DNA from: Microbacterium sp. SORGH_AS_0862
GTDB lineage: Bacteria > Actinomycetota > Actinomycetes > Actinomycetales > Microbacteriaceae
DNA length: 64,000 nt
Assembly (NCBI RefSeq): GCF_030818795.1
Contig: NZ_JAUTAY010000001.1
Coordinates: forward strand, 1,860,001 to 1,924,000
Direction of reading: 5' to 3'
Position numbers and translations under genes: made by a program. The notes under the pieces are model-generated. The model was not told where the DNA came from. It was given only the letters and a program-made list of their open reading frames with translations, and made no database searches. Positions 1 through 64,000 of this stretch are shown piece after piece (positions within the stretch are counted from its first letter, which is position 1; every line of letters begins with the position of its first letter).

Positions 1-766
1 CGGGCGCGAAACGCCTGGCCGCACCCTGCCCGGTCACGATCCCCGCGACCACGGCCGCGACGAGCCCGGAGCCGTTGAGCTCCTCCGTGGGCAGATAGGC
101 GATGAAGGGGATGGCGAAGCTGATGGCGGTGTTCGCCGCCGAGTGGCCGACCCACGCGCGCACGCGCAGGTTGACCCAGCCGACGAGGCCGCCGATCACG
201 AGGGCGATCAGCACCGCCCACAGGAACGACAGGATGGTCTCGCCGAACGAGAAGCCGGCGGCGATCGCGGCGGTCGAGGTGCGCAGCAGCACCAGGGCCG
301 TCGCGTCGTTGAGCAGGCTCTCGCCCTCGAGCATCGTCGTGACGCGTGTGGAGATGCCCATCCGTTTCACGATCGAGGTGGCGACCGCGTCCGTCGGCGA
401 GAGGATCGCGCCCAGAGCGATGCCGAGGGCGAGGTCGAGGCCGGGGATCACCCAGGTGAAGAAGAACCCGAGCAGTACGGCGCTTCCCACCACGAGCACG
501 ACCGACAGACCCGCGATCGGGGTGAAGTCGCGCCGGAACTCGATCGCGGGAAGCTGCACGGCGGAGGAGTACAGCAGGGGCGGCAGCACGCCCACGAGGA
601 TCCACTCCGGATCGACCTCGGGGATGTCGGGCACGAACGGCAGGGCGGCCAGCACGAGGCCGATGGCGACGAGAACCAGAGGGCCGGCGATGTTGAGACG
701 CCGGCCCAGGGCCGTCACGATGGCGACGACGATGATGCCGCCGACGATGACGGCCAGATGCTCCAC
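1..766 (-). CDS. CPA1-family Na+/H+ (cation:proton) antiporter, C-terminus cut by window edge
   Basis: Integral membrane exchanger of monovalent cations for protons. Translating the minus strand from the GTG at 766 gives 255 residues without a stop, with many hydrophobic helices. The CPA1/NhaP signatures LSPTDAVA (about residue 130) and EGESLLNDATAL (about 155) are present; these hold the acidic residues used for ion exchange in the family. The reading frame runs off position 1, so the C-terminal part is missing from the window. The start lies one base after the mdh stop codon with a G-rich stretch upstream, so translation is probably coupled to mdh. Confidence 0.9.
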   Translation of the reverse strand, partial: MEHLAVIVGGIIVVAIVTALGRRLNIAGPLVLVAIGLVLAALPFVPDIPEVDPEWILVGVLPPLLYSSAVQLPAIEFRRDFTPIAGLSVVLVVGSAVLLGFFFTWVIPGLDLALGIALGAILSPTDAVATSIVKRMGISTRVTTMLEGESLLNDATALVLLRTSTAAIAAGFSFGETILSFLWAVLIALVIGGLVGWVNLRVRAWVGHSAANTAISFAIPFIAYLPTEELNGSGLVAAVVAGIVTGQGAARRFAP

Positions 767-767
767 G

Positions 768-2848
<2,081 letters not shown>

Positions 2849-2851
2849 GGC

Positions 2852-4582
2852 TCAGGCGCCCATCGCCTTGACGAGGGTGAGGGCGAGCCCGAGCGGGTTG
2901 CGGTCGACCCGATAGCGGGTCAGACCCTCGCTCACCGCCGCCGCCGTGCGTGCGGAGACGAACCACGGCGGGGCGGGCAGCACGGAGAAGCGCCCCGGAC
3001 CCAGCGAGCGCGGGAACGGGCGGAAGGGCCCTCGCAGTACCGACCGCTCGACGTCGGCCAGCAGCGCGGTGTTGTGCACAACGCCGATCCCCGACCCGAC
3101 CTCCCGCACATCGGAGCCGGGGAAGGCTCCCCAGCTGAGCACGGGTGTCGCGAACAGGACACCGGTCCAGGCGTTGATCGCGATCCCGCCGTAGCGCAGC
3201 TCGGCGATCGCCCGCTCGAACCCCGCCCCCATCGCATCCTCCGCGTCGGGATCGACGATGACGTTGGCGCCCAGGGTGCCCGCGAGCGACTCGTTCGCGT
3301 GCGCGACGGCGGCGTCGAGGAAGTCCTGACCCGTTCCGGGCAGCTCCACGACGCCCAGCACGGGGGCGAAGTACTCGGTCGTCTCCAGCTCGGCGGCATC
3401 CTCACCCTGCGCCACCTGCACGAGCGCGCGGCTGTGCCCGGCCGACCACTCGGCGTGCGGGTAGCTCGCAGCGAGCGCGTGCAGCCGCTCGTCGGCGCGG
3501 GGGTACCAGACCGGACGGGCCGGGGCGTCGCGGTACGCCTCGTGCAGCGCCCGTAGGAACTGCTCCCGCTGCGGCCAGTCCGCGCTCAGCAGCACGACCT
3601 GGCCCGCGATGCAGTTGTGACCGCTGTTGTGCAGGCGCATCGTCGCGACGTGGGCAGCCTGGAAACGGAGGTCCGCGTCGCTCCACTCGCCCGGCACCAC
3701 GATGATCGGAGACACGCCACCCAGCTCCGCCGTGATCGGGGTCCGCAGGCGTGGCTCGTCCGTCGCGCGGTCGCGGTCGCCCCAGACGATCGCATCGAAG
3801 GTCGCGGCGGATCCCGTGATGTGCACGTGCTCGATGCCCTCGTGCGCCGTGAGGTAAGCGCCCACATCGCCGCCGCCGCGCACGATCCGCACGAGTCCCC
3901 GGCCGATGAGAGGCGCGAGTGCGCGCTCGAAGACCGGCACGAGTTCGTCCTGGGTGGGATTCACTTTCAGCAGACTCACGCGGTCGAACGCGAGCAGCTC
4001 GTAGAGCACGTCCAGCACCGGGATCGCGGAGATGTTCCCTGCACCGAGCACGAGACCCACACCCGCGGAACCAGGCGTGACCTGCGCGAGACCCGCCCGG
4101 CGGATCGCCGTGGAAGCGTCGGTGCCGGGGCGCAGCCAGATCTCGCCCGTGAATCCGGACAGCAGGAGCTTGTCGATTCGCTCGCGGGGGAAGACGTGCG
4201 CGCGGATGCGGTCGCCCGGGGCACGGTCGAGGCGCACCCCGTCGAGCGGACTGCCGCCGGCGGCGATCCGGCGAAGCGTCGCGAGGTAGCCGTCGAGGGC
4301 GCCGAGCACGGCGTAGGGGCCCGACAGCCACTCCTCGCCGCGGAGCGGGTGATCGGGGGCGAGCCCCTTCGCGCGCGCGGCGACGCGGGCCCAGTCCGCG
4401 GCGGCGGTGCCGACCGCATCCCTCGTGGCCGAGAGTGCGCCGATGCGCTCGTCGATGCTCGAGCGCGACCAGAGGGCGGCGCCCTGGCGGAGCGCGACGA
4501 GGTCGTCGTCGATCGCGGCGCGCAGCCGGGGATCGAGCTCGGGCGCGGACACGGGCGTTGCAGACGGCTCGGACGCGGGCAC
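2852..4582 (-). CDS. Aldehyde dehydrogenase family protein
   Basis: NAD(P)-dependent oxidation of an aldehyde to an acid; the substrate is not evident. The 576-residue product is longer than the usual roughly 480-500 residues because of an extended C-terminal region. The catalytic cysteine lies in HNSGHNCIAGQ, the general-base glutamate in TAELGGVSP, and the nucleotide-binding helix start in HITGSAATFD. The GTG at 4582 is chosen because GAAGGAG lies seven bases upstream; the open frame further upstream runs through intergenic DNA and a palindrome and is not credible as coding. No partner gene shares its strand. Confidence 0.85.
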   Translation of the reverse strand: MPASEPSATPVSAPELDPRLRAAIDDDLVALRQGAALWSRSSIDERIGALSATRDAVGTAAADWARVAARAKGLAPDHPLRGEEWLSGPYAVLGALDGYLATLRRIAAGGSPLDGVRLDRAPGDRIRAHVFPRERIDKLLLSGFTGEIWLRPGTDASTAIRRAGLAQVTPGSAGVGLVLGAGNISAIPVLDVLYELLAFDRVSLLKVNPTQDELVPVFERALAPLIGRGLVRIVRGGGDVGAYLTAHEGIEHVHITGSAATFDAIVWGDRDRATDEPRLRTPITAELGGVSPIIVVPGEWSDADLRFQAAHVATMRLHNSGHNCIAGQVVLLSADWPQREQFLRALHEAYRDAPARPVWYPRADERLHALAASYPHAEWSAGHSRALVQVAQGEDAAELETTEYFAPVLGVVELPGTGQDFLDAAVAHANESLAGTLGANVIVDPDAEDAMGAGFERAIAELRYGGIAINAWTGVLFATPVLSWGAFPGSDVREVGSGIGVVHNTALLADVERSVLRGPFRPFPRSLGPGRFSVLPAPPWFVSARTAAAVSEGLTRYRVDRNPLGLALTLVKAMGA

Positions 4583-4693
4583 GGCGCTCTCCTTCGGGTG
4601 GGCCACCAGGTTAGTGTGCCGCGCCCGGCGTTCCGGACGCGGGGGACCGGGCCTGGGGCACAACGCGCCGGTCGTCGAGCTCGCCCGCTTTGT

Positions 4694-4739
4694 TCGCCTG
4701 TCACAGATCGAGCCGTCCGGCTCGATCTGTGACAGGCGA
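4694..4739. repeat. Perfect palindrome of the CCTGTCACAGATCGA family (isolated copy)
   Basis: Two 22-base arms, 4694-4715 and 4718-4739, are exact inverse complements with a two-base loop. The core TCGCCTGTCACAGATCGA recurs in four imperfect palindromes around 41.75-43.05 kb. The copy sits between the divergently transcribed aldehyde dehydrogenase and histidine kinase genes, so it cannot be a terminator for either. The rest of the 304-base gap (4583-4886) is GC-rich DNA with only a -10 box near its right end. Confidence 0.85.
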
Positions 4740-4855
4740 GCGGGGGTGGGCGGGGCGGGGGACGGGGGAGAGGCGAACGGCGGGGTGGGCGGGGGACGAG
4801 CCGGGGCGGGGCAGTAGTCACGGCGGCGGCCGGAAGGCGCGACCGGGGGCGCACC

Positions 4856-4861
4856 TAGACT
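4856..4861 (+). promoter_or_regulatory. -10 box for the histidine kinase operon
   Basis: TAGACT lies 25 bases before the GTG start of the kinase gene, leaving room for a short leader containing the GGGGAGGGG ribosome binding site. Unlike most promoters here it is not of the leaderless type. Confidence 0.45.
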
Positions 4862-4886
4862 GGGCCCGACACCAGGGGAGGGGACC

Positions 4887-6530
4887 GTGGCCGACATCGA
4901 GGCGCGACTGCGCAGTCTGCTCTCGCTCAATCAGGCGATCGTCGGCCACATCCATCTGCACTCCGTGTTGCGCGAGATCGTCGAGTCGGCCGTCGACCTC
5001 GTCGGTGCACGATACGGCGCGATCGGCGTTCTCGGCGCCGACGGCGCGATCGTCGACTTCGTGCACGTCGGCATCGACGAGAAGACGGCGGCGCGGATGG
5101 GGCATTCGCCGCGGGGTCGCGGCCTGCTGGGCGCGATCGTGTCCGAGAGCGTGCGCGTCGATCACGTCGCCGCGGATCCGCGATTCACGGGATTTCCCGC
5201 GCACCACCCCCACATGGACAGCTTCGTCGGGGTCCCGATCCGTGTCCGCGAGGAGATGTTCGGCAACCTCTACCTGGCCGAGCATCCCGACGGCCACTTC
5301 ACCGAGGAAGACACGGAGCTCCTGCGTTCGCTCGCCGTGACGGCGGGCATCGCCATCGAGAAGGCGCGCCTGTACGAGGCGGCGAGGATGCGAGAGCGCT
5401 GGGCTGCGGCGACCGCCGAGGTGCGCGCGGCCTTCCTCGAGGTCGACGACGAGCGGCCCTACCGACTGCTCGCCGAGCACCTTCCGACGCTGACCGGCGC
5501 GGCGCTCGTGGCGATCATCACCTCCACGGAGCGCGGCACCGTCCGGCTGCAGATCGTGCGCGGCGACGCGATGGCGCGCCAGCTGGAGAGCGTGGAGCTG
5601 CCCGGCCACGATCGGGTCGCCCGCGCCCTGCTGTCGACGGGGGCCACCGTCCTGCCTGAGGTGGCGCTGCCCACGTTCGAGGGCGAGACCGTGCGGTTCG
5701 GCGACGCGTTCGTGGTGAGCCTCGGCGGACAGGACGGTGCGGATGTGGGGGTGCTGCTGGCCCGGCACCTGCGCGAACGGCCCTTCAGTGACGACGACAT
5801 CCGGCGCACGACCGCGCTGGCTTCCGTCGCGGATCTCGCCGGGGAGCTCAGCCGCGCCCGCGCCGACCGCCACCGGCTCGCGCTGCTGGAGGACCGCGGC
5901 CGCATCGCCCGCGATCTGCACGACAACGTCATCCAGCGCCTGTTCGCCGCGGGGATGCAGCTCCAGGTCGTGTCGGCCGGCGTCGACGACGCGCGCGTGG
6001 AGGAGCGTCTGTCGGCGCAGATCGACGCCCTCGACGAGGCGATCGCCGAGATCCGTACCGCGATCTTCGCGCTGCAGCACGACGACGTGGGCGGCGTGAC
6101 GCTGCGCGATCGCATCGTCGACGTCGTCGGAGAATATCGGGCCCTCCTCGCGGATACGCCGCGGCTCGTGTTCCGTGGTCCGGTGGATCACGATGTCCCC
6201 GCCGACCTCGCCCCCGAGGCCGCCGCGGTCGTGCGTGAGGCGCTCTCGAACGTGGTCCGGCACGCCCGCGCCTCGCACGCCGAGGTCCGGGTGGAGGTGC
6301 GCGGCGGGCGCATCGTCATCGAGGTCGGCGACGACGGGCGCGGGCTCGATCCCGCCCGCGAACGGCGCAGCGGCCTCAGCAACCTGCAGGCGCGCGCCGA
6401 GGCCCGCGGCGGCACCTTCACACTCGCGCCCCGTCCCGGCGGTGGCACCCTCGCCGCGTGGAGCGTGCCGCTGGCGGCTCCGGCGGCCGCATCCGATGAC
6501 GAGACTTCACGGCAGGAGGCCGACACATGA
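4887..6530 (+). CDS. GAF-domain sensor histidine kinase (DevS/DosS-like)
   Basis: Cytoplasmic two-component sensor of 547 residues. Two GAF domains are inferred at about 15-165 and 190-320. They are followed by a HisKA_3 dimerisation helix with the phospho-accepting His345 in IARDLHDNVIQRLFA, then an HATPase domain with REALSNVVRHA (about 447) and GDDGRGLD (about 480). This architecture matches the DosS/DosT oxygen and redox sensors of mycobacteria; haem binding cannot be read from the sequence alone. The GTG start has a G-rich ribosome site. The stop overlaps the regulator gene by four bases (ATGA), so the two are a translationally coupled pair. Confidence 0.9.
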   Translation: MADIEARLRSLLSLNQAIVGHIHLHSVLREIVESAVDLVGARYGAIGVLGADGAIVDFVHVGIDEKTAARMGHSPRGRGLLGAIVSESVRVDHVAADPRFTGFPAHHPHMDSFVGVPIRVREEMFGNLYLAEHPDGHFTEEDTELLRSLAVTAGIAIEKARLYEAARMRERWAAATAEVRAAFLEVDDERPYRLLAEHLPTLTGAALVAIITSTERGTVRLQIVRGDAMARQLESVELPGHDRVARALLSTGATVLPEVALPTFEGETVRFGDAFVVSLGGQDGADVGVLLARHLRERPFSDDDIRRTTALASVADLAGELSRARADRHRLALLEDRGRIARDLHDNVIQRLFAAGMQLQVVSAGVDDARVEERLSAQIDALDEAIAEIRTAIFALQHDDVGGVTLRDRIVDVVGEYRALLADTPRLVFRGPVDHDVPADLAPEAAAVVREALSNVVRHARASHAEVRVEVRGGRIVIEVGDDGRGLDPARERRSGLSNLQARAEARGGTFTLAPRPGGGTLAAWSVPLAAPAAASDDETSRQEADT

Positions 6531-7150
6531 TCCGCGTCTTCGTTCTCGATGACCACGAACTCGTTCGCCGCGGGGTCGTCGACCTCATCGACGCCGCCCC
6601 CGACATGGAGGTCGTCGGTGAGGCGTCGACGGCGGCGCAGACGCTGCCGCGCGTGGATGCGGTGCGCCCGGACGTCGCCGTGCTCGACATGCGCCTGCCC
6701 GACGGCGACGGCATCGACGTCTGCCGCGACGTGCGCTCCGCGCATCCGGAGATCGCGTGCCTCATCCTCACCGCGTTCGACGACGACCGCGCGAGCGAGG
6801 CGGCGGTGCTCGCGGGTGCTGCGGGCTATGTGCTCAAGGACATCCGTGCGAACGGGCTGCTCGACAGCATCCGCCAGGTCGCCGCGGGCAAGACCCTCAC
6901 CGGCACCCGCGCCGCAGAGCTGGTCCGCTCGCGTGCGGATGCGGTTGCCGCCCCCGAGGTCGACCTCACCCTGCGCGAGCGGCAGATCCTGGACCTGATC
7001 GCCGATGGGCTGACCAATCGCCAGATCGGCGAGAAGCTCAACCTGGTCGAGAAGACGGTGAAGAATTACGTGTCCGGGCTGCTTCGCAAGCTCGGCATGG
7101 AGCGGCGCACCCAGGCCGCGGTCTACCGCGCCGAGCAGCGCCGCTCCTGA
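6527..7150 (+). CDS. NarL/DevR-family response regulator
   Basis: Transcription factor of 207 residues that receives phosphate from the kinase just upstream. The receiver domain (about 1-115) has the acidic pocket at Asp8-Asp9, the phospho-acceptor Asp54 in VLDMRLPDGDG, the switch Thr in LILTAFDDD and Lys in VLKDI. A LuxR-type helix-turn-helix occupies about 145-205, with LTLREREILDL-like spacing and TNRQIGEKLNLVEKTVKNYV. Asp54 and the domain layout match DosR. A DosR-box-like palindrome upstream of the neighbouring DoxX-like gene suggests a local target. Confidence 0.92.
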   Translation: MIRVFVLDDHELVRRGVVDLIDAAPDMEVVGEASTAAQTLPRVDAVRPDVAVLDMRLPDGDGIDVCRDVRSAHPEIACLILTAFDDDRASEAAVLAGAAGYVLKDIRANGLLDSIRQVAAGKTLTGTRAAELVRSRADAVAAPEVDLTLRERQILDLIADGLTNRQIGEKLNLVEKTVKNYVSGLLRKLGMERRTQAAVYRAEQRRS

Positions 7151-7324
7151 CACCCCTGCCCTCCCCGTCCCCTCGGCGCCTCTGGCGTCCCCGTTCGAGG
7201 GACGCATGTTGCGGTCTCGGGTCGGACACGCGACGTCGCGGGGCCTTCAACCACGCAACGGCCCGAGGTCCGGGAGCGGACCGCGGGCGAGGGGCGCGGG
7301 GGTCGGGCACGCGGACATGACGAT

Positions 7325-7353
7325 GCGGCGCTCCCCGGGCGAGGAAGCGCCGC
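7325..7353. terminator. Hairpin between convergent regulator and DoxX-like genes
   Basis: GCGGCGCT (7325-7332) and AGCGCCGC (7346-7353) form an eight-base stem with a 13-base loop. It lies between the stop of the response regulator gene and the stop of the DoxX-like gene, so it could serve both strands. No U-tract follows. The rest of 7151-7377 shows nothing recognisable. Confidence 0.45.
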
Positions 7354-7377
7354 ACCGTCACGCGGCCAGCAGGTCGG

Positions 7378-7953
7378 CTAGATGAGCCAGTGGTTCTTCT
7401 GCACGATGGGCAGCTTGCGCCACTGGGCGCCGAGGCCCCACGTTTCGCCGGCCGCAAGTGCGACGAAAACGATGAGCATGAGGGCGTAGATGATGTGGTA
7501 GTCGACGACCGGGTTGGTGGATCCGGTGCCCCAGATCATCGGGAACTCCGCCATCCACATGAAGAGCATGATCGCGCTGCCGGCGACGGCGGCGACCCGC
7601 ATCCCGATGCCGAGCATGACGGCCAGTCCCACGCCGAGCATGCCGGCCATGAACAGGACGTCGGTCAGCGGCGTCGCGATCGCCTGGAAGATCCCCTTGA
7701 AGGGGCCGCTCACGGCCTCGCTGTTGAGGAAGCCCTGTGCGGGTGTGCCGCCGTTGATCCAGGCCCGCTCGACCGGGGTGGAGAAGCCCAAGCCGAAGGT
7801 CTTGTCGAGGAAGGCCCACAGGAAGATGAATCCGGTCGCGAAACGTGCGATGGCGACGGTGCGTCGAGCCGCGAGGCTGGTGACGACGCTCGCCTCTGCC
7901 GTGATCGGCTTGGCAGCGACCTGCGTCCGGACATTTGCGGTGATGGTGGCCAT
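7378..7953 (-). CDS. DoxX-like integral membrane protein
   Basis: Protein of 191 residues with about four membrane helices: RTVAIARFATGFIFLWAFL (about 30-48), a pair around residues 95-140, and one around 155-175. The FLWAFLDKTFGLGFSTP start, the SGPFKGIF region and the four-helix pattern resemble DoxX/DoxD-type proteins of actinobacteria, often linked to respiration or redox stress; the role here is inferred. The ATG at 7953 has an AAAGGAG ribosome site. A 14-base perfect palindrome resembling a DosR box lies 108 bases upstream, next to the DosS/DosR-like pair. Confidence 0.85.
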   Translation of the reverse strand: MATITANVRTQVAAKPITAEASVVTSLAARRTVAIARFATGFIFLWAFLDKTFGLGFSTPVERAWINGGTPAQGFLNSEAVSGPFKGIFQAIATPLTDVLFMAGMLGVGLAVMLGIGMRVAAVAGSAIMLFMWMAEFPMIWGTGSTNPVVDYHIIYALMLIVFVALAAGETWGLGAQWRKLPIVQKNHWLI

Positions 7954-8060
7954 GAGAGGTGTGCTCCTTTCGATCCCTCGGAGCGGCGGTGTGGGGCCGG
8001 AACCTGGGGGCTGTGTGTGTTTGTTGGTTCCACCCTCCTCCGCTCGCACGGGGGCGGGTA

Positions 8061-8074
8061 GGGACCTAGGTCCC
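8061..8074. promoter_or_regulatory. Candidate DosR/DevR-type operator
   Basis: GGGACCTAGGTCCC is a perfect 14-base palindrome upstream of the DoxX-like gene. The DosR box of mycobacteria has the core GGGACTTNNGTCCC, so both GGGAC and GTCCC half-sites match at the same spacing. The nearest NarL-type regulator is encoded at 6527-7150. Confidence 0.55.
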
Positions 8075-8091
8075 ACCACCACGGCCGCCGC

Positions 8092-10485
8092 TCAGAGGAG
8101 TCCGGCGGCCGCCAGCTCTGCCCGCAGGATCGGCGCGATGCGTTCGGCGAACGGCACGCTGAGGTGCGTCTGGTCGTACTTGACCGGCAGCGACCCGGCG
8201 AACGCGGGGCACACGCCCTCCCAGCAGCTGAACGGCAGCGAGCTGATCGCGTGATCACCGGATGCGGCGGCCGCCCGCTCGGCCAGCGACTCCATCTGCT
8301 GCCACGTCGGCGACACCGCGCTCGCGCAGTCGTAGGGCGAGGTCAGCGGCGAGTAGCAGCGGGCGAGGTCGGCGCCCTCCGGGGGAGGCGCGAGATGGAC
8401 GATCCGTCCGGGTGCGCCGTACCCGGCCGCCTCCGCCTGCTGCGAGGCGATGAGCGTCTCGGCGCTGAGGTCCTGCCCGTCCGGCGTATGCCCCAGCGTG
8501 TAGGCGTCGCTCATCACGACGATGCTCGGGGAATCGGCGAGGATCATGGCGCGCACGTCGGCTTTGCGCTGTTCACAGGCCGCCATGACGCCGGCGCCGT
8601 CGTTCTGCACCGCCACTTCGGTGAACCGGCAGCCGTAGAGCCCGATCGTCGTGACGCGGATGGCGCCGCCGCTGTCCTCTGCCATCTTCTTGAAGGCGGG
8701 GGCGTAGGCCATGGCGGTCGAGTCGCCGACGAGGTAGATGCGGGTGCCGGCCTGTTCCGAGCCCCAGCTGCACCGGCCGGCATCCGGGCTCGTGTCGGGG
8801 GCGAAGCAGTCCCGCGCCGGATTGTCGGCCGAGCCGCGGGTGATCACGGTGTCCAGCGCCGGCGACAGAGTCGGCCATTGCGTGGCGGATGCGGCGGCCG
8901 CGAGCTCGCTCTGCACGGCGGCGATGGGATCGTCGCCCCCGCCCGGCTGCGCTTCGGCGGGCGGGGTGAGCGGCCCGATCACCGGCGCGCCGAAGATGCT
9001 CTGCGCCACCAGCACGGCGGCCAGGGCCGCGATGCCGAGCCCGGAGGACGCAAGGGCGATCTGCGTTCCGAAGCGGGCCCGCCACGCCTTCCATGCGGCT
9101 CGCTCTTCGTGATCGCGCTCGAGGGGCGAGGCCTCCGGCGCGAGGATCGGTGCGACCGCCGGCTCCGGATCAGGGTCGGCGAGCACGGGCTCGATGACGC
9201 GGTCGGCGGCGAGAGGTCGCGGCCGGGGCGAGCCCGGGTAGTACCGGGTGCCGGGTGTCCACCCCGCGGGATGCGTGGCGACGACACGCGGCTGCGACGC
9301 GGGGGGTGACACGACTAGCGGCCGAGCCGCGGCGGCTGGCACCCCCGCGGCGGGCCGGGTTGTCATGGGCTCGGACGAGCCGGTCTCGGCCGCATCCGAG
9401 GCGCGCGGCAGCAGCGGCGCGTACCGCAAGGGCTGCTCGACGATGAGATAGGTCGCCAGCGACAGGACGGCGATCGCCCCCAGAGTGAGCCAGAGCGCGC
9501 CATCGCGTCCGGCGAGGACGACCGAGCCGAGCACGATGACGGGGAAGTGCCACAGATACAGCGAGTACGACATATCGCCGACGAAGACGCTCACGCGGTT
9601 CGTCAGCGGGAACAGATGACGATGGCGCGGGTCGCCGCCGACACCACCCGCCAGCACGAGGGCCGTGGCGGCGACGGGAAGAACGGCCCAGGGCCAGGGG
9701 AAGCCGCCTGCGCCCGGATCGATCACCGCGAAAGCGGTGACGATGCCGGCGAGGCCGAGCCATCCCATGGCTCCGCCGACCACCCGCGGGATGCGGGCGA
9801 GCAACGGTGCCGCGGCGGCCAGCACCGCCCCGGCGCCCAGCTCCCACGCACGGGTGAGCGTCGAGAAGTAGGCGACGATCGCCTCGGACGTCGTCTGGGA
9901 TGCGGCCCACAGCGCCGAAGCGAGCACGATCGCCGCCGCGATCCCCGCCGCGGTGAGGCGTCCGCCACGCCCGCTCCGCGCGGCGGCGGGTACGAGGAGG
10001 AGGCTCAGCACCACGATGCCCGGCCACACGAGGTAGAACTGCTCCTCGACGGAGAGCGACCAGAAGTGCTGCAGCGCGGATGCCGCATCCGTCGCGTGGA
10101 AGTAGTCGGTGCCGTCCGCGGCGAAGTGCCAGTTCGCTGCGAAGAGCGCGGACCACACCGCGTCGTGAAGCGTGCGCTCTGCGACGACGGCGTTGAAGAC
10201 GAGGAAGCCCGCGCCGACCGTGAGGGCGAGGACGACGACGGCCGCCGGCAGTAGGCGTCGCGCTCGTCGTCCGTAGAAGCGGGCCAGGCTCACCCGCCCC
10301 GTCGTCTCGACGTCGCGCAGGAGCAGACCGGTGATCAGGAAGCCCGAGATGACGAAGAACACGTCGACGCCCACGAACCCGCCGCGGGGCCATCCCGTCG
10401 CGTGGGCGCCGACGACAGCGAGCACAGCGAGGGCGCGAAGGCCCTGGATGTCTCGGCGGGATGCGGGGGGAGGAGTGCGGTTCAC
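8092..10485 (-). CDS. Acyltransferase-3 (OafA/YrhL type) with C-terminal SGNH domain
   Basis: Membrane enzyme of 797 residues expected to O-acetylate a surface polysaccharide or peptidoglycan. The N-terminal acyltransferase-3 domain starts with RDIQGLRALAVLAVVGAH (about 11-28) and contains FFVISGFLITG and SVEEQFYLVWP (about 145-155), all family signatures, across roughly ten helices to about residue 360. After a proline/alanine-rich linker and one more helix (about 475-495) comes a secreted SGNH hydrolase-like domain with the nucleophile in YLVGDSTAMA and the Asp-x-x-His dyad in YDQTHLS near the C-terminus. The start is a GTG; no strong ribosome site precedes it. Confidence 0.92.
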   Translation of the reverse strand: MNRTPPPASRRDIQGLRALAVLAVVGAHATGWPRGGFVGVDVFFVISGFLITGLLLRDVETTGRVSLARFYGRRARRLLPAAVVVLALTVGAGFLVFNAVVAERTLHDAVWSALFAANWHFAADGTDYFHATDAASALQHFWSLSVEEQFYLVWPGIVVLSLLLVPAAARSGRGGRLTAAGIAAAIVLASALWAASQTTSEAIVAYFSTLTRAWELGAGAVLAAAAPLLARIPRVVGGAMGWLGLAGIVTAFAVIDPGAGGFPWPWAVLPVAATALVLAGGVGGDPRHRHLFPLTNRVSVFVGDMSYSLYLWHFPVIVLGSVVLAGRDGALWLTLGAIAVLSLATYLIVEQPLRYAPLLPRASDAAETGSSEPMTTRPAAGVPAAAARPLVVSPPASQPRVVATHPAGWTPGTRYYPGSPRPRPLAADRVIEPVLADPDPEPAVAPILAPEASPLERDHEERAAWKAWRARFGTQIALASSGLGIAALAAVLVAQSIFGAPVIGPLTPPAEAQPGGGDDPIAAVQSELAAAASATQWPTLSPALDTVITRGSADNPARDCFAPDTSPDAGRCSWGSEQAGTRIYLVGDSTAMAYAPAFKKMAEDSGGAIRVTTIGLYGCRFTEVAVQNDGAGVMAACEQRKADVRAMILADSPSIVVMSDAYTLGHTPDGQDLSAETLIASQQAEAAGYGAPGRIVHLAPPPEGADLARCYSPLTSPYDCASAVSPTWQQMESLAERAAAASGDHAISSLPFSCWEGVCPAFAGSLPVKYDQTHLSVPFAERIAPILRAELAAAGLL

Positions 10486-10575
10486 GTGATGATTCCGGCG
10501 GAAGCCCGAATCAGTGTACGGGGAGCGGTCCCACGCTCCGTCCCGCCGGCACCCCGTCCGGATGCGGGGCCCCGC

Positions 10576-10836
10576 TCAGATGATCGACAGCTCGCGAAGC
10601 TTCGCGTCGACGTCCGCGTTCGACGGTTCGACGTGATGGGTCGCGTCGGGATACACCACGACGGGGATGTTGGTGCGGCCGGAGATCTCGCGGGCGACTT
10701 CCGCCGCGGCGGGGTCGGCCTCGAGGTCGACGTAGGTGTACTCGACGCCCAGCTCATCGAGCTGAGCCTTCGTGCGTCGGCAGTCGCGGCACCACTCGGC
10801 GCCGAACATCGTGATGCCGGATCCCGTTTCGCTCAT
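10576..10836 (-). CDS. Glutaredoxin-like (mycoredoxin-type) protein
   Basis: Small 86-residue thioredoxin-fold protein. ITMFGAEWCRDCRRTKAQL carries a CxxC redox motif (Cys16 and Cys19) right after the first beta strand, and TNIPVVVY supplies the cis-proline that follows. Size and motifs fit the mycoredoxin/glutaredoxin-like proteins of actinobacteria that reduce mycothiol mixed disulfides; that electron donor is inferred from the lineage. A TACCCT box lies seven bases before the ATG, close to the leaderless pattern of other genes here. Confidence 0.88.
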   Translation of the reverse strand: MSETGSGITMFGAEWCRDCRRTKAQLDELGVEYTYVDLEADPAAAEVAREISGRTNIPVVVYPDATHHVEPSNADVDAKLRELSII

Positions 10837-10998
10837 GGATTCCAGGGTACGGGTAAACAGCCCGTGATCGGGTGGTTACGAGTTGGCTAGCGGATTCCTA
10901 TGTGCAAGCTCAACCCCAGGGAATTGACAACCGGAGCGTGCCAGGATGAGGAATGTCGCCCGCACTCGGGCGTTCACAGCTTCCATCAGGCGGTGCAC

Positions 10999-12153
10999 AT
11001 GCAGGTCACGGTCATCGTCCCCACGTTCAACGAGGCGCCCAATGTGGCAGAGCTCGTGCGTCGGGTCGCCGCAACCGCGAAGGGCTTCAGCGTCGACATC
11101 CTCTTCGTCGACGACAGTACGGACGAGACGCCCGACGTCATCCGACGCGTGGCGGCCACCGCCAGCATCCCCGTTCGCCTCATCCACCGCGACGACCCCG
11201 TGGGTGGTCTGAGCGGAGCCGTCGTCGCAGGTCTGGATGCCGCCCCCAGCGACGTCTGCATCGTCATGGACGGCGACCTTCAGCACCCGCCGGAGGACAT
11301 CGCCCGTCTGGTCGGGCGCTACCTGCACGGCGACGTCGATGTGGTGGTGGCGTCGCGCTACACCGCAGACGGCACGGCGGGTGGTCTCGCCGATCGGTCG
11401 CGCGTGATCGTCTCGCGCGGATCCACCGCCGTGACGAAGGCGATGTTCCCGATCCGGCTGCGCGAGGTCACCGACCCCATGACCGGGTTCTTCCTGGTGG
11501 ACCGTCGTGCCATCGATCTCGACCAGCTGCGCCCGCGCGGCTTCAAGATCCTGCTCGAGATCCTCGCTCGTCGTTCCCTGCGCGTCGCCGAGATCCCGTT
11601 CGCGTTCGCGGACCGCTTCGCGGGCGCCTCGAAGGCGTCGTTCTCGCAGGGCATCTCGTTCCTCGCGCAGCTCGCCATGCTCCGCTTCGGCAAGATGTCC
11701 GCCTTCGCGCTCATCGGTGCGCTGGGCGCGGTGGCCAACGTCGCCATCGTGTGGCTGCTCTCGCACGCCGGTGTCACCGACCTCGCCGCGATGATCATCG
11801 CCGCGGAGACGACGATCATCGCGAACTTCCTGCTGCAGGAGCGGTTCGTGTTCCAGGACATGCGAGAGCAGGCGTCCGGGATCGGCAGCAGGTTCGCGAA
11901 GTCGTTCTCGTTCAACAACGTCGAGCTGCTGATCCGCATCCCGATCACGACGCTGATGATCTCGACGTGGCACATCTCGGTGGTCATCGCCACCGCGATG
12001 ACCCTCGTGGCCGCCTTCGTGGTGCGCTTCCTGTTCCACTCGCTGGTGGTCTACGCACCCCGCCGTGCCACGTCGCCCCGCCCGGCGCCCTCGCGCGCCC
12101 GCCACTTCGTCGAGGAGATCGACCGTCAGGCGATCTCGCCCGGGGAGATCTGA
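10999..12153 (+). CDS. GT2 glycosyltransferase (polyprenyl-phosphate type) fused to GtrA-like membrane domain
   Basis: Protein of 384 residues. The N-terminal domain (1-230) is a family-2 glycosyltransferase of the dolichol-phosphate mannose synthase type: VTVIVPTFNEAPNVAEL, VDDSTDETPD, MDGDLQHPPED (metal-binding DxD-like site) and DPMTGFFLVDR. The C-terminal part (about 235-350) has four helices typical of GtrA, starting FALIGALGAVANVAIVWLL. It likely makes or moves a lipid-linked sugar for envelope glycans. The ATG at 10999 is chosen because conserved sequence begins immediately (MQVTVIVPTFNE). It converges with the deacetylase gene. Confidence 0.9.
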   Translation: MQVTVIVPTFNEAPNVAELVRRVAATAKGFSVDILFVDDSTDETPDVIRRVAATASIPVRLIHRDDPVGGLSGAVVAGLDAAPSDVCIVMDGDLQHPPEDIARLVGRYLHGDVDVVVASRYTADGTAGGLADRSRVIVSRGSTAVTKAMFPIRLREVTDPMTGFFLVDRRAIDLDQLRPRGFKILLEILARRSLRVAEIPFAFADRFAGASKASFSQGISFLAQLAMLRFGKMSAFALIGALGAVANVAIVWLLSHAGVTDLAAMIIAAETTIIANFLLQERFVFQDMREQASGIGSRFAKSFSFNNVELLIRIPITTLMISTWHISVVIATAMTLVAAFVVRFLFHSLVVYAPRRATSPRPAPSRARHFVEEIDRQAISPGEI

Positions 12154-12154
12154 G

Positions 12155-12170
12155 CCGGCGGATCCGCCGG
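12155..12170. terminator. Palindrome between convergent genes
   Basis: CCGGCGGATCCGCCGG, a perfect 16-base palindrome, fills almost the whole 18-base gap between the glycosyltransferase stop and the deacetylase stop. It may help end transcription from both sides, although it has no loop or U-tract. Confidence 0.35.
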
Positions 12171-12171
12171 A

Positions 12172-13323
12172 TCAGCCGATCAGGTTGATGAGGTCCTGCA
12201 GGCCCATCCCGTAGTTGATCCTCACGGTGGGCAGAGCCAGTTTGTCGGTGCCGGCGTGCACGTAGCCGGGTTCGATGGTGCGGGCCATCTCGTAGCCGGC
12301 CTGGCGCAGGCCCTCTTTGGCCGTGTCGTTGTAGTGGCCGTAGGGGTAGGCCATGACTTGCTTCACGCCGAGGATCGCGGCTGAGGCGTTCATGTCGGCG
12401 ACGATCTGGTCGACCGAGTAGTTGACCATCCGGCCCTTGCCGTTGTCGCCCGCCGTGTGCATGTCGTGGGTGTGCGAGCGCTGCAGCACGTGGAGGCCCG
12501 GTGACGGCGCCTGCCGCGCTCCGGTGATCACGAACGAGGTCGTCAGCACGCCGTACTTCTCGACCACGGGAACGGCCAGATCCAGCCAGGTCTGGTCCGC
12601 GTCGTCGTCGGTGACGATCACGGACTGGTGGGGCAGGTAGAGCTGACCGTCGATGAAGGCGCTCAGCTCGTCCCAGGTGGGCAGGTAGAACTGCTTCTCG
12701 GCGATGTAGGCCATGTGCGCGTCGAAGTCGTTGATGTACGCGTAGTTGCCCTTCAGCCAGCCGTCTTCGCCCTCGGGCCGGGTGGTGAACTGGTGATACA
12801 TGAGGATCGGGACGCCGACGTCCTCGCTCGCGACCTCGTCGGGGCTCTTCCACGCGCCGTACAGCGTGATCTCGTCGTCGGTGCAGGTCACGACGTCGGC
12901 GCCGTTCACGCGCGCCGCGATCGTGAAGGCCTGTGCGTCGGCGGGACCGGCGTACCAGCCCGCGAAGACCGCGCCGTCCCGGCGCGGGATCGGCAGGGAA
13001 TCGTAGAGAGCGCCCTGCGACTGAAGCTGCGGCGGTTCGGTGATGGCGTCGCCGGCGAAGCTCACGGCGCACGCGGCAGGGTCATCGCTGTCGGCGAGCA
13101 GTTGCCGGCTCGCGGTGAGCGGGGTGGGGGTGGGGGTGGGCGTCGGCGTCGGTGGATCTGCCGACTGGGCCGCCGGTGACGGTGTCGAGGTCGTTCCGCG
13201 CACGACGGCCACGACACCGACGGCGACCAGGACCACGGCGAGGACGCCGATGGCCGCGACGAGTGCTCTGCGGCGGCGCAGCACCGAGCGACGTCCGCGT
13301 TGCTGTCGTCTGGTCGTCTCCAT
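12172..13323 (-). CDS. Exported polysaccharide deacetylase (NodB type) with InlB-like repeat
   Basis: Membrane-anchored or secreted protein of 383 residues. Arginine-rich N-terminus, one hydrophobic helix (about 22-42), a Pro-Thr repeat linker, then a module with YDSLPIPRRDGAVFAGWYAGP-like spacing ending ITLYGAW, characteristic of InlB B-repeats. The catalytic part follows GVPILMYHQF and has the NodB motifs VIVTDDDAD (metal-binding Asp), SHTHDMH (metal His) and AYPYGHYN. Such enzymes deacetylate GlcNAc-containing polymers at the cell wall. The ATG at 13323 is chosen over upstream in-frame codons because GGGGGA precedes it. Confidence 0.87.
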   Translation of the reverse strand: METTRRQQRGRRSVLRRRRALVAAIGVLAVVLVAVGVVAVVRGTTSTPSPAAQSADPPTPTPTPTPTPLTASRQLLADSDDPAACAVSFAGDAITEPPQLQSQGALYDSLPIPRRDGAVFAGWYAGPADAQAFTIAARVNGADVVTCTDDEITLYGAWKSPDEVASEDVGVPILMYHQFTTRPEGEDGWLKGNYAYINDFDAHMAYIAEKQFYLPTWDELSAFIDGQLYLPHQSVIVTDDDADQTWLDLAVPVVEKYGVLTTSFVITGARQAPSPGLHVLQRSHTHDMHTAGDNGKGRMVNYSVDQIVADMNASAAILGVKQVMAYPYGHYNDTAKEGLRQAGYEMARTIEPGYVHAGTDKLALPTVRINYGMGLQDLINLIG

Positions 13324-13429
13324 GAATCCCCCGGTGCCGTGCGGTCGGCTCCCCCTGGCGGCGACGACCGCACCGATGTTATCGAGCATCGTCTGGGAAC
13401 GGATGCCGCGGCCCGCACATACGCCGTCC

Positions 13430-13435
13430 TAGACT
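13430..13435 (+). promoter_or_regulatory. -10 box upstream of the acyl-CoA ligase gene
   Basis: TAGACT, 65 bases before the ATG at 13501. This implies a leader of roughly 60 bases for the ligase gene, or an unrecognised earlier start. Confidence 0.35.
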
Positions 13436-13500
13436 GACCGGACGGTGCCAGAGCCCCCTCGCGCGCGCCGCATCCTCTCCCCGTCGAGAACGAAGACACG

Positions 13501-15201
13501 ATGCTCCAATCCGCCGCCGGCCGCGCGTTCCGCGAGGCCAGGGACTTCCTGCTCGCCCACTCCCACGACATCGAGGCCGCTCGGGCGGGGTTCGTCTGGC
13601 CCGATGTCGGAGACCACTTCAACTGGGCCGTCGACTGGTTCGACGAGATCGCTCTCGGCAACGACCGTCTCGCCCTGCGGGTGCTCGAAGAAGACGGCAC
13701 CGAGGCGTCGCGCACGTACGACGAGATGCGGGTGCGCTCCGACCGCGTCGCGAACTGGCTGCGCGATCAGGGGGTGCGCCGCGGCGACGCGGTGATGCTG
13801 ATGCTCGACAACCGGGTCGAGCTCTGGGAGGCGATGCTCGCCATCATGAAGCTGGGCGCCGTCATCCTGCCGACCTCGGTCGTGCTCGGCCCCGACGATC
13901 TTGCCGAGCGCATCGAGCGCGCGGGTGTCCGGGTCGTGATCGCGGATGCGGCGGATGCGGAGAAGTTCGACGCGCTCGATGCCGACCTCGTGCGGATCGT
14001 CGTGGGCGGAGACCGAGCGGGCTGGGCTTCGTTCACGGATGCGGATGCCGCATCCGACGAGCGGCCCGGCGTCGTCGTGGACTCCACCGACACGGCGATC
14101 GTCTACTTCACCTCCGGGACGACCTCCCGCCCCAAGATGGTCGAGCACACCCACGTTTCCTACCCGGTGGGTCACCTCAGCACGATGTACTGGATCGGCG
14201 TGCGTCCCGGCGACGTGCACATGACGATCAGCGCTCCCGGCTGGGGCAAGCACGCCTGGAGTCTGTTCTTCTCGCCGTGGATCGCCGAGGCGACCGTGTT
14301 CGTCTACAACTACCGTCGCTTCGACGCGGTGGCGCTCGCCGGCGAGCTCGACCGCGCGGGCGTCAACACGTTCTGCGCACCGCCGACCGTGTGGCGCATG
14401 CTCATCCAGGCCGACCTCGAGCACAAGCCGCGGGCGCTTCGCGAGCTGCTGTCGGCCGGCGAACCGCTCAACCCCGAGGTGATCGCGACGATCGAGCGTT
14501 GGTGGGGCATCCAGATCCGCGACGGCTACGGCCAGACCGAGCTGACGGCCGTCATCGGCAACACGCCGGGGGTCGCGCTCAAGCCCGGATCCATGGGGCG
14601 CGCGCTCCCCGGCGTCGAGATCGTGCTGCTCGATCCGGTCACGGGCGAGGTGGCCGACGAGGGCGAGATCTGCCTGCCCACGGCGCCCGTGCGGCCGCTG
14701 AACCTCACGCCCGGATACATCGGCGAACCCGAGCGCACCGCCAAGGTCGAGCACGACGGGTACTACCACACGAGCGATGTCGCCGTCCGCGACGCCGACG
14801 GCTTCCTGACCTTCGTGGGGCGCACGGACGACGTGTTCAAGGCCAGCGACTTCAAGGTGTCGCCGTTCGAGGTGGAGTCGATCCTGCTCGAGCACGCCGC
14901 CGTGGCCGAGGCGGGCGTCGTCGGTGCTCCGGATGCGGTGCGGCTGAACGTCGTCAAGGCCTACGTCGCGCTCGCCGGGGGCGTGGAGCCGGATGCGGCG
15001 ACCGCGCGCAGCATCCTCGCCCACGCGCGTGAGCACATGCCGCCCTACATGCGGGTGCGCCGCGTCGAGTTCTTCGAGCTGCCCAAGACGATCTCCGGCA
15101 AGATCCGTCGCGTCGAACTGCGCGAGCGCGAGGAGGCGGCCGGGTCCGAGCGCATCGGCTCCGAGTTCCGCGAGAGCGACTTCCCCGACCTCAAGGGGTG
15201 A
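13501..15201 (+). CDS. AMP-dependent acyl-CoA synthetase (medium-chain/acetyl type)
   Basis: Adenylate-forming ligase of 566 residues that couples a carboxylic acid to CoA through an acyl-AMP intermediate. Signatures: the phosphate loop VYFTSGTTSRPKMVEH (about 200), the aromatic substrate motif GYGQTELT (about 340), YYHTSDVAVRDADGFLTFVGRTDDVFK (about 420-446) carrying the ribose-binding Asp and hinge, and the C-terminal catalytic Lys in PKTISGKIRR (about 530). NWAVDWFD near the N-terminus is typical of the medium-chain acyl-CoA ligase group. The exact acid is not predictable. Confidence 0.9.
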   Translation: MLQSAAGRAFREARDFLLAHSHDIEAARAGFVWPDVGDHFNWAVDWFDEIALGNDRLALRVLEEDGTEASRTYDEMRVRSDRVANWLRDQGVRRGDAVMLMLDNRVELWEAMLAIMKLGAVILPTSVVLGPDDLAERIERAGVRVVIADAADAEKFDALDADLVRIVVGGDRAGWASFTDADAASDERPGVVVDSTDTAIVYFTSGTTSRPKMVEHTHVSYPVGHLSTMYWIGVRPGDVHMTISAPGWGKHAWSLFFSPWIAEATVFVYNYRRFDAVALAGELDRAGVNTFCAPPTVWRMLIQADLEHKPRALRELLSAGEPLNPEVIATIERWWGIQIRDGYGQTELTAVIGNTPGVALKPGSMGRALPGVEIVLLDPVTGEVADEGEICLPTAPVRPLNLTPGYIGEPERTAKVEHDGYYHTSDVAVRDADGFLTFVGRTDDVFKASDFKVSPFEVESILLEHAAVAEAGVVGAPDAVRLNVVKAYVALAGGVEPDAATARSILAHAREHMPPYMRVRRVEFFELPKTISGKIRRVELREREEAAGSERIGSEFRESDFPDLKG

Positions 15202-15258
15202 GCTCCGACCGGTCCACGCAACGCCGGGTGGACCGGAGCCGGTGCGCCCGGGCGTGGG

Positions 15259-15264
15259 TAGCGT
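15259..15264 (+). promoter_or_regulatory. -10 box of leaderless phzF-like promoter
   Basis: TAGCGT, six bases, then the GTG at 15271; the TANNNT-N6-start pattern of this genome. Confidence 0.5.
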
Positions 15265-15270
15265 GGCACC

Positions 15271-16101
15271 GTGAGCGAGATCGAGCACTGGACCGCCTTC
15301 TCCGACGACCCCACGGGCGGCAACCCGGCCGGAGTCGTGCGCTCCGCCGAGGGGTGGAGCGACGAGCGGATGCAGCGCACCGCTGCCGACCTCGGCTACG
15401 CCGAGTCCGCGTTCGCGACGACGGATGAGGACGGCACCCGCCGCATCCGCTACTTCTCTCCGATCGCCGAGGTGCCCTTCTGCGGTCACGCGACGGTCGC
15501 CACGGCCGCGGCCTTGGCGGAGCGCGAGGGCGACGGCCGATTCGTCTTCGAGACCGCTGTGGGCGGGATCGAGATCGAGACGCGATCCGATGACCAGGGA
15601 CGCATCGTGTCGTTCACGAGCGTCGAACCGGATGCCGCGGAGCTGACACACCAGACGCGGGAAGAGCTCATCGCGCTGCTGGGTATCGAGCGGGATGCGC
15701 TGCACCCGTCATATCCGCCCGCTCTCGCGTACGGCGGGAACTGGCATCCGCTGCTCGTGCTCGCCGAGCGCTCGGCGTTCGACGCGTTCGCCTTCGACCC
15801 CGCCGCCGCGCGTCGCCTGCTCGACGCGAACGGATGGCCGGCCACGATCATCGTGCTCTGGCCCGAGAGCGACTCGCTCTGGCACGCGCGCAACATCTTC
15901 CCCGTCGGCACGGTCACCGAGGACCCCGCCACGGGCGCCGCCGCCGCGGCGACGGGCGGGTACCTGCGCAGCCGGGGACTCGCGCCGCGGCGCATCCGGA
16001 TCCGTCAAGGCGAACACGTCGGGCGGCCGAGCGTTCTCGATGTGGACGTGGCCGAGACCGGCGGAATCGTGGTCTCCGGGAGGGCCGTGCGCATCCGCTA
16101 G
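15271..16101 (+). CDS. PhzF-family isomerase/epimerase
   Basis: Protein of 276 residues of the diaminopimelate-epimerase fold PhzF family. FSDDPTGGNPAGVV (about 9-22) and the catalytic-glutamate motif GYAESAFAT (about 43-51) are present, as are PFCGHATVAT (about 70-79) and EDPATGAAAAATGGYL (about 214-229), the two phosphate/glycine loops of the family. The natural substrate of such housekeeping PhzF homologues is generally unknown; there is no phenazine pathway around it. The GTG start is supported by the leaderless box. Confidence 0.9.
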   Translation: MSEIEHWTAFSDDPTGGNPAGVVRSAEGWSDERMQRTAADLGYAESAFATTDEDGTRRIRYFSPIAEVPFCGHATVATAAALAEREGDGRFVFETAVGGIEIETRSDDQGRIVSFTSVEPDAAELTHQTREELIALLGIERDALHPSYPPALAYGGNWHPLLVLAERSAFDAFAFDPAAARRLLDANGWPATIIVLWPESDSLWHARNIFPVGTVTEDPATGAAAAATGGYLRSRGLAPRRIRIRQGEHVGRPSVLDVDVAETGGIVVSGRAVRIR

Positions 16102-16236
16102 AAATTCTTCCCATCCGTTTCACGGAGCACGCCGAACAGAAGATGTACGCCGCAAGAGCGCGGCTGCCTCGCTCCCGGCACCGGGGCGTGTTCTGAACGA
16201 GTCGGCACACAGCGACTCTCTGATTCGGAGGACATC

Positions 16237-16893
16237 ATGCGCACCAACAAGAAGCACCTGTTCGGCGGCCTCACCCTTCTCGCCGTCGCCGGGTTCGCAC
16301 TCGCCGGCTGTGCGGGCGGATCTGCCGGCACGTCCGAGGGCACCATGGCGCCCGAGACCTCGACGGCAGCTCCGATGCCCAGCAAGACCATGGATGCCGC
16401 ATCCGACCTCGTCGGCGCCGGCTGCGCCGACTACGCCGCGATGGTTCCGAGCGGCGCGGGCTCGGTCGAGGGCATGTCGCTCGACCCGGTCGCGACGGCC
16501 GCATCCAACAACCCGCTGCTGACGACCCTCGTGTCGGCGGTCAGCGGCCAGCTGAACCCCGACGTGAACCTCGTCGACACGCTCAACGGCAGCGAGTTCA
16601 CGGTGTTCGCGCCCGTCGACGATGCCTTCGCCAAGATCGACGCCGCGACGATCGACTCGCTGAAGACCGACAGTGCGACGCTGACCAAGATCCTCACCTA
16701 CCACGTGGTCCCCGGCCAGATCGCGCCGAGCGACATCGACGGCACGCACACCACTGTCGAGGGCCAGGACGTGACGGTGAGCGGCAGCGGTGACAACATC
16801 ATGGTCAACGACGCCAAGGTCATCTGCGGTGGCGTGAAGACCAAGAACGCGACCGTGTACCTCATCGACTCGGTGCTGATGCCCCCGATGTGA
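16237..16893 (+). CDS. Fasciclin (FAS1) domain lipoprotein
   Basis: Exported lipoprotein of 218 residues. The N-terminal signal ends in the lipobox LAGC (Cys25), followed by a low-complexity spacer. One FAS1 domain covers about 75-215 with [18 protein letters not shown] (box H1 region) and YHVVPGQI, ending [12 protein letters not shown], the usual final strand. It resembles the Mpt70/Mpt83 family of mycobacteria, extracellular proteins of unclear function. GGAGG precedes the ATG. It lies 59 bases upstream of a membrane molybdopterin oxidoreductase gene, a likely operon partner. Confidence 0.92.
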
Positions 16894-16952
16894 CCCCTGA
16901 ACACTGACGACACTCCGGCGTGATCTGCCGGACCGGCGAGCGGAGACCGACC

Positions 16953-18617
16953 ATGACGCGACTGCGGATGCGCACGACGTGGGGTTGGGCTTCGCTCGCC
17001 GGTGTCGTCGCGGCGGCGGCCTTCCTCGCGGTGAGCGAGGCGGTCGCCGCCCTCGTCTCCCGGGGGACCAGCCCCCTGATCGCGGTCGGGTCGTTCGTCA
17101 TCGACATCGTGCCGCGACCTCTCAAGGAATTCGCCATCTCGACGTTCGGGATTGCTGACAAGCCGGTGCTGCTCGCCTCACTCGGTGTGGCCGTCGTGAT
17201 CGCCGCCGCCGTCATCGGCATCGTCGAGACCGTCCGGCCGCTCTGGGGGGTCGTGCTCTTCGCGATCGCTGCCGCCCTCGCGACCGCTGCCGTCATCACG
17301 CGTGCGGATGCGGGGGCTCTCGCGGGAGTCGCCTCGATCGCGGGTGGCGTCGTCGGCATCGCGATGCTCCTGCTGTTGACCCGCCGTCTGCGCCGCTGGA
17401 AGCTGGCCGCCGCTGCGGCGCCCGCGGCCACGAACTCGTCCGCCGCCGCGAGCTCTGTTCACGAGGCCCCTGATGCGGCCTTCGGCGACTCGGCACCGCG
17501 TCCTGCCTCCCCCGAACGGCGCCCGAAGTCCGCGCCGTCCGAGGTGCAGCTGGACCGCCGCGGGTTCTTCATCCTCACCGGCATCGTCGCGGCATCCGCC
17601 GTCGTGGTGGGCCTGGGTGCCCGGGCGCTCAACGCGACGACCGCATCCATCCGGCAGATCCGTGATGCGCTCCGGTTGCCCTCTCCCAAGACCACGGTTC
17701 CCATTCCGCAGGGCGCGGAGCTCGACGTCGACGGGATCTCCCCGCTCTTCACTCCCAACGCGGACTTCTATCGCGTCGACACCGCTCTGACGGTTCCCAC
17801 CGTCGACCCGAACACGTGGCGCCTCGTCATCGACGGGATGGTCGACAAGCGCGTCGAGCTGAGCTTCGACGACCTGATCGCCCTCGGACTCGACGAGTAC
17901 GTGATCACCCTCACGTGCGTCTCGAACGAGGTCGGCGGCGACCTCGTCGGCAATGCACGGTGGCTGGGCGTGCCGGTGCGCACCGTGCTGGCCGCGGCCG
18001 GTGTGCAGTCCGGCGCCGACATGGTGCTTTCGCGCAGCGTCGACGGCTTCACCGCATCCACGCCCCTCGAATCGCTGACGGACCCCGGCGTCGACGCCAT
18101 CTTCGCGGTCGCGATGAACGGCGAGCCGCTGCCGCTCGAGCACGGCTTCCCCGTGCGGATGGTGGTTCCCGGCCTCTACGGCTACGTGTCGGCGACGAAG
18201 TGGGTCGAGGAGCTGAAGGTCACGACCTTCGCCGCCGACACCGCCTACTGGACGCCTCGCGGCTACAGCGAGCGCGCCCCCATCAAGTTCTCGTCGCGCG
18301 TCGACACCCCGAAGATCGGCAAGCCGGTGGCGGCGGGCAAGGTGCCGATCGCCGGCATGGCGTGGGCGCAGGGCGTCGGCATCTCGGCCGTCGAGGTGAG
18401 CATCGACAACGGCGAGTGGCAGCGCGCCACCCTCTCGTCGCCCGTCAACAAGGACGCGTGGGTGCAGTGGGTGCTCGAGTGGGACGCGACACCCGGCTCG
18501 CACTACATCGCGGTGCGTGCGATCAATGCCGCGGGTGAGCTGCAGATCGAGGAGTCCGCGCCGATCGCCCCCGACGGGTCGTCCGGCTGGCAGCGCACGC
18601 TCGTGACGGTGAGCTGA
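16953..18617 (+). CDS. Membrane-bound molybdopterin-dependent oxidoreductase (sulfite oxidase fold)
   Basis: Protein of 554 residues. About four N-terminal helices (residues 8-140) precede an acidic linker and a fifth hydrophobic segment after DRRGFFILTG (about 205-225). The catalytic part has the sulfite-oxidase fold with the molybdenum-coordinating Cys322 in ITLTCVSNEVGG and the conserved LPLEHGFPVRMVVPGLYGY region (about 390). A C-terminal Mo-co dimerisation domain (about 440-550) begins near GKVPIAGMAWA. Substrate unknown; the active site probably faces outside. The ATG at 16953 follows GCGGAG. It probably forms an operon with the fasciclin gene. Confidence 0.88.
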   Translation: MTRLRMRTTWGWASLAGVVAAAAFLAVSEAVAALVSRGTSPLIAVGSFVIDIVPRPLKEFAISTFGIADKPVLLASLGVAVVIAAAVIGIVETVRPLWGVVLFAIAAALATAAVITRADAGALAGVASIAGGVVGIAMLLLLTRRLRRWKLAAAAAPAATNSSAAASSVHEAPDAAFGDSAPRPASPERRPKSAPSEVQLDRRGFFILTGIVAASAVVVGLGARALNATTASIRQIRDALRLPSPKTTVPIPQGAELDVDGISPLFTPNADFYRVDTALTVPTVDPNTWRLVIDGMVDKRVELSFDDLIALGLDEYVITLTCVSNEVGGDLVGNARWLGVPVRTVLAAAGVQSGADMVLSRSVDGFTASTPLESLTDPGVDAIFAVAMNGEPLPLEHGFPVRMVVPGLYGYVSATKWVEELKVTTFAADTAYWTPRGYSERAPIKFSSRVDTPKIGKPVAAGKVPIAGMAWAQGVGISAVEVSIDNGEWQRATLSSPVNKDAWVQWVLEWDATPGSHYIAVRAINAAGELQIEESAPIAPDGSSGWQRTLVTVS

Positions 18618-18751
18618 CCCGGCGCGCTCTCTCCAGTTCGCGAGTCTCACGGGCAGAAGAGGGACGGTCCGGTAGCACGGCGCGGGTCGAGGCGCCATCG
18701 GATGGGCGGGCCGCATCCGTCGCCGTAGCGTGACGAGCGCGAGGAGGTGGC

Positions 18752-19555
18752 ATGGGGCGCGAGGTGCGCGTGGGCATATCCGGGTGGAACTACCCGTCGT
18801 GGCGGGGCGACTTCTACCCTGCAGGGCTCGCGCACGCACGGGAGCTCGCCTACGTCGTCGAGCGGATGCGGAGCGTCGAGCTCAACGGATCCTTCTACTC
18901 GTTGCAGCGCCCCACGAGCTATCAACGCTGGCGGGATGCGGTGCCGGACGACTTCGTCTTCGCCATCAAGGGCTCGCGCTACATCACCCACATGCTCCGC
19001 CTGCGAGATGTCGACCAGGCGTTGGCGAACTTCTTCGCGTCGGGGGTGCTGGCTCTCGGATCCAAACTCGGCCCGGTGCTGTGGCAGCTTCCGGAGCGCG
19101 AGGAGTTCGACGCCGACGTGCTCGAGGACTTCCTGTCGCGTCTACCGATGTCGACGGGCGCCGCGGTGGAACTCGCCCGACGCCATGATGCGAGGGTCGA
19201 GGGGCGCGCGTGGCTCGAGATCGACGAGGACCGGCCCCTTCGCCACGCGTTGGAGCCACGGGCGCTCTCGTTCGAGTCCCCGGACCTCGTGCCGCTGCTG
19301 CGGGACCACGACGTGGCGCTGGTCGCCGCCGACTCGGCGGGAACCTGGCCCGGATTCGGTGAGCAGACCGCATCCTTCGCCTACGCGCGCCTGCACGGGT
19401 CGACGGATCTGTACGCGAGCGGATACACGGATGCGGAACTCGACGCCTGGGCGGAGCGCATCTCCGGGTGGTCGGGCGACGTGTACGTGTACTTCGACAA
19501 CGACGCGCGCGGACGGGCGCCGCACGACGCCCTCGCGCTCGCGGCGCGGGTGTGA
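18752..19555 (+). CDS. DUF72 family protein (YecE-like)
   Basis: Cytosolic TIM-barrel protein of 267 residues. VRVGISGWNYPSWRGDFYP at the N-terminus, VELNGSFYSLQRPTSYQRW (about 39-57) and FVFAIKGSRYITHMLRL (about 68-84) are hallmarks of the DUF72/YecE family; YARLHGSTDLY (about 215) and YVYFDNDARG (about 245) are the conserved C-terminal strands. The biochemical function of the family is not established. GGAGG precedes the ATG and a TAGCGT box lies 22 bases before it. Confidence 0.9.
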   Translation: MGREVRVGISGWNYPSWRGDFYPAGLAHARELAYVVERMRSVELNGSFYSLQRPTSYQRWRDAVPDDFVFAIKGSRYITHMLRLRDVDQALANFFASGVLALGSKLGPVLWQLPEREEFDADVLEDFLSRLPMSTGAAVELARRHDARVEGRAWLEIDEDRPLRHALEPRALSFESPDLVPLLRDHDVALVAADSAGTWPGFGEQTASFAYARLHGSTDLYASGYTDAELDAWAERISGWSGDVYVYFDNDARGRAPHDALALAARV

Positions 19556-19583
19556 TGCTCTGCGAATCAGTGGCGGGCGGGGC

Positions 19584-19889
19584 TCAGGCCAGCGAGTAGC
19601 CTGCCTCGTCGATCGCTGCGGCGATCGCCTGCGAGTCCACGGGGGATGCGGCGCGGAACGTGACACGCGAGGTGCCGCCGGCCTGCAGGTCGACCGACAC
19701 GTCCGTCACGCCGTCGATCGCGGTGAGCTCCTGGGTGACGGCCGACACACAGTGCGCGCACGTCATCCCGGTGACGAGGATCTCCTGGGCGTCGGCCGCT
19801 GCCGGCTCGGATGCATGGTGGTCGCCGTGACCGCCGCAGGCGCAGGCCGCCTTGGGCTCGGTGCGGCCGAACTCGATGGGTTGAATCAT
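19584..19889 (-). CDS. Heavy-metal-associated (copper chaperone-like) protein
   Basis: Protein of 101 residues. The C-terminal 65 residues are an HMA domain with the metal-binding motif GMTCAHC (about 41-47) and the ferredoxin-like pattern IDGVTDVSVDLQAGG. The N-terminal third is unusual: a Cys/His-rich stretch (ACACGGHGDHH) that could bind additional copper. No P-type ATPase is adjacent. A CsoR-type near-palindrome lies 25 bases upstream of the start codon and overlaps the likely -10 region, so copper induction is expected. Confidence 0.9.
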   Translation of the reverse strand: MIQPIEFGRTEPKAACACGGHGDHHASEPAAADAQEILVTGMTCAHCVSAVTQELTAIDGVTDVSVDLQAGGTSRVTFRAASPVDSQAIAAAIDEAGYSLA

Positions 19890-19913
19890 GTGTGCTCCGT
19901 TCCGCCGCCCAGC

Positions 19914-19930
19914 ATACCCCTAGGGGGTAT
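19914..19930. promoter_or_regulatory. Candidate CsoR operator
   Basis: ATACCCCTAGGGGGTAT, a G/C-tract pseudo-palindrome flanked by ATAC and GTAT, as in operators of the CsoR copper repressors. On the minus strand its right part runs into TATGCT, a plausible -10 box for the chaperone-like gene. No csoR gene is in the window. Confidence 0.55.
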
Positions 19931-19997
19931 CCGACGCGAGTGGCTGCCCACACTCTACGGCGGTGTGGATAACGCGCTCCAGGCGTGTGGCCGTCTG

Positions 19998-20003
19998 TAA
20001 GCT
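19998..20003 (+). promoter_or_regulatory. -10 box of leaderless lipoprotein promoter
   Basis: TAAGCT, six bases, then the GTG at 20010. Confidence 0.5.
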
Positions 20004-20009
20004 CCCTCC

Positions 20010-20630
20010 GTGCCGACCTCTCGCCCGCTCACCCGACTCTTCGCCGCCCTCGCACTCGGATGCGGGGCCGCGCTGCTCGCATCGTGCGCCGCCGCTGCTC
20101 CGGCTCCAGCAGAACAGGAGCCGGACACGGGCAGCGGACCGTCGCCTGAGCCGGCTGCCGGAGGCTCACCGGCCGGCGGCGGCGAGTACACGGTGGCGGA
20201 TGTCGTCGCACGCTATCCCTCATGCGCCGCCGTCGGTGCGCTCGTCTCCGCACAGATCGAGGGGATGGAGATCATCGACGACGTCGTGGACAGCGAGTCG
20301 GTCGATTGCCTCTGGAAGTCGCCCACCAACGCCGATGTCATCGCGACCTTCGGTGTGACGGTCGACGCCAACATGGGCGCGGACGACGTTCCCACGAAGG
20401 AGATCATCGAGCTGTCCGGACTCGAGTACGTGCCGGATGCGGGACTCGAGGCTGCCGGCGGCATCGCGAACCTCGGCCGCGCGGTCGGAGACCTTCGAAG
20501 TCTGACGACGGTCACGAACGTGCCCGGCGTCTACGTGACGTTCACGCAGACGCTGCTGGGGGTCGATCCCGACTTCGGCGGTACCCCGGCCGTGGCCGCC
20601 GCGAAGCAGCTGCTCGGCATCGACGGCTGA
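20010..20630 (+). CDS. Putative lipoprotein of unknown function
   Basis: Protein of 206 residues with a lipoprotein signal ending LLASC (Cys26), a Pro/Glu/Gly-rich spacer to about 58, then a domain with two cysteines (YPSCAAV at about 68, VDCLWKS at about 96) that may pair outside the cell. The pattern of a short secreted domain with a conserved Cys pair resembles DUF3558-type actinobacterial lipoproteins, but I cannot assign it with certainty. The GTG start is supported by the leaderless box and by the signal peptide beginning directly. Confidence 0.82.
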   Translation: MPTSRPLTRLFAALALGCGAALLASCAAAAPAPAEQEPDTGSGPSPEPAAGGSPAGGGEYTVADVVARYPSCAAVGALVSAQIEGMEIIDDVVDSESVDCLWKSPTNADVIATFGVTVDANMGADDVPTKEIIELSGLEYVPDAGLEAAGGIANLGRAVGDLRSLTTVTNVPGVYVTFTQTLLGVDPDFGGTPAVAAAKQLLGIDG

Positions 20631-20648
20631 CCTCGCGGCGACCCTCGC

Positions 20649-20687
20649 CCTCTCGAGCGGTTCTACCCTCGAGAGGTGACCTCTCGA
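20649..20687. repeat. Inverted repeat around the promoter and start of the 45-aa gene
   Basis: CCTCTCGAG (20649-20657) and CTCGAGAGG (20668-20676) are exact inverse complements ten bases apart and bracket the TACCCT box. A further CCTCTCGA (20680-20687) lies just inside the gene. The arrangement could be an operator or an RNA hairpin masking the start. Confidence 0.5.
20664..20669 (+). promoter_or_regulatory. -10 box of leaderless zinc-ribbon gene
   Basis: TACCCT, six bases, then GTG at 20676. The exact match to the spacing rule is the main support for the small gene. Confidence 0.5.
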
Positions 20688-20813
20688 CAGCCCCCGTGGG
20701 TGTGCCCCACCTGCGGCGATGCGCTGCGGTTCGAGATTCTCGACGACGAGGCATTCCTCGTCGCGTGGTCGTGCCTGAACTGCGGCCTCGTCCGCGTCAC
20801 CGAACCCGCCTGA
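20676..20813 (+). CDS. Small zinc-ribbon protein (45 aa)
   Basis: A 45-residue reading frame starting with GTG. It contains WVCPTCGD and, about 22 residues later, WSCLNCGL, i.e. two CxxC knuckles that could form a zinc ribbon. It has a leaderless-type -10 box at the exact spacing used by other genes here and ends cleanly with TGA before the aldo-keto reductase gene. Function unknown; such short zinc ribbons may bind nucleic acid or act as protein adaptors. Confidence 0.65.
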   Translation: MTSRQPPWVCPTCGDALRFEILDDEAFLVAWSCLNCGLVRVTEPA

Positions 20814-20821
20814 GCCCTCCG

Positions 20822-20852
20822 CTCGTTGAGCGAGCGCAGCGAGACGAAACGC
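20822..20852. repeat. REP-like element, left copy
   Basis: Contains GCGCAGCGAGACGAAACGC (20834-20852), preceded by CTCGTTGAGCGA. It sits in the gap before the aldo-keto reductase stop. A near-identical sequence in opposite orientation is at 22582-22600. Confidence 0.6.
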
Positions 20853-20873
20853 ACCGCCGGCGCCCGCATCCGG

Positions 20874-21896
20874 TCAACCGGCCATCCGCTCCGACACGGG
20901 TCGCCGGCGAAGCGCAGCGTCGCCCACTTCCGGTCCGCGGTAGACCATGTCCATCGCGCCGACGCTCTCGCCGGGGGCGACGATGGCGTCGATGCGGTCG
21001 AGCACCTCGTCCGACAGAGCGATCTCCACGCCGGCGAGCGTGGATTCCAGCTGCTCCATCGTCCGCGGTCCGATGATCGCCGAGGTCACTCCCGGGTGGG
21101 CGAGAGTGAACGCCATCGCCAGGTGTGAGAGGGGGAGGCCGACCTCGTCCGCCAGCGCGACGAGCTGCTCGATCGTGGCCAGCCGGCGCTCGTCGCGGAA
21201 GTGCTGCATGCCGGTGCCGGCGCGGAAGTTGTCGTTGACCTGGCCCGCCCGGTACTTGCCGGACAGCGCGCCGCCGGCGAGCGGGCTGTAGACGAGTGTG
21301 CCCATTCCGTACCGCTGCGCGACGGGAAGGATCTCGCGCTCGATCTCCCTGTCGAGGATCGAGTAGTTCGGCTGCTCCGTGCGGAAGCGCTCGAAGCCGC
21401 GGCGGTCGGACACCCACTGCGCCTCGACGATCTCGGAGCCGCGCATCGACGAGGACCCGATCGCGCGGACCTTCCCCTGGCGGACCAGATCCGTCAGTGC
21501 GGAGAGGGTCTCCTCGATGTCCGTGTCGGGGTCGGGGCGGTGGAGCTGATAGAGGTCGATGTAGTCGGTGTCGAGGTTGCGGAGCGAGCGCTCGACCGCA
21601 TCCATGATCCAGCGACGGGACGCGCCTCGGTGGTTGATGTCGTCGTCGACCGGCCCGTAGAACTTGGTGGCGAGCACGACCTGGTCGCGGCGGCCGCGGA
21701 GCGCTTCGCCGACCACCTCTTCGGAGTCGCCGTAGCGGTCCGCCGTGTCGACGACGTTGATGCCGGCGTCGAGGGCGCGGTGGATGATCCGGATGCCCTC
21801 CTGCCGGTCCGGGTTGCCGTACGAGCCGAGCATCATGGCGCCGAGGGCGTAGGGGGTCACCTTGATGCCGGTGCGGCCGAGGGTGCGGTACTGCAT
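20874..21896 (-). CDS. Aldo/keto reductase
   Basis: NADPH-dependent (beta/alpha)8-barrel oxidoreductase of 340 residues. The catalytic tetrad is visible: Asp in VVDTADRYGDSE (with Tyr four residues on), Lys in VLATKFYG and His in LYQLHRPDPDTD. SAIIGPRTMEQLE near residue 280 is the family's cofactor-binding signature. Substrate unknown. It is divergent from a TetR-family gene; the shared 94-base intergenic region holds two palindromic operators, so the reductase is probably repressed by that regulator until an inducing ligand appears. Confidence 0.92.
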   Translation of the reverse strand: MQYRTLGRTGIKVTPYALGAMMLGSYGNPDRQEGIRIIHRALDAGINVVDTADRYGDSEEVVGEALRGRRDQVVLATKFYGPVDDDINHRGASRRWIMDAVERSLRNLDTDYIDLYQLHRPDPDTDIEETLSALTDLVRQGKVRAIGSSSMRGSEIVEAQWVSDRRGFERFRTEQPNYSILDREIEREILPVAQRYGMGTLVYSPLAGGALSGKYRAGQVNDNFRAGTGMQHFRDERRLATIEQLVALADEVGLPLSHLAMAFTLAHPGVTSAIIGPRTMEQLESTLAGVEIALSDEVLDRIDAIVAPGESVGAMDMVYRGPEVGDAALRRRPVSERMAG

Positions 21897-21922
21897 GAGT
21901 TCCTCCGCTAGTCTGCGGAATA

Positions 21923-21937
21923 CGGAACAGCGTTCCG
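21923..21937. promoter_or_regulatory. TetR-type operator 1
   Basis: CGGAACAGCGTTCCG, a 15-base inverted repeat with six-base arms and a three-base centre, 27 bases upstream of the reductase start. It shares TACGGAACA with operator 2. Confidence 0.65.
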
Positions 21938-21951
21938 CTCTCGCTCACAAT

Positions 21952-21968
21952 ACGGAACACTGTTCCGT
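21952..21968. promoter_or_regulatory. TetR-type operator 2
   Basis: ACGGAACACTGTTCCGT, a 17-base inverted repeat with seven-base arms and a three-base centre. Its centre is 30 bases from that of operator 1, about three helical turns, placing two repressor dimers on the same DNA face. Confidence 0.65.
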
Positions 21969-21990
21969 TTGGCAAGGAGGTCTCGCCGAC

Positions 21991-22566
21991 GTGTCCGTGG
22001 AACCGGCTGCCGCAGCGCCTCGTCGCCCCCGTGCGGATGCGGCCCACAACTCCGCCGCGCTCCTCGCTGCCGCGCGGGTCGTGTTCGCCCGCTCGGGCGT
22101 CGATGCTCCTGCGCGCGAGATCGCCGCGGAGGCCGGCGTGGGCGTCGGCACGCTCTACCGGCACTTCCCTCACCGCGCAGCACTCGTCGCCGCGGTGTTC
22201 ACGACGGAGATCGACGCCACGGCCGCCGCTGCTGCGGAACTGCTCGACGAGCTGCCCCCGGGCGAGGCGCTTGATCAATGGGTCGAGCGATTCACCCGGT
22301 TCGTGGCCACGAAGCAGGGCCTCTCGGCGGCGCTGCAATCCGGAGATCCGGCGTTCGAGTCACTGCCGGCCCACTTCGTCGCGAAGCTGGGGCCGGCCAT
22401 CCGCATGCTCCTGGATGCGGCAGCGGATGCGGGCGAGGTGCGGCCGGGCGTCGATCCGATCCAGCTGCTGCAGGCGATCGGCGACCTCAGCCACCGCGCG
22501 CCGTCGGCGGACGGTTCGCCGAACGCGATGGTCCGCCTCCTGCTCGACGGGCTCCGGCTGCACTAG
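21991..22566 (+). CDS. TetR/AcrR-family transcriptional regulator
   Basis: Repressor of 191 residues. The N-terminal helix-turn-helix (about 17-60) reads AALLAAARVVFARSGVDAPAREIAAEAGVGVGTLYRHFPHRAALV, with GVGTLYRHF as the recognition-helix signature. The C-terminal domain (about 75-190) is the ligand and dimerisation part. The GTG at 21991 is chosen because AAGGAGG lies ten bases upstream and the preceding in-frame codons cross the operators. It is divergent from the aldo/keto reductase gene and likely controls both promoters. Confidence 0.9.
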   Translation: MSVEPAAAAPRRPRADAAHNSAALLAAARVVFARSGVDAPAREIAAEAGVGVGTLYRHFPHRAALVAAVFTTEIDATAAAAAELLDELPPGEALDQWVERFTRFVATKQGLSAALQSGDPAFESLPAHFVAKLGPAIRMLLDAAADAGEVRPGVDPIQLLQAIGDLSHRAPSADGSPNAMVRLLLDGLRLH

Positions 22567-22581
22567 GGGCCAGGGCTATTC

Positions 22582-22600
22582 GCGTTTCGTCTCGCTACGC
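22582..22600. repeat. REP-like element, right copy (inverted)
   Basis: GCGTTTCGTCTCGCTACGC; its inverse complement differs from positions 20834-20852 by one base. Together the two copies bracket the aldo/keto reductase-TetR pair in opposite orientation. Confidence 0.6.
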
Positions 22601-22635
22601 CGGCGCGCCCTACGCGGCGCAGCGGAGCCCGGTCA

Positions 22636-23280
22636 TCACTGGTCGTCCGCATCAGAGCGTGCGCGAGCGTGCGCGATGGCCTTTGCGAGCACCGCATCAT
22701 CATGGCGGACGTCGAATCGCTCACAGAACATGCTCAGTCGGGTCATTCCTTCGTCAATGTCTCCGACAGCAATCTGCAAGAGTCCTCGGGCGAGATCCGT
22801 CTGGACGTAGTTGTGCGTCCCGAATCTCCGGAAGGTCATGGCAGCTCGGACTCTCATGAGCTCGAGCAGGTCCGCGATGGTGACCACGCCGGAGAAATCC
22901 TGAGAGGCCTTCGTCCAGGCGTCCCGTGCGACGGCGGCGACGCGTCGTGCGGAGTCGGTTGCGGCGAGAGAGCACCATCGCGGGACGATGCCGGCATCAT
23001 CGATCGGATCGAGGGGGACATCGAAGTCGGCACTCCTGGCAGTTCTCTTCCACGAGAAGCGGCCGCGGCGGAACTTGGGAACGAAGTCGACGCCGAACCC
23101 CCACGTCGCGGAGTACTGCGCTCCCTTCATTGCCTGAAACTCAAGGATGCGTCTGATGCCGCTGTGTGGTTCGCTCACCCAACGTCGGTCAGATGTCCGC
23201 TCGAATCCATCTGGCGCTGCTTGGCGAAGGGCCTCCAGGGTGGATGCCGGCAGACCATAGGCCGGGATATCTCTCCTCAC
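22636..23280 (-). CDS. DUF4304-like protein of unknown function
   Basis: Soluble protein of 214 residues. IRRILEFQAMKGAQYSATWGFGVDFVP (about residues 42-68) and WKRTARSADFDVPLDPID (about 77-94) recall the core of DUF4304 proteins, where an EFQ motif precedes the WGF strand; the assignment is from memory and moderate. Function of that family is not known. It has fewer G/C-ending codons than its neighbours and lies between a TetR gene and the tRNA cluster, suggesting acquisition. The GTG at 23280 has a TATCTT box eight bases upstream. Confidence 0.7.
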   Translation of the reverse strand: MRRDIPAYGLPASTLEALRQAAPDGFERTSDRRWVSEPHSGIRRILEFQAMKGAQYSATWGFGVDFVPKFRRGRFSWKRTARSADFDVPLDPIDDAGIVPRWCSLAATDSARRVAAVARDAWTKASQDFSGVVTIADLLELMRVRAAMTFRRFGTHNYVQTDLARGLLQIAVGDIDEGMTRLSMFCERFDVRHDDAVLAKAIAHARARSDADDQ

Positions 23281-23404
23281 GGTCGCCCAAGATACTTCGG
23301 TCGGGTCTCATCGCGCGCGATCTTCACAGCCACACCCATCGAACGTGCGTCGCTCGCTCAACGAACGGGGAGCGGCGATGCGCCGACGAGCACAGGGAAA
23401 AGCA

Positions 23405-23438
23405 AAACCCCCGCCATGTAGAAGCTAGGCGAGGGTTT
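23405..23438 (-). terminator. Terminator after the tRNA cluster
   Basis: AAACCC (23405-23410) pairs with GGGTTT (23433-23438), with CGCC/GGCG continuing the stem after one mismatch. On the minus strand the hairpin is followed by TTTTGCTTTT, a U-tract, placing it just downstream of tRNA-Phe. Confidence 0.65.
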
Positions 23439-23465
23439 CTGGGACCGTTGTAATGACGGTCCTTG

Positions 23466-23538
23466 TGGCTCCGACGGGCGTCGATCCCGTGACCTCACGA
23501 TTTTCAGTCGTGCGCTCTACCAACTGAGCTACAGAGCC
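23466..23538 (-). tRNA. tRNA-Phe (GAA)
   Basis: A 73-base cloverleaf on the minus strand. The acceptor stem GGCTCTG pairs with CGGAGCC, the D-arm has the usual GTAGCTCAGTTGG, the anticodon loop is CTGAAAA with GAA, and the T-arm contains GGGATCGACGCCC. Discriminator A; CCA is not encoded. Confidence 0.95.
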
Positions 23539-23589
23539 CCGCGGCATCCGTATCGCGCGAGGCGACGCGATGCCGCGTCCTAAACGAAA

Positions 23590-23607
23590 GGCCCTTCGAG
23601 AAGGGCC
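23590..23607 (-). terminator. Hairpin between tRNA-Asp and tRNA-Phe
   Basis: GGCCCTT and AAGGGCC form a seven-base stem with a four-base loop. On the minus strand it is followed by TTTCGTTT. It lies just downstream of tRNA-Asp and may end or process that transcript. Confidence 0.5.
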
Positions 23608-23619
23608 CGTCGCTCAGAG

Positions 23620-23693
23620 CGACCCTGACGGGACTTGAACCCGCGACCTCCGCCGTGACAGGGCGGCACGCTAACCAACTGCGCTACAGGGCC
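23620..23693 (-). tRNA. tRNA-Asp (GTC)
   Basis: A 74-base cloverleaf on the minus strand. Acceptor GGCCCTG pairs with CAGGGTC (one G-U pair), the anticodon arm CGCCCTGTCACGGCG carries GTC, and the T-loop GGGTTCAAGTCCC is canonical. Discriminator G; CCA not encoded. Confidence 0.95.
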
Positions 23694-23720
23694 ATGCTTG
23701 TTCAATTGTATTCGGTTGTG

Positions 23721-23793
23721 TGACCCCAACGGGATTCGAACCCGTGCTACCGCCGTGAAAGGGCGGCGTCCTAGGCCGCTAAACGATGGGGCC
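23721..23793 (-). tRNA. tRNA-Glu (TTC)
   Basis: A 73-base cloverleaf on the minus strand. Acceptor GGCCCCA pairs with TGGGGTC, the anticodon loop CTTTCAC carries TTC, and the T-loop GGGTTCGAATCCC is canonical. It is the first of the three tRNAs in transcription order. Confidence 0.95.
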
Positions 23794-24017
23794 GGATGAA
23801 CCCTTCGGGCTCACGCTTACCGAAGAGCAAGCATAGGCGAGGTTCCGGCAAATGCGAAATCGGGTCCGAACGCCCGCGCGCGTCGCTGCCCGGCGGGCCG
23901 TCGATGAGGGGAGAGGATGGCGCGGGACCGCCCGCATCCTGCGCTCGAAGAACCCGTTGCGGATGTGACTGATGTTGTTAGTGTTGTCGGTGTTGCGCCG
24001 GTGAATGAGGGGCTGTT

Positions 24018-25394
24018 GTGTCTGCCGAAGATCTGTCCGGAGCGGAAGAGGACTGCGGTTGCGGCCCCACCGCCCAAGAGAAGCGCGCCCTCTGGCCCAC
24101 GGTGACCCGCCGCGTCGCGCTGGGTGCCGGCGCACTCGGGGTCGTCGGACTCGCCGCGCTGGCCGGCCCGCTCCAGCCCCGCGCGCTCGCGATCGAGGGC
24201 TACCCCTCGTGGGACGACGTTCAGAACGCGAAGAACAACGAAGCGGCGAAGAACGCCGAGATCCAGCGCATCGAGACGTTGATCGCGCAGCTGCAGGCCG
24301 ATGTCGCGGCGAAGCAGGCGATCGCCGACCAGAAGTCGCAGGAGTACTTCACCGCGCAGCAGGCATACTTCGACGCCGCTGCGCGCGCCGACAACCTGCA
24401 GTCGCAGGCCGACGCGCAAGCCGCCGCCGCGACGGAGGCGGCGAACAAAGCGGGGCGCGTCGCCAGCCAGCTCTACAAGGCCGGCGGCGACGACACATCG
24501 CTGCAGCTCTTCTTCGCGGGCTCCGCTGCCGGTGCCGATGACCTGCTCGCCCGCCTCGGCACGATGGACAAGCTCCTCGAGCGCAACCAGGACGTCTACG
24601 CGGCCGCCGTCTCGGCCAGGAACGCCGCCCAGTCGCTGACCGCGCAGGCCACCACCGCTCGTGACGAGCGCGACAAGCTGCAGAAGGCGGCCGAGCAGGC
24701 CATGCAGGAGGCGCAGGCCGCGGCGGATGCCGCGCAGGCCGCCCTCGACGCGCAGAACCAGAACCTCGGCACCCTGCAGGCCCAGCTGGCCGCACTCAAG
24801 GACACGACCGCGAAGACCGTCGCCGACTACCAGGCCGGTGTGGCCGAGCAGAAGCGTCGCGACGAAGCGGCCCGTCAGGCCGCCGCGGAAGCAGCGCGCC
24901 GCGCCGCAGAAGAGGCGGCGAAGAACAACCCCGGCGGTGGCGGTGGCGGCGGCGGGGGAGGCGGCGGTGGCGGCGGCTCAGGCTGGGTGCGGCCCGCCGG
25001 CGGCAGCATCACCTCCGAGTACGGCCAGCGCTACGCCCAGTGCGGTCCGAGCTACTGCGCGAGCAGCTTCCACTACGGCACCGATTTCGGCGCGGGATGC
25101 TGGGGCAACATCTACGCGGCGTCCTCCGGGACGGTGACCTTCGCCGGCGGCAACGGCGGCTACGGCAACTACATCCGCATCGACCACGGCGGCGGCTACG
25201 GCACCGGCTACGCCCACATCTCCAACGGCGGCATCTACGTGTCGCGCGGCCAGTGGGTCAACGCGGGCGACGTCATCGCCGGCGTCGGCAACACCGGCAA
25301 CTCCTTCGGCTGCCACCTCCACTTCGAGGTCTACACCCCGAGCGGAACCGTCAACCCCCGGCCGTTCATGGCGGCGCGCGGCGTCGGCTTCTGA
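24018..25394 (+). CDS. Secreted M23 peptidase with coiled-coil (murein hydrolase)
   Basis: Protein of 458 residues. The N-terminus has a twin-arginine signal candidate, TRRVALGAGALGVVGL (about 30-45). An alanine/glutamine-rich coiled coil follows (about 65-295), then a run of 15 glycines, then the LytM/M23 metallopeptidase domain with zinc ligands in HYGTDFGAGC and HLHFEVYTP. The layout matches NlpC/EnvC/RipA-like cell-wall hydrolases or activators that act at septation. Cysteine pairs in the catalytic domain (CGPSYC and others) suggest disulfides. The GTG start is preceded by GAGG. The leader has three 9-base near-repeats (GTTGTTAGT, GTTGTCGGT, GTTGCGCCG). Confidence 0.9.
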   Translation: MSAEDLSGAEEDCGCGPTAQEKRALWPTVTRRVALGAGALGVVGLAALAGPLQPRALAIEGYPSWDDVQNAKNNEAAKNAEIQRIETLIAQLQADVAAKQAIADQKSQEYFTAQQAYFDAAARADNLQSQADAQAAAATEAANKAGRVASQLYKAGGDDTSLQLFFAGSAAGADDLLARLGTMDKLLERNQDVYAAAVSARNAAQSLTAQATTARDERDKLQKAAEQAMQEAQAAADAAQAALDAQNQNLGTLQAQLAALKDTTAKTVADYQAGVAEQKRRDEAARQAAAEAARRAAEEAAKNNPGGGGGGGGGGGGGGGSGWVRPAGGSITSEYGQRYAQCGPSYCASSFHYGTDFGAGCWGNIYAASSGTVTFAGGNGGYGNYIRIDHGGGYGTGYAHISNGGIYVSRGQWVNAGDVIAGVGNTGNSFGCHLHFEVYTPSGTVNPRPFMAARGVGF

Positions 25395-25410
25395 GCCCGA
25401 CACCCAGACA

Positions 25411-25450
25411 GAAGAGAGCGGATGCGGCCGGTGCCGCATCCGCTCTCTTC
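25411..25450. terminator. Bidirectional terminator hairpin
   Basis: An 18-base perfect stem, GAAGAGAGCGGATGCGGC with its inverse complement, and a four-base loop. It lies between the convergent peptidase and pyrophosphatase genes. No long U-tract follows on either side. Confidence 0.8.
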
Positions 25451-25462
25451 GTCTGAGAGGTC

Positions 25463-25996
25463 TCAGAGCGAGTTCGGGGCCTGGCCCTCACCCTGCGTCT
25501 TGGTCTGACCCTCGTGCTCCTCGAAGCGTGTGAAGGCCTCCGCCACGAGACGCTCGGCCTCCGCGGCGTTCGCCCACTCGTCCACCTTGACCCACTTGTT
25601 GGGCTCGAGGTCCTTGTAGTGCTCGAAGAAGTGGCCGATCTCGCCCTTGGTCCACTCGTCGATGTCGTCGACGTCCTGGATGTGGGCCCAGCGCGGGTCC
25701 TTCGCCAGCACGGCGACGACCTTGTCGTCACCGCCGGCCTCGTCGCTCATCTTCAGCACGGCGACGGGGCGCACCTTCGCGAGCACGCCGGGGTAGATGT
25801 CACGGTCGAGCAGCACGAGCACGTCGAGCGGGTCGCCGTCCTCGCCGAGGGTGTTCTCGAAGAAGCCGTAGTTGCTGGGGTAGCCCATGGGCGTGAACAG
25901 AACGCGGTCCAGGAAGACCCGGCCCGTGCCGTGGTCGACCTCGTACTTCACGCGGCTGCCGCGCGGGATCTCGATGACGGCGTCGTATGCGCCCAT
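25463..25996 (-). CDS. ppa: Inorganic pyrophosphatase (family I)
   Basis: Hydrolyses pyrophosphate released by biosynthetic reactions. The 177-residue protein has YDAVIEIPRGSRVKYEVD (about 4-21), YPSNYGFFENTLGEDGDPLDVLVL with the metal-binding aspartates DGDPLD, and DPRWAHIQDVDDID, all conserved in soluble family I enzymes. The ATG at 25996 follows AAGGAG; the long open frame upstream is antisense to tilS. Monocistronic, ending at the shared hairpin. Confidence 0.95.
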   Translation of the reverse strand: MGAYDAVIEIPRGSRVKYEVDHGTGRVFLDRVLFTPMGYPSNYGFFENTLGEDGDPLDVLVLLDRDIYPGVLAKVRPVAVLKMSDEAGGDDKVVAVLAKDPRWAHIQDVDDIDEWTKGEIGHFFEHYKDLEPNKWVKVDEWANAAEAERLVAEAFTRFEEHEGQTKTQGEGQAPNSL

Positions 25997-26140
25997 TCCT
26001 GTGCTCCTTCGGAAGTTCAGCGGATTCGCCAGACAGCCTAGTCGGCCCGTCTCGGCGGTTCCGCGGGCAGGACTCAGCCAGAACCGGACCGAAGAGGGCC
26101 CGGACACTGCTCGCGGCTGAGCGCTCGCCGCCCCCGCCAG

Positions 26141-26146
26141 TAGCGT
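26141..26146 (+). promoter_or_regulatory. -10 box of leaderless tilS promoter
   Basis: TAGCGT, six bases, then the ATG at 26153. Confidence 0.5.
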
Positions 26147-26152
26147 GGTGGC

Positions 26153-27145
26153 ATGCGACCCGGACTCGATCACGCCACCGCCGCGGTGCGCCGCGCCGTC
26201 CGCGCGGTGCTCGAACCCCGGCGCGGACAGGCCGTCGTCGTCGGACTCTCGGGCGGGGCCGACTCCCTCGCCCTCACGGCGGCCGTCGCCTTCGAAGCCG
26301 CCGCCCTCGACGTACGGGCGATCGCGGTGACGGTCGATCACGGGCTCCAGGACGGATCGGATGCGGTCGCCGCACGCGCAGCCGCTCTCGCCCGCGGGCT
26401 CGGTCTCGCCGCCGAGGTCGTGCGGGTCGAGGTGTCGGCCGAGGGGGAGGGGCCGGAGGCCGCCGCCCGCAAGGCCCGTCGCGCGGCGCTCGCGGCGGCC
26501 GCGTCGCGACGCGACGCATCCGCGGTGCTGCTCGCCCACACCCTCGACGACCAGGCCGAGACCGTGCTGCTCGGGCTCGCCCGGGGCTCGGGGGCGACGA
26601 GCCTCGGCGGGATGGCGCCGGAGCGTCGGGACGACGTCGGCCTCACGTGGCTCCGGCCGCTCCTGGGCATCTCGCGCGCCACGACCCTCGCCGCCTGCGC
26701 CGCGGCCGGACTGGAGTCGTGGCACGACCCGCACAACGACGATCCGGCGTTCGCCCGCGTCCGCGTGCGTCAGCGGGTGCTGCCGGTGCTCGAGCGCGAG
26801 CTGGGCCCCGGCATCGCCGACGCCCTCGCGCGTACCGCCGAGCAGCTGCGAGAGGATGCGGCGGCCTTCGCCGAGATGATCGACGAGACCATCGAGGACA
26901 TCGTCGAGCCCGCCGAGGCAGGGATCGCCGTCTCGGTCGCAGCCCTCGCCGCCAACCCTTCGGCGCTGCGCACCCGCATCCTCCGCCATGTCGTGGCCAG
27001 CGAGTTCCACGTCTCGCTCACGCACCGCCAGACGCAGGAGGTGGAGCGGCTGGTCACCGACTGGCGCGGCCAAGGCCCCATCGACCTCCCCGGCTGCCGC
27101 GCGGCCCGGGTGGGCGGGCGGATCGTGTTCAGCGCCTCGATCTGA
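26153..27145 (+). CDS. tilS: tRNA(Ile)-lysidine synthase
   Basis: ATP-dependent enzyme that attaches lysine to C34 of the CAU-anticodon isoleucine tRNA, so that it reads AUA. The 330-residue protein has the PP-loop VVVGLSGGADSLALT (about 29-43), VDHGLQDGSD (about 62), and AHTLDDQAETVLLGLARGSG (about 126-145), all TilS signatures. It is short compared with E. coli TilS and lacks the long C-terminal domain, as usual in actinobacteria. It precedes hpt and ftsH, the classic gene order. Confidence 0.93.
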   Translation: MRPGLDHATAAVRRAVRAVLEPRRGQAVVVGLSGGADSLALTAAVAFEAAALDVRAIAVTVDHGLQDGSDAVAARAAALARGLGLAAEVVRVEVSAEGEGPEAAARKARRAALAAAASRRDASAVLLAHTLDDQAETVLLGLARGSGATSLGGMAPERRDDVGLTWLRPLLGISRATTLAACAAAGLESWHDPHNDDPAFARVRVRQRVLPVLERELGPGIADALARTAEQLREDAAAFAEMIDETIEDIVEPAEAGIAVSVAALAANPSALRTRILRHVVASEFHVSLTHRQTQEVERLVTDWRGQGPIDLPGCRAARVGGRIVFSASI

Positions 27146-27182
27146 CCCGGCCGGCGCACAGGGCGCCGCCGAAGCGGGCACC

Positions 27183-27188
27183 TAGAAT
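27183..27188 (+). promoter_or_regulatory. -10 box of leaderless hpt promoter
   Basis: TAGAAT, six bases, then the ATG at 27195. It allows transcription of hpt independent of tilS. Confidence 0.55.
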
Positions 27189-27194
27189 CGATCT

Positions 27195-27746
<552 letters not shown>

Positions 27747-27872
27747 TCGCGGGGGCCGCGCGCCCTGTACGCCGTGGGCGAATGCACAGACCCGGCATAG
27801 AGAGCCCGCGCTACCCTGAAACGACCGTCGGGAGGCGGTACGTCGACGAAAGGGCCGGGGTCTCCCCGCGAA

Positions 27873-29880
<2,008 letters not shown>

Positions 29881-29887
29881 GGCCGTC

Positions 29888-30478
29888 GTGGCCGTCGACC
29901 GTCCTCGCGTCGCGGACCTCGTCCGCCAGCTGCTCGAGGCGATCGGGGAGGATCCCGACCGCCCCGGGTTGAAGCAGACCCCGCATCGCGTCGCGGAGCT
30001 GTACGCCGACTTCTTCGCCGGCGTCGGTGAGGATGCGTCCGAACCGCTCGCGCACACGATCTCGGTCGCGCAGGGGCCGGCGCCGGACACGCTGCCCTCG
30101 GGACCGGTCGTGCTGCGCGATGTGCGCTTCCGCTCGGTGTGCGAGCACCACCTCCTGCCCTTTGCGGGCAAGGCGCACCTCGCCTACCTGCCCGCCGAGC
30201 GTGTGGTCGGGCTCGGGGCGCTGCCGCGCGTGGTCGACATCCTCGCCTCCCGCCCGCAGGTGCAGGAGCGTCTCGGCGAGCAGATCGCGGACGCCATCGC
30301 CCAGGGCGTGGACGCGCGTGGGGTCCTGGTCGTGCTCGACGCGTCGCACGAGTGCGTCACGATGCGCGGCGGACGTCAGGTCGATGCGACGACGGTGACC
30401 ATCGCCGCCCGCGGAGAGCTCGCCGAGCCCGCAGCGCGCGCCGAACTCATCGCGCTGATCGCAGGAGGAGCCTCGTGA
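29888..30478 (+). CDS. folE: GTP cyclohydrolase I
   Basis: First step of folate synthesis: GTP to dihydroneopterin triphosphate. The 196-residue protein has AIGEDPDRPGLKQTPHRVAELY (about 18-39), the zinc-binding Cys and His of SVCEHHLLPF (about 86) with the second Cys in SHECVTMRGG (about 158), and GLGALPRVVDI. The GTG at 29888 is seven bases after the ftsH stop. It overlaps folP by four bases (GTGA). Confidence 0.94.
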   Translation: MAVDRPRVADLVRQLLEAIGEDPDRPGLKQTPHRVAELYADFFAGVGEDASEPLAHTISVAQGPAPDTLPSGPVVLRDVRFRSVCEHHLLPFAGKAHLAYLPAERVVGLGALPRVVDILASRPQVQERLGEQIADAIAQGVDARGVLVVLDASHECVTMRGGRQVDATTVTIAARGELAEPAARAELIALIAGGAS

Positions 30479-31278
30479 GCTGTCTCATCATGGGCGTCGT
30501 GAACGTGACGCCCGACTCGTTCAGCGACGGGGGTCGATTCCTCGCGCACGAGGAGGCCGTGCGCCACGCGTTGCGTCTGGTGGGCGAGGGTGCCCAGATC
30601 ATCGACGTGGGCGGCGAGTCCACCCGCCCCGGAGCGGAGCGCGTGGGCGTCGAGGTGGAGCAGGAGCGCATCCTGCCGGTGGTGCACGCGCTCACCGAGT
30701 CCGGGGTGACCGTGAGCGTCGACACGATGAACGCGGCGACCGCGGCCGCTGCTGTGGCTGCGGGTGCCCGCATCATCAACGACGTCTCCGGGGGTCTGTC
30801 GGATCCCTCGATCCTGGATGTGGCCGCCGACGCGAACGTGGACATCGTGCTCGGGCACTGGCGGGGCCACTCCGACGACATGTACGCCCCGGCGCAGTAT
30901 CGAGACCTCGCCCGCGAGGTGACGGGAGAGCTCATCGCCCGGATGGAGGCCGCCGCATCCGCCGGAATCCCGCCGTCTCGCCTGGTGCTCGACCCGGGCG
31001 TCGGGTTCGCCAAGCGCGGCGCACAGAACTGGGAGATGCTGCGGGCCCTGCCGCAGGTGGTGGGGATCGGTCCGCGTGTGCTCGTGGGCACGAGCCGCAA
31101 ACGGTTCCTCGGAGAGACGCTCGGCACGGACGATCTCGTCCGTCGCGACCGGGCCACCGCGGTCACCAGCGCTCTGTCCGCTCACGCCGGCGTCTGGGGA
31201 GTGCGCGTCCACGATGTGCAGGCCACCGCCGACGCCCTCGCGATCGCGGAGGCGTGGCGCTCGGGAGGAGCAGGATGA
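30475..31278 (+). CDS. folP: Dihydropteroate synthase
   Basis: Condenses 6-hydroxymethyl-dihydropterin pyrophosphate with p-aminobenzoate. The 267-residue protein starts LIMGVVNVTPDSFSDGGRF and has the second signature IIDVGGESTRPGAERV, plus VSVDTMN, INDVSGG, VLDPGVGFAKRG and VGTSRKRFLG around the barrel. The GTG overlaps the folE stop and is preceded by an ideal AGGAGGAG. It overlaps folB by four bases (ATGA). Target of sulfonamides in general. Confidence 0.95.
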   Translation: MSCLIMGVVNVTPDSFSDGGRFLAHEEAVRHALRLVGEGAQIIDVGGESTRPGAERVGVEVEQERILPVVHALTESGVTVSVDTMNAATAAAAVAAGARIINDVSGGLSDPSILDVAADANVDIVLGHWRGHSDDMYAPAQYRDLAREVTGELIARMEAAASAGIPPSRLVLDPGVGFAKRGAQNWEMLRALPQVVGIGPRVLVGTSRKRFLGETLGTDDLVRRDRATAVTSALSAHAGVWGVRVHDVQATADALAIAEAWRSGGAG

Positions 31279-31646
31279 GCCGCGACACGATCACCCTCAC
31301 CGGCCTGCGCGGCCTCGGGTTCCACGGGGTCTACGCCGATGAGAAGCGCGACGGGCAGGAGTTCGTCGTCGATGTCACGATGCGCCTGGACCTCGCCCCG
31401 GCAGCCGTGAGCGACGACGTCGCCGACACGGTGCACTACGGCGAGATCGCCGAAGACGTCGTGGCCGTCGTCACGGGCGAGCCGGTCGACCTCATCGAGA
31501 CCCTCGCCGACCGCATCGCCGCGGTCGTGCTGGCGCGCCCGCTCGTCGACGAGGTCACGGTCACCGTGCACAAGCCGCAGGCGCCCATCACGGTGCCGTT
31601 CACCGACGCGGCCGTGACGATCGTGCGCGCCCGAGGCGAGCGATGA
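31275..31646 (+). CDS. folB: Dihydroneopterin aldolase
   Basis: Cleaves dihydroneopterin to 6-hydroxymethyl-dihydropterin. The 123-residue protein shows LRGLGFHGVYADEKRDGQEFVVD (about 9-31) with the pterin-binding region, VHYGEIAEDV (about 54) and the catalytic lysine in VTVTVHKPQAPI (about 100). ATGA overlaps join it to folP upstream and folK downstream; GGAGGAG precedes the start. Confidence 0.94.
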   Translation: MSRDTITLTGLRGLGFHGVYADEKRDGQEFVVDVTMRLDLAPAAVSDDVADTVHYGEIAEDVVAVVTGEPVDLIETLADRIAAVVLARPLVDEVTVTVHKPQAPITVPFTDAAVTIVRARGER

Positions 31647-32167
31647 ACCGCCGGCTCGCGCAGGGGTTCCAGGGGACCTCGGAGCCCGTGGCGGCAGCAT
31701 CCGTCACGGCGGTGATCGCGCTGGGCTCCAACCTCGGCGACCGCGGCGCGCTGTTGAACGAGGCGGCGGCCGATCTCTCGCGGCTCCCGCTGACGACGAA
31801 CGTGCGCGTCGCTCCCGTCATGGAGACCGTGGCGGTGCGTCCCGACGGACCCGACCCCGACGCGCCCCGCTACCTGAACACCGTCGCGCTGGTGGACACC
31901 CGCCTCGCCCCGTCGGTGCTGCTGGAGTTCCTCCACCGCATCGAGGCCGACCACGGCAGGCGTCGCCGCGAACGATGGGGTGATCGCACGCTCGATCTCG
32001 ATCTCATCGCCCACGGCCATGTGCGCTCGGAGACGGCGACGCTGACGCTGCCGCATCCGCGCGCCGCCGAGCGCGACTTCGTCCTGCGACCCTGGCTCGC
32101 CCTCGACGCCGATGCGGTGCTGCCCGGCGTCGGCCGCGTCGCCGATCTCGTCGAGGTGCTGCCGTGA
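31643..32167 (+). CDS. folK: 2-amino-4-hydroxy-6-hydroxymethyldihydropteridine pyrophosphokinase
   Basis: Transfers pyrophosphate from ATP to the pterin alcohol, supplying the FolP substrate. The 174-residue protein has VIALGSNLGDRGALL (about 24-38), RRRERWGDRTLDLDLIAHG (about 108-126, with the metal-binding DLD) and LPHPRAAERDFVLRPW (about 134-149). About 20 residues precede the conserved start region; the ATG overlapping the folB stop is kept because no better start is seen. Confidence 0.94.
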   Translation: MNRRLAQGFQGTSEPVAAASVTAVIALGSNLGDRGALLNEAAADLSRLPLTTNVRVAPVMETVAVRPDGPDPDAPRYLNTVALVDTRLAPSVLLEFLHRIEADHGRRRRERWGDRTLDLDLIAHGHVRSETATLTLPHPRAAERDFVLRPWLALDADAVLPGVGRVADLVEVLP

Positions 32168-32655
32168 AGCGCACCTCGCCCGCATCCCTCGCGATCGCCG
32201 TCGTCCTCGGAGCGGGCGTCGGCTTCCTCATCGACCAGGTGCTGACGGCGTCCGGGCAGGCGACGTTCACCCCCGTTCTCACGCTGCCGATCCTCCTGGC
32301 CCTGCTCGGCGCGCTCGTGCTGGCGCTGGGCATCGGGGTGCGACGTGCGACGCGCGGGCGCTCGGCCGGCCCGATCGATCCGTTCCGCGCCGTGCGCATC
32401 GCGATGCTCGCCAAGGCCGCGAGCATCGTCGGTGCGGCGATGGGAGGCGTCGCGATGGGGCTCTCCGTCTTCCTGCTGACACGGCCCGTCATCCCCTCGG
32501 TAGGCTCGTTCAGCACCCTGATCGCGACGATCGTGGCCTGCGTCTTCCTCGTCGCGGCCGCTTTGGTGGCCGAGAGTCTGTGCACGATCCGGAAGGACGA
32601 CGATGACGAACCCGACGCCGGGAGCCCCGGAGGCGACACCCTCTCCCACCTCTGA
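32164..32655 (+). CDS. DUF3180 family membrane protein
   Basis: Protein of 163 residues with four predicted helices (about 8-26, 38-57, 77-100, 111-133) and an acidic C-terminal tail. Length, helix pattern and its fixed place right after folK match DUF3180, an actinobacterial family without known function. The GTG overlaps the folK stop by four bases. Confidence 0.85.
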   Translation: MKRTSPASLAIAVVLGAGVGFLIDQVLTASGQATFTPVLTLPILLALLGALVLALGIGVRRATRGRSAGPIDPFRAVRIAMLAKAASIVGAAMGGVAMGLSVFLLTRPVIPSVGSFSTLIATIVACVFLVAAALVAESLCTIRKDDDDEPDAGSPGGDTLSHL

Positions 32656-33187
32656 CGAGGCGGTGCTGGATGCGGGCACATTCGACGAACTGCTCGAGTC
32701 CCGTCGAGAGGGCCTCTTCGTACGCGACGGCTCCTGGCACCAGCTCGCCCGCGCCTACCGGACCGTGCAGCTGATCTCGCTCACGGCCGCGCTCGTGCTC
32801 GTGGCCGTCGCGGCACCGATCATCGCGGCCGTCACCGGCACCGGTTGGGTGTGGATCCCGGCGGGCGTGCTGGCTGTCGTGCTGGCCGTCACCCTCATCC
32901 TGACCCCGCGTCAGATCCGCTCGTTCGGCTACCGGCTGCGCGAGAACGATCTCGTCCTGCGGCGCGGCATCCTCTTCCAGCGCGTCGTCGCCGTTCCCTA
33001 CGGGCGGATGCAGCTCGTCGACATCACCCACGGTCCGCTCGATCGTGCCTTCGGCATCGCGCAGCTCAAGCTCGTGACCGCGGCCGCCGCATCCGCCGTC
33101 GTGATCCCCGGGCTCACGCAGGACGCGGCCGAGAAGCTGCGCGACGTGCTGATCGCGGTCGCGGAATCCCGGCGGACGGGACTGTGA
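32603..33187 (+). CDS. bPH2 (YdbS-like) domain membrane protein
   Basis: Protein of 194 residues with two helices (about 52-74 and 79-98) followed by a bacterial PH-like domain: FGYRLRENDLVLRRGILFQRVVAVPYGRMQLVDITHGPLDRAFG, the YdbS/bPH2 signature region. It overlaps the DUF3180 gene by 53 bases; GGAAGGA precedes the ATG at 32603. An in-frame GTG at 32663 would avoid most of the overlap but lacks a good ribosome site. It is a smaller partner of the next gene. Confidence 0.86.
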   Translation: MTNPTPGAPEATPSPTSDEAVLDAGTFDELLESRREGLFVRDGSWHQLARAYRTVQLISLTAALVLVAVAAPIIAAVTGTGWVWIPAGVLAVVLAVTLILTPRQIRSFGYRLRENDLVLRRGILFQRVVAVPYGRMQLVDITHGPLDRAFGIAQLKLVTAAAASAVVIPGLTQDAAEKLRDVLIAVAESRRTGL

Positions 33188-34782
33188 CCGAACCGGATGC
33201 GGGCCGCTCCGCGCTGAGCGACGGCGAGTGGCATCGGCTGCACCCGCTGACGCCCCTGCTCCGCGGCGGACTGTTCCTCGTGGTCGTCCTCGGCTTCGTG
33301 GTCGCCAACCTGCGGGACCGGCTGATCGAGATCTTCGCCCCCTGGCTCGCTCCCGGGTTCTCGGGCCCGGTTCCGGGCGACCCGGTGGATTACGTGCTCG
33401 GGCACGACCTGGTGCTGCTCGCGCTGGGCGTCGTGCTGCTGGTGGTCGTCGCCCTCATCCTCATCTTCTGGATGTCGTGGCGGTTCCACACCTTCCGCAT
33501 CACGGGCGACGACGTCGAGGTTCGCTCCGGTGTCGTCTTCCGCACCAACCGCCGGGCGCCTCTGGACCGCGTGCAGGGCGTGAACCTCACGCGTCCTCTG
33601 GTCGCGCGCCTGCTCGGTCTCGCCAAGCTCGAAGTCGTCGGTGCGGGTCTCGACGCCAACGTGCGCCTCGAGTACCTCTCGACCTCGAACGCGGAACAGG
33701 TGCGCGCCGACATCCTGCGCCTCGCATCCGGTCGCACGCTCGGCGAGAGCCGTGCGGGCGGCGCCGGCCCCGCGACGTCGTGGCGCTCGGCGGCCGTGCA
33801 GACCGCCTCGCAGGCGATGGACTCGCTCGTGGCGGGAACCGATGAGCCCGAGGTGGAACCCGCATCCGTCGTCCGCATCCCGCCCGGGCGGGTCATCGGC
33901 TCCATGCTCCTGCGCGACTCGACCGTGGTGGTGTTGGCGATCATGATCGCGCTCGTCGTCTGGGCGGTGACCGGACCGGGATGGCTCGTGTTCGCGATCC
34001 TCCCCACGATGATCGGATTCGCGACCTACGTCGGGCGGGGAACGGTGCGTGCACTGCGCTACGCGATCGCGCCGACCGACCACGGCGTGCGCATCGTGTT
34101 CGGCATCCTCACGACCGTCACCGAGATCCTTCCGCCGGGCCGGGTGCACGCGGTGCGTGTGCACCAGCCGATCCTCTGGCGCCCCGCGGGATGGTGGACG
34201 ATCACCGTCAACCGGCTGTCCGGCTCACGCGCGGGCCAGGAGGCGGCGGAGGCGTTCACCCGCGTGCTGCCGGTCGGCACCCGTGAGGACGCCGAGCGGG
34301 TCGTCGCGCTGCTGCTGCCCTGGCTCGACGACGCCGAACGCGCGCTCCTGTTCGATCGCGGTCTGCTCGGGGCCGACGACGACCCCGCCTTCACGACGAC
34401 GCCGCGTCGCGCCCGCATCCTGCGCCCCGTGTCGTGGCGACGCGACGGCTTCGCCGTGACGGATGCGGCGCTGTTCCTGCGGCGCGGGAGGTTCTGGCGG
34501 TCGCTCGTCGTCGTACCGCTCGCCCGGCTGCAGTCGATCGCGTTGCAGCAGGGGCCGATCGACCGCGCCCTGCGCGTGGCGTCGGCCCGCGCGCACACCG
34601 TCGCCGGGGCGGTCGACACGAGCCTCGGCGCGATCGACCTCGAAGCGGCGCGTGGGATGTTCGAGGACGTGGCCCGTCGCGCGGTGACGGCGGCGCGCAG
34701 CGACAGGTCGCACCGGTGGTTCGTCGAGGACGCAGCGACCGTCCGACCGAGCGATCGACGAGATGAGGAGGAGAACGGATGA
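33184..34782 (+). CDS. Multi-bPH2 (YdbT-like) domain membrane protein
   Basis: Protein of 532 residues with two pairs of helices (about 25-45 and 75-100; 245-270 and 272-290). Three PH-like segments follow the pattern of YdbT: TFRITGDDVEVRSGVVFRTNRRAPLDRVQGV, IAPTDHGVRIVFGILTTVTEILPPGRVHAV, and FAVTDAALFLRRGRFWRSLVVVPLARLQSI. YdbS/YdbT pairs are common in Gram-positive bacteria; in Bacillus they have been linked to bacteriocin resistance, but the role here is unknown. A GTGA overlap joins it to the previous gene. Confidence 0.87.
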   Translation: MTEPDAGRSALSDGEWHRLHPLTPLLRGGLFLVVVLGFVVANLRDRLIEIFAPWLAPGFSGPVPGDPVDYVLGHDLVLLALGVVLLVVVALILIFWMSWRFHTFRITGDDVEVRSGVVFRTNRRAPLDRVQGVNLTRPLVARLLGLAKLEVVGAGLDANVRLEYLSTSNAEQVRADILRLASGRTLGESRAGGAGPATSWRSAAVQTASQAMDSLVAGTDEPEVEPASVVRIPPGRVIGSMLLRDSTVVVLAIMIALVVWAVTGPGWLVFAILPTMIGFATYVGRGTVRALRYAIAPTDHGVRIVFGILTTVTEILPPGRVHAVRVHQPILWRPAGWWTITVNRLSGSRAGQEAAEAFTRVLPVGTREDAERVVALLLPWLDDAERALLFDRGLLGADDDPAFTTTPRRARILRPVSWRRDGFAVTDAALFLRRGRFWRSLVVVPLARLQSIALQQGPIDRALRVASARAHTVAGAVDTSLGAIDLEAARGMFEDVARRAVTAARSDRSHRWFVEDAATVRPSDRRDEEENG

Positions 34783-35486
34783 GGCGTGACGGCCGTCTGG
34801 GCGTCGGGGTGATCGGTGCGGGCCGGGTGGGGCCCATCATGGCGGCCGCTCTCGGCGGTGCGGGGCACGCGCTCACCGGCATCACCGCCGGCAGCGACCA
34901 GGACCGCGTCGAGGCGATCCTGCCCGGAGTGCCCGTGCTGGACGCGGCGGAGGTGCTCCGGCGCAGCGAGCTCGTCGTGCTCGCCGTTCCGCACGAGGAG
35001 CTGCCGTCGCTGGTCGCGGGCCTGGCCGAGCTCGGCGCCTGGCAGCCCGGCCAGCTCGTGCTGCACACCGACCCGGGCTACGGCACCGAGGTGCTCGCTC
35101 CCGCGCAGCGGCTCGGCGCGATCGGCCTCGCCGTGCATCCCGCGATCACCTTCACGGGGACCACGATCGACCTCCGCCAGCTCGCCGCCTCCTACGCGGC
35201 CGTCACCGCGCCGGCCGCCGTTCTGCCGATCGCGCAGGCGCTCGCGGTCGAGATCGGCTGCGAGCCGGTCGTGGTCGCCGAGGCCGACCGGCCCGCATAC
35301 GCGGAGGCGATCGCGACGGCCACCGAGTTCTCTCGCGTGATCGTGCAGCAGGCGACAGGGCTGCTCGCAGGCATCGGCGTGGAGAACCCCGGCGGGTACC
35401 TGTCGGCGCTCGTGCGCTCGACGGTCGACGACGCCCTGACACGTGCGGATCCGCGCGGACCCGTGGGCGATACGATCGACGGATGA
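34779..35486 (+). CDS. Rossmann-fold DUF2520-containing oxidoreductase-like protein
   Basis: Protein of 235 residues. LGVGVIGAGRVGPIMAAAL (about 7-25) is a dinucleotide-binding loop, and LAVHPAITFTG, RPAYAEAIATATEFSRVIV and GGYLSALVRSTVDDAL follow the DUF2520 C-terminal helical domain. Related proteins sit just upstream of panC in many actinobacteria, which suggests a link with pantothenate or ketopantoate metabolism; this is context only. ATGA overlaps on both sides. Confidence 0.88.
   Translation: MRRDGRLGVGVIGAGRVGPIMAAALGGAGHALTGITAGSDQDRVEAILPGVPVLDAAEVLRRSELVVLAVPHEELPSLVAGLAELGAWQPGQLVLHTDPGYGTEVLAPAQRLGAIGLAVHPAITFTGTTIDLRQLAASYAAVTAPAAVLPIAQALAVEIGCEPVVVAEADRPAYAEAIATATEFSRVIVQQATGLLAGIGVENPGGYLSALVRSTVDDALTRADPRGPVGDTIDG
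35471..35476 (+). promoter_or_regulatory. -10 box of leaderless panC promoter
   Basis: TACGAT, six bases, then ATG at 35483, inside the end of the DUF2520 gene. It suggests panC can be transcribed separately from the folate operon. Confidence 0.45.
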
Positions 35487-36332
35487 TCCGCACCATCGCG
35501 GAGCTGCGCACCCGACTGGCAGACGCCAGAGCCGCGGCTCCTGAGGGCACGCGTGTCGCACTCGTCTCGACGATCGGTGCGCTCCACGACGGCCACATCG
35601 ACCTCATCCGCACCGCGCGCGAGAGCGCCGGGATCGTGGTGGTCTCCTCCTTCGTGAACCCGTTGCGCTTCGCCACGCACGCCGAGTACGAGGCCTATCC
35701 GCGCACGCCCGACGCGGACGCCGCGCTGCTCGAGCGCCTCGGCGTCGACCTCGTGTTCGCTCCGGATGCGGCCGAGCTGCTGCCGGCCGGCAAGGCCACG
35801 ACCAGGGTGAGCGCGGGGGATCTGGGCCTGCGCTACGAGGGACGGGTTCGCCCGTTCTACTTCGATGGACTGCTGACGGTCGAGGCGCAGCTGCTGAACC
35901 TGGTGCGTCCCGATGTCGCCGTCTACGGCGAGCGCGACCGCCAGCGCGTGTTCCTCGTGCGCCGGATGGTGCGCGAGCTCTTCTTCAACGTCGAGATCGT
36001 CGAGGCCGAGACGGTGCGCAGTGACGACGGGCGTGCCGATCTCGACGCGGCTGGACACGCTCGACGCGGCGGATCGCGCCGCTGCAGCGCTCCTGCCCCG
36101 GGCGCTCGAGGCCGCCGCATCCAACGCCGACCGCGACGTCGACGCGTGCATCGCGGCTGCGCAGAGCGCGCTGATGGGCGAGTCCCGCATCCGGCTCGAG
36201 TATCTGAACGTCGTGGACCCGGCGACGTTCCTTCCCGTCGACGAGGGCCATCAGGGGCCCGCGCTCGCCCTGATCGCCGCCTCGGTCGGGGGTCACCGCT
36301 TCGTCGACAACGCCGAGATCTTCGTGCGCTGA
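35483..36332 (+). CDS. panC: Pantothenate synthetase (frameshifted in this sequence)
   Basis: Joins pantoate and beta-alanine using ATP. The first frame carries TIGALHDGHIDLI (HxGH adenylation motif, about 31-43), SSFVNPLRF and VYGERDRQRVFLVRRMV, then loses homology after ETVRSDDG. The family sequence continues in the +1 frame from GVPISTRL to the stop at 36332 (RIRLEYLNVVDP, GHRFVDNAEI). Deleting one G of GGG at 36029-36031 gives SDDGVPISTR and an intact 282-residue protein of normal length. The longer open frame to 36409 is an artefact of the shift. Probably a sequencing error. Confidence 0.9.
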
Positions 36333-36371
36333 GCCCCTCCGGCGGCAACCGGGCACCGCAAGCGCCCCGGA

Positions 36372-36377
36372 TAGACT
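36372..36377 (+). promoter_or_regulatory. -10 box upstream of lysS
   Basis: TAGACT, 28 bases before the lysS ATG, leaving a short leader with GAGGAG. Suggests lysS has its own promoter. Confidence 0.4.
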
Positions 36378-36405
36378 TGACGGCGACTTCCGAGGAGCCC
36401 CCACG

Positions 36406-37968
<1,563 letters not shown>

Positions 37969-37969
37969 C

Positions 37970-39088
37970 TCAGCCGGGCTGAGCCCGGAACGCCCAGTCG
38001 GGCAGATGCCCCGCGTCGACCATCGACAGCACGATGAGCGAAAGGCCGTGCTCCGCGTCGATGGCGAGAGCCTGCTCGCAGTAGCGCGCCGCGTGGGTGG
38101 ATCGACCGAGCGCCCAGGAGAGCCAGGCGCTCGCCGCGAGCGCGCCGGGTCGATACGCGGCGGGAGCGGATGCGGCCGCGAGACGGCACACGTCCACCGC
38201 GGCGGTGAGGCGATCGACGTCGGGGCGAGCGCCCTCGCCCATCATCCAGGCGCCCAGCTCGTCCGGATAGGCGGCGCCGGCCTCCCACTCCTGCTGCGCG
38301 ACGAGGGCGGCATCCCCGCCGTGGACACCGCGCACCCAGGTGGCCAGTGCGATGTCCCGGAGAGCCGGCCGTGCCAGGCACCAGATCAGCAGCGCGAGAT
38401 CCTGTACATCGGCGTGATCCGCCTCGACCGCGTCGCCCGGCGGTGTGGCGGTGCCGTGGGGCGGGATCCAGGTCTCGAAGAACGCAGGCAGATCCTCCAG
38501 GGCGAGGGAGGCGACGAGCGCGTCGGGATGGATGCGGGCGTCCGCCGGGCGCGACCCGTTCAGCACCCACTCCAGCGCGCGGGCGCACTCGGTCAAGGCC
38601 CGGCCGACCCGTTCGCTTCGCGCGAGATCGACGTGGGGCAGCGACGCTCCGGCGCCCTGGTCGCCGACAGGGCGGTGCGCGTCCGCATCCGGATCGGTCG
38701 CGACCGTGCCGCCGAGGTCGGGGTCGAGGTAGGAGCGCCAGCGTCCGGAGGCGATGTGGAGCGCATCTATGCGGCGCAGCCCGCACGCCTGCGCCCTGAC
38801 CTCCAGCGCGGCGACGAGCTCCGCGTGCGTCACGCTGTCGGCGTCGTCGTCGTACACGAGCACGGCGTAGGCGTCGGTGTGCTCGACACGGCAGGCGAAG
38901 CCGATCAGGGTCGAGGCCACCGCGTCCGTGTCGGCCGCGGCGGGCGGCAGATCGACGCGCAGCCCGCCGCCGGTGCGCCCCGCACGGAAGGGGACCAGCA
39001 CGATGCTTCGTCGGGGCTCGTAGCCGAGCAGTCGAGGAACCAATGAGAGGAAGTCGGCCGCATCCCGGGCCTTGATGATCGTGGTCAT
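37970..39088 (-). CDS. DUF4192 family protein
   Basis: Cytosolic protein of 372 residues. The opening IIKARDAADFLSLVPRLLGYEPRRSIVLVPF and the RVDLPP and AYAVLVYDD strands are typical of DUF4192, an actinobacterial family of unknown function. The C-terminal half is Ala-rich and helical (TPR-like appearance: ALGRSTHAARYCEQALAIDAEHGLSLIVLSMVD). It is convergent with lysS. A CAGCCT box lies six bases before the ATG, an off-consensus form of the leaderless pattern. Confidence 0.88.
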   Translation of the reverse strand: MTTIIKARDAADFLSLVPRLLGYEPRRSIVLVPFRAGRTGGGLRVDLPPAAADTDAVASTLIGFACRVEHTDAYAVLVYDDDADSVTHAELVAALEVRAQACGLRRIDALHIASGRWRSYLDPDLGGTVATDPDADAHRPVGDQGAGASLPHVDLARSERVGRALTECARALEWVLNGSRPADARIHPDALVASLALEDLPAFFETWIPPHGTATPPGDAVEADHADVQDLALLIWCLARPALRDIALATWVRGVHGGDAALVAQQEWEAGAAYPDELGAWMMGEGARPDVDRLTAAVDVCRLAAASAPAAYRPGALAASAWLSWALGRSTHAARYCEQALAIDAEHGLSLIVLSMVDAGHLPDWAFRAQPG

Positions 39089-39174
39089 GCGTCGAGGCTG
39101 CGCCGTCGCAGCCGGCCGGATCAGATCGCACAGGGCGCCGCGCCGGGCCCGGCCGGTGTGGAGGAGCCGTCGCG

Positions 39175-39180
39175 TACCAT
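39175..39180 (+). promoter_or_regulatory. -10 box of leaderless small membrane protein gene
   Basis: TACCAT, six bases, then the GTG at 39187. Confidence 0.5.
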
Positions 39181-39186
39181 GGAGGG

Positions 39187-39369
39187 GTGGAGAACATCTG
39201 GGTCGCGGCGCTGTGGTCGATTCTGCCGACCATCGTCGTGACGGCGACGTTCTTCTTCATCGTGCGTTCGATCCTGCGCATGGATCGCACCGAGCGTCGC
39301 GTCTATTCGCAGATCGAGGCCGAGGAACGCGCCAAGCGCGGCCTGCCTCCGGTCGCCTCCGACCACTGA
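39187..39369 (+). CDS. Small single-pass membrane protein (60 aa)
   Basis: One hydrophobic helix (about 7-28, LWSILPTIVVTATFFFIVRSIL) followed by a charged tail RMDRTERRVYSQIEAEERAKRG. Such short proteins are common in Microbacteriaceae but have no known function. It precedes cls by 67 bases on the same strand and may be co-transcribed. GTG start set by the -10 box. Confidence 0.75.
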   Translation: MENIWVAALWSILPTIVVTATFFFIVRSILRMDRTERRVYSQIEAEERAKRGLPPVASDH

Positions 39370-39436
39370 CCGCCCACCGCGCGGCCCTGGTGCACCCGGC
39401 CGCTACGCTGAGCAGGATGCGGGCGGGGGAGACCAC

Positions 39437-40907
39437 ATGATCAACATCGACATCGATCTCGGATCGTGGTGGCTGATCGCCGTCTTCGTCTTCGACGTGG
39501 TGATCCGCATCGCGGCGATCATCATCGTCCCCCCGCAACCGACGCCCCACCGCCGCCATGGCGTGGTTGCTGGCGATCTACTTCATCCCCGTGATCGGTG
39601 TCGTGCTGTTCCTGGTGATCGGCACACCGCGCCTGCCGCGCAAGCGCCGCCGCAAGCAGCGCGCGATCAACGAGTACATCCAGCAGGCCACAGCGGGCCT
39701 CGATCACGGCACGCTGCGCCCCGGGGCGCCGGGCTGGTTCACCTCGCTCGTGCGGTTGAACACGAACCTCGGCGCGATGCCGCTCTCCGGCGACAACGAG
39801 GCGCACCTCATCGCCGACTACCAGGAGAGCCTGGATGCGATGGCCGACGCCATCCGCAGCGCCCGGCGCTATGTGCACGTCGAGTTCTACATCCTCCAGG
39901 CCGACGCTTCGACCGACAACTTCTTCCGCGCGCTCGAAGAGGTCAGCGAGCGGGGCGTCACCGTGCGGGTGCTGCTGGATCACTGGGCCAACAGGGGCAA
40001 GCCGTTCTACCGGCGCACGCTGAAGCGCCTGGACGCGATGGGGGCGCAGTGGCATCTGATGCTTCCCGTGCAGCCGCTGCGCGGCAAGTATCAGCGTCCC
40101 GACCTGCGCAACCACCGCAAGCTCCTCGTCATCGACGGGGACATCGCGTTCATGGGCTCGCAGAACGTCACCGATTCGACGTACAACCTGCGCAAGAACA
40201 TCCGCCGCGGCCTGCACTGGGTCGATCTGATGGTGCGCCTCGAGGGGCCCGTCGTCGGCAGCGTCAACGCGGTCTTCCTCTCCGACTGGTACAGCGAGAC
40301 CGACGAACTGCTGACGGAGGAGGTCGACGAGTTCGACCTGCGTCAGGCCACCGGTGATCTCGACTGCCAGATCGTGCCGAGCGGTCCGGGGTTCGAGTTC
40401 GAGAACAACCTGCGTCTGTTCCTCGGGCTCATGTACGCGGCGAAGGAGCGGATCATCCTCGTCAGCCCGTACTTCGTGCCGGACGAGTCCATCCTCAACG
40501 CCATCACGACCGCGTGCCATCGCGGTGTCGAAGTCGAGCTGTTCGTCTCCGAGGAGGGCGACCAGGCGATGGTCTACCACGCTCAGCGCAGCTACTACGA
40601 GGTGTTGCTGCGCGCGGGTGTGCGCATCTGGATGTACCGCAAGCCGTACATCCTGCACACCAAGGCGATGACCATCGACGACGAGGTCGCGGTCATCGGA
40701 TCGAGCAACATGGACATGCGCTCGTTCGGTCTGAACATGGAGATCTCGATGCTCGTGCGCGGCGAGGAGTTCGTCGATGAGATGCGGCAGGTCGAGGACC
40801 ACTACCGCAACCTCAGCACCGAGCTCACGCTCGAGGAGTGGCTGCGCCAGCCCCTGCGCTCCACCGTGCTCGACAACCTCGCCCGGTTGACGTCGGCCCT
40901 GCAGTAG
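39437..40907 (+). CDS. cls: Cardiolipin synthase (phospholipase D type; frameshifted in this sequence)
   Basis: Makes cardiolipin from phosphatidylglycerol at the membrane. The first frame gives the start and first helix (WWLIAVFVFDVVIRIAAIIIV); homology continues in the +1 frame from MAWLLAIYFIPVIGVVLF to the stop. Deleting one C of the six at 39529-39534 joins them into a 489-residue protein with two N-terminal helices and two HKD motifs, NHRKLLVIDGDIAFMGSQN and HTKAMTIDDEVAVIGSSN. GGGGGAG precedes the ATG at 39437. The shift lies in a homopolymer, so sequencing error is likely; a downstream ATG at 39558 would lose the first helix. Confidence 0.9.
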
Positions 40908-41023
40908 CGGCGATCGTGACCCGCCCGTTACCGGGCTTTCCGGTGATGCGCAGGCCGCTGCGACAGGATGAGAGTCCGCAGGCCGCATCGCGGCCGCATC
41001 CGCAGATCTCTGAGGGAGCCGTC

Positions 41024-41722
41024 ATGCGCCGCACCACGACCCTGCTCACCATCACCGGCTCGTTGCTCATCGCCGCCGGCATGCTCACCGGATGCGCAGG
41101 CGACGCCGCGCCCGGCGAGTCCGCCGTGGCCGACCTGCAGGTGGATGCGGGCTGGGCCGACAGCGGCAGGATGATCGCGGTCGTGACCGAGGGAAGCTCC
41201 ACCTGTGTGCCGGTCGCCGACACGCCCGCCTTCGCGGACGGCGTGATCACGGTGAGCCTCGACGACGCACCGGGCGATGCAGGCCGAGCCTGCACGAAGG
41301 ACCTCGTGCCGCGCGTCACGCTCGTGGGCGTGCCCGAGGGCGTCGATCCCGCGCAGGCGACCCGCGTGGACGTGCGCTACGGCAACGCATCCGGCAGCGT
41401 CGAGCTGCCCGGGGTCGAGGGCCTCGCCGGCCCCGGGACGCAGACCGACTTCCTGCCGAGCGCCGGTTGGCTCACCTCGGGCGGATTCGCGCTCGTGACG
41501 TGGGGCTCCTCCTCCTGTGCGCCCGTCGTGGACACGATCACGAAGACGGCGGACGCCGAGATCACGCTCACCTTCCAGACCCCGGCCGCGGACCGCGCCT
41601 GCACGATGGATATGGCCCCGCGTGCGCTGATCGGCTCCGCCGAGGGCGTGGCCGAGGGAGTCGGTGTCGAGCTGGTGCTCGTCGGCGACACGTTCGACAA
41701 CACCCGCGTCCCCGTCCTCTGA
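41024..41722 (+). CDS. Putative lipoprotein with two internal repeats
   Basis: Exported lipoprotein of 232 residues; signal ends in the lipobox LTGC (about Cys24). The mature part contains two similar halves: DAGWADSGRMIAVVTEGSSTCVPV...RACTKDLVPR (about 36-95) and SAGWLTSGGFALVTWGSSSCAPV...RACTMDMAPR (about 144-202). Each has two cysteines that could pair. Not recognised as a named family. The start at 41024 is chosen because the signal peptide begins there and GAGGGAG precedes it. Confidence 0.82.
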   Translation: MRRTTTLLTITGSLLIAAGMLTGCAGDAAPGESAVADLQVDAGWADSGRMIAVVTEGSSTCVPVADTPAFADGVITVSLDDAPGDAGRACTKDLVPRVTLVGVPEGVDPAQATRVDVRYGNASGSVELPGVEGLAGPGTQTDFLPSAGWLTSGGFALVTWGSSSCAPVVDTITKTADAEITLTFQTPAADRACTMDMAPRALIGSAEGVAEGVGVELVLVGDTFDNTRVPVL

Positions 41723-41752
41723 CCCGTCGGCGCTGTCGGACGTCACCTACTT

Positions 41753-41796
41753 CGCCTGTCACAGATCGACGAAATCGGCTCGATCTGTGACAGGCG
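41753..41796. repeat. Palindrome A upstream of the nuclease gene
   Basis: Arms CGCCTGTCACAGATCGA (41753-41769) and its exact inverse complement (41780-41796) around a ten-base centre. Same family as the palindrome at 4694-4739. Confidence 0.85.
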
Positions 41797-41814
41797 AGCG
41801 GCTGGTCCGGATGC

Positions 41815-41860
41815 TCCCCTGTCCCAAACCGATCGCTTCGGCTCGATCTGTGACAGGGGA
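41815..41860. repeat. Palindrome B upstream of the nuclease gene (left arm degenerate)
   Basis: The right arm CGATCTGTGACAGGGGA matches the family; the left arm TCCCCTGTCCCAAACCG has three mismatches. The outer base pairs are CCCCTG/CAGGGG instead of CGCCTG/CAGGCG, a second subtype. Confidence 0.7.
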
Positions 41861-41974
41861 ATCCTGGGGATCGCGCACTGTGTGGCGCGCGTGCGTTCCT
41901 CCACACGTGCTCGCTGCGGCGTGTCGGCGTGGGGATGATCTGCCGTCGGTCCGGAGTGCCTCCAGTGTGGAGCC

Positions 41975-42919
41975 GTGTCAGGAGGCATCCCCCACGATCT
42001 CGGACCCGCATTTCGTGTGGGTGCCGCACGGAAACTCGGTGTTTCCGAGGCGGCGCTACGCGCGCCCGATCTGCTGCGACCGTTCCACGGGGTGCGGGCG
42101 AAGGAGCGCGAGCCCCCTGCGCAGTGGCGCGGTGGTCTGCTCGGCATCCATGAGGCTCGCCACATCGGACGAGCCTTGGATTTCGCGACTCAGATGGGCG
42201 CACATGAGTTCTTCACCCACGCGACGGCGGCGGTCCTCCTCGGGCTGCCGTTGCCGCCGCGCCTGGTTCGCGATGACGAGGTGCACGTGGGGGTCTTGGC
42301 TCCGCGGCGTCCTCCGCGGGGACGCGGCGTGGCAGGTCATCAAGCGGTCCCCGACCTCACCTCGGTGGTCCTGCATCGCGACACGGGTCTGCATCTCACC
42401 TCGCCGGCGACGACCTGGGCGATGCTGGCCGCATCCCTCCGCCATCCCTACGACGTGGTGGCCGTCGGTGACGCGGTCCTGCGCGACTGGAGGCTCGAGC
42501 CGCTGGCGTCGATTGCCGAGATGAGCCGAGCAGTGGATGCGGGACGGAGGGTGGGAGTGGCGCGTCTCCGGGAGGCGCTCCCACGTTTGCGTGCCAGGTC
42601 GGGGTCGCGACCTGAGACGTGGCTCCGGCTCACGATCATCGATGCAGGATTGCCCCAACCCGATCTGAACGTCGACGTGTTCGTGGCAGGTGAGTACGTC
42701 GCGTGCGTCGACCTCGCGTATCCGGAGCGTCGCATCGCGTTCGAGTACGAGGGTGAGCACCACCTGCGTGACCCGCGCCAGTGGGCGTCGGACATCGAGC
42801 GCTACGAGCGTCTCGCCGCGGCCGGGTGGCTCGTCATCCGTGCAACGAAGCAGGACGTCTTCGAGCAGCACGGTCGCTTCATCGCACGCGCCCGTCGAGC
42901 GCTCGCGTCGCGATGGTGA
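41975..42919 (+). CDS. Putative PD-(D/E)XK (DUF559/Vsr-like) endonuclease with AbiEi-type N-terminus
   Basis: Protein of 314 residues. The N-terminus, FRVGAARKLGVSEAALRAPDLLRPFHGVRA, resembles the winged-helix region of AbiEi-like proteins. The C-terminal domain has the order AYPERRIAFEYEGEHHLRDPRQWASDIERYERLAAAGWLVIRATKQDV (about 245-295): a strand-Asp/Glu core, ExE and a helix, as in Vsr-like and DUF559 nucleases. The CDLAYP Asp and EYEGE Glu would be metal ligands. It is a lone gene between two pairs of palindromes, has no partner toxin or methylase, and starts with GTG six bases after CAGTGT. Function unproven. Confidence 0.8.
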   Translation: MSGGIPHDLGPAFRVGAARKLGVSEAALRAPDLLRPFHGVRAKEREPPAQWRGGLLGIHEARHIGRALDFATQMGAHEFFTHATAAVLLGLPLPPRLVRDDEVHVGVLAPRRPPRGRGVAGHQAVPDLTSVVLHRDTGLHLTSPATTWAMLAASLRHPYDVVAVGDAVLRDWRLEPLASIAEMSRAVDAGRRVGVARLREALPRLRARSGSRPETWLRLTIIDAGLPQPDLNVDVFVAGEYVACVDLAYPERRIAFEYEGEHHLRDPRQWASDIERYERLAAAGWLVIRATKQDVFEQHGRFIARARRALASRW

Positions 42920-42940
42920 TGCCACGCGGCGGTGATCGTG

Positions 42941-42988
42941 CTCGCCTGTCACAGATCGACGCCGATCGCGCGATCTGTGACAGGTGAG
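42941..42988. repeat. Palindrome A downstream of the nuclease gene
   Basis: CTCGCCTGTCACAGATCG (42941-42958) pairs with CGATCTGTGACAGGTGAG (42971-42988) with one mismatch. It begins 21 bases after the nuclease stop. Confidence 0.8.
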
Positions 42989-43003
42989 CAGAGAAATGCC
43001 TCG

Positions 43004-43051
43004 TTCCCCTGTCACAGATGTAGGCGAAGGCGTCGGTCTGGGACAGGGGAA
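43004..43051. repeat. Palindrome B downstream of the nuclease gene
   Basis: TTCCCCTGTCACAGAT (43004-43019) and GTCTGGGACAGGGGAA (43036-43051) form an imperfect inverted repeat of the CCCCTG/CAGGGG subtype. A then B occur in the same order on both sides of the nuclease gene. Confidence 0.75.
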
Positions 43052-43108
43052 GGCTGCGGCGCGAAGCGGGCGGGCGCCGGCGGCGGAGGCGGCGCGGCGC
43101 GACGGGGG

Positions 43109-43339
43109 TCAGTCCTGGCGGACGAGGAGGTCGCCGATCTCGCAGTCGAGGGCGCGGCAGATCGCCGACAGGGTCGAGTACCGGATCGCGCGGGCGCGGT
43201 CGTTCTTCAGCACCGACAGATTCACCACCGACACCCCCACCGTGCGCGACAGCTCCGCCAGGGTCATCCCGCGCTCGGTCAGCAGCTCGTCGAGCCGGCA
43301 GTGGACGCCGCTCGGCCCGTCGTCCTCTGCGGGGCTCAT
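43109..43339 (-). CDS. XRE-family (Cro/CI-like) transcriptional regulator
   Basis: Small DNA-binding protein of 76 residues. The helix-turn-helix is MTLAELSRTVGVSVVNLSVLKNDRARAIRYSTLSAICRALDCEIGDLL (about 25-72), the YozG/HTH_26 type usually encoded next to DUF2975 membrane proteins. The ATG overlaps the stop of the DUF2975 gene (ATGA), so the two are co-translated. It probably autoregulates the AT-rich promoter upstream of its partner. Confidence 0.88.
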   Translation of the reverse strand: MSPAEDDGPSGVHCRLDELLTERGMTLAELSRTVGVSVVNLSVLKNDRARAIRYSTLSAICRALDCEIGDLLVRQD

Positions 43340-43956
43340 ACGAGGCCCTCGGTGTCGCGCTGCAGCCGGTCGCCGACCGTGAACACGGTGCTGGCCATCG
43401 CCACGATGAAGGCGGCGAGGATGACGGGAGGCAGCTCCACGCTGATGATGGGGTTGTCGAACGTGCCCTGCGAGATGTCGCGGAACGCGTCGTTGGCGAC
43501 GATGTTGCCGAAGAACGGCACGCCGAACAGCCCGGCCAGTCCCGACGCCCCCGCCGAGACGACGAGCGCCGTGTTGCGCCGGTTGAACACCCGCCCGCGC
43601 ATGACCGACAGCGTCACCAGCAGGAGGCAGACGACGAGCGCGGTGACGGATGCGGCGAGCACGAGTTGCTGGAGCACCAGTGCGCCCGTGCCCGCGAGCG
43701 AGAGGGAGCTCGGCGTGATCCACGCGCGCTCCAACAGGATGTCGCGCATCGCCCCGTCGGGTCCGATGGGAGCGGCGACCGTCGTGTCGGAGAACAGCGC
43801 CTCGACGGGAATCGCCTTACCGCTGAGCGCGTCGACGATCCGCCCGATCGCGAAGAAGAGCGTGACACCGACGACCGCGATCCCTGCGCCGACGAAGATC
43901 CACATCGCGGCGATGTCGCTGCCGCGCAGCACGCGGGCCTGAGTGGGGGTGGTCAT
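43336..43956 (-). CDS. DUF2975-like membrane protein
   Basis: Protein of 206 residues with four predicted helices (about 14-36, 85-108, 123-145, 168-190). The arrangement with an XRE regulator of the YozG type downstream, and the RGRVFNRRNTALVV segment between helices, match DUF2975 proteins. Function unknown. The ATG at 43956 follows GGGAGGA. The promoter region is strikingly AT-rich for this genome. Confidence 0.8.
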   Translation of the reverse strand: MTTPTQARVLRGSDIAAMWIFVGAGIAVVGVTLFFAIGRIVDALSGKAIPVEALFSDTTVAAPIGPDGAMRDILLERAWITPSSLSLAGTGALVLQQLVLAASVTALVVCLLLVTLSVMRGRVFNRRNTALVVSAGASGLAGLFGVPFFGNIVANDAFRDISQGTFDNPIISVELPPVILAAFIVAMASTVFTVGDRLQRDTEGLV

Positions 43957-43971
43957 GAGGTCCTCCCTGCC

Positions 43972-44004
43972 ATATCGAATATCGTTGTTATCGAAAAACG
44001 ATAT
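43972..44004. promoter_or_regulatory. AT-rich operator/promoter of the DUF2975-XRE pair
   Basis: ATATCG occurs at 43972 and 43979, TTATCG at 43988, and CGATAT at 43999 as the inverse partner, so 43979-44004 is bounded by inverted ATATCG repeats. The region is about 17 bases upstream of the DUF2975 start and is a likely binding site of the XRE regulator. Confidence 0.55.
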
Positions 44005-44041
44005 GGCATGACGGGTGTGACCGCAAGCGGCGGATGCGGTG

Positions 44042-44052
44042 CGCCCACGGCG
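44042..44052. promoter_or_regulatory. Candidate ClgR box upstream of clpC
   Basis: CGCCCACGGCG fits CGC-Y-N-A-N-R-GCG, the core of ClgR operators controlling clp genes in actinobacteria, and is followed by AAC as in the longer consensus. It lies just upstream of the putative clpC promoter. Confidence 0.5.
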
Positions 44053-44061
44053 AACACGGGC

Positions 44062-44088
44062 TTGCCGCATCCGTGCTCTGGTTAGCCT
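44062..44088 (+). promoter_or_regulatory. Putative clpC promoter
   Basis: TTGCCG (44062-44067) and TAGCCT (44083-44088) separated by 15 bases could be -35 and -10 elements. The leader to the clpC ATG would be about 60 bases. Confidence 0.4.
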
Positions 44089-44154
44089 CGATGTACAGCG
44101 CGCCGGAGGGTGCGCCCGATGTTGGCGTCACCTGGCGCCGGAGGAGTAGCCGCG

Positions 44155-46680
<2,526 letters not shown>

Positions 46681-46693
46681 CACCTCACACGCA

Positions 46694-46728
46694 CGAAGGG
46701 CCGGATGCACACCGCATCCGGCCCTTCG
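46694..46728 (+). terminator. clpC terminator hairpin
   Basis: CGAAGGGCCGGATGC (46694-46708) and its exact inverse complement (46714-46728) form a 15-base stem with a five-base loop, 14 bases after the clpC stop. No U-tract follows. Confidence 0.75.
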
Positions 46729-46750
46729 GCGTACGCGCCGCATCCCGGCG

Positions 46751-46756
46751 TAGGGT
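46751..46756 (+). promoter_or_regulatory. -10 box of leaderless acetyltransferase promoter
   Basis: TAGGGT, six bases, then the GTG at 46763. Confidence 0.5.
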
Positions 46757-46762
46757 TGCACC

Positions 46763-47266
46763 GTGAGCGAGTTCACCGTGCGGCCGGCGCGGACGGCAGA
46801 TGTACGTGCGATCCATCGGATGCTGGAGCCGTACGTGCAGCGCCGCATCCTGCTCGGCAAGGACATCGTCGTGCTCTACGAGGCGGTGCAGCAGTTCCTG
46901 GTCGCGGAGGACGCCGACGGCGAGCTCATCGGATGCGGCGCCCTTCACGTCATGTGGGACGACCTGGGCGAGATCCGCACGCTGATCGTCGACGACGCGT
47001 GGCTGCACCGCGGCGTCGGGCGGGCGCTCGTCGAGGGGCTCGAGCAACAGGCGCGCACGCTCGGGCTGTCGCGCCTGTTCTGCCTCACGTTCGAGGTCGA
47101 CTTCTTCACGCGGCGCGGCTTCGCGCCGATCGGGGAGCACGTCGTCGATCCGGACGTCTACTCGCAGCTGGTGCGCAGCCCCGACGAGGGCATCGCCGAG
47201 TTCCTCGACCTCGCGCACGTGAAGCCGAACACCCTCGGCAACACGAGGATGCTCAAGGAGCTCTGA
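46763..47266 (+). CDS. Amino-acid N-acetyltransferase (GNAT, N-acetylglutamate synthase-like)
   Basis: Protein of 167 residues. VRPARTADVRAIHRMLEPYVQRRILLGKD at the N-terminus, CGALHVMWDDLGEIRTLIV, the acetyl-CoA loop HRGVGRALVEGLE (about 90-102) and the end region LDLAHVKPNTLGNTRML follow the short stand-alone N-acetylglutamate synthases of actinobacteria (Rv2747 type) that start arginine synthesis. No arginine genes lie nearby. GTG start fixed by the -10 box. Confidence 0.88.
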   Translation: MSEFTVRPARTADVRAIHRMLEPYVQRRILLGKDIVVLYEAVQQFLVAEDADGELIGCGALHVMWDDLGEIRTLIVDDAWLHRGVGRALVEGLEQQARTLGLSRLFCLTFEVDFFTRRGFAPIGEHVVDPDVYSQLVRSPDEGIAEFLDLAHVKPNTLGNTRMLKEL

Positions 47267-47311
47267 GGTTCGCGCGCGGAGAGCCGCGGGGGCGGGGCGC
47301 CGGGTGCGACG

Positions 47312-47317
47312 TAGCCT
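47312..47317 (+). promoter_or_regulatory. -10 box of leaderless membrane protein gene
   Basis: TAGCCT, six bases, then the GTG at 47324. Confidence 0.5.
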
Positions 47318-47323
47318 GGATGC

Positions 47324-47998
47324 GTGAGCACTCCCACCCCGCGTCGTCGCCCGTCGAAGGCCGTGTACCGCCGTCGCCGCCTCGTCGCGCTGATCGGACT
47401 GCTGGTCGTCATCGGTCTGGTGTGGCTTTTCATCGCTCAGCCGTGGAACTCCGCCGCCGCGCCTGCGCCGGCCGCATCCAGCCCTGTCGCGACGCCGGAC
47501 CCCTCCACGCCGGCCGCGACCGATGCCCCCGCGACCGACGCGCCCGCGGACGAGGCGACGGCCGGCGGCGAGCCGACGGACGCGGGCATCCCCACCTGCA
47601 CCAAGGACGACGTGCGTGTGGAGGCGCTGACCAATCAGTCGACCTACGCGGCGGACGAGAACCCGCAGCTGTCGATCCGACTCACGAACACCTCGGCCGC
47701 GGACTGCACGATCAACGTCGGCACGACGAGTCAGACCTTCACCGTCACATCCGGCGAGGACACGTGGTGGCGTTCGACGGACTGCCAGAGCGAGCCGAGC
47801 GACATGGTCGTGACCCTCACCGCGGGTCAGACCGTGACCAGCGCGACGCCCATCACCTGGGACCGCACGCGCTCCGCCGTCGACACCTGCCAGAACGCGA
47901 ACCGGCCCAAGGCGCCGGGTGGCGGTGCGTCGTATCACCTGGCCGTGTCGATCGGCGGCATCTCGTCCGCGCAGTCTGCGCAGTTCCTGCTGAACTAA
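47324..47998 (+). CDS. Membrane-anchored extracellular protein of unknown function
   Basis: Protein of 224 residues: a basic N-terminus, one helix (RLVALIGLLVVIGLVWLFI, about 19-37), an Ala/Pro/Thr-rich linker to about 90 and a beta-rich domain with four cysteines (IPTCTKDDV, ADCTINVG, STDCQSE, VDTCQNA) that could form two disulfides. The domain with NPQLSIRLTNTSAADC resembles DUF4232-like or intracellular-proteinase-inhibitor-like folds but I cannot assign it firmly. Its stop codon overlaps the remnant of an esterase 3' end described at 48001. Confidence 0.8.
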   Translation: MSTPTPRRRPSKAVYRRRRLVALIGLLVVIGLVWLFIAQPWNSAAAPAPAASSPVATPDPSTPAATDAPATDAPADEATAGGEPTDAGIPTCTKDDVRVEALTNQSTYAADENPQLSIRLTNTSAADCTINVGTTSQTFTVTSGEDTWWRSTDCQSEPSDMVVTLTAGQTVTSATPITWDRTRSAVDTCQNANRPKAPGGGASYHLAVSIGGISSAQSAQFLLN

Positions 47999-48000
47999 GC

Positions 48001-48030
48001 GTCCAGCCCGAACGTCTCGGCGGCGAGGTC
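48001..48030. repeat. Left direct repeat flanking the TIGR04255 island (remnant esterase 3' end)
   Basis: GTCCAGCCCGAAC + two bases + CTCGGCGGCGAGGTC; 28 of 30 bases match 49821-49850. Read on the minus strand it encodes DLAAETFGLDA then TAG, versus DLAAELFGLDR then TAG at the real end of the esterase gene. CCGAGA follows a short divergent stretch in both copies. Confidence 0.85.
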
Positions 48031-48050
48031 CCTATCCGAGAGAGTCAGGC

Positions 48051-48056
48051 TAGGCT
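48051..48056 (+). promoter_or_regulatory. -10 box of the TIGR04255 island
   Basis: TAGGCT, six bases, then the GTG at 48063. The island therefore carries a promoter of the host type at its left end. Confidence 0.5.
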
Positions 48057-48062
48057 GTCAAT

Positions 48063-48854
48063 GTGACTGATGGCGTACCCGTCGACGTCCTGACTCGTGT
48101 TCTCGCCGATCCTCCCGTGACAGAAGCGGTCGCCGGAATCGAGTTCCGGGGTCGAGGCTTTGATGTGATCCGTCTCGTACATGAGGCGGCGCGTTGGGGT
48201 GAGGATTTTCCCATCGGTTCTGTGCAGCCCGCGCTACCTGTGACGCGCCCCGTGGGGCAGCCGGGGGCGGAGTTTGAGATGGAGTTCTTCACAGTGCCGC
48301 CGCCTCGGCTCTGGAACGCGTCTCAGGACCAGCAGTGGCTTGTGCAGTTGCAGGACGATCGACTCCTCCTGAACTGGCGCAAGGTGGACGCAGCGTGCAC
48401 GTACCCGAAGTACGAGACGATCCGAACTGAGTTCGAGCGAGTGCTATCAATGCTCGATATCCCGATCGGCCAGGAGCTAGTGCCGTTGGTCGCAGAGTTC
48501 TCGTATGTGAATCACATCACCCACGACGAAGCGTCTGGTCTGCACGAGATTTATTCAGTCTTCCAGCGACCCACACAGCCTCTGCCAGGTGCGGTTGTCA
48601 GCGAGCGGTACGAGCTGGTTACCAGGGAAAGAACTGAGCTTGGTTTTGCGCAGCTCACCGTGACTATTCAGCCTGCGGCCGGAGACAACGCGACAACTCT
48701 GACCGTGTCCACAAAGTCCTTTGCAGGTTCGCAGCTAGAATCGAGTCAGATTATGGAACTGATCGATTCTGCTCACGAGGTGTCAAAGCGAGCATTCTTT
48801 GCCATCGTCTCGGACCGGGCAACCAGTAACTGGGGGGTTCAAGATGGTTCCTAG
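48063..48854 (+). CDS. TIGR04255 family protein
   Basis: Cytosolic protein of 263 residues. The N-terminus VTEAVAGIEFRG and the C-terminal helix MELIDSAHEVSKRAFFAIVSDRATSNWG match the TIGR04255 family, sporadically distributed proteins of unknown function with a typical HE...F...WG ending. Base composition is clearly lower in G+C than its neighbours (codons such as CTA, ACT, TTT are frequent). The next gene starts before this one ends (11-base overlap), so the three island genes form one operon. Confidence 0.82.
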   Translation: MTDGVPVDVLTRVLADPPVTEAVAGIEFRGRGFDVIRLVHEAARWGEDFPIGSVQPALPVTRPVGQPGAEFEMEFFTVPPPRLWNASQDQQWLVQLQDDRLLLNWRKVDAACTYPKYETIRTEFERVLSMLDIPIGQELVPLVAEFSYVNHITHDEASGLHEIYSVFQRPTQPLPGAVVSERYELVTRERTELGFAQLTVTIQPAAGDNATTLTVSTKSFAGSQLESSQIMELIDSAHEVSKRAFFAIVSDRATSNWGVQDGS

Positions 48855-49338
48855 CGCCACGCTAACGCGAGAAAACTCGCTCAATACCTCACCGTCGACA
48901 CTGAAATCCATGGCGCCAAGCCTGTCCCACATGGTTCCCGTCCGTCCATCAGCTGGTCGCACTCGACGGGATCTTTTGGTGTACGCACACCGCCAGTTAC
49001 GTGACCTTGCGGAGCGCCAGCGCGCGGTGAATATCGAGCCATACCGGATCATCCTGAGGTTGCTCGGCCATGTCTTGACCGATGGTGCCCCTACTCCACA
49101 GATCGGGGACAACGGTGATGGTGGCGTAGCCGTTGACTGGCTGGTGGATGATGTTTCGGTGCGTCTCGATTACGAGGATGAGACAGAAATCCTGCTTACT
49201 GCTGTGCGCGGCAGGGAGCGCATCCTGTGTGACACCCTCACCAAATGGTGGGTAGAGGACGACGTGACCATCAAGCAAGCAAGGGAGCTTCTCTCAGGCC
49301 TTGCTGGGCAGGTTCGGAACCCTATCCCGCTGAGCTAA
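48844..49338 (+). CDS. Unassigned island protein 2
   Basis: Protein of 164 residues, soluble, not recognised. A Ser/Thr-rich N-terminal 40 residues (possible late start at MAPSLSHM or MVPVRPS) precede TRRDLLVYAHRQLRDLAERQ and a helical/beta part with GGVAVDWLVDDVSVRLDYEDETEILLTAVRGRERILCDTLTKWW (about 92-135). The ATG at 48844 overlaps the TIGR04255 gene. Low G+C like its partners. Co-expression with TIGR04255 suggests a shared complex or pathway. Confidence 0.65.
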   Translation: MVPSATLTRENSLNTSPSTLKSMAPSLSHMVPVRPSAGRTRRDLLVYAHRQLRDLAERQRAVNIEPYRIILRLLGHVLTDGAPTPQIGDNGDGGVAVDWLVDDVSVRLDYEDETEILLTAVRGRERILCDTLTKWWVEDDVTIKQARELLSGLAGQVRNPIPLS

Positions 49339-49343
49339 AAACC

Positions 49344-49818
49344 GTGCCCAGGACGAGCACCAATACTGCAGTGGATTTTGCGGTGCAAACCGATGAAGAA
49401 CTGGTTCGGAGGTTCAACGACGCAGACCCAGCCCACTACGACTCGGTCCTCAGGGACGAAGGAGCTGGTGGCGGACGTTTCCTGAAGGCTGGTGCTCTTC
49501 GGTTCGACGACGATGGTTTGTCGGTCTACCAGGACATATATCCTCCTGCAACTGGGGCTGTCGGCGAGATCGGTTGCTACGGTTAGCCACTCAGCGATTG
49601 CATGCACTTCGCAGACGAAGGTTGAACAATTCGATTCGGGTTTGGCAGTAAGCGGCGGAGCTGCTGAGTTCGTCGTAGTTCCAGATCCACTGCAGCCCGG
49701 AGAGTTGTACGATCCCGCGCACGCGCTGGTGCAGATGCGAGCAAGCTACCCGTCGAATACCAAGCGCAGAGCTGCGATCGGCCAACTGGCGAGGTCGGTG
49801 TTCACGGTCTTGGACTAG
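49344..49818 (+). CDS. Unassigned island protein 3 (frameshifted in this sequence)
   Basis: Probably 157 residues when one G of the four at 49554-49557 is removed; the first frame ends at a TAG soon after, while a sensible frame continues in +1 to 49818. The joined protein reads TDEELVRRFNDADPAHYDSV, then FLKAGALRFDDDGLSVYQD, PPATGLSARSVATVS and finally ELYDPAHALVQMRASYP. The DGLSVY and DPAHA motifs recall short uncharacterised actinobacterial proteins, but no function is known. The GTG at 49344 is five bases after the previous stop. Its TAG overlaps the opposing esterase stop. Confidence 0.6.
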
Positions 49819-50669
49819 CGGTCCAGCCCGAACAACTCGGCGGCGAGGTCGGCGACCGAGATGCTCGTGGCCGTGCGGCCGATCAGGCGCGGCCCGGGCT
49901 GGGGTCCGGGGACGGTGTGGCCGCCGCCGTGCACCGTGACGAATGTGACGGGCGGGTGGCCCGCCTCCCGCCAGTTGGCGCGCTCGATGCGCGTGCCGTC
50001 GGGGCGCGATGCCGCATCCGCCCGTGTCATCGGGGGTGCGGAGATGCCGTTCCGCCGCGCGAAGTACGCGGCGGTCCCGGGAGCGGAGAGGGACGAGCCG
50101 CCGACGCGGAACACCAGCTGCGCCCAGCGCCGCATCCGTCCGCCGGTGTAGGGGGCGATGGGATCGGCCGTGCCGTGCACCAGCAGCACGGGCACCGGAT
50201 GCGGCGCGGGAGCCGCCTGGGGGAGCAGGAAGCTGTCCGACTCGGGCAGCGTCGCGGCGACGATGGCGCCGCCGGCGAGGGGGGAGGCATTCTCGTGGAG
50301 CAGTCGCATGACCATCTGGCCGCCGTTGGAGAACCCGATGGCGTACACGCGGTCCGCATCGATGCCGTGCGTCTCGCCCAGCCGGGCGATGACCGCCTGC
50401 GCGAAGGTCGCGTCGTCGATTCCGGCGAGCCGGGCCGGGAACCGGCTCTCGCGGCGCGCGTCGTTCCAGTTGCCGCGATAGCCGTCGAGATACGCCACGA
50501 GCGCGCCCTTTCCGACGAGCGCGTCGTACGCGCCGCCCGTGAACGCGCGATGGACCTCGCCCGACTGTCGCGACCCGTGGAAGACCAGCACGAGCGCCTG
50601 CCCCTGCCTCCGCGGGCCGACAACGGTGAACGTCCGCATCCGCCCGTCTACCTCGATGTGCTCCGTCAT
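49815..50669 (-). CDS. PHB depolymerase/LpqC-like esterase
   Basis: Alpha/beta hydrolase of 284 residues. LVLVFHGSRQSG (about 27-38) is the oxyanion strand, GFSNGGQM carries the nucleophile Ser, HGTADPIAPYTGG the acid, and HGGGHTVPG the catalytic His, in the order of the polyhydroxybutyrate depolymerase/feruloyl esterase group. No signal peptide, so an intracellular or small-ester role is more likely. The ATG at 50669 follows GGAGG. A MerR-type promoter drives it and a MerR gene is divergent from it. Its last codons are the target of the island insertion. Confidence 0.88.
   Translation of the reverse strand: MTEHIEVDGRMRTFTVVGPRRQGQALVLVFHGSRQSGEVHRAFTGGAYDALVGKGALVAYLDGYRGNWNDARRESRFPARLAGIDDATFAQAVIARLGETHGIDADRVYAIGFSNGGQMVMRLLHENASPLAGGAIVAATLPESDSFLLPQAAPAPHPVPVLLVHGTADPIAPYTGGRMRRWAQLVFRVGGSSLSAPGTAAYFARRNGISAPPMTRADAASRPDGTRIERANWREAGHPPVTFVTVHGGGHTVPGPQPGPRLIGRTATSISVADLAAELFGLDR
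49821..49850. repeat. Right direct repeat flanking the TIGR04255 island (esterase 3' end)
   Basis: Matches 48001-48030 at 28 of 30 positions, same orientation, 1820 bases apart. It encodes the C-terminal DLAAELFGLD of the intact esterase gene, as expected if the element rebuilt the 3' end of its target on integration. Confidence 0.85.
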
Positions 50670-50709
50670 GACCTCCGCCTCTCCGACCCGGTTCCGCGGG
50701 TCGCTCGCG

Positions 50710-50740
50710 ACGATATGCTTTGACATCGTGTCAAGGTCAA
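50710..50740 (-). promoter_or_regulatory. MerR-type promoter/operator of the esterase gene
   Basis: On the minus strand TTGACC (-35, 50740-50735) and TATCGT (-10, 50715-50710) are 19 bases apart, the stretched spacing typical of MerR-activated promoters. The spacer contains the exact dyad TTGACA-TCG-TGTCAA (50720-50734). Confidence 0.7.
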
Positions 50741-50756
50741 ATCGAGGGGCAGGCGC

Positions 50757-51104
50757 ATGATCATCGGCGAGCTGAGCGATCGGAGCGGCGTCAGCGCGCG
50801 CTCGATCCGCCACTACGAGAAGCTGGGCCTCATCAGTCCGCAGCGCGGCGACAACGGTTACCGTCACTACTCGGACCGGGCGGTGCCGATGGTGGCCACG
50901 ATCCACGCCATGTTCGAGCTCGGGTTCACGCGCGACGACGTTCGGGCCGTCCTGCCCTGCGCCACGGGCGAGAAGTCGCACGGCGACGCAGAGCTGCTCG
51001 GCCGGGTGGCCGAGATGCGGGAGCGGGTGGCAGGCCGCATCCGCACCCTCACGGAGACGGAGCAGGCGTTGGCCGGCTTCCTCGCCGTCAACCGGGGGCG
51101 TTGA
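50757..51104 (+). CDS. MerR-family transcriptional regulator
   Basis: Regulator of 115 residues. IIGELSDRSGVSARSIRHYEKLGLISPQRGDNGYRHYSDRAV (about 2-43) is the winged helix-turn-helix; FELGFTRDDVRAVLPC and a long helix (about 75-105) form the dimerisation part. A single Cys (LPCATGE) may sense ligands but the effector domain is minimal. It is divergent from the esterase gene and presumably binds the 19-base-spacer promoter between them. Confidence 0.9.
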   Translation: MIIGELSDRSGVSARSIRHYEKLGLISPQRGDNGYRHYSDRAVPMVATIHAMFELGFTRDDVRAVLPCATGEKSHGDAELLGRVAEMRERVAGRIRTLTETEQALAGFLAVNRGR

Positions 51105-51106
51105 GA

Positions 51107-51295
51107 CTAGGGCCTCATGCGGCGCTTACCGGCCGTGAAGGCCACCACGAGCCCCCATCCGCTGAGGGCGCCGGTGATCCAGGTGATGTAGTGCAGCCAC
51201 GACGGTGCGCCGTTGAGGTCCCAGATCACGAAGAGGGTCGCCAGGATGAGGCCGACGGCCGCGGCGACGATGCCGATGATGCGATCGCGGTTCAT
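51107..51295 (-). CDS. Small two-helix membrane protein (62 aa)
   Basis: Two hydrophobic helices, about 6-25 (IIGIVAAAVGLILATLFVIW) and 34-54 (HYITWITGALSGWGLVVAFT). Unknown function. The ATG at 51295 has a TACCGT box exactly six bases upstream, inside the 3' end of the neighbouring acetyltransferase gene. Confidence 0.72.
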   Translation of the reverse strand: MNRDRIIGIVAAAVGLILATLFVIWDLNGAPSWLHYITWITGALSGWGLVVAFTAGKRRMRP

Positions 51296-51299
51296 GCGC

Positions 51300-51746
51300 T
51301 CACGGTAGCGGCGCGGCCGGTTCCCGTTGCAGGAATGCGTCGACCTCGTCTTCGTGGTACAGCACGAAGCCGTGTCGCTCGTACAGGCGCCGCGCGGGAG
51401 AGCCCTGCAGCACGTTGAGCCGCAGCGGTGCGTCGCCCGTGCTCTCGTCCAGCACGAGGGCGAGCACCTGTGATCCGATCCCGCGGCCCTGGTGGGCCGT
51501 GGCGAGATAGAAGTGCTCGACCCAGACGCCGTCGGATGCGGGACGCACGGCGATGCTGCCCGCATCCTGCCCGTCCACGACGATCACGCGCGTGAGGGCG
51601 GGGTCGAACGCCTTCAGGAAGCGCTGCCGCACATGGACCGGGTCGTACCGGTCGAGCCGCTCGAGATCGGGCCGCATGACCTCCGCGCGGAGCTCTGCGA
51701 TCCACGCCGCGTCGTCGGGGGTGCTCGCGCGCAGGCTCCAGCTCAT
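51300..51746 (-). CDS. GNAT family N-acetyltransferase
   Basis: Protein of 148 residues. LRASTPDDAAWIAELRAEVMRPDLERL opens the fold, followed by WVEHFYLATAHQGRGIGSQVLALVLDE (about 74-100), the acetyl-CoA loop HQGRGIG, and LNVLQGSPARRLYERHGFVLYHEDE. Substrate unknown. GAGAAT six bases before the ATG is an off-consensus leaderless box. Confidence 0.88.
   Translation of the reverse strand: MSWSLRASTPDDAAWIAELRAEVMRPDLERLDRYDPVHVRQRFLKAFDPALTRVIVVDGQDAGSIAVRPASDGVWVEHFYLATAHQGRGIGSQVLALVLDESTGDAPLRLNVLQGSPARRLYERHGFVLYHEDEVDAFLQREPAAPLP
51302..51307 (-). promoter_or_regulatory. -10 box of leaderless 62-aa gene
   Basis: TACCGT on the minus strand, six bases before the ATG at 51295, located within the end of the upstream acetyltransferase gene. 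Confidence 0.45.
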
Positions 51747-51785
51747 CCGTCCATTCTCCCGCGCCGGCGGGTGTGGAATGGAGGG

Positions 51786-52265
51786 ATGAACCCTGCCGTG
51801 GTCCGCAGCGCCGCCGTCGGCGATGCCGCGGCGGTGTCCGAACTCCTGCGCGCGTACCACGAGCACACCGAAGCCGAGAAGGTCGCGCACGATCTGCAGG
51901 AGTCCGGGCCGCTCGCGCCCGCCTACGCCGCCGAGATCGACGCCCCGGCCTTCCCCGGTGCGGACGTGCTGCTGGCCGAGCACGACGACCGCGTCGTCGG
52001 GATGGTGGTGCTGCGTGTGGACGGAGCGGATGCGGAGATCAAGCGGCTCTGGGTCGACGTCGAGGCGCGCGGGGTCGGAGCGGGCGGGGCGCTCCTCGCC
52101 GAGGCGGCGCGACGCGCGACGGCGGCCGGGGCCGCATCCCTCCGGCTGTCGGTCTGGGACTGGCGGCGCGGTGCGCTCGGACTGTACCGGAGCCGCGGCT
52201 TCGTCGAGGTTGCGTCCTGGGAGGTGCGGGAGCGTCTCGTGTGCCTGCGGATGCCGCTTCGCTGA
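51786..52265 (+). CDS. GNAT family N-acetyltransferase
   Basis: Protein of 159 residues. VVRSAAVGDAAAVSELLRAYHEHTEAE at the start, IKRLWVDVEARGVGAGGALLAEAARRA (about 86-112) with the acetyl-CoA loop RGVGAGG, and LRLSVWDWRRGALGLYRSRGFVEV. Substrate unknown. Divergent from the other acetyltransferase with 39 bases between them; GGAGGG precedes the ATG. Confidence 0.88.
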   Translation: MNPAVVRSAAVGDAAAVSELLRAYHEHTEAEKVAHDLQESGPLAPAYAAEIDAPAFPGADVLLAEHDDRVVGMVVLRVDGADAEIKRLWVDVEARGVGAGGALLAEAARRATAAGAASLRLSVWDWRRGALGLYRSRGFVEVASWEVRERLVCLRMPLR

Positions 52266-52277
52266 CGACGCGGCGGA

Positions 52278-52283
52278 TACGCT
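52278..52283 (+). promoter_or_regulatory. -10 box of leaderless SseB-like gene
   Basis: TACGCT, six G residues, then ATG at 52290. The G-run could also act as a ribosome site. Confidence 0.45.
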
Positions 52284-52289
52284 GGGGGG

Positions 52290-52703
52290 ATGGCCGGCAA
52301 GCAGAAGCGCGGGAAGAAGCAGCAGCCTCCGCTGGAGTTCCGCAACACCGCGCTGACCGATGCGCTGCAGACGCAGGACATGGCGGCGGTGGCGTTCGCG
52401 CTGCGGCACGGGCCGACGGTCGTCCCGCTCATGCGCACCGGCGAGAGCGACAACCCGCTGGATGCCGGCGAGGTGTGGACGTATCGCGACCCGAATACCG
52501 GGCAGGTGGCGCTGCTGCTGTTCAGCGACGCCGCGCACAAGCCCGAGACGTTGCCGCCCACGGTCGGGCTGCAGGGGCCGGACTGGCTCCGCAGCTTCCT
52601 CGGCGCGCACCGCGACGAGATCACGACCGTGTTCTTCGACATCGCGGGCCCGCATCCACTGCAGGCCACTCCCGCCGACCTGCTCGCCGCCCTCGAGGTC
52701 TGA
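52290..52703 (+). CDS. SseB-like protein of unknown function
   Basis: Soluble protein of 137 residues with a basic N-terminus (MAGKQKRGKKQQ). VWTYRDPNTGQVALLLFSDAAHK and FFDIAGPHPLQATPADLLAAL resemble the N-terminal domain of SseB-type proteins, in which a similar VDPAGP strand occurs; the assignment is tentative. No clear partner gene. Confidence 0.75.
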   Translation: MAGKQKRGKKQQPPLEFRNTALTDALQTQDMAAVAFALRHGPTVVPLMRTGESDNPLDAGEVWTYRDPNTGQVALLLFSDAAHKPETLPPTVGLQGPDWLRSFLGAHRDEITTVFFDIAGPHPLQATPADLLAALEV

Positions 52704-52743
52704 GTCCCGGGGTCTCCGCCCGGCCTGTGGGCGCGAGACGGCC

Positions 52744-52831
52744 CCGCGAGTGCCACGGGCCCGCGGCTCCGCGAGTGCCACGGGCCCGCGGCTCCGCGAG
52801 TGCCACGGGCCCGCGGCCCCGCGAGCGCCAC
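52744..52831. repeat. Tandem 25-base repeat (3 full copies and a partial)
   Basis: Units at 52744-52768, 52769-52793 and 52794-52818 are identical except the last base, followed by 13 bases of a fourth. The unit is built on CCGCGAGTGCCACGGGCCCG. It lies in the 248-base gap before the radA stop. Confidence 0.9.
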
Positions 52832-52885
52832 ACTTCTGCGCAGATGCGCCAGTGATCCTCTGTGGCGGATGCGGAGAAGTGTGGC
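52827..52885. repeat. Inverted repeat next to the tandem array
   Basis: GCCACACTTCT (52827-52837) and AGAAGTGTGGC (52875-52885) are exact inverse complements 37 bases apart. The left arm overlaps the end of the tandem array. Could end radA transcription or be a REP-like unit. Confidence 0.6.
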
Positions 52886-52951
52886 AGTTGCGCAACTGCG
52901 ACGCAGTTCGGGAGAGAGAAACGTGTGCCGGCGGAGGCGGCAGGCTCGCGA

Positions 52952-54301
52952 TCAGCGGTGGGAGGCGGCGGGGGTGGGGATGTGCACCCGGCCGAGAGCG
53001 GAGAGCAGATCCTTCGCGCCGGAGTCGATGACCGTGGTGTAGCCGAGGCGGCCGGCCTCGGTGCGGCGCTGGGACAGCTGCGCCACCGGACGCACCTCGC
53101 CGGTGAGGCTCAGCTCGCCGATCGCGGCGACCTGATGCCCCACGGGGCGATCGGTCGCGGCGCTCGCGATGGCGAGGGCGATCGCCAGGTCGGTGGCGGG
53201 CTCGGTGATCTTCAGACCCCCGACGGTCGACACGTAGATGTCGCGCTCGCCGACCCGCAGCCCGGTGCGGCGCTCCAGCACGGCGAGGATCATCGCCACC
53301 CGTGACGACTCGACGCCGTTCACCACGCGACGCGGGTTGGGCCCGGATGCGGCCACGACGAGCGCCTGGATCTCGACCGGCAGTGCGCGGCGCCCCTCGA
53401 GCGCGACCGTGACGCACGTGCCGCTGACGGGGGCGCCCTTGCTGAGGAAGAGGCCGGAGGGGTCGGGGACCTCGCTGATGCCGTCTCCGGTCATCTCGAA
53501 GCAGCCGACCTCGTCGGTGGGACCGAAGCGGTTCTTGAGCGCGCGGACGAAGCGCAACGAGGTCTGCCGATCGCCCTCGAAGTGGCAGACCACGTCGACG
53601 AGGTGCTCGAGCAGGCGGGGGCCGGCGATCGAGCCGTCTTTCGTCACGTGTCCGACGATGAGCACCGGCAGCGCGCGCTCCTTCGCGACGCGGATGAGGG
53701 TCGCCGCGACCTCGCGCACCTGGCTGGGATGTCCGGCGAGACCCTCGCTGAGCGAGGAGGACACCGTCTGCACGCTGTCGACGATGAGCAGCGACGGCTG
53801 GACGTCGTCGATGTGGCCGATGAGGGTGGCGAGGTCGGTCTCGCTCGCGAGGTACAGCTCGTCGTGCAGTGCGCCCGTGCGCTCGGCGCGCAGGCGCACC
53901 TGCGCGGTCGATTCCTCCGCGCTCACGTACAGCACGCGATGCCCGTCGCGAGCCGCGCGGGCGGCGACCTCGAGCAGCAGGGTCGACTTGCCGACGCCGG
54001 GCTCTCCGGACAGGAGGATCGCCGCGCCCGGAACGATGCCGCCGCCCAGCACCCGGTCGAACTCGGCCACGCCGCTCGCGCGCCGCGGCGACTCCGCGGT
54101 CGTGAGCTCGGTGATCGGCCGGGCCGCGCGCGCGGCGGTGGGGGTCACGGGCGTGAGCGAGCGCATCACACCCGTCGGCTGCGCCGCTTCGACGACGGTT
54201 CCCCACTGCTGGCATTCGCCGCAGCGACCCGCCCACTTCGCCGTCGTCCACCCGCATTCGGTGCAGCGGAAGGGCGCGGGAGCGGGACGACGGGTGGCCA
54301 T
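52952..54301 (-). CDS. radA: DNA repair protein RadA
   Basis: RecA-like ATPase that helps process branched recombination intermediates. The 449-residue protein has an N-terminal four-Cys zinc finger (FRCTECGW...RCGECQQWG, about 11-34), Walker A SGEPGVGKST (about 97-106), Walker B SLLIVDSVQT, the RadA-specific KNRFG motif (about 250) and a C-terminal Lon-like domain from about 290. A TAGCCT box six bases before the ATG fixes the start. Confidence 0.95.
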   Translation of the reverse strand: MATRRPAPAPFRCTECGWTTAKWAGRCGECQQWGTVVEAAQPTGVMRSLTPVTPTAARAARPITELTTAESPRRASGVAEFDRVLGGGIVPGAAILLSGEPGVGKSTLLLEVAARAARDGHRVLYVSAEESTAQVRLRAERTGALHDELYLASETDLATLIGHIDDVQPSLLIVDSVQTVSSSLSEGLAGHPSQVREVAATLIRVAKERALPVLIVGHVTKDGSIAGPRLLEHLVDVVCHFEGDRQTSLRFVRALKNRFGPTDEVGCFEMTGDGISEVPDPSGLFLSKGAPVSGTCVTVALEGRRALPVEIQALVVAASGPNPRRVVNGVESSRVAMILAVLERRTGLRVGERDIYVSTVGGLKITEPATDLAIALAIASAATDRPVGHQVAAIGELSLTGEVRPVAQLSQRRTEAGRLGYTTVIDSGAKDLLSALGRVHIPTPAASHR

Positions 54302-54307
54302 GCTCTC

Positions 54308-54313
54308 AGGCTA
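54308..54313 (-). promoter_or_regulatory. -10 box of leaderless radA promoter
   Basis: TAGCCT on the minus strand, six bases before the radA ATG at 54301. Confidence 0.5.
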
Positions 54314-54346
54314 CGCGGCGCCTGGGACATCCCCGGGCGGGCCGGG

Positions 54347-55219
54347 TCAGTCGGCCGCGGAGACGGAGACGAAGTCGCCGGGCTTGGTGCCGCCGGTCGG
54401 GGAGAAGAGGATGCGCTGGACGTTGCCCGCATCCGCCGGGTCGAAGAGCAGGGGGCGCCGTGACCCGGTGGTGGGGAACTGCTTCGTCGGCACGACGACG
54501 ATGGACTTCACCCAGCGGCTCGTGCCGTCGGTGTCCTCGAAGCGCAGAGTGACCTCCGCCATCATCCGGGAAGAGTTCGGCTCGCGAAGCGGGGCGTCGG
54601 TGACCTCGGCCTCGACCATCGCGCCGCTCTGGAGCAGATGCGTCGCGAGTTCGTTGTTCAGGCGACGGCGCTTCTGGGCGCCCAGCCGGCCGAGCAGCGT
54701 GAGCACGGTCAGGAGCGCGAAGATGCCCGGCAGCCACCACTGGGCCGCGTACATGATCCACGCGCCCGCATCCCAGTTCTCGTTCTGCCCGAACGTCGGG
54801 TCGATGGCGATGCCCACCGCGTCCGGTGCGGTCCACAGCGTGGTGGCGTACCAGGAGCCCAGGGTGAGACCGGCCAGCACGATGGGCAGCGGGCCGAGCA
54901 AGGCGAAGCCGTCGGTGCGCCCGGAGTACCGGTGGTTCCACGTGCCGTACGCACCGACCATGATGATCGTGGCGACGATGCCGATCGGCAGGGACCAGCT
55001 GCGCAGCCAGATCGGGATGGCGGTGTCCCACGTGCTGAAGACGCTGTTGATGCTCATCACGCGGAACTGGTCGACGAACCCGCCGATGCCGAAGCCGATG
55101 ACCGCCGTCGTCGCGAGCGATGCGACCCCGAACAGGATCGTCGCGATCAGAGCGGTCGGGCTCCCCTGGTACTTCGCGTTGCGGCGGGCTTCCTTCTCGC
55201 GGGGATCGATGAGGCTCAT
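54347..55219 (-). CDS. Four-helix membrane protein of unknown function
   Basis: Protein of 290 residues: basic N-terminus (PREKEARRNAKYQG), helices at about 20-45, 75-97, 107-128 and 160-182, then a cytosolic or extracytoplasmic beta-rich domain (about 190-290; SGAMVEAEVTDAPL, EVTLRFEDTDGTSRWVKSIVVV). The tail resembles the DUF3592-like modules that follow membrane helices, but this is tentative. Two ATG codons are adjacent (55222 and 55219); the second is exactly six bases after TACGCT and is preferred. Lies 45 bases upstream of radA on the same strand. Confidence 0.78.
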   Translation of the reverse strand: MSLIDPREKEARRNAKYQGSPTALIATILFGVASLATTAVIGFGIGGFVDQFRVMSINSVFSTWDTAIPIWLRSWSLPIGIVATIIMVGAYGTWNHRYSGRTDGFALLGPLPIVLAGLTLGSWYATTLWTAPDAVGIAIDPTFGQNENWDAGAWIMYAAQWWLPGIFALLTVLTLLGRLGAQKRRRLNNELATHLLQSGAMVEAEVTDAPLREPNSSRMMAEVTLRFEDTDGTSRWVKSIVVVPTKQFPTTGSRRPLLFDPADAGNVQRILFSPTGGTKPGDFVSVSAAD

Positions 55220-55225
55220 CATTCC

Positions 55226-55231
55226 AGCGTA
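55226..55231 (-). promoter_or_regulatory. -10 box of leaderless four-helix protein gene
   Basis: TACGCT on the minus strand, six bases before the ATG at 55219. Confidence 0.45.
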
Positions 55232-55402
55232 TCCACCGACGCCCTGACGACGAGACGGCGGGACGCCGAACATAAGGATGCGTGGCGGCGGCCGCCGGGA
55301 ACGTCGAGGAGGGGGGTCCTCGGCGTGCCTCGGGCGGATCATCGCCGCCACGCACCCCGACCCGGGCACCGCTTCGCCGAGCGAAGGCGGCACCCGGGGG
55401 TC

Positions 55403-56515
55403 TCACCCGCTCAGCACCCAGCCCCCGACGAGTTCGGAGCTGAACGGAACGGAGTAGGCCATGAGCGCGCCCGCCTGCGCGTCACGGAAGATGCGCTGGA
55501 TGGGGGAGGAGACGAGGAACCCGCCGCCCCCGCCGATGCGGACCGCGAGGGCTGCCGTGCGCTTGGCGACCTCGTTGGCCAGCATCTTCGTCTCGGTCGC
55601 CGCGGGCATCGCCTCGGGGGATCGCTGGTCGGCGAGCCACGCCGTGCGCTCGGCCATGAGCGTCGCCGCCGTGAGCTCCGCCCACGCCATGCCGGTCTCC
55701 TGGCGGACCCACGTGGCCTCGGCGAGGCTCGTGCCGCCGCGCACCTTGCCCGCGGTCTGGGCGATCGCGTCGATCGCGGATGCGGCGATGCCGAGCGAGA
55801 GGAACGCGAAGCCGACCGTGATGAGGTTCGCGTAATCGGGGGCGGGCGGACCGGTCAGCCGCGAGCGCAGCAGGGGCGTGCCGTCGAAGAGGATCGTGCG
55901 GCTGCGTGTCGCCCGCATCCCCATGGTCTCCTCGATCGGGGGAAACGAGACGGTGTCGTCGACGGTGACGCCGAAGAAGGCGGGTGCGCCGTCGATCCGG
56001 GCGTTCAGGAACAGGTGGTCGGCCGCCTCGGAGCCCGAGACGAAGAGCTTGCGGCCGGTGAGCGACCAGTCCTGGCCCACCGCATCCGCGTCCTGCTGGG
56101 ATGCGAGGAAGTGGTTGCCGCCGGCCGGCTCGCTGAGGGCGTTCGCGAACCGCTTGCCCGCCTTCAGCTCCGCCGCGAAGAAGGCGGCCTCTTCGTCGGA
56201 CGACAGCGTCACGAGGGCGTGCGCCGCCCCGAGGTGCATGAGCCACACCGTGGCCACGGCGGGGTGGGCCGCGGCGAGCGTCTGCACGACGGCGCCGAGC
56301 GTGGCGTACGACAGCGCCTCGCCGCCGTGCTGGCGCGGCAGGAACGCCGCATCCAGCCCCGAGGCCGCGAGGGCGCGCAGGTGCTCGATCGGCAGGCGCG
56401 CCTCGGCGTCGTCGGCGGCCACGGTCGCGGCGAAGCCGGCGGCGAGCTCGCGGGCGGTGTCGACCCAGTGCTGCTCGCCGGCGGGAGGGGCGACGGGGGA
56501 CGGGCGGGTGAGCAT
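55403..56515 (-). CDS. Acyl-CoA dehydrogenase family flavoprotein
   Basis: Protein of 370 residues of the acyl-CoA dehydrogenase fold: N-terminal helices, a middle beta domain (NALSEPAGGNHFLASQQDA, WSLTGRKLFVSGSEAADHLFLNA) and C-terminal helices with WVRQETGMAWAELTAAT. It resembles the DszC/SfnB-type flavin monooxygenase-like branch rather than fatty-acid enzymes, because no clear catalytic glutamate is visible. It is the last gene of the purine operon, 17 bases after the permease stop with AAAGGA before the ATG. The link to purines is by position only. Confidence 0.83.
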   Translation of the reverse strand: MLTRPSPVAPPAGEQHWVDTARELAAGFAATVAADDAEARLPIEHLRALAASGLDAAFLPRQHGGEALSYATLGAVVQTLAAAHPAVATVWLMHLGAAHALVTLSSDEEAAFFAAELKAGKRFANALSEPAGGNHFLASQQDADAVGQDWSLTGRKLFVSGSEAADHLFLNARIDGAPAFFGVTVDDTVSFPPIEETMGMRATRSRTILFDGTPLLRSRLTGPPAPDYANLITVGFAFLSLGIAASAIDAIAQTAGKVRGGTSLAEATWVRQETGMAWAELTAATLMAERTAWLADQRSPEAMPAATETKMLANEVAKRTAALAVRIGGGGGFLVSSPIQRIFRDAQAGALMAYSVPFSSELVGGWVLSG

Positions 56516-56532
56516 GGGCGGGTCCTTTCGGG

Positions 56533-57447
56533 TCAGGACAGACGGAGGTGGGACAGCTGGCGGCGCAGCTGGGCACGGGAGGTGAGAACGAGCACGACGA
56601 GGGTCACAAGGTACGGCAGCGCCGTGTAGAGCTCGCTGGGAAGCTGGATGCTGGTCGACTGCGAGAGCAACGAGAAGCTCTGGAGGAAGCCGAACAGCAG
56701 GGCGCCCAGCGCGATGCCGATCGGGTTCATCCGGCCCATGATCACGATCGCGAGCACGATGTAGCCGCGGCCCGCCGTCATGTTGGGTGTGAACGAGCCG
56801 ATCGCCCCGACGGCGATCACGGCGCCGGCGAGGCCGGCCGTCGCGCCGCCGATGAGCAGCGCCCGCGCCCCGACGCTGCGCGGGCGCACGCCGCGCAGGG
56901 CCGCGGATGCGGGATCCGAGCCTGTGGCGCGCACCTGCAGGCCGAAGCGGGTGAAGCGCATGACCAGCCAGGCGGCGGCCAGCAGCACGAGCGTCGCGTA
57001 CACGAGCGGGCTCTGTCCGAACAGGGCAGGTCCGATGAGCGGGATGTCGGTGAGCAGGCCGAGATCGATCGGGGCGATCGTCGGAACGCTCACGTTCGTC
57101 CGGCCGGCGGGGATCCAGAGCTGGAACAGGTAGGTCGACAGTCCGAGGCCCAGCATGGTGATCGCGAGACCGACCACGATCTCGTTCGCCTTGAGCGTGT
57201 ATACCAGCACATTCATGAGAAGCGCCAGCGCGATGCCGACGACGGCGCCGGCGACGAGACCGAGCCAAGGGCCGAACGAGCTGCCGACATAGATGGCCGT
57301 GAAGGCGCCGAGGATCATCATGCCCTCGATGCCGAGGTTGAGTCGTCCCGCGCGTTCGACGAAGCCCTCGCCGATCCCCGCGATCACGAGGGGGGCGGCC
57401 AGCGCGATGGCACCGGCCAGGATCGACGCCCAGAGTGCGATGGTCAT
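56533..57447 (-). CDS. ABC transporter permease (nucleoside/BMP-type, second subunit)
   Basis: Membrane protein of 304 residues with about eight to nine helices. RAGRLNLGIEGMMILGAF (about 33-50) is the signature near the N-terminus of branched-chain-amino-acid-like permeases of the nucleoside importers (PnrD/NupC type). It overlaps the other permease by four bases (ATGA). Works with the ATPase at 60418 and the binding lipoprotein at 61947 to import nucleosides or bases. Confidence 0.92.
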   Translation of the reverse strand: MTIALWASILAGAIALAAPLVIAGIGEGFVERAGRLNLGIEGMMILGAFTAIYVGSSFGPWLGLVAGAVVGIALALLMNVLVYTLKANEIVVGLAITMLGLGLSTYLFQLWIPAGRTNVSVPTIAPIDLGLLTDIPLIGPALFGQSPLVYATLVLLAAAWLVMRFTRFGLQVRATGSDPASAALRGVRPRSVGARALLIGGATAGLAGAVIAVGAIGSFTPNMTAGRGYIVLAIVIMGRMNPIGIALGALLFGFLQSFSLLSQSTSIQLPSELYTALPYLVTLVVLVLTSRAQLRRQLSHLRLS

Positions 57448-58616
57448 CGGGTGCCCTCCTCGGCGGCGATCTCGGCCTCGACGACCGGTTCGCCGGATGC
57501 GGCCGCCGCATCCGTGATCTCCTCGGCGGAGAACGCGCCGTCATCCGGCGCCGGAGCCAGCCCCGGATGCGCGGGGGCGACGAGCCCCGGCCGTGACGCG
57601 GCGATCACCGCGACGCCCAGCAGCAGCACGCCCTTGATGACCTCCGCGATGGACGACGGGATGGTTCCGGTCGCCGACTGCATCCCGACCGCGCCGACGG
57701 TGAGGGCGGAGAAGAAGACGGCCGCGACGGCGATACCCGCGGGAAGCAGGCCGCCGAGCAGGGCTACGGCGAGACCCGAGAAGCCGACGCCGCCCGAGAC
57801 CGAGCCCAGCAGACGCTCGTTGACGCCCGCGATCTGCAGCCATCCGACGACGCCGGCGCCGGCGCCGGAGACGAGCATGGTGCCGTAGAGTGTCCGCTGC
57901 CGCGTCGCGCCCAGGCGCAGTGCGAGCGCGGGGCGCTCGGCGAAGACGGCGACGCGGGTCGCCTGCCGCGAGCGGCGCCACAGCTCGAACAGCACCACGG
58001 CCACCACGACGAGCAGGATGCCGACGTGCGCGCGGGTGCCAGGGATGAGAGCGGGAAGGGCCGCCGCGTCGGGCAGGCGCTCGCTCTGCGGTGTCGCCGT
58101 CGCCTCGCCGCTGGCGAGCCACGTGCGCAGCGTCCAGCCGAGGAAGCCGGTGGCGACGTAGTTCAGGAGGAGGGTCGAGAGGATGACGTTGACCCGCCAG
58201 CGAACGGCGAGCCAGGCCGGCACCAGCGCGAAGGCGGCTCCGCCGACGGCACCGGCGAGGAATCCGACCAGCGCGTAGACGGCGGCGGGCGCCGCATCCG
58301 ACGTCACGTCACGTACCCAGAGGATGGCGGCGGTCGCGAAGATCGCGCCCATCGTGACCTGGCCTTCGGCGCCGACCGAGAACACGCCCGCCCGGAGCGC
58401 GGGGATCAGCGTCAGCGCGACGATCGCCACGGGAGCCGCGCCCACGAGCAGCTCGCCCACGCGGTACGGCGAGCTGGAGACCCCCTCCACCAGCCCGCGC
58501 AGACCCGTGAGCGGGTCGGCGCCGGCGAAGAGGATGAGTGCGACCGCCACCAGCACGACCGCGGCGACCACGCCCCCGGTCAGGGCGACGGACCGCATCC
58601 GGGAGGAACGGATCAC
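57444..58616 (-). CDS. ABC transporter permease (nucleoside/BMP-type, first subunit)
   Basis: Membrane protein of 390 residues with about ten helices. TLIPALRAGVFSVGAEGQVTMGAIFATAA (about 68-96) is the conserved EAA-like region of nucleoside permease PnrC/NupB proteins; NVILSTLLLNYVATGFL and GFSGLAVALLGGLLPAGI follow. An acidic/Ala-rich C-terminal tail of about 35 residues is unusual. It overlaps both neighbours by four bases. Confidence 0.92.
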   Translation of the reverse strand: MIRSSRMRSVALTGGVVAAVVLVAVALILFAGADPLTGLRGLVEGVSSSPYRVGELLVGAAPVAIVALTLIPALRAGVFSVGAEGQVTMGAIFATAAILWVRDVTSDAAPAAVYALVGFLAGAVGGAAFALVPAWLAVRWRVNVILSTLLLNYVATGFLGWTLRTWLASGEATATPQSERLPDAAALPALIPGTRAHVGILLVVVAVVLFELWRRSRQATRVAVFAERPALALRLGATRQRTLYGTMLVSGAGAGVVGWLQIAGVNERLLGSVSGGVGFSGLAVALLGGLLPAGIAVAAVFFSALTVGAVGMQSATGTIPSSIAEVIKGVLLLGVAVIAASRPGLVAPAHPGLAPAPDDGAFSAEEITDAAAASGEPVVEAEIAAEEGTR

Positions 58617-60421
58617 GCGTGCTCCTCGGGGTCGTGTCCGCAGGCGTCGACGGGGCCCGGCACGAGCACGTCGACGAACTGCTGCGTCGCCGCGTCGATC
58701 AGGCCGAGTTCGGTCAGGCCGAGGTCGGGCACCACGTAGAGCCCCACGAACGACAGGATGATGTACGGCGAGGCGATCGTGCAGCCCAGCTCGTGGGTCG
58801 CCGCGTGCCCGGCCGCGAGGGCCGCGGCGGTCTCCTCGAACGGGGCGTCGCTCATCATCCCGCCCACCGGCAGTGCGACGCGGGCGAGGACCTCGCCGTC
58901 GGCGACCGTCACGAAACCGCCGCCCATGCGGCCGAGTTCCTCGACCGCGAGACGCATGTCGTCGTCGTCCGCGCCGAGCACCGCGATGTTCATGTTCGGG
59001 CAGTTCATCGTGATCGCGATCGCGCCGCGGCCGAGGCCGAAGCCCTTCACGAAGCCGTGCCCCGCGAGCGCCTCGCCGTGGTGGCGGTCGACGACCGCGA
59101 TCTTGAGCACGTCCTGCGAGGGGTCGGACATGACCTGGCCGTCCACGACCGGCAGGGATGCGGTGAACTCCCGCTTGAAGTAGCCGTTGTACATCTCCAT
59201 CGCGCGCACCCGCACACGCGTGGTGCCCTCGGGCGCGGCGACGAGCAGCAGGTCGGCCGGCAGATCCTCCGGCAGGTGCACGGTGTCGCGCGCCCAGTCG
59301 GGCAGCACGTCGGTGTTCTCGAAGAGGGCCACGCCGTCTCGGGCGACGAGGCGCCCTGCGACGACCACGGCCTCCGGCCGCACCTCGGCGAGGTCGCGGA
59401 CGACCTGGAGGTCCGCGAGGCGGGAGGGGGCGAGCAGGCCCAGCACCTGGTCGAGCCGGTAGTAGTGGGCGGGCTGGGTGGTGGCCATGCGGTACGCGAG
59501 CTGCGGGTCGACACCGAAACGGATCGCCTGGCGCACGTGGTGGTCGATGTGGCCCTGGGTGTGCAGGTCGAGAGCGTGCTTGTCGTCGGCGCAGAAGCTC
59601 AGGTGGCGAAGCGCCGGCTCGATCGCCTCGAGATCGGCGAACAGGGGGACCGTGTTGTCGGCCAGCGACGATCCCATGACGGTGATCATCGCGCCGAGGC
59701 GCGTGCGCTCCAGCACCTCGTCGACGGTCGAGGCGTTGTGGTCGTCGCTGATGCCCGCCGCCAGGTAGCCCCAGAGCGATTCGTGCGTCTGCGCCGCCGT
59801 GTGGCCGGTGAGACGGCGACCCGCGACGAGCGCCTCACGGAACCGACCGGTGGAGAGCTCGCCGTAGTCGAACGGGTTGGACTCCCCGAGGGTCGCGGTG
59901 TTGTCGTCGTGCAGGCGTGCGCGCACGACCTCCTCCTCGATGACCGCACCGCCGCGCTCCAGCGCGAAAGAGGTGGGGGTGGTCGGCGAGACCTGCTGGA
60001 ACACGTGCAGCGGCGTCGTCGTGGACAACGCCAGGTCCATCCCCCGCGCACCCCAGACGTTCGCCGCGCCGTTCGGGTCGGTGAGCACGGTCGTCGTGCC
60101 GCGGGCGACCGAGAGGCGGGCGAGTTCGCCCGGCGTGAGGTTCGTGTACTCCACGTGCAGGTGGGTGTCGATGAAGCCCGGCACGACGTGGCATCCGCGC
60201 GCGTCGATCTCGGTGCCCGCGGTCGGCACGTGGTCCCACGGCGTCAGCGTCGCGATGTGCCGCCCCGCGATGAGGACGTCGCGCTCAAGCCACTCCTCGG
60301 TGCCGGGCGACTGCACGAGCCCGCCGCGCACGATCAGGTCGGGGACCGTGTGCCCCGCCGCGACGGCGCGCAGGTGCACGAGCTCCTCGGTCGTCGGCAG
60401 CAGGTCGGTGAAATCGGTCAT
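58613..60421 (-). CDS. Adenine deaminase-like amidohydrolase (divergent)
   Basis: Binuclear metal amidohydrolase of 602 residues, expected to convert adenine to hypoxanthine. VVPGFIDTHLHVEYTNLTP (metal His-x-His), LGESNPFDYG (bridging Glu), GHTAAQ (His), AGISDDHNAST (His) and CADDKH (Asp) keep the metal set, and the C-terminal domain ends with GGGFVTVADGEVLARVALPVGGMMS like adenine deaminase. However, the usual DPHEIANV is DPNGAANV and DSHN is replaced by CPNMN, so the substrate may differ. Encoded inside the nucleoside transporter operon, with four-base overlaps on both sides. Confidence 0.85.
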   Translation of the reverse strand: MTDFTDLLPTTEELVHLRAVAAGHTVPDLIVRGGLVQSPGTEEWLERDVLIAGRHIATLTPWDHVPTAGTEIDARGCHVVPGFIDTHLHVEYTNLTPGELARLSVARGTTTVLTDPNGAANVWGARGMDLALSTTTPLHVFQQVSPTTPTSFALERGGAVIEEEVVRARLHDDNTATLGESNPFDYGELSTGRFREALVAGRRLTGHTAAQTHESLWGYLAAGISDDHNASTVDEVLERTRLGAMITVMGSSLADNTVPLFADLEAIEPALRHLSFCADDKHALDLHTQGHIDHHVRQAIRFGVDPQLAYRMATTQPAHYYRLDQVLGLLAPSRLADLQVVRDLAEVRPEAVVVAGRLVARDGVALFENTDVLPDWARDTVHLPEDLPADLLLVAAPEGTTRVRVRAMEMYNGYFKREFTASLPVVDGQVMSDPSQDVLKIAVVDRHHGEALAGHGFVKGFGLGRGAIAITMNCPNMNIAVLGADDDDMRLAVEELGRMGGGFVTVADGEVLARVALPVGGMMSDAPFEETAAALAAGHAATHELGCTIASPYIILSFVGLYVVPDLGLTELGLIDAATQQFVDVLVPGPVDACGHDPEEHA

Positions 60422-61947
60422 GAGGTCTCCTCTGCGGGGTCGAGCCCTGCCATCGCGGCGCCGATACGGGCGGTGGTCGCCGTCGCCGCGGGCAGGTCGG
60501 CGACGATACGTCCATCGAAGACGACGACGATGCGGTCGGCGAGACCGCGGATCTCGTCGAGGTCGTGCGAGGCGACGGCGACGGCCGCCCCCGCCTCCGC
60601 CGCCTGAACGAGGCGGTCGCGGATGGCCTGGGCCGCCCGAAGATCCAGCCCCTGGGTCGGCCCGTACGCGAGCACGACGCGCGGTGCGCCCCCGGGCCAG
60701 CTGTGACCGAGCTCGCGGGCGGCCAGCAGCTTCTGCTGGTTGCCGCCGGACAGACCGCCCGCGGCGAGGGTTGCGACGGCGGGTCTCACATCGAAGGCGG
60801 TGAGGCGCTCGCCGGCCGAGGCGCGCGCCTCACCGCGGGTGCGGCGGTCGGTGCGCACGCCGCTGGCCGCCTCGTAGAGCGCCAGCGTGTCACCGAGCGA
60901 GAGGGCGGGAACGAGCGCGTCGCTGCGCTCCTCGGGGATCCACGCCACGCCCCCGCGGAGCAGCTCGACGGCAGAGGGCGCTGTGCGTCCCTCGAAGACG
61001 AGGGATCCGGATGCGGGTGCCCGCAGCCCCGCCAGCACGTCGATGAGCGTGTTCTGGCCGCTGCCGGCGACGCCCGCGATGCCGACGATCTCGCCGGCGC
61101 GGAGATCGAGCGACACATCCGTCAGCGCCGCATCCGTGTCCGACGAGGCGTGGACGCCCTGCACGGCGAGCACCGTCTCGCCCGGGATGCGGGGCGCGCG
61201 CACGGCGGGCTCTTCGAGGTCGCCGACCATGAGCCGCGCGACCTCGGCGGCGGAGAGCCCGCGCGCCGGGCCGTGGTGCACGCGGCGTCCGTGCGACAGG
61301 ACGGTCACCTCGTCGGCGACCGCACGCACCTCCTCGAGGCGGTGCGTGATGAGCACGATCGCCGTGCCCAGGGCGCAGAGTGTGCGCAGATGGTCGAACA
61401 GGCCCCCTACTTCGCGGGGACCGAGGCTGGCGGTGGGCTCGTCCAGGATGAGGGTCGTCGCGCCCTCGGCGAGGGCGACGACGATCTCGCCGAGCTGGCG
61501 ATGGGCCTGGCTCAGTCGTGCGGTGGGAATGTCGAGGTCGACGTTCACTCCGGCGCGTTCGAGGGTGTCCGCCAGGGCCGCGCGTGCGGCGCCGCGACGG
61601 GCGATGCGCGTCGAACCGACGAGCAGCAGGTTCTCCACGAGGCTCAACTCGCCCACCAGGCTCAGCTGCTGCGGAACCATGTTCACGCCGCGCCCCTTGC
61701 CGGCTGCGCGGTCGCGGGGCGCATAGGAGGTTCCGTCGAGCGTCATCGTGCCCGCATCCGCCGACTCGATGCCGGCGAGGATCTTGGCCAGCGTCGACTT
61801 GCCCGCGCCGTTCTCTCCGACGAGGGCGTGCACGGTGCCGGCGCGCACGGCGAAATCGACGGCGTCCAGGGCGCGGACGGCGCCGAAGCTCTTGGAGACC
61901 GACCGGGCGACGAGCGCCCGGTCGGTCTCAGGGGTGGGGGTGGTCAT
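60418..61947 (-). CDS. ABC transporter ATP-binding protein (nucleoside/sugar type, two domains)
   Basis: Duplicated ATPase of 509 residues. First domain: Walker A GENGAGKST (about 43-51), LSQAHRQLGEIVVAL in place of the classic LSGGQ, Walker B LILDEPTASLG. Second domain: GVAGSGQNTL (degenerate Walker A, Asn instead of Lys), LSGGNQQKLLAARELG, VVLAYGPTQGLD. The one-sided degeneration is typical of BMP/PnrB-type and ribose-type importers. TGATG overlap with the binding-protein gene; ATGA overlap with the deaminase gene. Confidence 0.92.
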   Translation of the reverse strand: MTTPTPETDRALVARSVSKSFGAVRALDAVDFAVRAGTVHALVGENGAGKSTLAKILAGIESADAGTMTLDGTSYAPRDRAAGKGRGVNMVPQQLSLVGELSLVENLLLVGSTRIARRGAARAALADTLERAGVNVDLDIPTARLSQAHRQLGEIVVALAEGATTLILDEPTASLGPREVGGLFDHLRTLCALGTAIVLITHRLEEVRAVADEVTVLSHGRRVHHGPARGLSAAEVARLMVGDLEEPAVRAPRIPGETVLAVQGVHASSDTDAALTDVSLDLRAGEIVGIAGVAGSGQNTLIDVLAGLRAPASGSLVFEGRTAPSAVELLRGGVAWIPEERSDALVPALSLGDTLALYEAASGVRTDRRTRGEARASAGERLTAFDVRPAVATLAAGGLSGGNQQKLLAARELGHSWPGGAPRVVLAYGPTQGLDLRAAQAIRDRLVQAAEAGAAVAVASHDLDEIRGLADRIVVVFDGRIVADLPAATATTARIGAAMAGLDPAEETS

Positions 61948-62957
61948 CAGGAGATGGTGACACTTCCGTCTTTGAGGCCCGCGATGAGCTCGTCGACCTT
62001 CGAGGCGACGTCGGACGGCACGGCACCGTCGACGCTGTTGATGTCCTGGTAGACCAGGCCGCCGTTCTCGAGGGTCGAGGTGACACCCTTGCCCCCGAAC
62101 TTCTTGTCGGCGACCTCTTCGACCCACGCCTTGACGATCGGGTACATGTCGAGATCGACCGTGGACACATTTGTCTTGAGCGCCTCGGCACCGGCGGCGG
62201 GGGAGACGCCCACGGAGAGGACGCCCGCCTTCGAGGCTGCGGCACCGACACCGGCGGCGATGCCGTCGCCGGTCGTGTAGACGAGCTTCGCGCCCTGGCC
62301 GATGAGGCCCGTGGTCGCGGATGCGGCGGCCTCGGCGTCGTCGAAGCTTCCGGCGTAGACGACGGGAAGCAGCTCGGCCGACGGGTTGGCCGCGAGCGCG
62401 CCCTGCTGGAAGTAGGAGTCCGTCGCCTTCACGAAGTCCAGCTCCAGGCTCTCCACGCGTCCGATCGGCGATGCCTGGGTGAGGCCCGCGATGTAGCCGG
62501 AGAGGTAGCCGACCTCGGGAGTGCTGTAGGTCCAGGTCTCGACGTTGTCGGTGTACTTGTCGAGGATGTCTGCGCCGCCCGAGGCGGTGAAGTGGGTGTC
62601 GGGGAAGTCCTTGGCGACGGAGAAGATCGCGTCGCCGAGCTCGATGCCGTGTCCGATGACCAGGTCGAAGCCCTGGCTGGCGAAGTCGGCGACGACGGGC
62701 TCGCTGGTGGCGGGGTCGGCCATCTGCTCACGCAGCTCGTACGTGATCAGTCCCTCGTCCTGGAGCTTGGCGAGGGCGTCGGCCAGTGCCTGGTTGAAGG
62801 CGCCGTCGTTCGCGTTGCCGGGGGTGAGGGCGCCGACGCGGATCACGTGATCGGATGCGGCGGAGGACGACGTGGCGTCGGCGGTGCCGGAGCAACCGGC
62901 GAGTGCGAGCGCGGCCGTCGCGGCGATGGCCGCGGCGAGGAGGGGGCGAAGACGCAT
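61947..62957 (-). CDS. BMP-family (PnrA-like) nucleoside-binding lipoprotein
   Basis: Extracellular substrate-binding lipoprotein of 336 residues. The signal ends with LALAGC (Cys22). VIRVGALTPGNANDGAFNQALADAL, VADFASQGFDLVIGHGIELGDAIFSVAKDFPD and YLSGYIAGLTQA are hallmarks of the BMP/PnrA family that binds purine nucleosides. It starts the transporter part of the operon; AAAGGA precedes the ATG. Confidence 0.93.
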   Translation of the reverse strand: MRLRPLLAAAIAATAALALAGCSGTADATSSSAASDHVIRVGALTPGNANDGAFNQALADALAKLQDEGLITYELREQMADPATSEPVVADFASQGFDLVIGHGIELGDAIFSVAKDFPDTHFTASGGADILDKYTDNVETWTYSTPEVGYLSGYIAGLTQASPIGRVESLELDFVKATDSYFQQGALAANPSAELLPVVYAGSFDDAEAAASATTGLIGQGAKLVYTTGDGIAAGVGAAASKAGVLSVGVSPAAGAEALKTNVSTVDLDMYPIVKAWVEEVADKKFGGKGVTSTLENGGLVYQDINSVDGAVPSDVASKVDELIAGLKDGSVTIS

Positions 62958-63002
62958 TGCGGTGTCCTTTCGGGTGGGTGTTGCGGGTTCGGGTGGTGCG
63001 GG

Positions 63003-63632
63003 TCAGGAGGTCGAGACGGTGAAGCCGGGGGCGAGGGTGGCCCCCACGAAGGCCGCGCTGTCGGGGGACCAGTGCGCGAGCACGGCTCCGGTGGCGCGGT
63101 CGAAACACGGGTCGAGTCGGACGTCGGCGGCGGCCGCATCCGGGTGCAGCGCGGCATCGGCCACGCAGACCACGGGTGTCCCGTGCAGGGTGCGGGCCGT
63201 CCCGGTGGCCGGCAGTCGCCCCTGGCGATCCAGGGCGATGAGGGCGGCGGTCGCGAGGAAGCCGCGCAGCTGCGTGTCGTCGGCGCAGTCCGCCGCGTCC
63301 TTGGTGCAGCCCTCGGTCCAGGAGATGGTGCCGGCCGCATCCACCGAGACGGCGCTGCGCTGTGTGCCGAGGGCGGTGTCGCCCTGACCGATGACCTCGA
63401 TGCGCGCCTGGAAGGCGTCGCCGTCGCGGCGCACGTCGATGCGCTCGGTGTACAGCGGCTCCGACTTCGTGCCCGTGACCTGCCAGTGCGCATCCCAGCC
63501 GGCGACGAGAGGTGCGAGCTCCACGGTGTCGTCGAAGCGGGCCAGGGCCGCGCCGGTGAGTGCCGTCGCCACGACGACCGCTCCTGCGCCGCAGGCGGCG
63601 GCCAGGAGGGACAGGCGACGGCGACCGCTCAT
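63003..63632 (-). CDS. Exported or membrane-anchored protein of unknown function
   Basis: Protein of 209 residues with an uncleaved or signal-type helix (LSLLAAACGAGAVVVATALTGAAL, about 7-30) and a soluble extracellular domain with cysteine pairs (WTEGCTKDAADCADD, VVCVADA, LDPCFDRA). Not recognised. Its ATG overlaps the adenosine deaminase stop (ATGA), so it is part of the purine operon; a role in periplasmic nucleoside handling is only a guess. Confidence 0.78.
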   Translation of the reverse strand: MSGRRRLSLLAAACGAGAVVVATALTGAALARFDDTVELAPLVAGWDAHWQVTGTKSEPLYTERIDVRRDGDAFQARIEVIGQGDTALGTQRSAVSVDAAGTISWTEGCTKDAADCADDTQLRGFLATAALIALDRQGRLPATGTARTLHGTPVVCVADAALHPDAAAADVRLDPCFDRATGAVLAHWSPDSAAFVGATLAPGFTVSTS

Positions 63633-64000
63633 ACCGGAGCGACCTCGCTCACGGCCGCGAGCTCGGCGTGCAGCCGGCTCTTCGTGTCGACGTCGGCGAA
63701 CGACGCGTCGATGGAGCGTGCGGCGAAGCCGACCAGATCGGCGTAGTCGAAGCCGAACTGCTCGGCCGCCACCGCCCAGTCCGCCTCGAGGGTGGTGCCC
63801 AGCGGCGCCGGGTCGTCCGTGTTCAGCGTGACCGCGACGCCGGCGGCCAGCAGACCCGGGAGGGGATGAGCGTCCCAGTCGGGGTAGATGCCGAGCGTCA
63901 GGTTGGAGCGCGGGCACACGCCGAGACTGATGCCGTCGGCGATGAGCCGGTCGATGAGGGCCGGATCCTCGATCGAGCGCACACCGTGGTCGATACGCTC
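63629..64000 (-). CDS. add: Adenosine deaminase, C-terminal part (cut by window edge)
   Basis: Deaminates adenosine to inosine. The visible 123 residues read RIDHGVRSIEDPALIDRL, ISLGVCPRSNLTLG, HPLPGLLAAGVAVTLNTDDPAPLGTTLEADW, i.e. the C-terminal half of the adenosine deaminase barrel with the metal/proton relay Asp in NTDDP. The N-terminus lies beyond position 64000. First known gene of the purine operon in this window. Confidence 0.93.
   Translation of the reverse strand, partial: ERIDHGVRSIEDPALIDRLIADGISLGVCPRSNLTLGIYPDWDAHPLPGLLAAGVAVTLNTDDPAPLGTTLEADWAVAAEQFGFDYADLVGFAARSIDASFADVDTKSRLHAELAAVSEVAPV

Follow-up and report, generated by a model that had tools for sequence, protein, structure and literature searches.

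A 1.8-kb integrase-less island between attachment-type repeats at the 3' end of an esterase gene, probably reduced from a larger integrative element

The window, i.e., the whole 64-kb stretch of DNA that was analyzed, contains a small island of low G+C content between two host genes, an upstream gene and an esterase gene. The features of this region are as follows, with positions counted from the first base of the window.

47324–47998, plus strand: host gene (the upstream gene), 224 aa, without a match to Pfam above the cut-off; convergent with the esterase gene in relatives
47994–48030: left attachment-type repeat (attL-like), identified by repeat search and alignment with relatives as a probable relic of the esterase 3' end; the relic frame is on the minus strand
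48031–49813: low-G+C DNA, apparently inserted judging by G+C content and comparison with relatives; not at this locus in three of them (G035, G326, and G158)
48063–48854, plus strand: ORF1, 263 aa, TIGR04255 family protein (NCBIfam E = 7.7e-15)
48844–49338, plus strand: ORF2, 164 aa, without a named family; found after ORF1 at all eight other operon loci
49344–49818, plus strand: ORF3, frameshifted, with open pieces at 49344–49586 and 49492–49818; its stop overlaps the esterase stop
49814–49850: right attachment-type repeat (attR-like), identified in the same two ways; the current esterase 3' end, its left part presumably element-borne
49815–50669, minus strand: esterase (alpha/beta hydrolase, Abhydrolase_2), which runs through the right repeat to its stop; the start codon is our choice

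The island is about 1.8 kb long and consists of one operon. Its G+C content (positions 48031–49820) was 58.3%, compared with 68.5% in the 5 kb to the left and 72.1% in the 5 kb to the right, and among the 623 island-sized tiles of the window, every one of the 12 with the lowest G+C overlapped the island. These values agree with a first-pass annotation of this DNA, which had noticed the lower G+C between the repeats. The same annotation had counted three genes in the island; a three-gene operon is indeed present, but the third gene is not intact. ORF3 is a single open frame in the other loci where it is complete, with homologues mostly of about 140–170 aa, whereas in the window it is split over two frames. 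Because of this frameshift, the operon is likely not fully functional in this genome. The edges of the island are tight, with 32 bp ahead of ORF1 and the ORF3 stop within the right repeat.

With regard to function, ORF1 passes the curated TIGR04255 cut-off (55.4 vs. 30 bits) but is a weak member of the family. The predicted model of the ORF3 homologues, which is of low confidence, resembles ADP-ribosyltransferases. Neither the operon copy in the window nor its intact homologues matched the PADLOC library, the literature searches brought up no description of this operon, and a PMC search for the TIGR04255 name returned no paper. We tentatively regard the operon as probably toxin-antitoxin-like or defense-type cargo whose third protein would have an ADP-ribosyltransferase-like fold.

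The first-pass annotation had reported that the island contains no integrase or transposase, and the Pfam search bears this out: none of its four plus-strand and five minus-strand ORFs matched a recombinase or transposase family. No transfer gene was found either, as the ORFs of both strands matched no Pfam family above the cut-off. Six-frame searches of the genome detected six tyrosine integrase (PF00589) matches, all more than 400 kb from the island and none beside the att-like site, and four PF00239 matches, all outside the island, the nearest being partial and about 49 kb away. This nearest match, a partial resolvase, lies just beyond the left end of the window (G000:C1:1858575–1858724). 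A classical transposon or insertion sequence was rejected: the island ORFs include no transposase family, and among the 25 longest of the 33 inverted pairs, none joins the two island ends as terminal inverted repeats. A perfect 15-bp inverted repeat with a 5-nt loop, perhaps a terminator, was observed at 46694–46728, just 3' of an 856-aa ORF.

Direct repeats of 28/30 bases in the same orientation had been proposed at 48001–48030 and 49821–49850. Both copies are present, with 28 of 30 bases identical; allowing ≤ 3 mismatches, the 30-nt pattern occurs at these two positions alone in the 64-kb window and in 0 of 100 dinucleotide shuffles. Similarly, when the 2.5 kb on either side of the operon were compared for ungapped 30-nt matches, the repeat pair scored highest (28/30), compared with ≤ 22/30 in 10 shuffles. 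What needs amending is the size, since comparison with relatives gives a better unit of 37 nt (47994–48030 and 49814–49850), whose two copies are identical at 32 of 37 positions. This unit contains the esterase stop and its last 11 codons, so the gene end now comes from the right copy. The esterase frame has no internal stops, and direct repeats that equal the 3' end of a restored target gene are a feature the island shares with tyrosine-integrase genomic islands. In the left copy, the remnant frame previously noticed, DLAAETFGLDA followed by a stop, can be read by eye on the minus strand (48030–47995), and its stop overlaps the TAA (47996–47998) of the upstream gene.

We searched for empty sites with window positions 47000–51100 in 149 genomes of the genus and with the esterase protein in 366, of which 24, the own genome included, had a match at E ≤ 1e-30. 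Besides the own gene, close orthologues were found in G326, G035, G159, and G158 (82–88% identity, for the C-terminal part only in G158), and each of these four has a single copy of the repeat within the 15–20 kb examined, located where the esterase gene ends. The upstream and esterase genes of G035, G326, and G158 are immediate neighbors, convergent with overlapping stop codons, which corresponds to an empty site. The two window matches in G035, where both flanks adjoin, overlap by 40 bases, equivalent to one repeat copy. Adjacent neighbors with a single repeat copy are what the first-pass annotation had suggested looking for in related genomes. Of the other 19 esterase relatives, a BLAST comparison with the window covered five (L036–L040, ∼3.8 kb each), in which the stretch of the esterase and MerR genes matches the window and the upstream gene does not. 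G158 has a deletion near position 11690 of contig C11 (L059), joining the equivalents of window positions 50158 and 51251; the equivalent of 50159–51250, with the 5' part of the esterase gene and the MerR gene, is gone.

The flanks were then aligned with those of the four relatives. The 7 nt outside the left copy are identical to the relatives at 6–7 of 7 positions, compared with 3–4 of 7 for the corresponding bases at the right copy, and the 16 nt outside the right copy are identical at 14–16 of 16, compared with 7–8 of 16 at the left copy. The native left flank is thus found at the left copy only and the native right flank at the right copy only, which indicates a clean insertion; according to this alignment, the 37-nt segment is duplicated and no DNA was lost. 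The copies themselves are 31–33/37 (left) and 30–34/37 (right) identical to the relatives, the right copy matching the esterase end of G158 at 34 of 37 positions. At the two variable bases of the 30-nt core (48014–48015), the left copy agrees with three of the four relatives, G159 sharing one of the two bases, and the right copy agrees with none. If no later mutation occurred, the crossover would lie to the right of these two bases, within 48016–48030. Together, the empty sites and the flank alignment give good support to the integration into the esterase 3' end, and the rebuilding of that end, originally proposed for this locus.

We also examined whether a longer stretch of the esterase gene was replaced. 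In the first 300 bp to the right of the junction, the window is 84.7–87.6% identical to three relatives, which are 85.6–87.6% identical among themselves; in the second 300 bp, the corresponding values are 85.0–85.7 and 86.3–89.3%, and beyond 600 bp there is no consistent difference in divergence. We see no sign of such a replacement in these identities and read them as indicating none.

A 31-nt pattern of the site, in which the two variable bases were free and ≤ 3 mismatches were allowed, was found in three of the 366 genus genomes: two copies in the own genome, one at the esterase end of G158, and one with 3 mismatches in G178. The last of these is the only occurrence away from the esterase end. 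It lies at G178:C12:929959–929989 (L083), in a genome without a listed close esterase, and could reflect chance or coding similarity. Neither these 366 genomes, searched with the 31-nt site, nor the viral contigs, searched with a 28-nt pattern that had no match there, yielded an integrase with the attachment site of the island. A phage origin of the cargo was rejected, because the viral contigs lack the site pattern and 50,697 phage records gave no DNA match and no ORF1 match.

Different cargo at the same place, another expectation of the first-pass annotation, was found in G159, in the form of an integrase-bearing element at the same gene junction, but with a repeat of its own. Between an upstream gene 94% identical to that of the window and the esterase gene lies a 15.2-kb island (G159:C1:300478–315665; L080, L058); a tyrosine integrase (PF00589, E = 6.4e-18) occupies its left end, and another PF00589 match lies inside. 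Its repeat is a perfect 16 bp made of the end of the upstream gene. Because this repeat abuts that of the window but differs from it, we take the G159 island to be an independent insertion by another specificity. Searching with the G159 integrase identified 16 of the 366 genus genomes at E ≤ 1e-60, including G159. In the six of these 16 that were also matched by the 47000–51100 search (G112, G068, G037, G094, G007, and G080), the related integrases are not near the upstream gene and sit elsewhere, so the junction is not a dedicated hotspot of this integrase type. Furthermore, no integrase was found just past the 3' end of other esterase homologues in 13 genomes; the nearest, in G230, is about 10 kb away on the 5' side.

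ORF1 relatives were found in 6 of the 366 genus genomes at E ≤ 1e-10, including the own genome, and a scan of genome contigs yielded three loci: L072 from a Propionicimonas MAG, L073 from a Microbacteriaceae MAG, and L074 from M. salsuginis, the last apparently the same locus as G074. A search of 5.8 billion proteins yielded 18 proteins, including that of the window. Homologues of ORF2 and ORF3 follow ORF1 in G271, G074, G250, and L072, and more distant ones in G245 and G276; in L073, the contig ends within ORF3.

We examined eight other operon loci (G271, G074, G250, G245, G276, L072, L073, and L094), five of which are on recognizable mobile elements. Three are repeat-flanked integrase elements, and in two of these an att repeat is near the operon. 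In G271 (C1:1611246–1626230), a perfect 47-bp copy of a tRNA-Arg end lies ∼170 bp before the operon, and the tRNA, with a PF00589 integrase beside it, is 15 kb further on. In G074 (C2:616518–650025), the copies of a 21-bp repeat are 33.5 kb apart, one of them inside an ARAGORN tRNA-Met call of doubtful quality, and PF00589 is directly upstream of the operon. In G276 (C1:2649068–2671783), a 21-bp repeat of a tRNA-Arg end spans 22.7 kb; a PF00589 integrase is beside the tRNA, and a TrwC-type relaxase adjoins the operon. None of these integrase elements has the attachment site of the island. The integrases of G074, G271, and G276 and one of the own genome (G000 2613101, by a tRNA-Arg) are 52–67% identical to one another.

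In the Propionicimonas MAG (L072:5537–9888), a tRNA-Ser and a perfect 54-bp repeat of its end bracket a 4.3-kb island that carries the operon and one HATPase/DUF4325 gene. The 17.8-kb contig contains no PF00589 match; the MAG is fragmented, this contig ends 7 kb past the island, and seven PF00589 matches are on six other contigs of 3.4–10.7 kb. In a plasmid of Mycobacterium paragordonae (L094; NZ_CP025547.1:79746–81485), the three-gene operon is directly after mobF. Around the operon in G250 (60 kb), the longest exact repeat was 17 bases, and no exact repeat of ≥ 16 bases was found in G245 (20 kb) or L073 (4.7-kb contig). Because the exact search would miss an imperfect repeat such as that of the window, the 2.5 kb to either side of the operon were also compared for ungapped 30-nt matches. 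Against shuffled maxima of 21–23, this comparison scored 28 for the window and 30 for L072, and found no flanking repeat above background in G250 (21), G245 (22), or L073 (23); the single 23/30 pair of L073, compared with 21 in its shuffles, is not convincing.

Based on these results, we consider it probable (roughly 0.7) that the island is a minimal element of the cis-mobilizable type, integrated by an integrase that has since been lost, and that a larger carrier was cut down to its cargo. An integrative element would have entered the esterase 3' end at the 37-nt site by site-specific recombination, presumably of the tyrosine-integrase type. Its own copy of the last codons would have replaced the native ones, leaving the esterase whole, and the native end, judging by the empty sites, would have been left as a relic behind the upstream gene. 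The carrier would have been reduced to cargo near the att site, and the remaining structure would be an attL-like repeat, 32 bp, the three-gene operon, and an attR-like repeat. The reduction is suggested by the operon sitting in the integrase elements of three other genomes, near the att repeat in two. Counting against it, the tight edges mean that the deletion must have ended almost exactly at the operon; the two mismatches in the 30-nt core and the slightly greater divergence of the second 300 bp of the right flank are further points against this explanation. The same holds for the failure to find an integrase with this attachment site in the genus genomes and viral contigs searched, for the junction not being a dedicated hotspot, and for the three operon loci (G250, G245, and L073) with no flanking repeat above background.

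These flush boundaries would be natural if the island were instead a genuinely mobile cargo unit without an integrase, a small circle made up of the operon and a single att site, inserted by a helper integrase in trans. The L072 island, where the same operon again lies between repeats without an integrase, also favors this, as do the six PF00589 matches of the own genome, one of which (G000 2613101) is 58–67% identical to the integrases of the G074, G271, and G276 elements. A precedent is provided by the microcin H47 island of Escherichia coli, which is reported to have no recombination genes, yet to excise and integrate (PMC3191183). Against this, the own genome yielded no other copy of the site or the operon, no helper with this specificity was found, the third gene is broken, and the related helper candidate sits by a tRNA-Arg, not a protein gene. 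Mobilization in trans may occur, but we consider this explanation unlikely; the broken third gene and the lack of a further copy make us lean toward a remnant.

Less likely still is a homologous or illegitimate route, in which a circle or fragment that bore the operon and a short stretch of a related esterase end used the 37-nt similarity to recombine, without any integrase. The same footprint would be expected, i.e., an insertion and a duplicated short similar segment, and the 34/37 identity of the right copy to the G158 end would fit. However, a 37-nt stretch with mismatches is a short substrate for homologous recombination, there is no clear replacement of the flanking gene, and elsewhere the operon is in integrase elements with a like footprint. 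Finally, chance similarity or local duplication around three old core genes, for which only the shortness of the repeat speaks, is practically dismissed by the 0 of 100 shuffles, the low G+C, the scarcity of ORF1 relatives (6 of 366 genomes), and above all the empty sites, which refute it.

The preferred reading, a reduced integrative element, has known parallels, and the kind of mobility is not new; the new parts are the small size and the operon. By its sequence, the island has the structure of the cis-mobilizable elements (CIMEs), as described in PMC5704250: attL- and attR-like repeats are kept at the edges, and integration and transfer genes are absent. It differs from them in being very small (1.8 kb, one operon), in lying in the 3' end of a protein gene, and in having no visible tandem partner; moreover, its descent from an ICE or IME is presumptive. 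In Dehalococcoides, 15 ssrA islands without an integration module were termed possible cis-mobilizable elements and likewise have cargo between direct repeats of a gene end and no recombinase; in contrast to our island, for which no partner was seen, they are in arrays with serine-recombinase islands for the same site (PMC3146451). The microcin H47 island similarly combines imperfect flanking direct repeats with absent recombination genes, but it is 13 kb long, and its excision and integration were observed experimentally (PMC3191183). What makes the present case useful is a very small, clean, att-flanked island with empty sites in sister genomes, which makes it possible to test how integrative elements are reduced to cargo and att sites or hitch-hike in that form.

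A further point of interest is the conserved, mobile three-gene operon, which has no PADLOC match. It is conceivable, although we regard it as doubtful, that the operon is an uncharacterized toxin-antitoxin or phage-defense cassette (a TIGR04255 protein, ORF2, and an effector with an ADP-ribosyltransferase fold) that is repeatedly situated close to att sites in unrelated integrative elements and may travel as an integrase-free att–operon–att unit by means of the integrases of others. In a sample of the phylum, TIGR04255 was found in 28 of 336 genomes, including the own genome, with 31 matches, 30 of which had loci and 29 of these were outside the window. Neighbors resembling both ORF2 and ORF3 were present at only three of these 29 loci (L132, L133, and L134), a lower bound because several loci are cut by contig ends, and two others (L135 and L138) showed weak ORF3-like matches alone.
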